Origin: an uncultured Pelagibacteraceae bacterium | Lineage (GTDB): Bacteria > Pseudomonadota > Alphaproteobacteria > Pelagibacterales > Pelagibacteraceae | Reading direction: 5' to 3' | Assembly: GCA_902523495.1 (NCBI GenBank) | Contig: CABYZU010000007.1 | Coordinates: forward strand, 1-43,181 | DNA: 43,181 nt | Shown here: positions 1 through 43,181 of the stretch, piece by piece | How positions within the stretch are numbered: the first letter of the stretch is position 1 | Layout: each line of letters begins with the position of its first letter | The notes under the pieces: generated by a model | The model's database searches: none | What the model was told of the DNA's origin: nothing | Seen by the model: the letters and a program-made list of their open reading frames with translations, nothing else | Position numbers and translations under genes: made by a program

Positions 1-336
1 GGTTTAATTAATAGTGCTTTAAAATCAATCCCAAAAACAAATAAAGTTAGAATAATTGAGGTTCCAGGAACTTTTGAAATACCCGTTGTTATCTCCAACA
101 ATATAAATAAATATGATGCTTTTTTAGCACTCGGATGTGTGATCAAAGGACAAACTCCACACTTTGATTTTATTTCACAGGCATCAATTAACGCAATTAT
201 GGATTTATCAATCACTAGTAAAAAACCTATCGGCAATGGAATAATTACTTGCCTTAATATGTCACAAGCTAAAGATAGAAAAATAAAAGGTGCCGAAGCA
301 GCAAAAGCTGTTATCTCTATTTTATCATTAAAATGA
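1..336 (+). CDS. ribH: 6,7-dimethyl-8-ribityllumazine synthase, 5'-truncated by the window edge
   Basis: Condenses 5-amino-6-ribitylaminouracil with dihydroxybutanone phosphate in the cytosol, the penultimate step of riboflavin synthesis. The frame is open from base 1, so the N-terminus lies outside the window; 111 codons are visible. Recognisable family blocks are VPGTFEIP at visible residues 21-28, ALGCVIKGQTPHFD (residues 42-55, containing the active-site His region) and the C-terminal PIGNGII followed by GAEAAKAV. The ATG at 139 lies inside the conserved core and is not a real start. The stop overlaps the nusB start by 4 bases, and the ribH-nusB-thiL order is the classic alphaproteobacterial one. 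Confidence 0.95.
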   Translation, partial: GLINSALKSIPKTNKVRIIEVPGTFEIPVVISNNINKYDAFLALGCVIKGQTPHFDFISQASINAIMDLSITSKKPIGNGIITCLNMSQAKDRKIKGAEAAKAVISILSLK

Positions 337-737
337 GAGCTCGCTTTAATCCAAAAAATAATCCAAGAGTAATTATAATTCAAAAATTATATAGCAAGTT
401 TTTTAATGATGAAAACGTATTAGATTTCCCTAAGCACAGGTTTAAAAAGTTTATTAAAGATACAGTTAATGGGACTATTGAAAGGAATGATCTTATATTA
501 GATCAACTGAATAAAAAACTTGGAGAGGATTTTACTTTCGAAAAATTAGATAAAATTTTGCAAACAATTTTAAAAGCTGCGACTTATGAATTTATGTATA
601 GACCTAATTTATCTATAAATATTATTATAAAAGAATATTTAAACTCATCAAATTTTTTTTTAGAGGATTCGCAAACAAAATATCTAAACGCTTTATTAGA
701 TAATTTAGGAAAAAAACTAAGATCGAATAATGCATGA
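333..737 (+). CDS. nusB: transcription antitermination factor NusB
   Basis: Small all-helical RNA-binding protein that joins NusE/S10 at boxA RNA during rRNA antitermination. The 134-residue product has the usual family length. It carries the N-terminal helix with R-x-x-I-I-Q-K-L-Y and the late AATYEFMYRPNLSINIIIKEY block, corresponding to the conserved A-x-x-E-L and P-x-x-V-x-I-N-E-Y segments of NusB. The start overlaps ribH by 4 bases and the end overlaps thiL by 8, so the three genes are probably translationally coupled. It is diverged and lysine/asparagine-rich, as expected for this AT-rich genome; position and motifs together make the call firm. Confidence 0.9.
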   Translation: MRARFNPKNNPRVIIIQKLYSKFFNDENVLDFPKHRFKKFIKDTVNGTIERNDLILDQLNKKLGEDFTFEKLDKILQTILKAATYEFMYRPNLSINIIIKEYLNSSNFFLEDSQTKYLNALLDNLGKKLRSNNA

Positions 738-1689
738 ATTTGAATTGATAAATAAATACTTTTCTACAATCTCAAAGAAAAATAAAGGTTCTCTTAATCT
801 AAACGATGACGTTTTTTTTGATAAAAAAAAAGGTATAGTCATTTCTGTTGATACATATATCGAAGGTATCCATTTTGTTAATTTTAATTCTCCCAATCTT
901 GTTGTTAAAAAGATATTAAGATCATCTATATCTGATCTGATATGCAAAGGTGTTAGACCAAAATTTTATTTTATTTCAGGATCAGGAAACAGTAAAACAT
1001 TTTCTAAAAAAAACTTATTATTAATTTCAAAATCTCTTAAAAATGAACAAAGAATATATAATCTTAATTTATGTGGAGGTGATACTACATTCTCAAATAA
1101 ATTAAGTTTTACTATCACATCATTAGGTTATTCAAAAAAAATAATTTATAGAAATAAAGCTCTTTTAAATAACGATATATATGTAACAGGAAATTTAGGA
1201 GATAGTTTTATTGGTCTTCAAATTTTAAAAAAAAAAATTACTGTAAATAAAAAAATATCTAAATATTTCATAAATAAATATTATCTTCCTGAATTACAAT
1301 CAAAATTATCCAGTCATTTATTTAAATTTGCTAATACTTCAATTGATATTTCAGATGGCCTTATAGGTGATTTAAAGAAAATGATTAATAGACAGAGTCT
1401 TTCCTTTTTAATAAATGAAAATAAAATTCCAATATCTACAAACTTAAAAAAGTTAATTTCTAAAAAAAAACTAAATAAGATTATGACTGTAACTAATGGC
1501 GATGATTATCAAATTTTATTTACAGCAAGTCCCAAGAAGAGCAGAATCATCGAAAGTATTTCAAAAAATATAGGAGTTAAAATAACAAAAATTGGTAAAA
1601 TCATATCTAGTAAAAAAAAATCTTATATAATTGATACAAAAGGCAAGCAAATTAGGCCTATTGACAAAGGTTATACACATCAATTTTGA
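730..1689 (+). CDS. thiL: thiamine-monophosphate kinase
   Basis: Phosphorylates thiamine monophosphate with ATP to give thiamine diphosphate, the last step of cofactor synthesis. The 319-residue protein shows the PurM/ThiL ATP-binding pattern in order: NDDVFFD near residue 25, SVDTYIEGIHF near 38-48, SDLICKGVRP, GGDTT, GNLGDS, DISDGLIGDL and NGDDYQILFT near 260. The thiL call is supported by the ribH-nusB-thiL context. SAR11 cells are known to lack de novo pyrimidine-moiety synthesis (thiC) and to depend on an external precursor, so keeping thiL fits a salvage-plus-phosphorylation route; that last point is family knowledge, not visible here. Confidence 0.93.
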   Translation: MHEFELINKYFSTISKKNKGSLNLNDDVFFDKKKGIVISVDTYIEGIHFVNFNSPNLVVKKILRSSISDLICKGVRPKFYFISGSGNSKTFSKKNLLLISKSLKNEQRIYNLNLCGGDTTFSNKLSFTITSLGYSKKIIYRNKALLNNDIYVTGNLGDSFIGLQILKKKITVNKKISKYFINKYYLPELQSKLSSHLFKFANTSIDISDGLIGDLKKMINRQSLSFLINENKIPISTNLKKLISKKKLNKIMTVTNGDDYQILFTASPKKSRIIESISKNIGVKITKIGKIISSKKKSYIIDTKGKQIRPIDKGYTHQF

Positions 1690-1766
1690 AAGTTAATCGT
1701 TGTCTTTTTTATCTTTTTTTGTATTGTCCGGCTTTAAAAATTAACAACTAATAACCCAAGGTTTAC

Positions 1767-3872
1767 ATGAACGAAGCAGTTGAGGCAATTTTACTTTACA
1801 CAATCGTTGCCGGTTTATTATCTATTGTATATGGATTTTTGACTGGAAAAAATATTCTTAATTCAAGTGCTGGTAATTCTAAAATGAAGGATATTGCATC
1901 TTCAATTCAAATTGGTGCAAAAGCGTATTTAGCAAGACAGTATAAAACGATTGCTATTGTTGGAGCAGCTGTACTAGTTATCGTTAGTATTGCATTTAGT
2001 CCCTTGGTTGGTCTCGGTTATTTAATTGGTGCTGCATTGTCTGGAATAGCCGGCTATGTTGGTATGTTAGTTTCAGTAGAGGCGAATGTTAGAACAGCAG
2101 AAGCTTCAAGAAAAGGTTTAGCTCAAGGATTATCAGTAGCTTTTAAATCAGGTGCTGTAACTGGTATGTTGGTTGCTGGATTAGCATTATTATCAATCGC
2201 AGTTTATTACTATTTATTATTAAAATTTGACATAGAGGAAAGAGAAATAGTAAACGCACTTGTTGCATTGGGGTTTGGTGCATCTCTTATTTCAATTTTT
2301 GCTAGATTAGGTGGAGGAATTTTTACTAAGGGAGCTGATGTAGGTGCAGACTTAGTTGGTAAAGTAGAGGCAGGGATACCTGAAGATGATCCAAGAAACC
2401 CCGCTGTAATAGCAGATAATGTAGGAGATAATGTGGGAGACTGTGCAGGTATGGCTGCAGACTTGTTTGAAACTTATGCTGTTACAATTGTAGCAACAAT
2501 GGTTTTATCCTCAATCTTTTTTATAGGTGATTTAAATATGATGATTTACCCTTTAACAATTGGAGCTGCTTGTTTAATAACCTCAATTATTGGTACATTT
2601 TTTGTAAAACTTGGAAAAAATAATAACGTAATGAATGCTTTGTATAAAGGTTTCATTGTTTCTGCCATAGGATCATTAGTAATATTATGGCCTGTAACTG
2701 ATCACGTAATAGGTTTTACTAGCGAGTTTACAGTAAATGATAAAATTTTTAATGGAAAGGATTTATATTATTGTGGTGTAATTGGTCTTGTGATTACCGG
2801 TTTATTAATATGGATTACTGAATATTATACTGGTACAGGTTACAGACCTGTTAAATCAGTAGCTTTATCCTCAACTACGGGTCATGGTACAAATGTTATT
2901 CAAGGTTTAGCTGTATCCATGGAAGCAACTGCTATTCCAGCTATTATAATTGTTGCAGGAATTTTAATTACAAATTCAATTGCGGGTTTATTTGGTATTG
3001 CAATAGCCGTTACAACGATGCTTGCACTTGCAGGAATGGTCGTAGCTTTAGATGCTTATGGTCCTGTAACTGACAATGCAGGCGGTATAGCTGAAATGTC
3101 GAATTTAGATAAAAAAGTTAGAAAAACAACAGATGCTTTAGATGCTGTCGGAAATACTACAAAAGCTGTAACAAAAGGTTATGCTATTGGGTCTGCAGGC
3201 TTGGGTGCCTTAGTTTTATTTGCAGCATATACAGAGGATATCAAACATTTTTCTAAAGAAGCTGGATCTGCATTAGAAGGTATTGTAGTAACTTTTGACC
3301 TATCAAACCCCTATGTTGTTGTTGGATTGTTGATTGGTGGAATGCTACCATATTTATTTGGATCGATGGGTATGCAAGCTGTTGGTAGAGCAGGTGGGGC
3401 TGTTGTTGTTGAAGTAAGAAGACAATTTAAAAAATATCCTGGCATAATGAAGAGAAAGCAAAAACCTGATTATGCAAAATTAGTTGATTTGTTAACTGTT
3501 GCAGCCATTAAGGAGATGATCATACCATCGTTATTACCAGTTCTTTCGCCCGTAGTTTTATATTTTATAATTTTGTCAATAGGTGGCCAAGTAGCTGCAC
3601 TTGCTTCTGTTGGTGCTATGTTATTAGGAGTTATCATAACAGGACTTTTTGTTGCAGTATCTATGACAGCTGGTGGTGGTGCGTGGGATAATGCAAAAAA
3701 GTTTATTGAAGATGGGAATCATGGTGGCAAGGGATCAGAAGCACATAAAGCTGCTGTTACTGGTGATACTGTAGGTGACCCTTATAAAGATACAGCTGGT
3801 CCGGCAGTAAACCCCATGATTAAAATTACAAATATAGTAGCATTATTGTTATTAGCAGTCATTGCTGGTTAA
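1767..3872 (+). CDS. hppA: proton-translocating membrane pyrophosphatase (H+-PPase), K+-independent type
   Basis: Hydrolyses pyrophosphate and pumps protons across the inner membrane, recovering energy from biosynthetic PPi. The 701-residue protein has about 16 hydrophobic segments. The substrate site is clear: [20 protein letters not shown] followed by [14 protein letters not shown] near residues 190-225, a second DNAGG block, and the C-terminal [14 protein letters not shown]. The [10 protein letters not shown] segment has Lys at residue 466, the position that in this family separates K+-independent (Lys) from K+-dependent (Ala) enzymes. A 77-base gap separates it from thiL. A strong hairpin plus T-run begins 11 bases after the stop, inside the convergent neighbour. 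Confidence 0.97.
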
Positions 3873-3873
3873 A

Positions 3874-4344
3874 CTATTTTCCAATTAATGATCCTCTTTT
3901 TTTTCCAAGTGGATCATTAATTTTTGCCCTTACGCCTGACAAAGTTTTATAGATAAAAGATTGTTTACCAACATCGACATTGGTAATTTTTTTTGAGAAA
4001 TCCATTTTATTAAGATCTTCCTTATTAAAAAATTTTTTACTAACCAACATACCTCTATCATTTACCTCAAGTAATAAAATATTATTTGTAATTAATTTTT
4101 TTTTTCCTAATCTGTGTAATTTTGAATTAGATGTTTTTCTCTCTATATAGAACATAACTTTATTATCAAAATAACTTGTTGATGAAGCTGGACCAAGTAG
4201 TTTATCAATTTCATTAATATTTGTATTATTTATTAATAGTTTTTTGCTTTTCACCTCTAAGTTATGGATACCATGATGATTAACAACTTTATTCAATTTA
4301 CAACTAGTTAAAAAAATTGTTAAAATGATTAATAAAATTTTCAT
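3874..4344 (-). CDS. bamE: BamE/SmpA/OmlA-like outer membrane assembly lipoprotein
   Basis: Probable lipoprotein of the beta-barrel assembly (BAM) machinery. The 156-residue protein starts with a short hydrophobic signal ending in a lipobox, LTSC, with the acylated Cys at residue 15. The body has the SmpA/OmlA outline: I-x-x-L-L-G-P-A-S near residues 47-55, an aromatic strand with FYIERK, and a second strand ending in LLLEVNDRG near residues 90-98. Position next to the bc1 chaperone and rpmF/plsX matches many alphaproteobacteria. The C-terminal tail INDPLGKKRGSLIGK is encoded by DNA that also forms the hppA terminator. The start codon is only 3 bases from that of the divergent neighbour. Confidence 0.75.
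   Translation of the reverse strand: MKILLIILTIFLTSCKLNKVVNHHGIHNLEVKSKKLLINNTNINEIDKLLGPASSTSYFDNKVMFYIERKTSNSKLHRLGKKKLITNNILLLEVNDRGMLVSKKFFNKEDLNKMDFSKKITNVDVGKQSFIYKTLSGVRAKINDPLGKKRGSLIGK
3883..3927 (+). terminator. Rho-independent terminator of hppA, embedded in the bamE-like gene
   Basis: A perfect 12-base inverted repeat (AATTAATGATCC at 3883-3894, GGATCATTAATT at 3911-3922, 16-base loop) is followed on the + strand by a run of T. It lies 11 bases past the hppA stop and wholly inside the antisense of the last codons of the convergent lipoprotein gene. On the minus strand the hairpin is not followed by a T-run, so it should act in one direction only. Confidence 0.72.
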
Positions 4345-4347
4345 GTA

Positions 4348-4809
4348 ATGAACTATATTTATCTTTATAACAATTTAATTAAATTAACTACAAATAAATT
4401 ACTTTATAAAAACCTTGTTAATCAAGATACTTTCAATGACCGACTAATAATATTTCTTTTTCATTTTGCTATTTTTTTGAAAGTTTTTAAAAATAAAGAT
4501 AATGAAAAGGAACTACAAAAAATTTACGATTTTAATTTTAGACAACTTGAATTAAGTATTAGAGAAATTGGGTATGGTGATCAATCTATTAATAAGAAAA
4601 TGAAAGATTATATTAATTTATTTCATGCAATTGTTTCGGATATTCATTTTTGGGACGGTCTAAATTTGGATAAAAAAAAAGATATAATATCTAAATTTTT
4701 AGAAAATTTTAATAATGTAGACGATTTAGTTAAGTATTTTGATGATTTTTTTTTAAATTTATCAAAAAAATCTTTGAATTCTTACTTAAAAAGTGTAATT
4801 AAACATTAA
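4348..4809 (+). CDS. ubiquinol-cytochrome c chaperone family protein (CBP3-like)
   Basis: Member of the family that includes mitochondrial Cbp3, which helps assemble the cytochrome bc1 complex. The 153-residue, mostly helical protein carries the family signature around residues 64-82: F[18 protein letters not shown], then K-K-M-K. In many alphaproteobacteria this gene lies between a bamE-like gene and DUF177/rpmF; here rpmF follows after two bases and DUF177 is absent. With 3 bases between divergent starts, its promoter must lie inside the bamE-like coding sequence. Confidence 0.8.
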
Positions 4810-4811
4810 TT

Positions 4812-4994
4812 ATGGCCGTACCTAAACGAAAACAAACTCCGTCAAGAACGGGTATGAGAAGATCTCAAAATATGAAATTTTCCTCAAAAAATGTTGTTGA
4901 GGATAAAAAAACGGGTGAATATAGATTATCTCATCATTTAGATTTAAAAACAGGTATGTATAAAGGACGTCAAGTTATAGACCCCAAGGACTAA
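4812..4994 (+). CDS. rpmF: 50S ribosomal protein L32
   Basis: Small basic protein of the large ribosomal subunit, 60 residues, normal length. The N-terminus [19 protein letters not shown] is diagnostic for bacterial L32. The usual zinc cysteines of some L32 proteins are absent, which is normal for alphaproteobacteria. It lies 2 bases after the bc1 chaperone gene and 18 bases before the plsX ATG, forming the widespread rpmF-plsX pair that couples ribosome and phospholipid synthesis. Confidence 0.96.
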
Positions 4995-5012
4995 ATCAAC
5001 TAATATTTGATA

Positions 5013-6014
5013 ATGTCCGATTTTGTTAAAATTGCAGTTGATGCAATGGGTGGTGATAACTCTCCAAATAAAATTATTGAAGGGATCATTCATAATCACA
5101 AAAAAAATAAAAATGTTTTTTTTAAAATATTTGGAATAAAGGATAAGATTGAAGAAATAATAGATAAGAAAATAGACAAAAATTTTTATGAAATTATACA
5201 TACTGAAAATTTTGTTCTGAGCTCTGACAGCCCATTAGAAGCTGCAAAAAAAGGAAAAAATACGAGCATGTGGCTAGCTATAGAGAGTGTTAAAAAAAAG
5301 AATGCAGATATAGTTATTTCTGCTGGTAATACTGGAGCTTTATTAGTCATCGCAAAATTAAATTTAAATATGATTCAAAATATTGACAAACCAGCACTCT
5401 CTGCACTTTGGCCAAATAAAAATGGAATGAGTGTAGTTTTAGATTTAGGCGCGAATATTGATTGTAGTTCTAAAAACTTGTTTGATTTTTCAATAATGGG
5501 TGCAGCTTTATATACCTCCCTTTATCCAAATGAAAAACCAAACATTGGTCTATTGAATATTGGATCTGAGGAATTAAAAGGCAACGAGACAATTAAAGAA
5601 ACATTTCAGATTTTAAATGAAAAAAAATCAAATAATTACAATTTTGCTGGTTATATAGAAGGCAATCAAATAATGGATGGTGATATCAATGTAATAATTT
5701 CTGACGGATTTACAGGAAATATTGCATTAAAAACTGCAGAAGGGACAGCAAATTTTATAGTCAGAGAGTTAAAAAAAACAATGTCAAATTCAATTTTTGG
5801 TAAACTTTCAGCATTCTTAAATTTTTCAAACCTAAATAAATTTAAAAAACGTTTAGACCCAAGATTATACAATGGTGCAATATTTTTAGGATTAGATTCA
5901 CCAGTTGTAAAAAGTCATGGGGGAACAGATTTTATTGGTTTTTCTAATTCTTTAGATGTCTGCAATAAAATAGTTAAAGGAAACTTAATAGAAAAAATAA
6001 AACGAAATATTTGA
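5013..6014 (+). CDS. plsX: phosphate acyltransferase PlsX
   Basis: Converts acyl-ACP and phosphate to acyl-phosphate, the acyl donor for PlsY in phospholipid synthesis; peripheral at the inner membrane. The opening VKIAVDAMGGDNSP is the family hallmark; further blocks are SAGNTGALL, LDLGAN and ISDGFTGNIALKTAEG near residues 230-245. I use the ATG at 5013 rather than the TTG at 5007, because the family starts just before the first beta strand. The gene normally following plsX, fabH, is missing: ihfA starts 5 bases after the plsX stop. Confidence 0.95.
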   Translation: MSDFVKIAVDAMGGDNSPNKIIEGIIHNHKKNKNVFFKIFGIKDKIEEIIDKKIDKNFYEIIHTENFVLSSDSPLEAAKKGKNTSMWLAIESVKKKNADIVISAGNTGALLVIAKLNLNMIQNIDKPALSALWPNKNGMSVVLDLGANIDCSSKNLFDFSIMGAALYTSLYPNEKPNIGLLNIGSEELKGNETIKETFQILNEKKSNNYNFAGYIEGNQIMDGDINVIISDGFTGNIALKTAEGTANFIVRELKKTMSNSIFGKLSAFLNFSNLNKFKKRLDPRLYNGAIFLGLDSPVVKSHGGTDFIGFSNSLDVCNKIVKGNLIEKIKRNI

Positions 6015-6019
6015 GTAGT

Positions 6020-6316
6020 ATGAGAGTAAATTTAACTAAAAAAGATCTTGTTAATATAATTTATATGCAATTAGGTTTTTCAAAACAAGTTTCTGAAAGT
6101 CTATTGAATGATTTTTTAACTACAATTGTTCTAAATATTAAATATGAAAAAAAATTAAAATTATCTAAGTTTGGAACATTTACAATTAGACAAAAAAAAT
6201 CTCGTATTGGAAGAAATCCAAAAACAAAAGAATCAAAGTTAATCTCAAGTCGAAATGTTGTGCTATTTAAACCATCTAAAGAATTTAAAGAATTTATTAA
6301 TTCAAATAATGACTGA
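6020..6316 (+). CDS. ihfA: integration host factor alpha subunit
   Basis: DNA-bending HU/IHF-family protein; 98 residues from the ATG at 6020. The N-terminal LTKKDLVNIIY helix, the KLSKFGTFTIRQKKSRIGRN block and the intercalating Pro in the beta arm (GRNPKTKE) are intact. Assignment to IhfA rather than HU rests on its place after plsX and before a merR-type gene, the standard alphaproteobacterial order (plsX-fabH-ihfA-merR), and on the R-x-G-R-N-P-K-T form. A TTG at 6011 could extend the protein by 3 residues but the ATG is preferred. It overlaps the next gene by 8 bases. Confidence 0.88.
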   Translation: MRVNLTKKDLVNIIYMQLGFSKQVSESLLNDFLTTIVLNIKYEKKLKLSKFGTFTIRQKKSRIGRNPKTKESKLISSRNVVLFKPSKEFKEFINSNND

Positions 6317-6692
6317 AAAACTTAATACAGCTTACAAAACAATAGGTGAGGTAACAAAAATACTTAAACTTAAATCAAAAAAAAAAGGATCATTACCTAC
6401 ACATACCATCCGTTTTTGGGAAAAACAATTTAAGCAGGTAAAACCAAAAACTTTCAACACAAATAGAAGATATTACGATCAAAAGACTGTCAATATTTTA
6501 AAAAAGATCAAGTTTCTTCTAAAAGATCAAGGTATGACAATAAATGGTGTAAAAAATATCTTGGATAATAATGAAAATGAAGAGACTTTAAATCTTGACG
6601 AAATTACTAATAATTCTATAAAAGCTAGAAATTTAAAAAAAAAATTAATTAAGATTAATAAAATTGTAAAAAACTTAAAAAGCTATAAATAA
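6309..6692 (+). CDS. MerR-family transcriptional regulator
   Basis: Cytosolic DNA-binding protein of 127 residues. The N-terminal half is a MerR winged helix: YKTIGEVTKIL, then T-H-T-I-R-F-W-E-K-Q-F and NRRYYDQKTVNILKKIKFLL, then GMTINGVKNIL. The C-terminal third is lysine-rich and probably a dimerising helix; no effector-binding domain or cysteine cluster is visible, so no ligand can be suggested. I chose the ATG at 6309, which overlaps the ihfA stop by 8 bases; the longer reading from 6255 would lie entirely in ihfA-coding DNA. The same gene follows ihfA in most alphaproteobacteria. Confidence 0.85.
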   Translation: MTEKLNTAYKTIGEVTKILKLKSKKKGSLPTHTIRFWEKQFKQVKPKTFNTNRRYYDQKTVNILKKIKFLLKDQGMTINGVKNILDNNENEETLNLDEITNNSIKARNLKKKLIKINKIVKNLKSYK

Positions 6693-6883
6693 TGGCAAAA
6701 AAAACACATGTAAAAGTTAGATTGGTTCCAGAGAGTAAACCTGATAGCTCCTTTTTTTATTATGTTAAAAAACCAGCAGGTGGTGAAAAAGCCAAGGTAA
6801 AATTATCAGCACGTAAGTATAATCCTAGCACAAAAAAGCACGAACTTTTTGTGGAAAAAAAACTTCCACCACATAGCAAATAA
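6692..6883 (+). CDS. rpmG: 50S ribosomal protein L33
   Basis: Large-subunit ribosomal protein, 63 residues, slightly longer than the usual 55. The family pattern is present: K-V-R-L-V near residues 9-13, FFYYVKK, KLSARKYNPSTKKHELFVEKK. The zinc cysteines of the C+ form are absent. Its ATG overlaps the stop of the MerR-type gene by one base (TAATG), so it is read from the same message. It converges on the chorismate mutase gene with no spacer. Confidence 0.94.
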   Translation: MAKKTHVKVRLVPESKPDSSFFYYVKKPAGGEKAKVKLSARKYNPSTKKHELFVEKKLPPHSK

Positions 6884-7174
6884 CTATTTTTTTTTAAAAT
6901 TTCTTCTTTCGTAATCTATGTAAGACCAAATCATATTTTTCCAAATACGATTAGTAATTTTAGGATCAATTTTATTTGAGATTGATTTTTTTCTAATATT
7001 TTTTAAGATAATTTTAATTCTTTTATTGTCGATGATTTGATTTTTTTTTTCTTTTAACTTAAGTACCTTTTTTACAAGATTTGTTCTTTTTTTTATTATT
7101 TTTATTAGTGAATTGTCTAATTTATCTAATTGTAATCTAATTCTCTCAAGTTTTTTCTTCTTTAATGGCGACAT
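6884..7174 (-). CDS. chorismate mutase (AroQ class, monofunctional)
   Basis: Rearranges chorismate to prephenate for phenylalanine and tyrosine synthesis. The 96-residue all-helical protein fits the AroQ fold: L-D-K-L-D-N-S-L-I-K-I-I-K-K-R near residues 16-30, then V-L-K-L-K-E-K-K with the catalytic Lys region, then a last helix with I-W-K-N-M-I-W-S-Y-I-D-Y-E. The N-terminal Arg and the mid-helix R-T-N-L-V match the conserved substrate-binding positions. It is a stand-alone domain, not fused to prephenate dehydratase. Extreme lysine content makes sequence-only assignment less certain. Confidence 0.78.
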   Translation of the reverse strand: MSPLKKKKLERIRLQLDKLDNSLIKIIKKRTNLVKKVLKLKEKKNQIIDNKRIKIILKNIRKKSISNKIDPKITNRIWKNMIWSYIDYERRNFKKK

Positions 7175-7181
7175 TTATTTA

Positions 7182-7216
7182 TTTGGATAATTATAAAATT
7201 ATTATATTTATCCAAA
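7182..7216. promoter_or_regulatory. palindromic divergent promoter/operator between the chorismate mutase and heme A synthase genes
   Basis: The 43-base gap between two divergent starts contains a perfect 9-base inverted repeat (TTTGGATAA at 7182-7190, TTATCCAAA at 7208-7216) around a 17-base all-A/T centre. On the minus strand a TATAAT box lies in the centre; on the plus strand TATATT at 7203-7208 ends 9 bases before the ctaA ATG. The palindrome spans both putative -10 elements, which suits an operator, or a symmetric bidirectional promoter. Confidence 0.5.
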
Positions 7217-7217
7217 C

Positions 7218-8234
7218 ATGTATACATTAAATACAAAAATTAATAATCAACTAATAACTTGGTTGATTACAATGTTTTGCATTGTTTCAATTATGATTAT
7301 TGTTGGAGGTTTAACAAGACTTACTGACTCTGGTCTTTCAATTACAGAATGGGAATTATTTTCTGGTTTTTTTCCACCCCTGAGTAAAAATGAATGGATA
7401 TTTTATTTTGATCTTTATAAAGAAATTCCTGAATTTAAATTACAAAACTATGATATGACTCTTCAAGAGTTCAAAGTAATTTTTTGGTGGGAGTGGGCTC
7501 ATCGTTTTCTTGGTAGATTAATTGGTATTGGATACCTTTTACCACTTATATATTTCTCCTTTAAGATAAAAATTAGTAAATTGGTCAATTTATATTTTAT
7601 TTTTTTTCTTATCTGTTTTCAGGGTTTTTTAGGTTGGTACATGGTTAGCAGTGGATTAGTTGATAGAATAGATGTTAGTCACTTTAGACTTTCAGCACAT
7701 TTGCTCGTCGCCTTTTTAATCTTATCTTTAATTTATTGGAATTATTTAAAGTTAATCAAAATCAAAAAAATTTCACATAAATTAAATATAATTTTTCCAT
7801 TATCTTTTTTAATCTTAATCTTTATACAAATTTCAATTGGTGCATTTGTATCTGGTATGGATGCTGGTAAAATTTATAATTCCTGGCCTTTAATGGGAAA
7901 CTCATATTTTCCAAATGATAATAGTTTTAATAATTTATTCCAATTTACTGCTTTAAGTGATCCATCTTTAGTACAATTCATACATCGTAATTTGGCTTAT
8001 GGAATTGGGATACTTTATCTAGTTATTTTTTATAAAATTTATAGCAATAAAATGTATGATTTATACAAATCTATTAACTATTTAGGTTTCTTTATATTTT
8101 TACAAATTTTTTTAGGTATATTAACAATTTTAAATGGTGCGCATATTTATATCGCATCTTTGCATCAGATAAGTTCAATTTTTTTAATTAGTTCTTGCAT
8201 TTACTTTTGCCACATTAATTCAAAGATTAACTGA
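7218..8234 (+). CDS. ctaA: heme A synthase
   Basis: Oxidises the C8 methyl of heme O to a formyl group, giving heme A for cytochrome c oxidase. The 338-residue membrane protein has about eight hydrophobic segments. Diagnostic blocks are GGLTRLTDSGLSITEWE near residues 31-47, WEWAHRFLGRLIG near residues 92-104, and heme-ligand His residues in FRLSAHLLVA, FIHRNLAYGIG and ASLHQISS. This is the type 2 CtaA typical of alphaproteobacteria, without the cysteine pair of Bacillus CtaA. Its end overlaps the end of metY by 8 bases. Confidence 0.95.
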   Translation: MYTLNTKINNQLITWLITMFCIVSIMIIVGGLTRLTDSGLSITEWELFSGFFPPLSKNEWIFYFDLYKEIPEFKLQNYDMTLQEFKVIFWWEWAHRFLGRLIGIGYLLPLIYFSFKIKISKLVNLYFIFFLICFQGFLGWYMVSSGLVDRIDVSHFRLSAHLLVAFLILSLIYWNYLKLIKIKKISHKLNIIFPLSFLILIFIQISIGAFVSGMDAGKIYNSWPLMGNSYFPNDNSFNNLFQFTALSDPSLVQFIHRNLAYGIGILYLVIFYKIYSNKMYDLYKSINYLGFFIFLQIFLGILTILNGAHIYIASLHQISSIFLISSCIYFCHINSKIN

Positions 8235-9555
8235 CAGCTTTTAATTTACTCTTTGACGATTTGTTCAAAGCTTGATCTAAATCTTCTATGATATCATCAA
8301 TGTGCTCAATACCTATGCATAATCTTACATAGCCTTGCGTAACACCTGATGCAGCAAGTTGTTTTTTATTTAATTGACTGTGTGTCGTACTAGCAGGATG
8401 AGTAGCTAAACTTCTTGCGTCTCCAATATTAGCAACATGATAAAACATTTTTAAAGACTCTATAAATTTTTTACCAGCCTCTATACCACCTTTAAGTTCA
8501 ACGCCAACCATTGCACCATTTCCGCCACTTAAATATTTTTTAGCCCTATCAGATATCTTTTTTTCATGCTTGGTTGAATAAATCACTTTTGATATTTCTT
8601 TATGTTTAGATAAAAATTCAACAACTTTGCTTGCATTTTCGCAGTGCTGTTTCATTCTTAAAGCACAAGTTTCTAGTCCTTGAATTATAGAAAAAGCATT
8701 ATCAGGTGCTAAAGATGAACCTAGGTCTCTTAATAAACATACCCTAGCTCTGACAGCAAATGGTATGTTTGCGCCAGTTAATTCAGGCACTGCTTTACCC
8801 CATATAACATCCCCATAACTTGGATCAGGTTCGTTAAATAAAGGTTGTCTTTTTGGATCAGCTGTCCAATCAAAGTTTCCTCCATCAACTATACTACCTG
8901 CAACAACTGTGCCGTGACCGCCAATATATTTTGTTAGAGAATGAATTGTAATGGCAGCTCCATGTTCAATTGGCTTACATATAACTGGAGCAGCGGTATT
9001 ATCCATAATTAGTGGTATGTTGTATTTCTTCCCTATATCTGAAACCTCTTTAATTGGAAAAACTCTTAAATAAGGATTAGGTAAAGTCTCACCATAGAAA
9101 GCACGCGTATTTTTATCAATAAGTTTTTCAAAATTATATGGGTCTACTGGATCGGCATATCTTATTTCAATTCCTAACTTACTTAAAGTATTAGTAAAAA
9201 GAGAGACTGTTCCTCCATATAAATCAGTTGAGCTTACAATGTTATCGCCTGCTTGAGCAACATTTAAAACAGCAAAGGTTGATGCTGTTTGCCCAGATGA
9301 AACCGTTAGACAAGCTAAACCTCCCTCTAATTCAGCTAATCTTTTTTCCAAAACATCATTAGTTGGATTCATTATTCTTGTATAAATATTTCCAAACTCT
9401 TCTAGTCTAAAAAGCTTAGCTGCATGTTCCGTATTATCAAATTGGTATGCAGTTGTTCTATAAATTGGTACAGTTACTGCGTTTGTTGTTGGATCCTTTC
9501 TATACTCACCACCATGCAAACCAATAGTTTCTGGATTATTTCTTTTTTTTTTCAT
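8227..9555 (-). CDS. metY: O-acetylhomoserine sulfhydrylase (aminocarboxypropyltransferase)
   Basis: PLP enzyme that makes homocysteine from O-acetylhomoserine and sulfide, or methionine from methanethiol. The 442-residue protein is of MetY length, longer than MetB/MetC. The PLP Lys is residue 209 in SLTKYIGGHGT, with the DNTAAP phosphate-site Asp at about 186 and the SSGQTAS loop near 86-92. The ETLPNP block is typical for the family. Two SAM-type aptamers lie between its promoter and its Shine-Dalgarno sequence (AAAAAAGGA, 5 bases before the ATG), so it should be switched off when SAM is plentiful. It does not lie in an operon here. Confidence 0.95.
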   Translation of the reverse strand: MKKKRNNPETIGLHGGEYRKDPTTNAVTVPIYRTTAYQFDNTEHAAKLFRLEEFGNIYTRIMNPTNDVLEKRLAELEGGLACLTVSSGQTASTFAVLNVAQAGDNIVSSTDLYGGTVSLFTNTLSKLGIEIRYADPVDPYNFEKLIDKNTRAFYGETLPNPYLRVFPIKEVSDIGKKYNIPLIMDNTAAPVICKPIEHGAAITIHSLTKYIGGHGTVVAGSIVDGGNFDWTADPKRQPLFNEPDPSYGDVIWGKAVPELTGANIPFAVRARVCLLRDLGSSLAPDNAFSIIQGLETCALRMKQHCENASKVVEFLSKHKEISKVIYSTKHEKKISDRAKKYLSGGNGAMVGVELKGGIEAGKKFIESLKMFYHVANIGDARSLATHPASTTHSQLNKKQLAASGVTQGYVRLCIGIEHIDDIIEDLDQALNKSSKSKLKAVS

Positions 9556-9559
9556 TATA

Positions 9560-9617
9560 TTCCTTTTTTAGTGCTTTTACTTTTGTAAGGCGCACAATAT
9601 AGTTCAAATGCCTACCG
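9560..9617 (-). promoter_or_regulatory. SAM-V riboswitch of metY
   Basis: Reading the minus strand from 9617: P1 is GTA-GGC paired with GCC-T-TAC (one bulged T), enclosing ATTTGAACTATATTGTGC; the loop GTGC then pairs with GCAC a few bases downstream, giving an H-type pseudoknot. The 3' strand runs directly into AAAAAAGGA, the ribosome binding site of metY, so SAM binding should hide it. This agrees with the published description of SAM-V RNAs in marine bacteria, as I recall it. Confidence 0.85.
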
Positions 9618-9630
9618 AATTTGTATGATA

Positions 9631-9677
9631 ACTTCCTCTTTAGCTGTTAGCCCGCAATAGGATCAAATCGGCTTTAA
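9631..9677 (-). promoter_or_regulatory. SAM-II riboswitch upstream of the SAM-V element
   Basis: Minus strand from 9677: P1 AGCC pairs with GGCT; between them lies GATTTGATCCTATTGC, matching the conserved SAM-II loop GATTTAACC-x-TATTGC, and the 3' part AGCTAAAGAGGA matches the AGCTAAAAAGGG segment of SAM-II. The predicted transcription start is at about 9672-9673, so the aptamer sits at the very 5' end. No start codon follows its AGAGGA at ribosome-binding distance, and I see no intrinsic terminator before the SAM-V element. Confidence 0.8.
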
Positions 9678-9678
9678 C

Positions 9679-9706
9679 AATATAACAAAAAAAAGGCCTA
9701 AAACAA
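9679..9706 (-). promoter_or_regulatory. metY promoter
   Basis: Minus strand: TTGTTT at 9706-9701, 16-base spacer, TATATT at 9684-9679. A start 6-7 bases downstream puts the first nucleotide at the edge of the SAM-II aptamer, which supports the assignment. It lies back to back with the rplM promoter. Confidence 0.5.
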
Positions 9707-9719
9707 TATAAATATCAAT

Positions 9720-9747
9720 TTGACTTTGACCTTATTAATAGTATTAA
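9720..9747 (+). promoter_or_regulatory. rplM-rpsI promoter
   Basis: TTGACT at 9720-9725, 16-base spacer, TATTAA at 9742-9747; the ATG of rplM is 11 bases further on, which leaves a leader of only a few bases. No Shine-Dalgarno sequence fits in that space. Confidence 0.5.
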
Positions 9748-9757
9748 TCCTCGCACA

Positions 9758-10216
9758 ATGACAAAATTCCTTAAAAAAGATCAATTATCCTCTAATTGGT
9801 ATGAAATAGATGCTAAAAATGCTGTTGTTGGCAGACTGGCAACTGTTATATCAAAAATTATTAGAGGTAAAAATAAAACAACTTTTACACCACACATGGA
9901 TGATGGTGATTTTGTGGTTGTTAAAAATATAGAGCAAATCAAATTTACTGGAAATAAATTTCAAAATAAAAAGTATTATCGACATACAGGTCATCCTGGT
10001 GGAATAAAAGAGACTACACCAGAAAAACTATTTGAAAAGAAACCAGGTGAAGCCCTAAAACTTGCAGTAAAAAGAATGCTTCCAGGGGGAGTGTTGGGAA
10101 AAAAACAACTAAATAAATTAAAAATATATGTTGGAAATGATCATCCTCATTCAGCCCAAAATCCTCGAGTTATACAATTGGATAAATTAAACTCTAAAAA
10201 TATAGCAAGAAATTAA
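9758..10216 (+). CDS. rplM: 50S ribosomal protein L13
   Basis: Large-subunit protein that binds 23S rRNA early in assembly. 152 residues, normal length. Diagnostic segments are NWYEIDAKNAVVGRLAT near residues 13-29, FTPHMDDGDFVVV, YYRHTGHPGG and AVKRMLPGG near residues 101-109. It is followed after one base by rpsI, the universal L13-S9 pair. The promoter lies in the short region shared with the divergent metY. Confidence 0.98.
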   Translation: MTKFLKKDQLSSNWYEIDAKNAVVGRLATVISKIIRGKNKTTFTPHMDDGDFVVVKNIEQIKFTGNKFQNKKYYRHTGHPGGIKETTPEKLFEKKPGEALKLAVKRMLPGGVLGKKQLNKLKIYVGNDHPHSAQNPRVIQLDKLNSKNIARN

Positions 10217-10217
10217 A

Positions 10218-10655
10218 ATGGAAAATACTCAAACTTCAACTAAAGCCCCAAAAATAAAACTAGACTTCAAAGACAGTAAATACGCTACTGGAAGAAGGAA
10301 AACATCAATAGCTAAAGTTTGGCTAAAAAAAGGTTCAGGTAAAATTTATGTAAATGGTAAACTTTTTAGCGATTATTTTTCAAGCGATAATCATAAAATG
10401 CAAATAGTAAGACCTTTTGAACTTATAAATCAACCAACAGAATACGATGTAAAATGCAGTGTAAAAGGTGGTGGTCCAACAGGACAAGCAGGAGCAATGG
10501 TACACGGTATCTCTAAAGCTTTAGTTATGTTTGATGAGAAATTGAAATCTACACTTAAAACTGAAAAATTGACCACTCGAGACTCCAGATCAGTTGAAAG
10601 AAAAAAACCTGGACGTAAAAAAGCCAGAAGAAGCTTTCAATTTTCTAAAAGATAA
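10218..10655 (+). CDS. rpsI: 30S ribosomal protein S9
   Basis: Small-subunit protein whose C-terminal tail reaches the P-site tRNA anticodon. 145 residues. The family blocks KYATGRRKTSIAKVWLKKGSG, KGGGPTGQAGAMVHGISKAL and the basic tail ending FQFSKR are all intact; the final -SKR is the conserved P-site contact. It lies one base after rplM and is cotranscribed with it. Confidence 0.98.
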   Translation: MENTQTSTKAPKIKLDFKDSKYATGRRKTSIAKVWLKKGSGKIYVNGKLFSDYFSSDNHKMQIVRPFELINQPTEYDVKCSVKGGGPTGQAGAMVHGISKALVMFDEKLKSTLKTEKLTTRDSRSVERKKPGRKKARRSFQFSKR

Positions 10656-10674
10656 TTCTTTTTTAACTTTTAAC

Positions 10675-10683
10675 TGCTATAAT
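10675..10683 (+). promoter_or_regulatory. extended -10 promoter of argC, leaderless arrangement
   Basis: TGCTATAAT at 10675-10683 is a perfect extended -10 element (TGnTATAAT). The argC ATG is at 10689, so transcription starting 6-7 bases after the box begins at or next to the A of the ATG. No good -35 is visible, which extended -10 promoters can do without. Confidence 0.55.
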
Positions 10684-10688
10684 ATTAA

Positions 10689-11711
10689 ATGCCTAAGCTT
10701 AATGTACTAATTGCTGGATCAACTGGATATATTGGTGTTCAACTAATTAAATTATTAATTAAACACAAGAATATTAATATAAAGTATCTATGTGGGAATT
10801 CCTCTGTTGGAAAAAAAATCTCATCTTACGATACTTCAATAAAGTCAAAAAAGTTACCAAGAATCACTAAGTATAATAAAGAATATTTAAATTATGTTGA
10901 TATTATATTTTCTGCGCTACCAAATGGAGAAGCTCAATTAATTTCAAAAGATTTATTAAAAAAAAATACTTTAATTGATTTAGCTGCAGATTTTAGACTA
11001 AGAAAAGGTTCTGATTATTTGAAATGGTATAAACAAAAACATAAAGCTTTGAGTAATATAAAAAATAGCATTTACGCCATACCTGAAATATCAGGAAAAT
11101 TGGTTAAAAAGTTTAGCATTATTGGATGTCCAGGTTGCTACCCTACATCAATACTTTTACCACTTATTCCATTAATTAAAAAAAAATCGATTAAGTTAAA
11201 GAATATCATTATAGACTCCAAATCTGGATATTCTGGAGCGGGTAGAGGAGTGCACAAAAAGTTCAAAAAAAAAAATTTATACGAATCTCTTAGTGCATAT
11301 GGAATAGGTTTTCATAGACATAATTCAGAAATTGATCAAGAACTAAAAAATAACACTTCCTCAAAAATCAATTTTACTTTTACACCCCATATTATTCCAA
11401 TGTTTAGAGGTATATTAAGTACAATTTATTTGGACTTAAAACCTGGCACTACTTTAAATAAAGTACAAAATATTTTGAAAATATTTCATAAAAAGAATAA
11501 ATTTGTAAAGATAAAGAGTATTAACTCTTTTTTGAGCACAAATGACGTTATGAATACTAATTATTGTTTTATTTCTGTCTGTAAAACCAAATTTAAAGAT
11601 AAAATAATAATTTTATCAGTCATTGATAATCTTATTAAAGGTGGAGCAGGTCAAGCAGTTCAAAATATGAATTTGAAATTTGGTTTTAAAAATAATGAGG
11701 GATTATTATGA
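10689..11711 (+). CDS. argC: N-acetyl-gamma-glutamyl-phosphate reductase
   Basis: NADPH-dependent third step of arginine synthesis. 340 residues. The Rossmann motif AGSTGYIGVQL opens the protein at residues 9-19; the catalytic Cys is residue 150 in GCPGCYPTS; the SGYSGAGRG block and the substrate-binding FHRHNSEIDQ (catalytic His region) follow; the end carries DNLIKGGAGQAVQNMN. The reading ends in ATGA, overlapping the start of a 53-residue lipoprotein gene. Its neighbours belong to amino-acid synthesis (hom). Confidence 0.96.
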   Translation: MPKLNVLIAGSTGYIGVQLIKLLIKHKNINIKYLCGNSSVGKKISSYDTSIKSKKLPRITKYNKEYLNYVDIIFSALPNGEAQLISKDLLKKNTLIDLAADFRLRKGSDYLKWYKQKHKALSNIKNSIYAIPEISGKLVKKFSIIGCPGCYPTSILLPLIPLIKKKSIKLKNIIIDSKSGYSGAGRGVHKKFKKKNLYESLSAYGIGFHRHNSEIDQELKNNTSSKINFTFTPHIIPMFRGILSTIYLDLKPGTTLNKVQNILKIFHKKNKFVKIKSINSFLSTNDVMNTNYCFISVCKTKFKDKIIILSVIDNLIKGGAGQAVQNMNLKFGFKNNEGLL

Positions 11712-11869
11712 AAAAATTACCATTATTAATTTTGTTTCTAATTATTTCTTGTGCCCCTGTGCAAACTGAGAAAAAGATTAATTTTTCTAAAGATCTAACT
11801 TTTGAAGAATTTAAATCAAATTTAAAAGTTTACGTAGATAACAGTGATTATCCAAATATAGATGAATAA
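11708..11869 (+). CDS. small lipoprotein, 53 residues, unknown function
   Basis: A short gene fills the 150 bases between argC and hom exactly: its ATG overlaps the argC stop (ATGA) and its TAA lies 8 bases inside hom. The product has a signal peptide MKKLPLLILFLIISC ending in a lipobox (I-I-S-C, Cys at residue 15), followed by a 38-residue mature part rich in Lys, Asp and Asn that ends DNSDYPNIDE. The perfect fit at both ends and the lipobox support a real gene. I do not recognise the mature part and assign no function. It may be anchored to the outer membrane. Confidence 0.75.
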   Translation: MKKLPLLILFLIISCAPVQTEKKINFSKDLTFEEFKSNLKVYVDNSDYPNIDE

Positions 11870-13154
11870 AATAGTTAACATTGCAATTGTTGGTTTGGGT
11901 CAAGTAGGCATTTATCTTTACAATGAATTAAGGTTAAAAAAAAAAGAAATAGAAATAAAAACAGGAAAACAGATAAATATCGTTGCAATTTCTGCAAAAA
12001 ATAAAAATAAAAAAAGAAAATACAATATTAATAAGAAAATTTTTTATACTAATCCTCTTAAAATTTTAAAAGAAAAAAAGATTGATATCTTATTTGAATC
12101 TATTGGACAACCCGATGGAATTTCAAAAAAAATTGTTGTGATGGCATTAAAGAATAAGATTAATGTTATAACACCAAATAAAGCTTTAATTTCAAAACAT
12201 GGTAATGAATTAGCTAAATTAGCAGAGAAGAATAATGTAAATTTAGAATTTGAAGCCTCTGTTGCTGGAGGAATTCCAATACTTAGAATGATTAAAGAAG
12301 GTTTAGCTACAAATAAGATAAAGAAAGTCTATGGAATTTTAAATGGAACAACTAATTATATTCTAACAGAAATGGAAAATTCAAATGAGACTTTTGATAA
12401 AGTCTTAAAAAAAGCCCAAGAACTTGGTTATGCTGAACCAGATAATCCTAAATTAGATTTGAATGGGTTTGATGCTTTTGCAAAAGTTAGGATTTTATCA
12501 GCTCTTGCATTCAATAATCAAATTTCACATCACAAATGTATAATGGAAGGTATAGAAAATATTGATTTAAAAGATATCAAAATTGCTAATCAATTGAACC
12601 TTAGAATTAAGTTACTTGGTATATGTGAAATGATAAATAATCGTTTATTTGAAACTGTTCATCCATGTTTAGTTGGTAAAGACACATACATAGGTAATGT
12701 AAATGGTGTTATGAACGCTGTTATTACGGAGGGAAAGCCTGTTGGTGAAAGTATACTTCAAGGAGAGGGCGCAGGACCAGGACCCACTTCATCTTCTTTA
12801 TTATCTGATTTATTGTCTATTCTAAGCGGAAACATAAAATATCCCTTTGGAATTTCCTCAAACAAAAGAAAAGCTGTAAAGGCTTTTAATAATGATGACT
12901 ATTCAAATTCTTTATATTTAAGATTTGAAGTTAAAGATAAACAAGGGGTTTTATCTTCTATAACTAACCGACTGGCTAAATACAAAATCTCTGTAAAAAG
13001 AATTATACAAACACCTGATAAAAAAAGAAATTCAGCTACTATTGTCATAATTACTCATAAAACATCTGAAAAAAATGCAAGAAACTGTTTATCTATATTT
13101 AGAAAGAATAGAAATATTTTAAAATTTCCAACATTAATTAGACTATATAATTAA
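11862..13154 (+). CDS. hom: homoserine dehydrogenase
   Basis: Reduces aspartate semialdehyde to homoserine, feeding threonine and methionine (and so the metY substrate). 430 residues: nucleotide-binding VGLGQVGIYL at residues 10-19, TPNKALISKHG near residues 106-116, FEASVAGGIPI, the KVYGILNGTTNYILTEM signature near 155-171, and a C-terminal ACT domain from about residue 350 (LYLRFEVKDKQGVLSSIT), the usual site of threonine feedback. The start overlaps the small lipoprotein gene by 8 bases, the end overlaps the next gene by 1. Confidence 0.96.
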   Translation: MNKIVNIAIVGLGQVGIYLYNELRLKKKEIEIKTGKQINIVAISAKNKNKKRKYNINKKIFYTNPLKILKEKKIDILFESIGQPDGISKKIVVMALKNKINVITPNKALISKHGNELAKLAEKNNVNLEFEASVAGGIPILRMIKEGLATNKIKKVYGILNGTTNYILTEMENSNETFDKVLKKAQELGYAEPDNPKLDLNGFDAFAKVRILSALAFNNQISHHKCIMEGIENIDLKDIKIANQLNLRIKLLGICEMINNRLFETVHPCLVGKDTYIGNVNGVMNAVITEGKPVGESILQGEGAGPGPTSSSLLSDLLSILSGNIKYPFGISSNKRKAVKAFNNDDYSNSLYLRFEVKDKQGVLSSITNRLAKYKISVKRIIQTPDKKRNSATIVIITHKTSEKNARNCLSIFRKNRNILKFPTLIRLYN

Positions 13155-14050
13155 TGGAAATTTATATTAAAATATTTGAAGTTATTTTTCCTGTTTTTTT
13201 TGTTATTGGAGTTGGTTATTATCTTGGCAAGAAAAACCCTAAATTCGATACTAATTTTATAACAAATTTTGCTGGCAATATTGGTACACCAGCAATGATT
13301 TTTTATACAGTAACAACGACTGGAATTACTTTAAGTATTTTTATTCATTATTTTATTTATGCTATAATAATGATCGCTGGTTTTGCAATTGTTGGGCTTT
13401 TTCTTCTTTTTTTTCTTAAAAAGGATTTAAGTATGGAGCTTCCTCCATTAATTCTACCAAATACAGGTAATATGGGTGTTCCAATTTGCCTTTTTGCATA
13501 TGGCACTCAGGGTCTTGGTGTTGCTTCTGCTGTAGCTTCTGTCATAATTTTGTTTCATTTTACGCTAGGTGTTTTTTTAGCAAAAAAAAGTTTTTCTTTT
13601 GATATTTTAATTAAAAGTCCACCTGTGTACGCTATTATTATATCTGTTTTCTTTTTATATTTTGAAATCGACACACCTTTATTTCTTGAGAACACAACGT
13701 TCCTTTTAACATACGCAACAATTTTCTTAGTTTTAATGTCATTAGGTATTGCTCTTACTAAATTTAAATTTTCATTGAAAAACTCAATTATTTTATCCCT
13801 ATGTAGAGTAATAATAGGTCCCTTAATAGCATTTGCTTTAATTTACAATTTTAATTTATCTGGACTGGCTGCAGGTGTTTTGCTTATACAGAGTGCAATG
13901 CCCAGTGCTATATTGAATTATTTAGTTGGCACAATGTATTCACCGAAAAAAATTGTTGATAGCGTTGCTAGTACAATAGTTGTTTCAACTTTGATGTCTT
14001 TTATAACAATTCCAATTGTTGTATTCTTTGCTTTAAAATACTTTAATTAA
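13154..14050 (+). CDS. AEC-family transporter (auxin efflux carrier-like permease)
   Basis: Inner-membrane protein of 298 residues with about ten hydrophobic segments in two halves. The pattern F-x-x-x-I-G-V-G-Y-Y-x-G near residues 15-26, NTGNMGVPI near residue 105 and QSAMPSAILNYLVG near residues 246-259 fits the AEC/malonate-type family, in which the N-x-G-N-x-G and M-P-x-A blocks are conserved. Substrates in the family are organic anions or unknown; nothing here identifies one. One-base overlap with hom suggests cotranscription, though the role need not be linked. Confidence 0.82.
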   Translation: MEIYIKIFEVIFPVFFVIGVGYYLGKKNPKFDTNFITNFAGNIGTPAMIFYTVTTTGITLSIFIHYFIYAIIMIAGFAIVGLFLLFFLKKDLSMELPPLILPNTGNMGVPICLFAYGTQGLGVASAVASVIILFHFTLGVFLAKKSFSFDILIKSPPVYAIIISVFFLYFEIDTPLFLENTTFLLTYATIFLVLMSLGIALTKFKFSLKNSIILSLCRVIIGPLIAFALIYNFNLSGLAAGVLLIQSAMPSAILNYLVGTMYSPKKIVDSVASTIVVSTLMSFITIPIVVFFALKYFN

Positions 14051-14068
14051 TCTATATCCTTTAAGTTC

Positions 14069-14920
14069 ATGAAGGCTATAACTTTCAATCTTTTAGCGTG
14101 GGTAATGCTTCCAATCATGGACGGATTTGCAAAATATTTAAGTGCAGACCTTCCTGTTTTACAAATTACATGGGCAAGGTATTTTTTTACAGTTACATTT
14201 ACTCTTCCAATTATGTTTTTCTTTTTTAGAGAAAATCTTGTTTGGACAGATAAACCAAAATTACAATTTATAAGAGGTATAATTCTTTTAACAGCTAATA
14301 TCTGTTTTTTTTATTCAATCTCAGTAATTTCATTAGCAAAAGCATTAACTTTAGCTTTTGTTGCACCTTTGATTGTTACAGCTTTTTCTCCAGTTTTTTT
14401 AGGAGAAAAGGTGGGTTTTAGAAGATGGTCTGCTGTAATTATAGGATTTATAGGTTCATTAGTAGTTATAAGACCTGGTTTTGTAGAAATTAACTTAGCA
14501 AGTTTAGCAGCTCTTGGAACCGGAATAATGTATGGGTTTTATTTAATTATTACTCGTAAATTAAGTACTTCAGATAACCCTTTATTAACTTTATTATTAA
14601 CTGGTGTAGTAGGGGCCTTAATAGTTTCCACAATAATGCCATTTGTTTGGGTTGCGCCTTCTTTAAATCAGTGGACTATGATGGCTGCTATAGGGATTTT
14701 TGCCTGTATAGGTCATTTATTTTTAATATTATCTCTAAAATACGCTGATGCCTCTAAATTAGCACCATTTAGCTACTTTGAGATCATTACTAACATTATC
14801 ATAGGTTATTATTTCTTTAGTGATTTCCCAGATAATTGGACTTTTTTAGGATTATTTATTATTGTATTAAGCGGTATCTATATCTCTAGGAGAGAGAATA
14901 TAGTTAAAAAAATTAAATAA
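14069..14920 (+). CDS. DMT-superfamily transporter (EamA)
   Basis: Inner-membrane protein of 283 residues with ten predicted membrane spans in two EamA repeats. The first repeat ends with SLAKALTLAFVAPLIVTAFS and FLGEKVGFRRW near residues 88-123, the second with ADASKLAPFSYFEIITNIII near 225-244; these A-x-x-x-P-L/F-x-G-E segments are family hallmarks. The substrate is unknown; metabolite or amino-acid export is common in the family. It follows the AEC transporter after 18 bases. A perfect hairpin overlaps its stop codon. Confidence 0.85.
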   Translation: MKAITFNLLAWVMLPIMDGFAKYLSADLPVLQITWARYFFTVTFTLPIMFFFFRENLVWTDKPKLQFIRGIILLTANICFFYSISVISLAKALTLAFVAPLIVTAFSPVFLGEKVGFRRWSAVIIGFIGSLVVIRPGFVEINLASLAALGTGIMYGFYLIITRKLSTSDNPLLTLLLTGVVGALIVSTIMPFVWVAPSLNQWTMMAAIGIFACIGHLFLILSLKYADASKLAPFSYFEIITNIIIGYYFFSDFPDNWTFLGLFIIVLSGIYISRRENIVKKIK

Positions 14921-14940
14921 TAGGTATTATTTATTTACTA
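14914..14940 (+). terminator. possible terminator of the DMT transporter gene
   Basis: A 9-base perfect inverted repeat (TAAATAATA at 14914-14922 and TATTATTTA at 14925-14933) spans the stop codon and is followed by a short T-rich stretch. The stem has no G:C pairs, so it would be weak. Confidence 0.35.
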
Positions 14941-15360
14941 ATATATAAAGTATTACATTAATTATATATTGTAAACTATTGTAATTATAATATTTTTATT
15001 AAGTCTTAGATTTAACAATAATTTGATATAAATTGATATTATAAATGCAAAATATAGTTGACTTATGTTTCAGTGCTTAAATTTTGAGCTAAATCTAAAA
15101 AATATTAAATTATCGTTTAAAATCCTGACTTTTCGAACATAATGAAAAGTGAAATCATGGATATTTAGGGTAGTCTAAAAGTGTTGATATAGTTACACAG
15201 TAGAGCGATGCACTAATTGAATATAGCATTTAAACGTCCAAATAGGGGTCTCTTTTGAGCATAGGCTCAAATGTGCTACAACTAAAGGGTGAATAATACT
15301 GTTTTGTATCAAATTAATTAAAAAGATCAAAAAAACGTTGATTTTACTAGGTTTTTAACA
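14934..15360. other. 427-base non-coding stretch with hairpins
   Basis: No convincing gene is visible. The first 170 bases are nearly pure A/T; from about 15100 to 15290 the composition is visibly richer in G and C. Two perfect hairpins lie there: ACTTTTC (15128-15134) with GAAAAGT (15144-15150), 9-base loop, and TTTGAGC (15254-15260) with GCTCAAA (15265-15271), 4-base loop. The second has no adjoining T-run. A structured RNA, a remnant of a lost gene, or an integration footprint are all possible. In a genome that otherwise has spacers of 0-80 bases this gap is exceptional. Confidence 0.5.
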
Positions 15361-15657
15361 TTAAAAATCCTTAAAATAAGGCTTAATGGCTGCTTTTTCA
15401 GATTTAAGTAATTTAAGCTTTTGCTTGATTCCACCTCTTCCTGAGTATCCTCCAAGAGCTCCATCTGATCTAATCACTCTATGACAGGGTATTCTTGGTG
15501 CATATGGGTTATTAGCGCAAGCGTTAGCGACAGCACGAGCTGATCTAGGGCTTTTTATGCTAATAGCTACTTGTTTATAGGTTTTTACTTTACCTTTAGG
15601 GATGGTTCTAAGATATTTCCAAACTTTTAATTGAAATTTAGTACCTTTGAGAATCAT
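15361..15657 (-). CDS. short MGMT-family protein (O6-alkylguanine alkyltransferase C-terminal domain)
   Basis: Transfers alkyl groups from O6-alkylguanine to its own cysteine, or binds such lesions. From the ATG at 15657 the product is 98 residues: only the DNA-binding/active-site domain, without the N-terminal domain of Ogt/Ada. The active-site PCHRV is intact, with Cys rather than the Trp of alkyltransferase-like proteins; I-P-x-G-K-V-K-T-Y, SPRSARAVANACANNPYAPR and GGYSGRGGIKQK are also typical. The frame stays open to a GTG at 15717, but those 20 residues run towards the GC-rich patch upstream and look non-native. Whether the short form repairs DNA is not known from sequence. Confidence 0.85.
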   Translation of the reverse strand: MILKGTKFQLKVWKYLRTIPKGKVKTYKQVAISIKSPRSARAVANACANNPYAPRIPCHRVIRSDGALGGYSGRGGIKQKLKLLKSEKAAIKPYFKDF

Positions 15658-15704
15658 GAGTGAAAAACACCTGTTTCCTTGCACTTTTAAGGGTGCAAAG
15701 AACA

Positions 15705-15838
15705 GTTGTTTTGGCACGTCGTTGATGCGCTACCGCCATGCCTCCCGCTCCACATGTTCAGCGATGCTTTGTGAAGCTTTCTGCCCCCTGGAATTGTACC
15801 TCTCGGCTTTTCTCCAGTTGGCCAGTTAAGAGTTGCCT
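15705..15838. other. GC-rich patch of foreign composition
   Basis: Bases 15721-15840 contain 65 G or C in 120 (about 54%), against roughly 25-30% around them. The patch begins just beyond a hairpin (TTGCAC at 15699-15694 and GTGCAA at 15685-15680, read on the minus strand) and ends abruptly at AGTTGCCTCTTAATTC. It has short open frames on both strands but each is interrupted or lacks family features; a minus-strand frame reads through one stop into the MGMT frame. It has no resemblance to an rRNA, tRNA, tmRNA or RNase P RNA that I can recognise. Likely a recently acquired fragment. Confidence 0.6.
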
Positions 15839-15938
15839 CTTAATTCACTAACAATCTAACAAATACTGATTTTAAAATGTATCACTTTTTAGGTGATTCT
15901 ATTATTTTTCTCATTTCCTTGTGAATAGTGGGGATAAA

Positions 15939-16115
15939 TCAGGTTTTAAAAAGCAATATAAAATAGCTAAATAAAAACAAAATGGCCATTATGCTTAAAA
16001 AAATTGTATTAATACTTTTACCAGTATTTCTATATTGAATGAAACTCAAAATAATAAAACCAATTGAGCTAATCAAAAACCATACAGCAGGAATTTCACC
16101 ATCAATTGAACCCAT
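15939..16115 (-). CDS. small membrane protein, two predicted transmembrane helices
   Basis: A 58-residue hydrophobic protein from the ATG at 16115 (a GTG at 16151 would add 12 residues). It has an N-terminal MGSIDGEIPAVWF segment, a first helix of about 18 residues (LISSIGFIILSFIQY), a short basic loop YRNTGKS, and a second helix of about 20 residues ending FILLFKT. Both helices are of membrane-spanning length and the loop has the positive charge expected inside the cell. I do not recognise a named family. It lies alone between the GC-rich patch and the divergent recombinase. The coding call rests on the helix-loop-helix pattern only. Confidence 0.5.
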   Translation of the reverse strand: MGSIDGEIPAVWFLISSIGFIILSFIQYRNTGKSINTIFLSIMAILFLFSYFILLFKT

Positions 16116-16196
16116 AAATTTATAATTTAAACTATTGACATTATAAATCACTTGATATATTACTAACGATAATTAATTGTTATCAATAGTAATTAT

Positions 16197-17150
16197 ATGA
16201 CTGTACTAACTACAAACCTAAAATTGCTTCATGAGGCAACTTTAAATAATCTCAAAAGCTCTAAAGCGAAGAATACTCTAAGAGCTTATAAATCAGACTT
16301 TAAAGATTTTGGGGCTTTTTGTGCTAAGCACGGTTTAAATTCTTTGCCTTCAGAGCCTAAAATAGTTTCTTTATACCTTACTCACCTTTCTAAAAATTCG
16401 AAAATAAGCACCTTAAGAAGAAGGTTGGTATCAATTAGCATGGTTCATAAATTAAAAGGGCATTATTTAGATACAAAACATCCAATCATTGTTGAAAACT
16501 TAATGGGAATAAGAAGGGTAAAAGGCAGCATTCAAAAAGCAAAAAAACCTATATTAATCAATCATTTAAAATCTATAATTAATATAATTGATGAACAAAA
16601 AATTAAGGATATTAAGAAGTTTAGGGATAAGTCAATAATATTAGTTGGATTTGGTGGTGGTTTTAGACGAACAGAGCTTATTTCAATTGATCATGAAGAT
16701 TTAGAATTTGTACCTGAGGGGCTCAAAATCACTATTAAAAAATCAAAAACTGATCAATTCGGTGAAGGGATGATTAAAGGTCTACCCTATTTTACTAATG
16801 AAACTTATTGTCCAATTGTTAATCTTAAAAAATGGCTAGAAATTTCTAAAATTAAATCTGGACCTATTTTTAGAAGATTTTCTAAAAGTTTATCTCTAAC
16901 AGAGAAAAGATTAACCGACCAATCAGTAGTTTTATTAATAAAAGAATATCTGAGTTTAGCAGGGATTGAGAATAAAAATTTTGCAGGTCATAGTTTAAGA
17001 TCAGGTTTTGCAACTGTTGCTGCAGAGTCTGGTGCTGATGAACGTAGTATAATGGCAATGACTGGTCACAAAACAACGCAAATGGTCAGAAGATACATAA
17101 GAGAAGCAAATATTTTTAAAAACAATGCATTAAATAAAGTTAAAATATAG
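16197..17150 (+). CDS. tyrosine recombinase / phage-type integrase
   Basis: Site-specific DNA recombinase, 317 residues. The N-terminal third is a SAM-like core-binding domain (N-T-L-R-A-Y-K-S-D-F-K-D-F near residues 27-39). The catalytic domain carries all expected residues: Arg in GFRRTEL near 155, the beta-strand Lys in KSKTDQ, HSLRSGFATVAAESG (His and second Arg), GHKTTQM (second His) and the nucleophile Tyr300 in RRYIREA. It appears complete and active. It is of the phage/plasmid type rather than XerC/XerD, which are shorter and more conserved. It stands at the edge of the glycan cluster and converges on it with one spare base. No matching attachment-site repeat is evident. Confidence 0.9.
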   Translation: MTVLTTNLKLLHEATLNNLKSSKAKNTLRAYKSDFKDFGAFCAKHGLNSLPSEPKIVSLYLTHLSKNSKISTLRRRLVSISMVHKLKGHYLDTKHPIIVENLMGIRRVKGSIQKAKKPILINHLKSIINIIDEQKIKDIKKFRDKSIILVGFGGGFRRTELISIDHEDLEFVPEGLKITIKKSKTDQFGEGMIKGLPYFTNETYCPIVNLKKWLEISKIKSGPIFRRFSKSLSLTEKRLTDQSVVLLIKEYLSLAGIENKNFAGHSLRSGFATVAAESGADERSIMAMTGHKTTQMVRRYIREANIFKNNALNKVKI

Positions 17151-17151
17151 G

Positions 17152-18033
17152 TTAATACATAAGTTTATATGTATGTGATAAATATAAAAATATTGAAATA
17201 ATTCTCAAAAAATTTTTAAATGATTTTTCAAATCTTAGTAATAATAAATTTACTAAAAATCTTTGAAAATAATCAAAAAAATTAACAAGTATTTTTCTAT
17301 ATAAATTTAAAAAATTAGTTTTTTTTTTATAATATATATATTCAGAAACTTTATGAATTATTGACAATTTGCAGCTTTGCAAAAAGGAGTTGTCTGCAGA
17401 AAGTCCTTGCAAATGTATCATTTTTGACTCAGGTATTTCTATAATTGACTTATTTTTTTCTAAAGTTTTGTCACATATATCATTATCCTCGAAATACATG
17501 AATAAATCTTTGTCAAAGCCCCCTATTTTATCAAAAAAATCTTTTTTAATTAAAAAGGCACAACCTACTACAAATTGGTAGCAGGTATTTCCCTCAGCTT
17601 TTTGATTATTTAAAATATTTTTTTTACTTATCTTTTCTTTATTTATATAAGAAAGACTTCCATTACTTCTTCTATTATTATTATTATCGTACAAGGAAGG
17701 AGCTAAAATGCCGACATTTTCATAATTAAAATAAGAATTATATAAAATTTTAATAGACTTACTTTCAACTAAAATATCTGGATTTAAAATAAGAATAAAT
17801 GGTGTTTTGCTTTCTGATACACCTAAATTATTACCCTTGCCATATCCTAAATTCTTTTTTGTTTTTATATACTTTATGTTTTTAACCCCTTTCACTAGTA
17901 AACGAATTTCATCAGATTTTGAATTGTCTACAATAATTGTTTTAAATTTACTAATTTCAGATAAATTTTTTTTGATCAGTTTGTAACTATTAAAGCAAAC
18001 TATTATGAGTGTTATGTCATTGTATATACTCAT
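17152..18033 (-). CDS. family 2 glycosyltransferase
   Basis: Transfers a sugar from a nucleotide-sugar donor, probably in surface-glycan synthesis. 293 residues. GT-A fold motifs: TLIIVCFNSY near residue 8, IIVDNSKSDE near 33, NLGYGKGNNLG near 61-71, and LILNPDI, the metal-binding (DxD-like) site, near 80. The G-G-F-D-K-D-L-F-M-Y-F-E-D-N-D block near residues 172-186 is the acceptor/catalytic region seen in rhamnosyltransferase-like GT2 proteins. The C-terminal 70 residues are hydrophobic and basic, probably for membrane attachment. Last gene of a minus-strand chain of overlapping glycan genes; it overlaps the upstream one by 4 bases. Confidence 0.88.
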   Translation of the reverse strand: MSIYNDITLIIVCFNSYKLIKKNLSEISKFKTIIVDNSKSDEIRLLVKGVKNIKYIKTKKNLGYGKGNNLGVSESKTPFILILNPDILVESKSIKILYNSYFNYENVGILAPSLYDNNNNRRSNGSLSYINKEKISKKNILNNQKAEGNTCYQFVVGCAFLIKKDFFDKIGGFDKDLFMYFEDNDICDKTLEKNKSIIEIPESKMIHLQGLSADNSFLQSCKLSIIHKVSEYIYYKKKTNFLNLYRKILVNFFDYFQRFLVNLLLLRFEKSFKNFLRIISIFLYLSHTYKLMY

Positions 18034-19037
18034 TTATTATAAAATAAATTAAACCAACTTTTTTTTACCTTATTAAAATGATATTTTTTTGAACTGTTAA
18101 TGGAATTATTTATGTATTTCTTTTTTAAAAGCTGATTTTTATTCAACAATTCTAAAATTTTAATTGATAAAGAACTGTAATTTTTTACAATTATACCATT
18201 ATAATTATTTTTGATTATATCCTTTAATGCAGTTTTGCCGAAAGTTATAACTGGTAAACCACATGCATTAGCCTCGATTGCATTAAGACAAAAAGTTTCA
18301 TCATATCCAAGACATATCATACCCAGTGATGTTTTATATGTTTTTATTAACACATCCTTTTTAACCCTTCCTAAAAAAATTATATTATATTTATTGTAAT
18401 AATTTTTTAAATTTCTAAATTTACTTTTATCAATACCAAAAATAAATAATTTGGTTTTTTTATTCTTTGGATAAATAAAATTTACCCACATATTTAAAGT
18501 CTCTTTTAGACCTCTTTCTCTCTGTACTGACCATATAAAATTGTTTTTCCTTTTATAATTACATTTGTTAATAATGAATTTATTCGACAAAAAATTGGGT
18601 ATGATGACCTTTTTGTTAAAAAAGTATAAGTTTGAAGTTTTCCTTTCAAGATATTTACTTACAAAAACCGCAGTTATTTTATTTTTTAGAATTGACAATA
18701 ATTTTTTTTTTCTCAAAGCTTTTTCAATTGCTAAAGTATTATGCATCCATAATATTTTTTTTGAATTTCTGAACAAATCAAAAATATTTGGATCATTTGA
18801 GCTTACTATATAGTCGAAATTATAATTATGACTTTCTCTATATAACTTAAATATTGGAAGATTTATTAAATTTTTTTTCTTAAATTCTTTATTGCAGTAT
18901 GTAGCAAGATATATTGTATTGTTAGAATTAGACAAATATTTAGTCAACTCTAAATTCAAGCTTTCTATACCTCCTAATGATTTTATATTTTTTGATTGCA
19001 AACTAAATTTGAAGGGACAATAAAATAAGATATTCAT
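18030..19037 (-). CDS. family 4 (group 1) glycosyltransferase
   Basis: Retaining GT-B glycosyltransferase of 335 residues. The N-terminal domain has the LGGIESLNLELTKYL acceptor-side loop near residues 22-36. The C-terminal domain has a donor-binding region beginning IIFLGRVKKDVL and the E-x7-E signature in DETFCLNAIEANACGLPVIT near residues 255-274. GT4 enzymes act on lipid-linked or nascent glycans at the inner membrane. It overlaps its neighbours by 4 bases on both sides (ATGA junctions), so it is part of one transcript with the adjoining GT2 genes. The sugar specificity cannot be read from sequence. Confidence 0.9.
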   Translation of the reverse strand: MNILFYCPFKFSLQSKNIKSLGGIESLNLELTKYLSNSNNTIYLATYCNKEFKKKNLINLPIFKLYRESHNYNFDYIVSSNDPNIFDLFRNSKKILWMHNTLAIEKALRKKKLLSILKNKITAVFVSKYLERKTSNLYFFNKKVIIPNFLSNKFIINKCNYKRKNNFIWSVQRERGLKETLNMWVNFIYPKNKKTKLFIFGIDKSKFRNLKNYYNKYNIIFLGRVKKDVLIKTYKTSLGMICLGYDETFCLNAIEANACGLPVITFGKTALKDIIKNNYNGIIVKNYSSLSIKILELLNKNQLLKKKYINNSINSSKKYHFNKVKKSWFNLFYNK

Positions 19038-19915
19038 TTAGTGCCTTTTGAAATAATCTTATAATAATAAAACGCTATTTTATCCTTCAAAAGATCAAAA
19101 TAAAAAAGAGCCCCTTTTTTTGGGTCCGATAAATTATCATTATGAATATAATGTGATTTAAGATAGTGTTTTTTAAAGAACCTTATAGAAAATCCCCACT
19201 TTAATAAAAAGATTTTATTTGCTCTTGATCCTTGATTTTTTTTAAATTCACTATTTTTCTTTTTTCTTATTGTTACAGAACCAAAATGATAAACTCTTGA
19301 TTGATTTAGGCATTTAAAAATTCGGACACCTTTATTCCATAATTTCAGATTTAAATCTGGATCTGAACCAGCTCCTGGTGAAAATTCCTCACTAAAACCA
19401 CCAACTTCCTTCCATAAATCTTTATGTATTAGATGTGGAGCCCAAGTAGAACCATCAAAATCAGGATGTTTTAATTTTTTATAATTTTCTAAGAGGTATT
19501 TTTCGTCAAAATTATCAATTGTATCGCCAGCATTTAAATTTAAATGTCCGTTTAATTTTGGATCTCCATTTATCATTATACTTGATAAATAAAATTTTTT
19601 TGTCCTAAGCTCTTGAACTTTTTCGATTAGGATTCTATCCCAATTAGGCAGATAGTACATGTCATCATGAGAATAAAGAATTAGATCAAATTTACTTTTT
19701 TTGGAGATTATATTGCATCCTGAACACAAGCCTATATTTGTTTTTGAGTGTGTAAATTTTATAGTCGTGTCTTCCAAATATTTAATTGTTCCATCACTTC
19801 CCTCATTTATATGTACTAAAATCTCATTTTTATAAAAAGAATTTTTATTTATACTTTCTATACATTTTCTTAAATATAATAAATTATTATAAGTAGGTAT
19901 AACAATCGAAATCAT
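19034..19915 (-). CDS. family 2 glycosyltransferase
   Basis: 293 residues with a GT-A fold: ISIVIPTYNN at residues 2-11, HINEGSDGT near 55-63, NIGLCSGCN near 80-88, and an SHDDMYYLPNW metal site near residues 102-112. The GGFSEEFSPGAGSDPDLNLK block near 190-209 provides the expected acidic catalytic region. It differs enough from the GT2 at 17152-18033 to be a separate enzyme rather than a recent duplicate. It lies between an FkbM methyltransferase and a GT4 gene with 4-base overlaps at each side. Probably adds one residue of the same surface glycan. Confidence 0.88.
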   Translation of the reverse strand: MISIVIPTYNNLLYLRKCIESINKNSFYKNEILVHINEGSDGTIKYLEDTTIKFTHSKTNIGLCSGCNIISKKSKFDLILYSHDDMYYLPNWDRILIEKVQELRTKKFYLSSIMINGDPKLNGHLNLNAGDTIDNFDEKYLLENYKKLKHPDFDGSTWAPHLIHKDLWKEVGGFSEEFSPGAGSDPDLNLKLWNKGVRIFKCLNQSRVYHFGSVTIRKKKNSEFKKNQGSRANKIFLLKWGFSIRFFKKHYLKSHYIHNDNLSDPKKGALFYFDLLKDKIAFYYYKIISKGTK

Positions 19916-20661
19916 AGTAAGTTAGACGTTTTAGAAATAAATATTAAATCATCATGTATCCAATTAACTAATTTATACTTTTTACTAATCATAAACTTGT
20001 AAATATTAGATTTTAAAATGTCTTTGACATTATGCTGATAAAATTCTTTAATATTGGGTTTTATAAACTCAACCGATATTATTTTTGGTTTGTATTTTCT
20101 AAAGTTTAAACCCTTTAATACATTCAATTCATTTCCCTCTACATCAATTGATAAAAAATCAATATCTTTAATTCTAAACTTTGAATTTTTGATGATATTA
20201 TTTAGAGTATTAACTTTTATTTTTTTAATTGATTTCGCTCCCTTCCCTCTTTGTTTTGATATAGTATTTTTTGGAGCTCGATTATGAAAAAAATAAAGAT
20301 CTGCTTGTCCCTCTTTATTTGATAAAGCTGCGACAAAATTATTATCTCTTGGTCTAAAATAGTTAAACATATCTATAGAATTAAAATCAAGATCTACGTT
20401 AATGCCTTTCCACCCGTTTTGGTAGAGAGCATAAGTATTGTTATTTATTAATGGGTGATGACAACCTATATCTATATATATACCCTTTTTTTTATTTTTT
20501 TTTAAAATATCCTTAATCAATAAATCAATACCCCAGTTTGAATATAGTCTTCTTGGTCGAATTTTAGATTTCATAAATTGAAAAAAAAAATACACTAATT
20601 TTGGTAAGTTTTTTTTATCCGAATATAGAAATTTTTTTTTTAATTGTTCTTCAATTTTCAT
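19912..20661 (-). CDS. FkbM-family SAM-dependent methyltransferase
   Basis: O-methyltransferase of 249 residues, in glycan clusters usually modifying a sugar hydroxyl. The SAM-binding motif I is GIYIDIGCHHP near residues 59-69; a motif like GWKGINVDLD follows near 84-93; the FkbM signature DIDFLSIDVEGNELNVLKGL lies near residues 166-185. The N-terminal 45 residues are basic. It overlaps the downstream GT2 by 4 bases and the upstream two-domain glycosyltransferase by 1 base, which ties it to the glycan pathway. Methyl capping can end chain growth or change phage recognition, but that is an inference from other systems. Confidence 0.88.
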   Translation of the reverse strand: MKIEEQLKKKFLYSDKKNLPKLVYFFFQFMKSKIRPRRLYSNWGIDLLIKDILKKNKKKGIYIDIGCHHPLINNNTYALYQNGWKGINVDLDFNSIDMFNYFRPRDNNFVAALSNKEGQADLYFFHNRAPKNTISKQRGKGAKSIKKIKVNTLNNIIKNSKFRIKDIDFLSIDVEGNELNVLKGLNFRKYKPKIISVEFIKPNIKEFYQHNVKDILKSNIYKFMISKKYKLVNWIHDDLIFISKTSNLL

Positions 20662-22784
20662 TAAAATAATTTAGAATTATTACCAAGTGATTTATCTACT
20701 AAATATTTGGTTATTTTTAATTCATTGAATAGTTTGAAATATTTATTTTTTCCATTTTTTGCAATATTTACTCGTAACTTAGGATTTCTTTTATAGAATT
20801 TAATTTTATCAGATAGATCACTAATATTATCGTAAAGAATTATTTCCTTATCATTGAAAAAATCCCCTAATTGGGTTTTTTTATCTATAAATGTTAAAAG
20901 ACCATTCCCAATTAAAGAAGCAATTCTATTACTTGAGTAATATTTTGTAGGAAGACCCCTACTCAGATTTAAACCCATTTTTGAATTTACTAAAGCTTGA
21001 TAGAAATTATTACCCCAAATTGGCTCTTTATTTTTAAATCCATAAAAGTCGCAATTTATACCTTTCAACTTTTCTGTTAATTTATTCAAAAAAACTATCC
21101 TATTATCAATTTTGTCTGTTTTTAAAGAGGCTCTATTAACCCCATGGCTCATTGCATAAAACAAATCCATAGATGGGTTTAAATTAAATACGTTAAAGCA
21201 TTCAATGTTCTTATCAACAGGAATAAAAAAAAAGCTGACATTTTTGATCTTACTATTTTGTTTTTTTAAAATTTCAGGATCAGTAGTTATAAAGTTATGA
21301 TCAACTATATTGCTATAAATTGAAATATTTTTTAAATTTTTTTTTGAATAATCTAAAGATGGCATTATAGGATCTTCATTCCATTGAGAGATTACTAAAT
21401 TTTTGTTAAGTTCTCTAATCATTTGTATTGAATTCACGTCTATATTTTTGGTGTGACCAAAGATGAACAAATCAGGATTATAGTTTTTAAATGTTTCTAC
21501 TAAATAATCTTGAAATTTCTGATTAGAATTTAATGTAAGAAATCTGTTTTGTCGTATGAAATCTCTGTCACTTATCTCAAGAACATCATGACCATTTCTA
21601 ATTAAACCATTTGTAAATTTTTTACCTATAGAGATATTATAGATTCTATGATTAAGTTTTTGACCAGTGTTATATAAATTTATAATTCTAAGCTTTTTTT
21701 TTATAAAATGTAGGTTGAAATTATGAATTAATTTTGATCTGATTTCATCTATAATTTTAGTATTTGTTTTAATGGTGTGTTTTACCTTATTGAAGCCCTT
21801 CAATTGCAAGTCTTTCCTTAATTTTTGATTAGTAATTAATTTTTTGATTGATCTGTATAGAGTATCCGAATTTAAACTTTTTAGTATTATAGAATAGTCA
21901 GTTGTTTCTGGTAAACCACCTCTATTTGAAATGATAGTAGCACATGCTCTTGAAGATGATTCTAAGGCTGTTCTTCCAAAAGGCTCTTCCCATCTAGAGG
22001 GAACAACAGCTATTTCAGATTTATCTAAAAAATTTAAAACTTTTCTATGCTCAAGAAAGCCTAGTTCAAAATGTCTATTATGATTAATATATGGTCTATC
22101 TCTATCTTCATCCCCTATAGAATAGGCTTTCCAACTCTTATATTCATCAAGTATCTTAATTATGGCATCTTTGTATATGTCGTAACCTTTAGATTTGTTT
22201 AGTTTACCAACAAAAACTATATTATTATTTTTTTTATAAATCTTTTTACTTTTATGAATACTTGGATAAATTACTTTAGTTTTATCTATTAATTTTTTAT
22301 CTAAATCATTAAAAAATCTTTTTTGTGTCCACTGGCTTACAAAAATAATTTTATCGATATTATTTAGCAAAAATAATCGCTCAGAAGATGATTTTGAACC
22401 TTTCATACTTAAAGGATCGTTATGAAAATAAAGAATAAACTTACTTTTTATCGCTTTCTTTAAAAAATTAAAAATCTGTGGTCTATTATGAATTTCTATT
22501 ATTTCAAAATTTTTATCTTTTATCTTTTTAATAAAATTTTGACAATATTCTTTTGTAGTGCTTACAAACTTAGACTTTTTGTGTTGTATTGGTATATTAA
22601 TATAATTTTTAGTTAGGTAATCTTTATTTTTAGTATTGCCAAATATAAAATTATCTCTTTTAAATTTAGAGTGTTTAAAAAAGTCGCATACCCATATGGC
22701 AGCTGCTTGTGCATTTGAGTAAGTATAATTTTCTTTATAAGGTAAGATTGTAGCTATTTTAATTTTTTGATTTATTGAAGTCAT
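20661..22784 (-). CDS. two-domain glycosyltransferase: GT4 followed by CgeB-like glycosyltransferase
   Basis: A 707-residue protein with two separate GT-B enzymes. Residues 1-350 are a GT4: acceptor-side segment with HNRPQIFNFL and YFHNDP, donor region NNIVFVGKLNKSKGYDIY near 188-205 and the E-x7-E motif in EEPFGRTALES near 265-275. Residues 360-707 resemble the Glyco_trans_1_2/CgeB family: ISQWNEDP near residue 468, and a C-terminal SSNRIASLIGNGLLTFIDKK segment near 630-650. The two halves could add consecutive sugars. It heads the glycan chain and its first 26 bases overlap the GIY-YIG gene in another frame. Confidence 0.85.
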   Translation of the reverse strand: MTSINQKIKIATILPYKENYTYSNAQAAAIWVCDFFKHSKFKRDNFIFGNTKNKDYLTKNYINIPIQHKKSKFVSTTKEYCQNFIKKIKDKNFEIIEIHNRPQIFNFLKKAIKSKFILYFHNDPLSMKGSKSSSERLFLLNNIDKIIFVSQWTQKRFFNDLDKKLIDKTKVIYPSIHKSKKIYKKNNNIVFVGKLNKSKGYDIYKDAIIKILDEYKSWKAYSIGDEDRDRPYINHNRHFELGFLEHRKVLNFLDKSEIAVVPSRWEEPFGRTALESSSRACATIISNRGGLPETTDYSIILKSLNSDTLYRSIKKLITNQKLRKDLQLKGFNKVKHTIKTNTKIIDEIRSKLIHNFNLHFIKKKLRIINLYNTGQKLNHRIYNISIGKKFTNGLIRNGHDVLEISDRDFIRQNRFLTLNSNQKFQDYLVETFKNYNPDLFIFGHTKNIDVNSIQMIRELNKNLVISQWNEDPIMPSLDYSKKNLKNISIYSNIVDHNFITTDPEILKKQNSKIKNVSFFFIPVDKNIECFNVFNLNPSMDLFYAMSHGVNRASLKTDKIDNRIVFLNKLTEKLKGINCDFYGFKNKEPIWGNNFYQALVNSKMGLNLSRGLPTKYYSSNRIASLIGNGLLTFIDKKTQLGDFFNDKEIILYDNISDLSDKIKFYKRNPKLRVNIAKNGKNKYFKLFNELKITKYLVDKSLGNNSKLF

Positions 22785-23022
22785 CTAATAGAGTTTTTCT
22801 TTTTTTTTTGTCTTTTTTAAGACTATATTCGTAAGATAAGGCATCTTTTTTATTTATAAATCTTTTCTTATAAATAACTACCCACTTATAACCTTTAGTT
22901 GATTTAGCTCCTTTATTTGTATTATGTTTTTTTAATCTAACATCAACATTATTTGTAAATCCGACATAAGTTTTGGCTCTTTTCCTATCTATGTTTTTTA
23001 ACATGTAAACAAAATAGGTCAT
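22759..23022 (-). CDS. GIY-YIG nuclease-domain protein
   Basis: A single GIY-YIG domain of 87 residues, similar to the YhbQ/UPF0213 type. The two name motifs appear as VYM (residues 5-7) and YVG (residues 19-21); the catalytic Arg is in VRLKKHN near residue 30 and the metal-binding Glu in YEYSLKK near residue 64, so it could be active. Its ATG lies 6 bases after the encoded CCA of tRNA-Glu on the same strand, with no room for a ribosome binding site. Small GIY-YIG proteins may be repair nucleases or remnants of mobile endonucleases; the position beside a tRNA end and a glycan island leaves both open. Confidence 0.85.
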   Translation of the reverse strand: MTYFVYMLKNIDRKRAKTYVGFTNNVDVRLKKHNTNKGAKSTKGYKWVVIYKKRFINKKDALSYEYSLKKDKKKRKTLLDDFNKSKN

Positions 23023-23028
23023 AGATAA

Positions 23029-23103
23029 TGGCGGTCCCTAGGGGAATCGAACCCCTCTTTCGAGGATGAAAACCACGTGTCCTAACCGATAGACGAAGGG
23101 ACC
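23029..23103 (-). tRNA. tRNA-Glu (UUC)
   Basis: Cloverleaf of 75 bases including an encoded CCA (23031-23029). Acceptor GGTCCCT pairs with AGGGACC, T arm AGGGG-TTCGATT-CCCCT, anticodon loop TTTTCAT gives TTC. The anticodon stem CGTGG/CCTCG has a T-T mismatch at the middle pair (29-41). The tRNA 3' end faces the glycan island. Confidence 0.95.
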
Positions 23104-23138
23104 AAATTGGGCTCTTTTATTGTATAAAATAAAAATTA

Positions 23139-24089
23139 TCAAGTTTTTATAGTGTCTTCTCTTATAGAAATATTGCACATATTTGAGCCTTTATGTGTGA
23201 ATAAAGTTTCCGTAATATATTTGTTACCATCAATTTTTATACCTTTAACCAGATCCCCACCAGTTATGCCAGTCGCACAGAAAATCGAGTCACCTTTAAT
23301 AATTTCTTTTAAATCATATTTTTTTTCTAAATCATCAATACCCATTTTTTTAGCTCTATAGATATCTCTATCATTATCAAAAATAAATCTTCCCTGAAAT
23401 TTGCACCCATATGCATCAATAGCAGATGCTGCCAGAACACCCTCAGGACCACCTCCTATGCCCAAGAATATATCTACATTATATTTTGGATCTGTAACCA
23501 TTAACGCTCCTGATACATCACCATCAGATATTAGTTTCATTTTTACACTCATTTCTTTAAGTTTATCGATTATTTTGCCATGTCTAGGTCGATCTAATAA
23601 ACAAGCTGTAACGTTTTTTACATCTTTATTCAAAGAGTCAGCTATATTTTTTATATTCTTTTCAATTGAAAAATCTAAATCTGTTGCATCATATGGTACT
23701 TTTTTGGAAACTGATAGTTTGTCCATATAAGTTTCAGGTGCATTGAACAGATTACCTTCCTCAGCTACTGATATAACCGACAATGCTCCAGGTAAATTTT
23801 TTGCTACGAAATTTGTTCCCTCCAACGGGTCCACAGCAATGTCAAGATTTAAATTTCCACCTGAACCTAATCTCTCTCCAATGTAAAGCATAGGAGCCTC
23901 ATCAAGCTCACCTTCACCAATTACAACCCTGCCATTTATTGCTAATTTATTAATCTCATCTCGCATTGAGTCTGTAGCAGCTTTATCAGCATTTTTTTTT
24001 TGGTTTTTTCCAATAAATTTATGACAAGATATTGCGGCTTTTGATGTCACATTTATAATCTTATCTATCAAATTTTTATTTAATGACAC
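23139..24089 (-). CDS. glpX: class II fructose-1,6-bisphosphatase
   Basis: Dephosphorylates fructose-1,6-bisphosphate in gluconeogenesis. 316 residues, the normal length for GlpX. Metal and substrate motifs are GEGELDEAPML near residues 57-67, DIAVDPLEGTN near 82-92, DRPRHGKII near 166-174, SDGDVSGAL and GIGGGPEGVLAA near residues 210-222. Unrelated to class I Fbp. The start overlaps the stop of the SbmA/BacA-like gene by one base, and tRNA-Glu follows 35 bases downstream, so mRNA and tRNA could share a transcript. Confidence 0.95.
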   Translation of the reverse strand: MSLNKNLIDKIINVTSKAAISCHKFIGKNQKKNADKAATDSMRDEINKLAINGRVVIGEGELDEAPMLYIGERLGSGGNLNLDIAVDPLEGTNFVAKNLPGALSVISVAEEGNLFNAPETYMDKLSVSKKVPYDATDLDFSIEKNIKNIADSLNKDVKNVTACLLDRPRHGKIIDKLKEMSVKMKLISDGDVSGALMVTDPKYNVDIFLGIGGGPEGVLAASAIDAYGCKFQGRFIFDNDRDIYRAKKMGIDDLEKKYDLKEIIKGDSIFCATGITGGDLVKGIKIDGNKYITETLFTHKGSNMCNISIREDTIKT

Positions 24090-25087
24090 TAAATTTTTTC
24101 TTCAGATATTTGTTCTGTATTTGCTTTTAGCTTATTTTCAAACTCACTTAGTCTTTTCCACACTGAAATTAATTCAACAATTATTGGCCAACTTCTAACT
24201 AAATACTGAAGCGATGTTTCAACTCTACCAAAGGCTCTAATTATTTGTTGAACGAAACCTAGAGTAATAGCTCCTGTTACGATTGTTGGTGCTAAAGCTA
24301 AATAGGGGACAATCACCATACCTTGCAAGTAGCTCCATTTAACTGCATTAAAATATAAATAATGAAAATACATTTTATAATGTATTTTTCTAACACCTCC
24401 ATACAAACTATCGATTTTTACTGGTTGAGCACTTTCTTTAAAATCTTCACCTAGTACTAATTCTTTTCTGTAAGCAGCTTCTTCTTTTTGTATGTCATAT
24501 TCAATACCAGGCAGCTTTATTCCAACAGATGCAAGAATAAATGTACCTCCTAATGCTGAAACGATAGCGACCCATACTAATGCATGATCTACCTCCCCTA
24601 TCCAAGGTAAAACGGTGATACTTTTAGAAAGACCCCACAAAATTGGAGTAAATGCAATTAATGTCATCACACTCCTTAAAAGCTCTGCGCCCAGGCCCTC
24701 CATAATTCTTGCAAATTTAAGTGTATCTTCTTGCACTCTTTGTGAGGCACCTTCTATTGACGATGCAAAATTCCACTTATCATGATAAAAATTGGCCATT
24801 GCTGTTCTCCATCTAAAAGTCCAATGACTAGTAAAATAATCACTAAAAATTACTACTAATATGTAAATAGCTGCAATTTTTGCAAAGGTAAAAAGGTACG
24901 CAATAAATTCTTTTTCTGTTACAGCACCAGGTTCAGCAAGTGCTTTTTGAAGGGTGTCATAAAACTCTCCAAACCATTCGTTAATTCTTACGTCTAACTG
25001 AACTTGATACCAAGTTGCAGCTAGGATGAGTATTGTTCCCCCAATACTCCATAGGTGCCATCTTTTGTCAGTAAAAAATTTGAACAT
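24089..25087 (-). CDS. SbmA/BacA-like peptide transporter
   Basis: Inner-membrane protein of 332 residues with about six or seven hydrophobic segments. It matches the SbmA/BacA family: WYQVQLDVRINEWFGEFYDTL near residues 26-46, FRWRTAMANFYHDKW near residues 91-105, RVQEDTLKFA near 117-126 and a C-terminal segment with FGRVETSLQYLV. E. coli SbmA is longer (about 400 residues). The family imports proline-rich peptides and microcins, and in rhizobia is needed to survive host peptides; no ATPase domain is present, as expected for the proton-driven type. It lies 3 bases after the NDUFS4-like gene. Confidence 0.88.
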   Translation of the reverse strand: MFKFFTDKRWHLWSIGGTILILAATWYQVQLDVRINEWFGEFYDTLQKALAEPGAVTEKEFIAYLFTFAKIAAIYILVVIFSDYFTSHWTFRWRTAMANFYHDKWNFASSIEGASQRVQEDTLKFARIMEGLGAELLRSVMTLIAFTPILWGLSKSITVLPWIGEVDHALVWVAIVSALGGTFILASVGIKLPGIEYDIQKEEAAYRKELVLGEDFKESAQPVKIDSLYGGVRKIHYKMYFHYLYFNAVKWSYLQGMVIVPYLALAPTIVTGAITLGFVQQIIRAFGRVETSLQYLVRSWPIIVELISVWKRLSEFENKLKANTEQISEEKI

Positions 25088-25090
25088 AAT

Positions 25091-25372
25091 CTAATTTAAA
25101 AAGTTATCTGCATAAGACTTTTTAACAACTTTTCTTTTTTTGGGTTCTATTAATTCAAAATCAATTTTTTTCTTTTTAGCGTAGTTTATAGCTAAATCTT
25201 TAGTAGAAAATTCCATTTTTAATTCTGAATAAGTATCTGAAGAACTCTCCCAACCCATTAAAGGATTTTTTGTCGGGTCTTTGGTATCAAACTCTAATAT
25301 CCATTTGTTTGTTTTGCCAAATCCAGATTGCATGGCAGTTTTATTTGGTTTGTAAATTTTAGCTTTTTTCAT
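25091..25372 (-). CDS. NDUFS4-like accessory subunit of respiratory complex I
   Basis: A 93-residue protein of the 'ETC complex I subunit conserved region' family, the alphaproteobacterial counterpart of mitochondrial NDUFS4. Diagnostic are KAKIYKPNKTAMQSGFG at residues 3-19, then W-I-L-E-F near residue 26, N-P-L-M-G-W near residues 37-42 and F-S-T-K-D-L-A-I-N-Y-A-K near 55-66. The family contributes to the NADH-oxidising arm of complex I. The ATG is only 5 bases after the CCA of tRNA-Pro, so its mRNA probably arises by tRNA 3' processing or both are read from the tRNA promoter. Confidence 0.9.
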   Translation of the reverse strand: MKKAKIYKPNKTAMQSGFGKTNKWILEFDTKDPTKNPLMGWESSSDTYSELKMEFSTKDLAINYAKKKKIDFELIEPKKRKVVKKSYADNFLN

Positions 25373-25377
25373 AATAA

Positions 25378-25454
<77 letters not shown>

Positions 25455-25458
25455 GAAC

Positions 25459-25491
25459 AAGTACTAATACAGTACTTATTTATTTTTTCAA
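25459..25491 (-). promoter_or_regulatory. tRNA-Pro promoter overlapping an inverted repeat
   Basis: Minus strand: TTGAAA at 25491-25486, 16-base spacer, TATTAG at 25469-25464. The -10 lies in a perfect 7-base inverted repeat (AAGTACT at 25459-25465, AGTACTT at 25471-25477). The tRNA-Lys promoter has the same TTGAAA and 16-base spacing. Confidence 0.5.
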
Positions 25492-25532
25492 TGAATAATG
25501 ATGAGTAAAACTAGGGATTTTTAATTAGAATC

Positions 25533-25541
25533 TGTTATATA
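25533..25541 (+). promoter_or_regulatory. extended -10 promoter of the zinc-ribbon gene, leaderless arrangement
   Basis: TGTTATATA at 25533-25541 fits TGnTATATA. The ATG is at 25548, six bases after the box, so transcription should start at or within a base or two of the start codon, as at argC. Confidence 0.45.
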
Positions 25542-25547
25542 AGGCTT

Positions 25548-26018
25548 ATGATCATTACATGTCCATCGTGTAAAAAAAGGTTCAATGTAGATATAAATCT
25601 TATTTCAGATAAAGGAAGATTGCTTAAGTGTGGAACTTGTGATGAGACATGGTTTTTTAAGAAATCAGTTCAAAAAACTTTAGAAACAAGTGAAAATATT
25701 ATCATAAATGAAAATTTTGAAAAACAAATACAGACTGATATTTACTCACCTAAATATGATACAATAAACAATAAAGCATCAAATATTCAAAAGAGCAAAG
25801 GATCTGAATTAATAAAATATAGATCAAAATCAAAGTTTACAATTTCAAAATTTTTAAGCTACATAATTGTATTTTTAGTTAGCTTTGTTGGTTTTATAAT
25901 TATTTTAGACACATTTAAGAGTCCGCTAAGTATATTTTTTCCAAATATAGAGTTATTGCTATATAACTTGTTTGAAACTATAAGAGATTTAGTATTATTT
26001 GCAAAGGACCTTAAGTAA
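25548..26018 (+). CDS. zinc-ribbon (MJ0042-type) membrane protein
   Basis: A 156-residue protein with an N-terminal zinc ribbon: ITCPSCKKRFNVD at residues 3-15 and LLKCGTCDETWFF near residues 25-37 supply two C-x-x-C pairs. A polar linker of about 60 residues follows, then one membrane span near residues 101-123 (FLSYIIVFLVSFVGFIIIL) and a C-terminal tail. Proteins with this layout are common in alphaproteobacteria and are often near cell-division or transport genes; their function is not settled. The stop is immediately followed by the nhaA ATG. Confidence 0.85.
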   Translation: MIITCPSCKKRFNVDINLISDKGRLLKCGTCDETWFFKKSVQKTLETSENIIINENFEKQIQTDIYSPKYDTINNKASNIQKSKGSELIKYRSKSKFTISKFLSYIIVFLVSFVGFIIILDTFKSPLSIFFPNIELLLYNLFETIRDLVLFAKDLK

Positions 26019-27200
26019 ATGATTAATTATTTATCCAAACCTTTTATTTGGTTTTTTAAACTTGAGGCTGCTAGTGGGTTAGTATTATTATTTGCTGCAA
26101 TAATCGCATTAATAATAAGTAATTCAGATTTATCAGGATTATATTTTTCAACTTTAGATCAATACTTATTTATTGGTATAAATGATTTTGGATTAAAATT
26201 ATCAGTTCTTCATTGGATAAATGATGCTTTGATGGCAATATTCTTTTTTTTTGTTACTTTAGAAATTAAAAGAGAATTTTTGCAGGGTGAACTTTCTAAT
26301 ATAAAACAAGCGTTACTTCCAATAATTGCAGCAGTCGGTGGAATGTTAGTACCTGCATTATTTTATGTATTTATCAATTTTGGAGATAGCGAAACTATGA
26401 ATGGATGGGCAATACCTTCTGCTACAGATATCGCTTTTTCACTTGGAGTATTATCTTTGTTAGGAAAAAGGGTACCCTTATCATTGAAAGTTTTTTTAAC
26501 TGCCCTTGCAATTATTGATGATTTGGGTGCAATAGTAATTATAGCACTATTTTATTCAGGAGACTTGAGTATTAAATATTTAAGTCTGATGTTGTTAGCA
26601 TTTTTAATATTGCTAGTTATAAATAAATTTAACATTAAAAAATTCTTACCTTATTTAATAATTGGTATTTTCCTTTGGGATTTTACTCATAATTCTGGAA
26701 TACATGCAACAATTGCGGGTGTCCTATTAGCAATGACTATACCTCATCGTAAAAAAGAAAAAGATTTTTCTCTTTTAATCAAAATCGAGCATGCAATTAG
26801 TCCCTATGTAGCTTTTGGCATAATGCCATTATTCGCTTTTGCAAATGCCGGTGTCTCATTAGAAGGTTTATCCTTTGCTTCATTATTAGATAAGGTTCCA
26901 TTAGGTATTGTGCTAGGGCTATTTCTTGGTAAACAACTGGGTGTATTTATATTTTCGTATATATCTATAAAGTTAAAAGTGGCTCAAATGCCTAACGATA
27001 CGAGTTGGTACAATTTTTATGGCGTGGGTGTTCTCACAGGGATTGGTTTTACTATGAGTTTATTTGTAGGAAATTTGGCATTCGCTGAAAACATGCAATA
27101 TATGGATGGTGTAAAAATAGGTGTGCTAACTGGGTCTTTATTATCCACTTTATTTGGTTATTTTTTGATATTACTTACACCAAATAAACCTAACAAATGA
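26019..27200 (+). CDS. nhaA: Na+/H+ antiporter NhaA
   Basis: Exchanges intracellular sodium for protons, important for a marine cell. 393 residues and about twelve membrane spans. The transport-site aspartates are D167-D168 in TALAIIDDLGAIVIIALFY; other hallmarks are PSATDIAFSLGVLSLLGKRVP (positions 133-153), LEIKREFLQGELS near 81-93, MPLFAFANAGV near 266-276 and LTGIGFTMSLFVGNLAF near the end. It begins directly after the zinc-ribbon stop and overlaps the peroxidase gene by 4 bases. Confidence 0.97.
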   Translation: MINYLSKPFIWFFKLEAASGLVLLFAAIIALIISNSDLSGLYFSTLDQYLFIGINDFGLKLSVLHWINDALMAIFFFFVTLEIKREFLQGELSNIKQALLPIIAAVGGMLVPALFYVFINFGDSETMNGWAIPSATDIAFSLGVLSLLGKRVPLSLKVFLTALAIIDDLGAIVIIALFYSGDLSIKYLSLMLLAFLILLVINKFNIKKFLPYLIIGIFLWDFTHNSGIHATIAGVLLAMTIPHRKKEKDFSLLIKIEHAISPYVAFGIMPLFAFANAGVSLEGLSFASLLDKVPLGIVLGLFLGKQLGVFIFSYISIKLKVAQMPNDTSWYNFYGVGVLTGIGFTMSLFVGNLAFAENMQYMDGVKIGVLTGSLLSTLFGYFLILLTPNKPNK

Positions 27201-27739
27201 GAAAAATAATATTTCTATTAACTATAATTATGTTATTTTTTAAAACTTCAGTTACAGCAAATTATGAAAAAAAAATTTACGATTTCAATATTAAAGACAT
27301 AAATGGTGAGACAATTGATTTCAAAGATTACAAAAATAAAGTTATTTTAGTTGTAAATACAGCTAGTTACTGCGGTTTCACAAGGCAGTATGATGAATTA
27401 CAGAAATTATGGGATTTATATAAAGAAAAAGGTTTGATTGTACTTGGAGTTCCATCCAATTCATTTAATCAAGAAAAAAATAATAATGAAGAAGTAAAAG
27501 AATTTTGTGAAGTGAATTTTAATATTAACTTTCCATTGACAGCTATAACGGAAGTAAAAGGTGAAAATGCTCATGAAATCTTCAAATGGGCAAAAGAAAA
27601 TCATGGTAAATCAGCAGTTCCTAAGTGGAATTTTTACAAAATTTTAATTAATAAAGAAGGCAAGATAGAAGATACATTTTCATCTATGACTAAACCGATG
27701 TCAAAAAAGCTAATTAAAACTATAGAAAATATTCTATAA
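27197..27739 (+). CDS. glutathione peroxidase-family protein with signal peptide
   Basis: Thiol peroxidase of 180 residues. The first 21 residues are a hydrophobic signal peptide ending T-A-N, so it probably acts in the periplasm. The thioredoxin-fold motifs are VVNTASYCGFTRQYDELQ with the peroxidatic Cys at residue 59 (Cys, not Sec), GVPSNSFNQE carrying the catalytic Gln near residue 95, and KWNFYKILINKEG with the catalytic Trp/Asn near residues 148-150. No dimerisation loop, as in other bacterial GPx proteins, which usually use thioredoxin. Overlaps nhaA by 4 bases and converges on the MBL gene with a 6-base overlap. Confidence 0.93.
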   Translation: MRKIIFLLTIIMLFFKTSVTANYEKKIYDFNIKDINGETIDFKDYKNKVILVVNTASYCGFTRQYDELQKLWDLYKEKGLIVLGVPSNSFNQEKNNNEEVKEFCEVNFNINFPLTAITEVKGENAHEIFKWAKENHGKSAVPKWNFYKILINKEGKIEDTFSSMTKPMSKKLIKTIENIL

Positions 27740-27742
27740 TTT
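27721..27742. terminator. possible bidirectional terminator between the peroxidase and MBL genes
   Basis: Perfect 7-base inverted repeat TATAGAA (27721-27727) and TTCTATA (27732-27738) around a 4-base loop, followed on the + strand by ATTTTA and on the minus strand by GTTTTA. It spans the stop codons of both convergent genes. The stem has only one G:C pair, so it is weak. Confidence 0.4.
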
Positions 27743-28504
27743 TACCGTTAAACCATCATGCGCAGGAATAACATTTTTAGGAAGTAATTTTTTAAGGACT
27801 TTGTAATCTAATACTGGTGATAAATTTGTAAGGATAGCTTTTCTTGGCTTAAATTCTTTAATTAAATCTAGTGATGTTTCTAAATTAAAATGTGACGGAT
27901 GAAAATTATACCACAAACAATCTATTATCAAATATTTTAAGTTTTTAAAATATCTAAAATCTTTTTTATAAATTTTGCTGACATCACTTATGTAAGCTAG
28001 TTTTTTATTAATTATAAAACAATTTGATTTAACGTTTCCATGATCAACCGTAATCGATTGGATACTAATCATCCTTTTATTACTTTTTGTAATCATAAAT
28101 CTGGGCAACTTATGTATTTTAAGTGTTGCAGGGTATTCTTTTGAATAGCTTTCAAATATATACGAAAATGTAGATTTAAGATATTTTGAAGTAAATTTAT
28201 CAGCATAAACATCAAGTTGTTTTCTACTATTAATATAAAAAGATCTCAGATCATTAATTCCATGGGTTTGATCACCATGCATATGAGAAAATAACACTTT
28301 ATTAATCTTTTTTATTTTATGTCTTAAAAGTTGTTGTCGTAGATCGGGAGAGGTATCAATAAGAATATTTTTATCTTTAGTTTTGATTAAAGCAGAGCAT
28401 CTTGTTCTGTAATTTTTTTTATTTTTAGGATCGCAATTACCAAAAAAACCATCTGGTCTTGGCACACCCATCGAACTTCCACAACCTAAAATAATAAATT
28501 TCAT
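27734..28504 (-). CDS. MBL-fold metallo-hydrolase (PhnP-like)
   Basis: Cytosolic metallo-beta-lactamase-fold hydrolase of 256 residues. The zinc motif is SHMHGDQTHGI near residues 73-83 (H-x-H-x-D-x-x-H), preceded by LGCGSSMGVPRP at residues 7-18 and LIDTSPDLRQQL near 48-59; later metal ligands are in TVDHG near 154 and ISDVS near 174. The opening resembles PhnP and related phosphodiesterases. It is the usual last member of the alphaproteobacterial metG-tatD cluster. The substrate is not known. Confidence 0.88.
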   Translation of the reverse strand: MKFIILGCGSSMGVPRPDGFFGNCDPKNKKNYRTRCSALIKTKDKNILIDTSPDLRQQLLRHKIKKINKVLFSHMHGDQTHGINDLRSFYINSRKQLDVYADKFTSKYLKSTFSYIFESYSKEYPATLKIHKLPRFMITKSNKRMISIQSITVDHGNVKSNCFIINKKLAYISDVSKIYKKDFRYFKNLKYLIIDCLWYNFHPSHFNLETSLDLIKEFKPRKAILTNLSPVLDYKVLKKLLPKNVIPAHDGLTVKL

Positions 28505-29271
28505 TATTTTAGATCAAAAAAAAGTTTATTGAAATTCTCTGTAGTTTTTTTAATAAGACTTTCTTTGGATATATCTTTAATCTTAGCTAATTTTGTGGCT
28601 GTATAATCAATAAATGATGGTTCATTTTTTTTCCCTCTTTTTGGAACAGGCGCTAAAAAAGGGCTATCTGTCTCTATTAAAATATTATCCATTGGAATAG
28701 ATCTGAAAGTTTCTTGCAAGTCTAATGAATTTTTAAAAGTAATGATACCACTAGCAGAAAAAAAAGAATTTAATGTCATTAGTTTTTCTGAGAATTCTTT
28801 TTTACCAGTAAAACAATGCATTAAAATTTTTAGATTTTCATTTTTATATTCATTTAAAATGTCAAAAGTTTCTTCTTCTGCATTTCTTGAATGAACAATT
28901 AATGGAATATTAGTTTTTATGGATGCATCTATATGTTCTTTAAAACTTGCTATCTGTTTGTCTTTTTCACTATTATTGTAATAAAAATCTAACCCAGTTT
29001 CTCCAATTCCAATGATTTTTGAATTTTCATTCAAATTTTCAACTATTTGTTTTGAAGTAATAATATTTTTAGAACTTTCATGAGGATGAATTCCAATAGT
29101 GCCATATATGATCTCATCTCGATTGATTAACTCTTTAACTCTAGCGAAACTCTCGAAAGATGTTGATATAGTTAATAATTTTTCTATACCTACATCTTTA
29201 GATCTTTTTAGGACATTAGATAAATCACTCAATAATGGCTCATGATCTAAATGGCAATGTGAATCAATCAT
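28504..29271 (-). CDS. tatD: TatD-family metal-dependent hydrolase / DNase
   Basis: 255-residue TIM-barrel hydrolase; relatives are 3'-5' exonucleases or D-aminoacyl-tRNA deacylases. The metal ligands are in MIDSHCHLDHEP at the start, GIGETGLDFYY near residues 91-101, PLIVHSRNAEEE near 122-133, MHCFTGKKEF near 151-160 and ETDSPFLAPVPKRGKKNEPS near 198-217. It overlaps metG by 8 bases and shares one base with the MBL gene, as part of a chain of nine genes. Confidence 0.93.
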   Translation of the reverse strand: MIDSHCHLDHEPLLSDLSNVLKRSKDVGIEKLLTISTSFESFARVKELINRDEIIYGTIGIHPHESSKNIITSKQIVENLNENSKIIGIGETGLDFYYNNSEKDKQIASFKEHIDASIKTNIPLIVHSRNAEEETFDILNEYKNENLKILMHCFTGKKEFSEKLMTLNSFFSASGIITFKNSLDLQETFRSIPMDNILIETDSPFLAPVPKRGKKNEPSFIDYTATKLAKIKDISKESLIKKTTENFNKLFFDLK

Positions 29272-30805
29272 TTTTTTTTTCTATTTTTTTAAAAAGTATA
29301 TCGATCTTATTTAATTTTTTACCTTTTATTAAATATTCATTATCCGAAATTGAGCTTAATTCTACTTTTTTTTCATCAATTTCAAAAATATTTAATACTT
29401 TTAAAGATGATTCTGGAATTATTGGATACAATAATAAGCTTATTTTTCTTACAATTTCTAATGTTGTGTAAACAATAGTATTTAATCTAATTTTATCATC
29501 TTTCTTTTTCCATGGTTCTTGATCATTGAAATATTTATTAGCCTCAAAAAGAGAATTGACAATATAATTCATGTAAAAATTGATGTTTTGATTATCAATT
29601 TTAGATCTAATATTATCTAAATTATCTTTAAACTTATTTAGTATCAACAAATCTTCCTCTTGAAACTTAATATCTAATGGAATTTTACCATCACAATTTT
29701 TATTGGCAAAAGCAGTTACACGCTGACATAAATTTCCGTAATTGTTAGCTAAATCACTATTAATACAATCTTCAAGTCTTTCTTGAGATATATTTCCGTC
29801 ATTACCAAAAGAAACTTCTTTAATTAAATAATATCTTAAAGGATCTAAGCCGTACTCTTTAATTATTTCTAATGGGTCCAGTATGTTTCCCTTTGATTTT
29901 GACATTTTTTCTTCCCCAGATAATATCCAACCATGTCCATAAACTTTCTTGGGTAAGTCAATTTTTGCTGCTAATAAAAAAGCAGGCCAATAAACAGCAT
30001 GAAATCTAAGTATATCTTTTCCAATTAAATGAATTGTTGCTGGCCAAAATTTTTTAAATAAATCATCATTTTTATCTGGATAATTTAATGCACTTATATA
30101 ATTTGTTAAAGCATCAAGCCAAACATATATCACATGGTTTTTATTATTTGGAACAGGTATACCCCAAGAAAAACTTTTTCTACTAACAGAAAGATCATTA
30201 AGACCACTTTTTACAAAACTAATTACCTCGTTTTTTCTAGACTCAGGTAGTATAAAATCTGGATTCTTTTCATAAAATTCTAATAAAGGTTTCTGCCATT
30301 TAGAAAGTCGAAAAAAATAAGACTCTTCCTCTATCCATTCAACGATAGATTTTGAGGATTTTGCAATTTTTTTTCCCTCAATTTCCTCTATTTCATCTTC
30401 ATTGTAAAAAGCCTCATCTGAAACTGAATACCATCCAGAATAATTAGATAAATAAATGTCATCATTTTTTTCAAGAAGTGACCATAGATGCTGAACTGTT
30501 TTTTTATGTCTACCCTCTGTAGTTCTTATAAAATCTGTATTGGATAAATTTAATGTTTTTGAGAGATCTTTAAATGTTTGACTAATTTTATCACAGAATT
30601 CCTTAGGCTTCTTTCCTGCTTTTTCGGCTGATCTTTGTATCTTTAAACCATGCTCATCCGTACCGGTTAAAAAATGAACGTTATAATCATCAATTGATTT
30701 AAATCTTGCAAAAAAGTCAGCAATAATGCTCGAATATGCATGCCCCATATGAGGTCTTCCAGATGGGTAATATATCGGAGTAGTAATATAAAAATTTTTA
30801 ACCAT
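29264..30805 (-). CDS. metG: methionyl-tRNA synthetase
   Basis: Charges tRNA-Met. 513 residues, the short form without the C-terminal dimerisation domain. The HIGH-type signature is in TTPIYYPSGRPHMGHAYSS at residues 8-26, the KMSKS loop in EEKMSKSKGNILDP near residues 296-309. The connective peptide lacks a clear cysteine knuckle, as in many alphaproteobacterial enzymes. The C-terminal part is the helical anticodon-binding domain with NDQEPWKKK. Overlaps holB and tatD by 8 bases each. Confidence 0.96.
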   Translation of the reverse strand: MVKNFYITTPIYYPSGRPHMGHAYSSIIADFFARFKSIDDYNVHFLTGTDEHGLKIQRSAEKAGKKPKEFCDKISQTFKDLSKTLNLSNTDFIRTTEGRHKKTVQHLWSLLEKNDDIYLSNYSGWYSVSDEAFYNEDEIEEIEGKKIAKSSKSIVEWIEEESYFFRLSKWQKPLLEFYEKNPDFILPESRKNEVISFVKSGLNDLSVSRKSFSWGIPVPNNKNHVIYVWLDALTNYISALNYPDKNDDLFKKFWPATIHLIGKDILRFHAVYWPAFLLAAKIDLPKKVYGHGWILSGEEKMSKSKGNILDPLEIIKEYGLDPLRYYLIKEVSFGNDGNISQERLEDCINSDLANNYGNLCQRVTAFANKNCDGKIPLDIKFQEEDLLILNKFKDNLDNIRSKIDNQNINFYMNYIVNSLFEANKYFNDQEPWKKKDDKIRLNTIVYTTLEIVRKISLLLYPIIPESSLKVLNIFEIDEKKVELSSISDNEYLIKGKKLNKIDILFKKIEKKND

Positions 30806-31727
30806 TTAAAATTTTATATTCAAATTCCATAAATAAAGACTCTTCATCTAAATTAAATTTTTTAGTGTCGTTTATTCTTTTTAAAAAATATTCATAATAT
30901 TCAAATATATCAGATTTTGCTAAATTCACTTTTTTTCGAAAATAAAATTGATAATATTCAAATATAATATTTTTAATTAATGAGTTTTTTTTATACAAAT
31001 TGTTCTTAAAAACAAGTTTTAGAAAACTTTCTAAATCATGATCTTTAAGATCATGATTATGCATTCTAAAAAATTCAATAAAATAATACATTTGTCCCGG
31101 TGTTAAATAGTAATTTATCAAATCTTTATTGATAAAATTCGAGATATCATTGCCTAAAATCTTATTAATAACTGAAATGGAAGTTTTATGATCCAAAAAT
31201 ATCTTAAAATTGATACATCTTGATTTCAAGGTTGGCATAATAAATCTATCGTTATTTATTAAAATAAAATAAGTGTTTGTTGGTGGTTCCTCCAAAATTT
31301 TTAATAGTGCATTACTAGAGGAAATATTTAATGTTTCAATATTATCAAAAATTATAAATCTTTCTTTATTATTAAAAGAAGATTTATTCAAATTAGTAAT
31401 TAATTCTCTAATTTGATTAATATCTATACTTTTTTTATCGTTTAAGGTGTCAACTAAATATAAGTTAGGATTTGAGCCATTAATTGTAAGCTTATAAGAT
31501 CTATTATCTGGATTAATTTTAGACTCTTCAACACTATAAGGATATTCCTCATTTATTGACAATATATAGTTTACTAAATGAAATGCTAAAGTTGATTTAC
31601 CAAAACCTTTATCGCCACTAAGTAAAATTTTTGTAGGTAATTTTTTTTTCTTATAAAGTTCTATAAATTCTAAAAGATAGTCATCAAGTGAAAATATATT
31701 TGTTTGATTTAAAGGACTCAAGTTCAT
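30798..31727 (-). CDS. holB: DNA polymerase III delta' subunit
   Basis: Clamp-loader subunit of 309 residues. The AAA+ domain begins with LLSGDKGFGKSTLAFHLV near residues 35-52, a full Walker A; the ALLKILEEPP block near residues 142-151 and the TLKSRC (sensor/SRC-type) motif near 168 are diagnostic. E. coli delta' has a broken P-loop, whereas this one looks intact, as in other alphaproteobacteria. It lies between tmk and metG, the standard neighbourhood, with overlaps of 4 and 8 bases. Confidence 0.92.
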   Translation of the reverse strand: MNLSPLNQTNIFSLDDYLLEFIELYKKKKLPTKILLSGDKGFGKSTLAFHLVNYILSINEEYPYSVEESKINPDNRSYKLTINGSNPNLYLVDTLNDKKSIDINQIRELITNLNKSSFNNKERFIIFDNIETLNISSSNALLKILEEPPTNTYFILINNDRFIMPTLKSRCINFKIFLDHKTSISVINKILGNDISNFINKDLINYYLTPGQMYYFIEFFRMHNHDLKDHDLESFLKLVFKNNLYKKNSLIKNIIFEYYQFYFRKKVNLAKSDIFEYYEYFLKRINDTKKFNLDEESLFMEFEYKILNG

Positions 31728-32341
31728 TTTATTAATTCATTTAACTTCTTTAAAACTAATTTTTCATTTAATCTAATATCTAGATTTGAGTTAATTATTA
31801 GATAATTTTTTCTATTGTTATTTGATAGTCTTATAAAACCTTTTTGGACTTTATCATAAAAATTTTTTTTAAAATTATCGTATCTATTTGTAAATTTTCT
31901 TAATTTAAGTCGCTTAACCATATTTTTATGATTTACTATGTTTAAAAAAGTAAAAGAAACTTTGAAATTAGATAACATATGTTTATTGATAATATTTATT
32001 AAATTTAAATTAACGCCCATACCATAATGCTGATATGAAATAGTTGAGTCAATAAATCTATCTATTAGTATAATTCTTTTTTTATAATATTTTCTGAGCA
32101 GGTCCATATTTTCACTCCTAGAAGCTAAATAAAGCAGTAAATCTGTATTTCTATTAAAATTGGATTTTTTATTAAGTATTAATTTTCGTATTTTTTCAGA
32201 ATTTAAACTTCCCCCAGGTTCTCTTATCTTGATAAAAGAAATTTTTCTTCTTCTCAAATATCTTGAAATTTTATTTAAATGATGGGTCTTTCCACTTCCC
32301 TCTATACCCTCAAAAACTATTACAGGTTTTTTAGACATCAC
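31724..32341 (-). CDS. tmk: thymidylate kinase
   Basis: Phosphorylates dTMP to dTDP for DNA synthesis. 205 residues. The P-loop is FEGIEGSGKTHH near residues 10-21, the dTMP-binding DR is in LIDRFIDSTISYQHYG near residues 92-107 (DRF in place of DRY), and REPGGSLNSEKIR near 40-52 is typical. The lid region is lysine- and arginine-rich. Starts with two Met codons; either may be used. Overlaps dacC by 11 bases and holB by 4. Confidence 0.94.
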   Translation of the reverse strand: MMSKKPVIVFEGIEGSGKTHHLNKISRYLRRRKISFIKIREPGGSLNSEKIRKLILNKKSNFNRNTDLLLYLASRSENMDLLRKYYKKRIILIDRFIDSTISYQHYGMGVNLNLINIINKHMLSNFKVSFTFLNIVNHKNMVKRLKLRKFTNRYDNFKKNFYDKVQKGFIRLSNNNRKNYLIINSNLDIRLNEKLVLKKLNELIK

Positions 32342-33482
32342 CCCAGATTAAATAATTCAATGATTTAATTAATCTAGTGAAAATATTAACTTTATTTACA
32401 TCGTTTGAAGCTAACAAATCATATTCGCCCAATAATTCCTGGTTATATACAACTTTAAATTTTCCAACCTTTTGACCTTTTTTTATCGGAGCTTCAATTG
32501 GACCATCATATTTTATAGATATTTTTAATAATCTTTTTTTTGCTTTTTTAATAGTTTTGTAAATATCTCTATCTACATATACGTCTACATAACTTTGTTT
32601 ACCAAGCCATACTTCTACTTTATCAATTGATTTATTGGCTTTATTGATTTCAACTAAATCAAAATTTGTTAAACCATAAGTTAAAAGTTTTGAGCTTTCT
32701 TTTGACCTAGAGCTCTTTGTTTCAAAACCACTACCAACAGCTATTAACCTTCTACCTTTTCTATTAATTGATGAAGCTAATGAATATTTTTCAACAGCCA
32801 AATACCCAGTTTTTATCCCATCTGCACCCATATTTTTGTAAATAAGTGGATTTCGATTACCTTGTGTTATTGGATCACCTCCTGTTCTATTCCAAGTAAA
32901 TTCTTTTTCTGCAAACCACTTATAATATTTAGGATGTTCCTTTATTAAATAGGTAGACATTATTAAGATATCTCTAACTGTTGAATAATTATCTGGATCG
33001 TTAATTCCAGATGAGTTTGCAAAATTTGTATTTTCCATTCCCAATTCTTTTGCTTTAGATGTCATCAAAATAGCAAATTCTTCCTCAGTGCCAGCTATAC
33101 CCTCAGCAAGTGCAATACATGCATCATTACCTGAAGCAATAATTATACCTAATAATAAATCTTCAACAGAAACTTCATCTCCTACCATTATAAACATTGA
33201 TGAATATCCTGAGGTTGATAATCTCCAAGCTTTCTCGGAAATTATAAATTTATCATCTAAAGATAAATCACCAGATTTTATTAAATCAAAAGCAATTATT
33301 GAAGTCATTATTTTAGTCATTGACGCAGGATAAATCGATCTATCAGGATCTTTTTCGAATAAAATTTCCCCAGATAAAAAATCTTGTAAAATTGCTGTCC
33401 TAGCTTTTATGTCAATATTTGCATTTACAGAAAAGGTTAGAGATAAGTATATTGAAATAATGATAAAAATTTTTTTAAACAT
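32331..33482 (-). CDS. dacC: D-alanyl-D-alanine carboxypeptidase (PBP5/6-like)
   Basis: Periplasmic penicillin-binding protein that trims the last D-Ala from peptidoglycan side chains. 383 residues, with a signal peptide of about 22 residues. The three active-site motifs are in order: S-x-x-K at residues 54-57 (SMTK), S-G-N at 117-119 and K-T-G at 224-226. A PBP5-type C-terminal beta domain follows from about residue 275; no clear amphipathic anchor is visible at the end. Overlaps the RlpA-like and tmk genes. The exact dac symbol is by analogy. Confidence 0.93.
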   Translation of the reverse strand: MFKKIFIIISIYLSLTFSVNANIDIKARTAILQDFLSGEILFEKDPDRSIYPASMTKIMTSIIAFDLIKSGDLSLDDKFIISEKAWRLSTSGYSSMFIMVGDEVSVEDLLLGIIIASGNDACIALAEGIAGTEEEFAILMTSKAKELGMENTNFANSSGINDPDNYSTVRDILIMSTYLIKEHPKYYKWFAEKEFTWNRTGGDPITQGNRNPLIYKNMGADGIKTGYLAVEKYSLASSINRKGRRLIAVGSGFETKSSRSKESSKLLTYGLTNFDLVEINKANKSIDKVEVWLGKQSYVDVYVDRDIYKTIKKAKKRLLKISIKYDGPIEAPIKKGQKVGKFKVVYNQELLGEYDLLASNDVNKVNIFTRLIKSLNYLIWGDV

Positions 33483-34227
33483 CTTTTATTATTTCTAGAT
33501 TTTCAAAATATAAAGAATTCATTTTTTCAAATGAGTCTTTAAGTGTTTGTATATCATTAAATGGTCCCAATAATAACCTATAATTTGTTTCAGTAAGTTT
33601 AATGATTTTAATATTCTTTAATTTAACTTCATTTTTAATTTTATTACTCATATTTCTAGCAGATTTTTTATAATAAAAATCAGCTACTTTTATATAATAA
33701 GAAAATTTATTATTTTTCTTAGATTTTTTTTTTGTCTTATTTGACGAGTTAAGATTGCTTATCTTAATACCGTCTATTGGTGCTTTCTCAGCAACTTTCT
33801 TTTCTTCCTCGAAAGTTTTAGTTTTTTTTGCGATAAACGTTGAGTTTTTTGAAATCAAAATAATATCTATGTAAGGTTCATTTAAATCTAGTTCTAACTC
33901 TTCAGCAACTCTTTGGGTGATTATTGAATTATAAAATGGTGAAAATTTTACTCTATTTGATTTTACTTCTGCAATGAGTGATTTTCCATTTAAGGGATTA
34001 GTAATTTTTACAGATGATTTTCTTTTTAAATTTTTATGAAATATTGTTAAAGATCTTTGATCAATCTTTTTAATTTTTAATTGATCATTATAAATTAAAG
34101 AAAATCCACTATTCTTATATTTTTTTTCAAATGTGATATCTAATTTTTTATTTTGATTAATAGAACTTTGATCACAACTTAATAATAAAAATAGAGCACT
34201 AAAAATTATAAAAATATTATATTTCAT
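33475..34227 (-). CDS. RlpA-like lipoprotein with SPOR domain, catalytic core degenerate
   Basis: 250-residue lipoprotein: signal peptide with lipobox L-L-S-C (Cys at residue 18). Residues 55-125 align with the double-psi beta-barrel of RlpA: SVKITNPLNGKSLIAEVKS corresponds to V-R-V-T-N-L-x-N-G-K-S-V-V-V-R-V-N-D, but the following N-D-R-G-P-F segment with the catalytic Asp is replaced by SNRVKFSPF. A linker rich in Lys and Ser leads to a C-terminal SPOR domain (YYIKVADFYYKKSARNMSNK to the end), which binds denuded septal glycan. Position between mltB and dacC is where rlpA is found in other alphaproteobacteria. It may be a non-catalytic septal binder. Confidence 0.75.
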   Translation of the reverse strand: MKYNIFIIFSALFLLLSCDQSSINQNKKLDITFEKKYKNSGFSLIYNDQLKIKKIDQRSLTIFHKNLKRKSSVKITNPLNGKSLIAEVKSNRVKFSPFYNSIITQRVAEELELDLNEPYIDIILISKNSTFIAKKTKTFEEEKKVAEKAPIDGIKISNLNSSNKTKKKSKKNNKFSYYIKVADFYYKKSARNMSNKIKNEVKLKNIKIIKLTETNYRLLLGPFNDIQTLKDSFEKMNSLYFENLEIIKDV

Positions 34228-35218
34228 TTCTAAATTTATCCTTTAAAGTACAAACTGCTAGTGCAAATCTTAATGATCTATTCCATTTTAAAATTATTTC
34301 GTAATTTTCAAATACTATATAAGCAGGGCTTAAAGTTTGAGCATCAGGTATAATATCTTTATCAGGTGTTATTATTGCTATTTTCTGGTTTTCATTATTT
34401 ATCTTTAATTCGGAGAAATTCTTAATATATTTTTTAAATGATTTAATTTTCTTTTTACTGTGTATTTTTCTAGCTGATACATTTAAAAATTTGATGGGAA
34501 TATTTTCATCTAAATCAATTTTTTTAAAACATTGGGCGTTTTTTTTCCATCCTATTTTATTCAAATAATTAGCAGCAGATGCATATGCATCTTCGGAATT
34601 TTTTAAATCAATATAATCATCTTGGTTGTAGTCAAAGGCGTAATTTTTTATTGTAGATGGCATAAACTGAAAAAAACCAAATGCACCAGCCCAAGAACCA
34701 TATAATGTTTTATAATCTATTTGATTTTCATCAACTAATTTCAATAAAGTTAGAAGTTCATTTGAAAAAAATTCTGATCTTCTTTTATCATAACTCAATG
34801 TTGCTAATGATGATATTATATCCATCTTACCTACATAAGTGCCAAAGTTAGTTTCAATACCCATTAAAGATAAAAGTAATTCTTTTTCTACTCCAAACTT
34901 TTTTTCAACTAAATTTATTAGATTTGTATTATCTTTATAAAAATCCATGCCTTTTTTTAATTTTTTAGTTGAGGTACGTTTACCAATATATGTTTTTGTA
35001 TCCTCATAAAATTCTGGCTGAAAACGATCATACTCAATAACTTTTGGAAGAAATTTTGCATTTTGCATTGTTTCATCAAAGGTCTTCTCTGAAATGTTGT
35101 TTGCTAATGCCACTTTTTTGAAATTCTTTTTCCATTCAGTGAAATCAATATTATCATTAGAATAACAATTTAATATTGTAAGAAAAAATATGAAAAATAT
35201 TTGGCTAATTAGTTTCAT
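34217..35218 (-). CDS. mltB: lytic murein transglycosylase, MltB family
   Basis: Cleaves the MurNAc-GlcNAc bond of peptidoglycan with formation of an anhydro end. 333 residues with an N-terminal signal peptide (about 20 residues). The catalytic Glu is residue 122 in SLMGIETNFGTYVGK; other family blocks are SLATLSYDKRRSEFF near residues 136-150, GSWAGAFGFFQFMPSTIKNY near 177-196 and DYIDLKNSEDAYASAANYL. The short C-terminal segment after residue 250 has no peptidoglycan-binding domain. It overlaps rarD by 14 bases and the RlpA-like gene by 11. Confidence 0.93.
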   Translation of the reverse strand: MKLISQIFFIFFLTILNCYSNDNIDFTEWKKNFKKVALANNISEKTFDETMQNAKFLPKVIEYDRFQPEFYEDTKTYIGKRTSTKKLKKGMDFYKDNTNLINLVEKKFGVEKELLLSLMGIETNFGTYVGKMDIISSLATLSYDKRRSEFFSNELLTLLKLVDENQIDYKTLYGSWAGAFGFFQFMPSTIKNYAFDYNQDDYIDLKNSEDAYASAANYLNKIGWKKNAQCFKKIDLDENIPIKFLNVSARKIHSKKKIKSFKKYIKNFSELKINNENQKIAIITPDKDIIPDAQTLSPAYIVFENYEIILKWNRSLRFALAVCTLKDKFRNEI

Positions 35219-36083
35219 AAAGATCTTTAAGGTATATAATTACAGCAATCCAGATTAGAATAAAACTCACTAATTTTACAATTGAAAAATCCTCATTGTA
35301 ATAAAAGTAGCCTAAAATAAACTGCAATGTGGGTGTAATGTAAAAAATCATTCCAGTAGCCCCAAGTCCTATTAACTCAACACCTCTTACATATAAGAAT
35401 AAAGGAATCACGGTCATCGGACCTGCTAACAAAAGAAATATGCTTAGACCAGGGTTATTCAAACTAAAGTCATTTAATCCCTCATCAAAGATGAGGTAAA
35501 AAGCAATAAGAGCAAAAGGGAAAATATATAAACTCTCTATTAAAAGTCCTATATCAGTTTCAATATTAATTTTTTTTCTCACAAGATTATAAAATGCCCA
35601 ACTCAAAGCAACAATTATACCTACCCACGGAAGTGTTTTTATATTAATAAAAACCATTATTAAAATTGATACGATTACTAATAAAATTGAAAAAATTCTT
35701 TTTTTATTTAATTTCTCTTTAAAAAATATGTATCCTAACAAAACACTAATAATTGGCATAATGAAATATCCAAAACTGGCGTCAATAATTCTTTCTGTAG
35801 CTACTGCATATATCCAGATGGCCCAGTTAATAAATATTAATGATCCAGATATAAAAAGATAAAAAAGATCTTTTTTATTTGAAATACTTTTAATAAATAA
35901 TTTCCATTTTTTTAGAAAAAGGGTTGTCATAACTAACATAACAGCAGTCCACAAACATCTATGAACAACTAATTCAACATGTCCTATAAAGGCAACATAT
36001 TCAAAATATATAACTCCAATAAAACCCCACCAAAAAGATCCCAAAGAGGTAAGTATTAATCCTTTATTAAAATGCTGGTTCAT
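35205..36083 (-). CDS. rarD: RarD-type EamA transporter
   Basis: Inner-membrane permease of 292 residues with ten predicted spans. The N-terminus KGLILTSLGSFWWGFIGVIYF, the segment WAIWIYAVATERIIDASFGY near residues 88-107 and GYIFFKEKLNKKR near 117-129 are typical for RarD. The second EamA half carries LSWAFYNLVRKK near 160. The substrate of RarD is not established. First gene of the nine-gene minus-strand chain; the region upstream to tRNA-Ser (about 80 bases) should hold the promoter. Confidence 0.88.
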   Translation of the reverse strand: MNQHFNKGLILTSLGSFWWGFIGVIYFEYVAFIGHVELVVHRCLWTAVMLVMTTLFLKKWKLFIKSISNKKDLFYLFISGSLIFINWAIWIYAVATERIIDASFGYFIMPIISVLLGYIFFKEKLNKKRIFSILLVIVSILIMVFINIKTLPWVGIIVALSWAFYNLVRKKINIETDIGLLIESLYIFPFALIAFYLIFDEGLNDFSLNNPGLSIFLLLAGPMTVIPLFLYVRGVELIGLGATGMIFYITPTLQFILGYFYYNEDFSIVKLVSFILIWIAVIIYLKDLYETN

Positions 36084-36165
36084 AAAATAATGAAATAGAT
36101 AATAAACGTTTAATAGACTATTTTATGGTTGAATTAAATAATTATAATAATAAAACCTTGCAAAC

Positions 36166-36255
36166 GGAGAGATGGCTGAGCGGTTGAAAGCACCGGTCTT
36201 GAAAACCGGCAAAGGGGCAACTCTTTCCTGGGTTCGAATCCCAGTCTCTCCGCCA
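36166..36255 (+). tRNA. tRNA-Ser (UGA)
   Basis: 90 bases with encoded CCA (36253-36255). Acceptor GGAGAGA pairs with TCTCTCC; anticodon arm CCGGT-CTTGAAA-ACCGG gives TGA; long variable arm (class II) and T arm CTGGG-TTCGAAT-CCCAG. The downstream gene is on the opposite strand. Confidence 0.97.
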
Positions 36256-36259
36256 TAAG

Positions 36260-36520
36260 TCATTTATAGATAAAATTTTTAAATAGATTCAATATTTTAT
36301 TATCTTTGTCAGTAATTTCTGATTTTTGATTATTGTAAAATTTATAAAGGTTGTCATCATCTAACTCTAAGAATTTTTCTAATTCAATTAATTCTTCTAT
36401 ATTCAACATTCTAATATGAGCTTTTACAAATGATCCAATTAATTTGTCCATTTCTTTAGTCCCTCTATATTGAGATCTGTATAAAAGCTTTTTTTTAAAT
36501 TTGTCTATTTCGGAATCCAT
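36260..36520 (-). CDS. sdhE: succinate dehydrogenase assembly factor SdhE
   Basis: Small helical protein that promotes covalent FAD attachment to SdhA. From the ATG at 36520 it is 86 residues, the normal family size; the reading extends further upstream but that part overlaps recG. The signature Y-R-G-T-K-E-M-D (R-G-x-x-E-x-D) lies near residues 17-24, with the second helix IEELIELEKFLELDDDNLYKF near 45-66. In many alphaproteobacteria sdhE is divergent from recG, as here, with 22 bases between starts. Confidence 0.92.
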   Translation of the reverse strand: MDSEIDKFKKKLLYRSQYRGTKEMDKLIGSFVKAHIRMLNIEELIELEKFLELDDDNLYKFYNNQKSEITDKDNKILNLFKNFIYK

Positions 36521-36542
36521 TTTTTTAATTATATTATTATTA

Positions 36543-38591
36543 ATGGACAATAATAACACATATAATTTTTTACTCTCAGATTTAAAAAATCTTAGAGGTG
36601 TTGGGACCAAAACCTCTAACCTGTTAAAAAAGAAAAAAATTAATAATATATTTGATTTATTATGGAAATTACCAAGAACTTATACCGACAGAAGTATATC
36701 CGCAAAAATAAAAGATTTAAAAATAGGAGAAATTCAAACTATTACAATTATACCATTTAAATATAATTTTCCTCGTGTGAGAAACCTACCTAATAGGGTT
36801 TTTTGCAAAGATGATACAGGGAATATTGATTGTATTTTTTTTAACAGTTTTGAGGGTTATGTTAAAAAGATATTACCTCTAAATAAAGAAATTACAATTA
36901 GTGGTAAAATCGGCTTTTACAAAAATAAGTATCAAATAACAAATCCAAAATATATTTCTGAAAATGCATCTCTTATTAAAACTAAACACAATAAATACTC
37001 ATTAACAGAAGGTATTTCTGAGAGTGTTTATAATAAAATTATAAATCAAATTTTAAGAAAACTACCCGAGTTAAAAGAGTGGCATAATCAAAATATAATG
37101 AATAAATTTAATCAAATAAGTTGGAACCAGGCTATTTTAGAATTACATAAGCCAGAAAATATAGGCAAATATCAGTCAGATTTTTATAAGAGATTAGCGT
37201 ACGATGAAATTTTATCTTCTTATCTGGTACATTCAGATATACGAAAAAAAATTAAAAAGATTAAAAAAGAAAGAAAAAAATTTGATCTTGATCATCAAAA
37301 AAAAATCCTGTCAAAAATTGATTTTAAACTCACAAATGATCAAAAAAAAACTTTGAGTGAAATAAATAATGATCTTAAATCAAATCAAAAAATGTTTAGA
37401 CTTTTGCAAGGTGATGTAGGAAGCGGTAAAACAATTGTTGCTCTGATGAGTGCATACAACGTTGTTAAAGCAGGATTTCAAGTTGCCATTATGGCACCAA
37501 CTGAAATATTAGCAATGCAACATTATAAACTAGCGAATAAAATTTTTGATGATATAAAGATTAATATTCTATCTAGTAAATCTGAATATAAAACTAAAAA
37601 AAAAATTAAAAAGCAAATTCCAGAGAACCAAATAGATATCTTATTTGGGACTCATTCTATATTCCAAAGTAAAATTAAATTTAAAAATTTAGGATTAATA
37701 ATTATCGATGAACAACATAAATTCGGGGTCAATCAAAGAAAAAAACTTTCAGATAAAGGAGGAAAAAATTGTGATGTTTTACTAATGTCTGCAACTCCAA
37801 TACCCAGAACACTTACAATGACAATCTATGGCGACATGGATTTGTCAATTATTAAAGAAAAACCTAAATACAGAAAAGATGTAAGAACATATAGTAAACT
37901 CGAAACTAATATTAAAGATGTAATAGAGTTTATTAAAAAAGAAATCACAAAGGAAAATCAGATTTTTTGGGTTTGCCCATTAATTGAAGAGTCAAAAAAA
38001 ATAGATCATTCTTCTGCAGTTAAAAAATTTGAGTATCTTAATAAGATTTTTCCAAATGAAGTTGCCTTATTACATGGTAAAATAGACATGGAGGAGAAAA
38101 ATCGTATTTTAAATAAATTTTTAAATAAAAAATTTAAAATTTTGGTATCTACCACAGTAATTGAGGTTGGTATAGATTTTCCTAATGCCAATATTATTGT
38201 TATTGAAAATGCAAATAAATTTGGTCTTTCTCAACTTCATCAGTTAAGAGGCAGAGTTGGAAGAGGCGTAAAAGAAGCAACTTGTATACTCATGTTTAAA
38301 TCATCGTTAACAGAAAATGCAAAGAAGAGACTTAAAATACTTAAGAATACAAATGATGGTTTTAAAGTTTCTGAGGAAGATATGAAAATAAGAGGATATG
38401 GAGATATTCTAGGTTTTAAACAAAGTGGTATTAAGATGTATAAGCTTGCAGATCCAGTTTTAAATAGTGATTTATTTGAATTGGCTGAGAATGAAATTAG
38501 ATTTATGGAAAAAAATAAAACAGATACATCTAAATACAAAATTCTAATGAAATTATATGATCAAGCTGATATTCTAAATGATATCGTTTAA
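36543..38591 (+). CDS. recG: ATP-dependent DNA helicase RecG
   Basis: Branch-migrating helicase that regresses stalled forks. 682 residues from the ATG at 36543; an upstream ATG at 36501 would lie inside sdhE and adds a sequence foreign to the family. The N-terminal wedge/OB domain has L-R-G-V-G-x-K-T and LPRTYTDRS; motif I is LLQGDVGSGKTIVALMSAY, motif II IIIDEQHKFGVNQRKKL, motif III SATPIPRTL, motif VI QLHQLRGRVGRG. It overlaps the DUF502 gene by 4 bases at its 3' end (convergent). Confidence 0.97.
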   Translation: MDNNNTYNFLLSDLKNLRGVGTKTSNLLKKKKINNIFDLLWKLPRTYTDRSISAKIKDLKIGEIQTITIIPFKYNFPRVRNLPNRVFCKDDTGNIDCIFFNSFEGYVKKILPLNKEITISGKIGFYKNKYQITNPKYISENASLIKTKHNKYSLTEGISESVYNKIINQILRKLPELKEWHNQNIMNKFNQISWNQAILELHKPENIGKYQSDFYKRLAYDEILSSYLVHSDIRKKIKKIKKERKKFDLDHQKKILSKIDFKLTNDQKKTLSEINNDLKSNQKMFRLLQGDVGSGKTIVALMSAYNVVKAGFQVAIMAPTEILAMQHYKLANKIFDDIKINILSSKSEYKTKKKIKKQIPENQIDILFGTHSIFQSKIKFKNLGLIIIDEQHKFGVNQRKKLSDKGGKNCDVLLMSATPIPRTLTMTIYGDMDLSIIKEKPKYRKDVRTYSKLETNIKDVIEFIKKEITKENQIFWVCPLIEESKKIDHSSAVKKFEYLNKIFPNEVALLHGKIDMEEKNRILNKFLNKKFKILVSTTVIEVGIDFPNANIIVIENANKFGLSQLHQLRGRVGRGVKEATCILMFKSSLTENAKKRLKILKNTNDGFKVSEEDMKIRGYGDILGFKQSGIKMYKLADPVLNSDLFELAENEIRFMEKNKTDTSKYKILMKLYDQADILNDIV

Positions 38592-39211
38592 CTTTTACCT
38601 GTAGATGTTCCAGCAGATACAATAAATTTTGATGCTTCCTCAAATGTCATATTCAAATATATAACTTCATCAACTGGGAACATAAGTAAAAAACCACTTG
38701 TTGGGTTCGGTGTTGTAGGAACAAAAACATTAATTAATTTTTTATTTGTTTTTTCTGCCATCTCCCCTTTATTTTCTTTTGTTGCAAAACCTACAGCCCA
38801 AACACCCTTTCTAGGATATTCTATTAAAACCACACTTTTTTTACTATTTTCATCTTTATTAGAAAATGTTTCTGTCATTTGAACTATTGCAGAGTATATA
38901 GTTCTCAAGACTGGAATTCTTTTGAATAAATCATTAATAAGTTTAAGAATTCGTTTTCCTAAAAAAGATAGGGATAAGCCTCCTACTATGGTGATAAAAA
39001 TTATTGATATAATAATTTCAATTCCAGGAATTGCGAACGGTAGATAATTATTAGGGTTTATATTTGTTGGAATTACTTTAGATGAAATTCCTATTAAAAT
39101 TTTACTAAGATACAATGTAAAACCAATAGGTATTAAGACCACTACACCAGTTATAAAGTAATTTCTAAGAACTAAACTTAGTGATTTTTTTTTTTTTGAC
39201 TTTGCCATCAT
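38588..39211 (-). CDS. DUF502 family membrane protein
   Basis: 207-residue inner-membrane protein. After a basic N-terminus (nine Lys in the first 12 residues) there are two membrane spans (about residues 17-40 and 53-80). The soluble part has the DUF502 pattern: FKRIPVLRTIYSAIVQMTET near residues 95-114, V-V-L-I-E-Y-P-R-K-G-V-W-A-V-G-F near 127-142 and VFVPTTPNPTSGFLLMFP near 168-185. Function unknown; the gene sits beside recG in many alphaproteobacteria. Confidence 0.92.
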   Translation of the reverse strand: MMAKSKKKKSLSLVLRNYFITGVVVLIPIGFTLYLSKILIGISSKVIPTNINPNNYLPFAIPGIEIIISIIFITIVGGLSLSFLGKRILKLINDLFKRIPVLRTIYSAIVQMTETFSNKDENSKKSVVLIEYPRKGVWAVGFATKENKGEMAEKTNKKLINVFVPTTPNPTSGFLLMFPVDEVIYLNMTFEEASKFIVSAGTSTGKS

Positions 39212-39315
39212 TTAAAACTTGAATATATTACAAAAGCTATTGCTATTATGAATAATAATAATAATATTTTATTATTTAGATTCATAATTTATTATAATAT
39301 CAAGGTCTATTAAAA

Positions 39316-40143
39316 ATGGATAGAAGAAAATTTTTAACATATGTGGGTTGTAGTTGTTGTGGATTTGTTATCAACGCTTGTTCTACAGCACCAATTACTG
39401 AGAGAAAGCAATTAAAAATCATACCTGAGGCTAAATTAAATGCTCAAGCTGCTCAAATTTATGAAAAAATAAAAGAAAAAGAAAAATTAATTAAAGATTC
39501 TAAATCTCTTAATGAAATAAAAGAAATCGGTGAAAAGATGGAAAATGCGATATCTATTTATTTTGAAAAATCAAATCTCCCAGACCCAACAACATATTTT
39601 GATTGGGAATATATTCTAATCGATAATAAAAAAATTAAAAATGCGTGGTGTATGCCTGGTGGTAAAATAGCTGTTTATAGCGGCATGTTAGATGTTACTA
39701 AAAACACTAATGGTTTAGCCGCTGTAATGGGTCATGAAATTGCACATGCGGTTGCTAAGCACTCCGTCGAAAGAGCCAGCAGAGGAGTTTTATTAAATAC
39801 TGGAACTCAAGTTATAGATATTTTGAGTGGTGGTAAATTATCGAGTGTCAACCGTGTTACAGGAATGAATACTGTTGGTTTATTATCACAAATAGGAATT
39901 ATGAATCCTTTTAATCGAAAACAAGAGAGTGAAGCTGATTATTTAGGAATGATTTTTTCTTCTCTCTCTGGATATGATATTCGAGAGACTAAAAAAATAT
40001 GGGAAAGAATGAAACAGCAAAATAAAGGCAAAGCTCAACCTGAATTTTTAAGTACTCACCCGTCTGCTGATAATAGAATAAAGATGATAAATCAGTGGAC
40101 TAATGAAATAATAATTAAGTATCCTCCTCTTAAAATATCTTAA
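39316..40143 (+). CDS. M48-family metalloprotease, predicted lipoprotein
   Basis: Zinc protease of 275 residues related to Oma1/LoiP. The N-terminus MDRRKFLTYVGC has a Tat-like RR-x-F-L motif and is followed by a lipobox-type INAC with Cys22, so it is probably exported folded and lipid-anchored. The zinc site is VMGHEIAHAVAKH with His140, Glu141 and His144; the third ligand is Glu204 in QESEADYLGM. Family segments WCMPGGKIAVYSGML near 111-125 and STHPSADNRI near the end are intact. Likely role: periplasmic protein quality control. A TATAAT box is at 39293-39298. Confidence 0.92.
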   Translation: MDRRKFLTYVGCSCCGFVINACSTAPITERKQLKIIPEAKLNAQAAQIYEKIKEKEKLIKDSKSLNEIKEIGEKMENAISIYFEKSNLPDPTTYFDWEYILIDNKKIKNAWCMPGGKIAVYSGMLDVTKNTNGLAAVMGHEIAHAVAKHSVERASRGVLLNTGTQVIDILSGGKLSSVNRVTGMNTVGLLSQIGIMNPFNRKQESEADYLGMIFSSLSGYDIRETKKIWERMKQQNKGKAQPEFLSTHPSADNRIKMINQWTNEIIIKYPPLKIS

Positions 40144-40150
40144 AAATTTG

Positions 40151-40226
<76 letters not shown>

Positions 40227-40251
40227 ACAAATGTCACGTGAGATAAAATTG

Positions 40252-40279
40252 TATATACAGAATTATCTTAATATTTCAA
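40252..40279 (-). promoter_or_regulatory. tRNA-Lys promoter
   Basis: Minus strand: TTGAAA at 40279-40274, 16-base spacer, TATATA at 40257-40252, about 25 bases before the tRNA. Same -35 and spacing as the tRNA-Pro promoter. Confidence 0.5.
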
Positions 40280-40307
40280 ACATGAATTTATAAAAAAACT
40301 TGTTTAA

Positions 40308-41414
40308 TTACAATTTATCTATGTATTTATTGTAAAATTCATCAAATGTGTCATTTTTGATATTCTGTCTAATAGCTTTCATTAACTCTTGGTAGAAATT
40401 TATATTGTGTAAAGTTAGCAGCATAGAACCTAAAATTTCGTTAGTATTGAATAAATGATTTAGATAGTTTTTTGAATATTTATTCAGATTAAAGTTGGTA
40501 CAATTTGCATCTAAAGGATTATTATCATTTTTGTATTTATTATTTTTAATGTTTACTCTACCGTTCCAAGTAAAGGCTAAACCAGTACGCCCTGACCTAG
40601 AGGGTAACACACAATCAAACATATCAATACCTCTTTTAACAGCACCCAAAATATCACTGGGAGTTCCTACACCCATTAAATAATGTGGCTTATCATTAGG
40701 CATGTATTCTTTAATATTATCCAAAACATTAAACATTTCTTCCTGAGTTTCTCCAACCGCTAAACCTCCCAGAGCATAACCATCAAATCCAATCCTCAAT
40801 AAACCTTCTAAGGATTTAAGTCTCAAATCTTTAAATAAGCCTCCTTGAATGATCCCAAATAAAGCTTTATGGGGGTTATTCCCAAAAGCCTTCTTTGATC
40901 TTTCAGCCCAGTATAATGACAGATGCATTGATTTGTTTATAATTTCATAATCATTAGTTTTTTTTGGACATTCATCCATTGTCATCACAATATCTGAATT
41001 AAGACCTAATTGAATTTTTATACTTTCTTCAGGACTTAAATAAAACTTTTTACCATCAATATGAGAATTGAAAATTGCTCCTTGTTCCTTGTCAATCTTA
41101 TTGATTTTGGATAATGACATAACTTGAAATCCACCAGAGTCTGTAAGAATAGGAAGATCACAATTCATAAACTCATGGAGACCTCCAGTGTCACGAACTC
41201 TTTCCATTCCTGGTCTAATCATTAGATGATATGTATTTGATAAAATGATTTGAGAGCCTGTTTTTTTTATATCATCAATAGTACAAGCTTTTACTGTAGC
41301 CTGTGTCCCAACTGGCATAAAAGCAGGAGTATCAACATTACCTCTATTGGTTTTTATTAAACCTAATCTAGCAAATTTATCTTTTTTTAAAATTTCAAAT
41401 TCAAATTTTTTCAA
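40308..41414 (-). CDS. tgt: tRNA-guanine transglycosylase, zinc site incomplete
   Basis: Exchanges guanine 34 for preQ1 in tRNAs for Tyr, His, Asn and Asp. 368 residues. Catalytic blocks are present: TDSGGFQVMS with Asp92, GGLAVGE near 216-222 and MFDCVLPSRSGRTG with the nucleophile Asp267. The C-terminal zinc motif, normally C-x-C-x-x-C plus a later His, reads NCTNFNL at 304-310: only Cys305 remains, the other two are Asn307 and Leu310; His336 is retained. The fold around it (NKYSKNYLNHL, NEILGSMLLTLHN) is otherwise normal. The usual upstream partner queA is absent. Last gene of the gyrA-coaD-cyclophilin-tgt series. Confidence 0.93.
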   Translation of the reverse strand: MKKFEFEILKKDKFARLGLIKTNRGNVDTPAFMPVGTQATVKACTIDDIKKTGSQIILSNTYHLMIRPGMERVRDTGGLHEFMNCDLPILTDSGGFQVMSLSKINKIDKEQGAIFNSHIDGKKFYLSPEESIKIQLGLNSDIVMTMDECPKKTNDYEIINKSMHLSLYWAERSKKAFGNNPHKALFGIIQGGLFKDLRLKSLEGLLRIGFDGYALGGLAVGETQEEMFNVLDNIKEYMPNDKPHYLMGVGTPSDILGAVKRGIDMFDCVLPSRSGRTGLAFTWNGRVNIKNNKYKNDNNPLDANCTNFNLNKYSKNYLNHLFNTNEILGSMLLTLHNINFYQELMKAIRQNIKNDTFDEFYNKYIDKL

Positions 41415-41428
41415 TTTAATCTAAAATA

Positions 41429-41989
41429 TTATTGAGATTTAAAGCTTATAATTTTATCTGGATCTGTGACTGATCCATTATTGTTTTCATCACCTCTTTT
41501 TATTTTGTCTACAAACTCCATCCCTGCAACAACTTTACCAAAGACAGTGTATTGCCTATCGAGAAACGGAGCTGGTTTAAAACAAATAAAAAATTGACTA
41601 TTCGCACTATTTGGATCAGACGATCTAGCCATTGATAAAGTTCCCCGATCATGAGGTAGATTACTAAATTCCTGTTTTAGATCAGGTAAATCAGAGCCCC
41701 CCATCCCAGCTTTTCTTAAATCAAAATCATTTAAACTAGAATTACCAAACTTAACATCTCCTGTTTGAGCCATAAATCCGTCAATCACTCTGTGGAATAC
41801 AACATTGTCATATTTTCCTTTATCTGCTAATTCCTTAATTCTTTTTACATGGTTTGGTGCTTTATCAGCAAACAACTCAATTTTTACATCACCATCCTTT
41901 AATTTTAATATCATAATGTTCTCCTCTGTAAACGATTTGTTGGTTAAAAATAAGAATATAATTATTATCTTGATTAAAATCTTATTCAT
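41429..41989 (-). CDS. cyclophilin-type peptidyl-prolyl isomerase, periplasmic
   Basis: Speeds cis-trans isomerisation of proline peptide bonds. 186 residues with a signal peptide of about 20 residues. The core motifs VVFHRVIDGFMAQTGD near residues 59-74 (catalytic Arg in FHRV), MARSSDPNSANSQFFICFKP near 120-139 and LDRQYTVFGKVVAGM near 143-157 are standard for the bacterial secreted type. In other alphaproteobacteria a second, cytosolic cyclophilin follows; here only this one is present. It overlaps coaD by 8 bases. Confidence 0.94.
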   Translation of the reverse strand: MNKILIKIIIIFLFLTNKSFTEENIMILKLKDGDVKIELFADKAPNHVKRIKELADKGKYDNVVFHRVIDGFMAQTGDVKFGNSSLNDFDLRKAGMGGSDLPDLKQEFSNLPHDRGTLSMARSSDPNSANSQFFICFKPAPFLDRQYTVFGKVVAGMEFVDKIKRGDENNNGSVTDPDKIISFKSQ

Positions 41990-42476
41990 ATTTATTCTTT
42001 AAAGCTTTTATTGTGTTTTTTGTTGTAAACTTTTTTATGTTTCCCTTAAGTTTAATAATTTCTTTTACAAATTTTGATGATATAATTTGATTTTCTACAT
42101 CTGACATTAAAAATAGTGTCTCTATATTATTATTTAACTTTCTATTCATACCGGCAAGTTGAAATTCATATTCAAAATCTGAAACTGCTCTTAATCCTCT
42201 TAGGATTATATTTGATTTATATTTTTTACATAAAGTAGTTGTTAGAGACTTGAATGAGATAACGGTTATCTTTTTTTTATTCATTTTTAGATCTTTAAAA
42301 AGAGCGTTCCTCACAATTTCAATTCTTTCTTCTACATCAAATAGATAATCTTTATTTTCTCCATCTGAAATAGCTACTACAACTTTATCAAATAATTTTA
42401 AAGATTTTTTAATTACATCTATGTGACCAAATGTAATCGGATCGAATGTTCCTGGATAAATTGCTGTTTTCAACAT
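41982..42476 (-). CDS. coaD: phosphopantetheine adenylyltransferase
   Basis: Forms dephospho-CoA from 4'-phosphopantetheine and ATP, the penultimate step of CoA synthesis. 164 residues, normal length. The nucleotidyl-transferase motif is YPGTFDPITFGHIDVIKKS at residues 7-25; IILRGLRAVSDFEYEFQLAG near 88-107 and ISSKFVKEI near 131-139 (usually I-S-S-T/S-x-V-R) are the other signatures. Its ATG overlaps the gyrA stop by one base (TAATG), and it overlaps the cyclophilin gene by 8 bases. Confidence 0.96.
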   Translation of the reverse strand: MLKTAIYPGTFDPITFGHIDVIKKSLKLFDKVVVAISDGENKDYLFDVEERIEIVRNALFKDLKMNKKKITVISFKSLTTTLCKKYKSNIILRGLRAVSDFEYEFQLAGMNRKLNNNIETLFLMSDVENQIISSKFVKEIIKLKGNIKKFTTKNTIKALKNKYE

Positions 42477-43181
42477 TATAATAAATTATCATCAATTTTA
42501 ATTGCTGAAACAACTTTTTCATCACCAGATAATTTAATAATTCTTACTCCTTGGGTATTTCTTCCTGCAGTTCTAATTTCTTTCACAGCCAACCTTATAA
42601 CTCTTCCTTTGTTGGTCGAAATCATTATCTCATCACCCTCATAAACCGGAAATGAGGACGCAATATTGCCATTTCTTGGGGAGTTTACTATTCCAATGAT
42701 TCCCTTACCTCCTCTATTCGTGGTTCTGTAATCATAATGTGAAGTTTTTTTGCCATATCCATTTTCACTTATTGATAGAATAAATTTTTGTTTCGCAATT
42801 AATTCAGATTTGTCTTCCCTATTTTTACCGTTTTTCTTAATATTATTATTATCAATAATTGATAAAGACACTATTTCATCGTTTGAAGCTAGTTCAATTC
42901 CTTTAATACCTTTTGACGATCTACCTTTAAAAATTCTTAATTTTTTAGATTCAAATCTTATACACTTGCCAAATTTGGTGCTTAAAATTATATCCTGATC
43001 ATCTTTACAGATTTTAACACCTATGATTTTATCATTACTATCCAATTTCATTGCTATCTTACCTGAAGTGTTAATAGATGAAAAATCCTCTAAACTATTT
43101 TTTCTAACCTTACCTTTTGAAGTCGCAAAAACTATCTGATATTTGCTTGAGTCATCATCGCTTTCAGGATAAGGCATGATT
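42476..43181 (-). CDS. gyrA: DNA gyrase subunit A, C-terminal part (5' end outside the window)
   Basis: About 235 residues of the DNA-wrapping beta-pinwheel of GyrA are visible; the frame remains open past the window edge (an Ile codon precedes the first Met seen), so the breakage-reunion domain is not in view. Blade repeats are recognisable: VFATSKGKVRKNSLEDF, LSTKFGKCIRF, GRSSKGIKGIEL, RTTNRGGKGIIGI and ISTNKGRVIRL, then AGRNTQGVRIIKL. The gene ends with two Leu codons and a stop that overlaps coaD. Confidence 0.95.
   Translation of the reverse strand, partial: IMPYPESDDDSSKYQIVFATSKGKVRKNSLEDFSSINTSGKIAMKLDSNDKIIGVKICKDDQDIILSTKFGKCIRFESKKLRIFKGRSSKGIKGIELASNDEIVSLSIIDNNNIKKNGKNREDKSELIAKQKFILSISENGYGKKTSHYDYRTTNRGGKGIIGIVNSPRNGNIASSFPVYEGDEIMISTNKGRVIRLAVKEIRTAGRNTQGVRIIKLSGDEKVVSAIKIDDNLL

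Follow-up and report, generated by a model that had tools for sequence, protein, structure and literature searches.

IMES-2 (RF02035) is an already known RNA family, reportedly given its name in 2009 by a study of marine metagenomes in Nature and said there to be abundant in seawater RNA. Two other catalogued RNAs lie closest to it. 6S RNA (RF00013) is a stand-alone small RNA gene, as IMES-2 also appears to be, but differs from it in architecture, 6S RNA being one long hairpin with a central bubble, and in having no match in the 197 genomes of the family Pelagibacteraceae (SAR11) that we sampled. IMES-1 RNA (RF02034) shares the name series; it was rejected as an identity for the RNA described here because none of the 197 genomes holds it above cut-off, a single weak match (E 4.5e-4) being the most that was seen. 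The giant squid genome report places IMES-2 among non-metazoan families that also occur in marine metagenomes and are possibly contamination (PMC6962438). No stated function for IMES-2 was found in the accessible portions of the literature searched, and those of PMC2704228, PMC2864753, PMC5069720, PMC3840354, PMC13414033, PMC6429828 and PMC2864571 hold no mention of it that we found.

Identity of the GC-rich patch

We analysed a 43,181-nucleotide stretch of DNA from an uncultured Pelagibacteraceae bacterium, referred to here as the window. Its GC content is 27.5%, in line with the AT-rich surroundings described in a sequence-only reading, and recounting the patch which that reading had singled out gave exactly its figure of 65 G or C among 120 bases at 15721–15840. 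Of all 120-base stretches in the window, the one beginning at 15713 has the most G and C (67 of 120). The next non-overlapping stretches, at 36156 (over tRNA-Ser) and 15432 (in the MGMT gene), reach 59, which is also the top value in 200 mononucleotide shuffles of the window. The edges of the patch are sharp, as that reading had it, and coincide with a minus-strand match to RF02035 at 15711–15850; the bounds it had drawn, 15705–15838, locate the patch but miss the ends of the match by 6 and 12 bases.

The patch is almost certainly an IMES-2 noncoding RNA gene. The match is full length (model positions 1–141) and scores 145.3 bits in cmscan against a gathering threshold of 54.7 (E 6e-38), and our own model, R1, gives this copy 142.4 bits, its alignment including that copy. 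The copy spans the whole model of 141 positions and follows its structure line, with four positions flagged outside standard pairs, and none of the features that we saw lies outside the range of the family. Folded by itself, the RNA reaches −47 kcal/mol (z −3.07). It is the only copy in the window's own genome, which is 75.6% complete. The sequence-only reading had recognised no RNA gene here and offered an unknown structured RNA as one option: the RNA is structured, but it is catalogued. That reading would have counted a conserved SAR11 gene of equal composition as a refutation, and the patch in effect turned out to be one, in the form of an RNA gene. Taken alone, the window thus has an ordinary answer, a known RNA gene.

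A coding reading was rejected: the Shine–Dalgarno-like GGGAGG and the AUG of the window's copy are not kept, many other copies having GGUUCGG where this one has GGCAUGG. The patch is unlikely to be an assembly artefact, because each of the 13 same-genus loci read for context has the RNA flanked by the same two genes, integrase and MGMT. Elsewhere in the window lies a SAM-V riboswitch aptamer (9557–9622, minus strand, 72 bits); PMC2704228 lists a SAM-II/SAM-V riboswitch for Pelagibacter.

Fold and loop–loop contact

Four helices make up the RNA, all read on the minus strand. P1 (15826–15843) carries a GCAA tetraloop, and P2 (15781–15825), which has internal loops, a GAGA tetraloop; both follow the Rfam structure line. 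P3 (15747–15777) and P4 (15713–15742) present loops with the contiguous cores CGCU (15760–15763) and AGCG (15728–15731), respectively, which are the two halves of a putative kissing helix. We tested the Rfam structure with this loop–loop helix added, on 58 of 60 distinct sequences aligned by MAFFT without a structure reference (L058, which has N, and L065, which is cut, were left out); the loop pairing was picked from these same sequences.

Across the alignment, 93.0% of 2,585 cells are paired and 33 of 45 pairs change on both sides. P1 is paired in 100% of cells, with changes on both sides at four of its seven pairs. The corresponding fractions are 95.1% and 94.2% for P2, 87.6% and 82.8% for the stem columns of P3, and 87.4% for P4, in which one pair of columns (124–143) never forms a standard pair. 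The covariation score is 0.488 against a shuffled mean of 0.196; none of 500 shuffles was as high on any of five fold measures, and sliding the partner columns by 1 to 3 destroyed the signal. The predicted four-helix fold of IMES-2 hence covaries, and the structure and covariation check that the sequence-only reading had called for bears out its suspicion of a structured RNA on 58 sequences.

Hairpins 3 and 4 very probably meet in a loop–loop kissing contact, judging by how their loops vary together. The six pairs of this helix are paired in 97.7% of cells, and at two of them both partners vary, in 10 and 17 of the 58 sequences. The central 4-mers are fully complementary in 51 sequences, 14 of which have 4-mers that are not self-complementary (GCAC/GTGC in 9, GTGC/GCAC in 2, GTTC/GAAC in 2 and GAAC/GTTC in 1). 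The conserved contact is therefore that of loop 3 with loop 4, and not of loop 3 with loop 3; the 4-mers do not speak against a loop 3–loop 4 contact between two molecules. The clade of the window (TCGC/GCGC, six sequences) breaks kissing pair 92–133 and retains four contiguous pairs and an outer A–U, and one further sequence breaks the same pair. Rfam-type models are not known to carry pseudoknots, so the lack of a kissing pair in the printed RF02035 structure does not mark the contact as new.

Upstream element, putative promoter and predicted terminator

Most copies share a common anatomy consisting of a tandem upstream element, a core promoter box, the four helices and a terminator. The upstream element has the form TTATYMACA-NN-ATYMACA, which resembles two tandem DnaA boxes. 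In the window it reads TTATCCCCA-CT-ATTCACA (15920–15937, minus strand), its first box differing from a perfect one by a single base. By eye, the element is present in all four genomic contexts described below. At least 14 of its 16 positions are matched in 160 of 188 distinct upstream regions, compared with 0.4% of 3,760 shuffles, the consensus having been drawn from the same 188 regions, many of them from close relatives. The set also includes one probable chimera (L270, below), four regions with odd spacings and six in which no core box is recognised, namely that of L270 and those of five g9 copies, which have a different box. The distance from the tandem element to the core box is 21–23 in 60 regions and 29–33 in 118, two classes that are about one helical turn apart.

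The putative core promoter box, defined by conserved columns across copies, is CACCTAAAAAGTGAT in the window (15881–15895, minus strand). The search demanded its G, G, A and T; among columns that were left free, C at −8 is found in 182 of 182 stretches and T at 3 in 179. The box has one exact match in the window, where 1.81 matches are expected by chance with one mismatch allowed. A putative −10-like element (15854–15863, minus strand) is assigned from its place after the core box, in a region where T at column 29 occurs in 176 of the 182 stretches with the box. At the other end, a predicted intrinsic terminator hairpin (15663–15712, minus strand; U tract 15663–15667) folds with −20.2 kcal/mol (z −4.38). 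A scripted rule finds a terminator-like 3′ hairpin in 63 of 70 loci, which include the same-genome pairs L001/L032 and L019/L034 and exclude L051 as too short; by eye the seven failures keep the hairpin with a broken U tract. A simple consensus scan of the window listed neither this promoter, its −10-like element included, nor the terminator.

Exact-pattern searches of 12 genomes for the core box and 20 for the tandem element did not show the IMES-2 promoter to be shared by any other gene. A core-box regulon was rejected: the exact box has 17 matches, five of them at IMES-2 promoters; none of the remaining 12 has IMES-2 within the 110 bases inspected, and several of these look coding-like by eye. 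Wider use of the tandem box was likewise rejected, with 39 exact matches, 34 of them elsewhere than at IMES-2, against 20 for a reversed control; the exact pattern recovers 5 of the 11 IMES-2 promoters of carriers among those genomes. As to use of the same box at replication origins, six genomes (G003, G009, G017, G022, G043 and G078) show by eye no obvious cluster of the perfect TTATCCACA, which occurs in them less often than its reversed control (58 versus 97 in total). Because the perfect TTATCCACA is rare and without an obvious cluster, the likeness to DnaA boxes is a resemblance only, and that DnaA acts at the tandem element is possible but doubtful.

Distribution

IMES-2 is widespread in Pelagibacteraceae and patchy within it. 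The RF02035 search was positive in 134 of the 197 family genomes, with one copy each and 12 of 14 genera represented; restricting the set to completeness of 90% or more and contamination of 5% or less gives 44 of 77. The same search left 63 genomes without a match and, since it is missing there, IMES-2 is dispensable in them. Searches at family, order and class level used strict filters that lose weak matches. Under these filters our own model, at E up to 0.05, matched 140 of 297 genomes in an order-level draw, all of them Pelagibacteraceae, the other 157 having no match; in a class-level draw that held few family members 3 of 385 matched, again all Pelagibacteraceae. No match outside the family was found in either draw. 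A sequence-pattern scan of named genomes returned at least 119 stretches, and the 80 titles among the matches listed are all Pelagibacteraceae, Pelagibacter or Pelagibacterales.

Model R1 found no divergent homologue at nine MGMT loci of genomes lacking IMES-2, and 15 mnmA loci yielded nothing beyond the copy already known in G018. Phages gave no match in 50,697 records. The pattern used on the named genomes gave one match in viral contigs, IMG/VR contig L270. Besides a clamp loader of the Gp44 type (PF21328), this contig encodes a D12 class adenine methyltransferase (PF02086), whose frame passes into the IMES-2 sequence (about 2043–2149) at the contig end, at a palindrome that the RNA also has. 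The contig is probably a chimeric assembly and, less probably, a case of phage capture.

Gene neighbourhoods

We tabulated the context of 44 of 71 loci. Thirteen of them, the same-genus ones, have the RNA between a divergent integrase gene and MGMT, and in 21 it comes after mnmA. In three it stands beside SelO without the later genes, six have another gene set and one is at a contig end. The names mnmA and SelO are backed by Pfam for one protein each. Since it occurs in four different gene contexts, IMES-2 would be a stand-alone gene, and on this comparison of loci we have little doubt that it is; for the same reason the adjoining MGMT and integrase genes are incidental.

In the window these neighbours, all outside the RNA, are a short MGMT-type protein (15361–15657, minus strand; PF01035, E 6.4e-32), a tyrosine recombinase (16197–17150, plus strand; PF00589, E 1.1e-18) and, between the recombinase and the RNA, a 70-residue open reading frame (15939–16151, minus strand) for which Pfam gave no match within an E limit of 0.01. 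Relatives hold similar frames which, by eye, directly precede MGMT in some genomes that lack the RNA. Beyond the integrase, 16197–19915 includes glycosyltransferase genes (PF00535, PF00534) that vary from one same-genus locus to another, while little changes on the MGMT side, and the RNA lies near the edge of the variable region.

These arrangements bear on two local explanations, both of which we regard as very improbable. One is that the RNA is a cis-regulatory leader or attenuator of MGMT, which in this genus lies on the same strand with its start codon just past the terminator U tract. A conserved same-strand downstream gene, as expected of a leader or riboswitch, is however lacking: there are four contexts, MGMT adjoins the RNA in only 13 of 44 loci, and at the mnmA loci the first downstream gene is on the opposite strand in 19 of 21 (of the other two, one ends and one has a different frame). 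MGMT is moreover kept in all nine RNA-less genomes searched. The other, put forward by the sequence-only reading, is that the patch is a fragment derived from recombination or else what is left of an integration site of the neighbouring integrase. A tyrosine recombinase gene does adjoin the RNA, and in three RNA-less relatives (G003, G088 and G105) integrase, small frame and MGMT follow in a row by eye with no RNA between. These same three genomes can equally be held against a remnant, as they have the integrase without the RNA. The covarying fold, the conserved upstream region and the usual terminator also count against it, the integrase cluster was met only at the 13 MGMT loci, and no flanking direct repeats of at least 10 bases occur within 15600–16200. 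In five other RNA-less relatives a different frame precedes MGMT by eye; eight of the nine RNA-less MGMT loci were inspected, L082 (G026) being left out.

The history of presence and absence was followed on an MnmA tree of 15 genomes. G003, which has the matching site without the RNA, is sister to G097, which has it, with support of 100/100, and two changes are the fewest that the well-supported branches allow. Presence is not clustered beyond chance on this tree (147 of 500 shuffles as low), and the tree does not tell gains from losses.

Possible mode of action

We lean towards a reading in which IMES-2 is a stand-alone gene for a trans-acting, protein-binding RNA. A DNA-binding activator, DnaA being the obvious candidate, would sit on the tandem element, and the core box and −10 would drive transcription of a transcript of about 188 nt that folds into a compact body. 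Judging from this architecture, the RNA would act in trans as binding partner or scaffold of a protein or ribonucleoprotein, and neither by Hfq-assisted base pairing nor by control of MGMT. For the protein-binding mode by itself, which we read from sequence comparison, we see an even chance.

Two other trans-acting roles have to be weighed against this. In very probably having a gene of its own, with conserved sequence upstream and a terminator that ends in a U tail, IMES-2 is like many small RNAs, and it might base-pair with mRNAs in trans as an antisense RNA working without Hfq. Hfq (PF17209) was found in none of the 197 family genomes, the window's own (75.6% complete) included, by a search that was positive in 5 of 14 controls, and Hfq-dependent antisense action is unlikely for that reason. 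Nor is there a long conserved unpaired seed: 15 of 27 invariant columns fall in helices or kissing pairs and, outside the kissing loops, the longest contiguous invariant unpaired run is three A. We therefore consider antisense action improbable. Less probable still is a functional replacement of 6S RNA that binds RNA polymerase. It would fit the distribution of RF00013, which was found in none of the 197 genomes, again with the window's own included, compared with 5 of 14 controls (Caulobacter among them, four of the five over cut-off); Rfam models found no 6S RNA in the window either. Several short hairpins and a kissing contact are, however, unlike the single long hairpin of 6S RNA with its central bubble, and 63 of the 197 genomes have neither RNA by these searches. 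A compact, trans-acting, protein-binding RNA is favoured because neither Hfq nor 6S RNA was found in the 197 genomes.

A bolder proposal, in which DnaA governs the transcription of IMES-2 through the tandem box and the RNA, as a global regulator, takes on part of what 6S and Hfq-type RNAs do elsewhere, neither having been detected in SAR11 here, is in our view a long shot; if true, DnaA-tied transcription would link IMES-2 to replication state or growth. SAR11 are among the most abundant bacteria of the sea, and the question of what IMES-2 does there becomes directly testable, direct tests being enabled by its placement in Pelagibacteraceae, the outline of its promoter and terminator, the predicted loop–loop contact, and sister genomes with and without the RNA.
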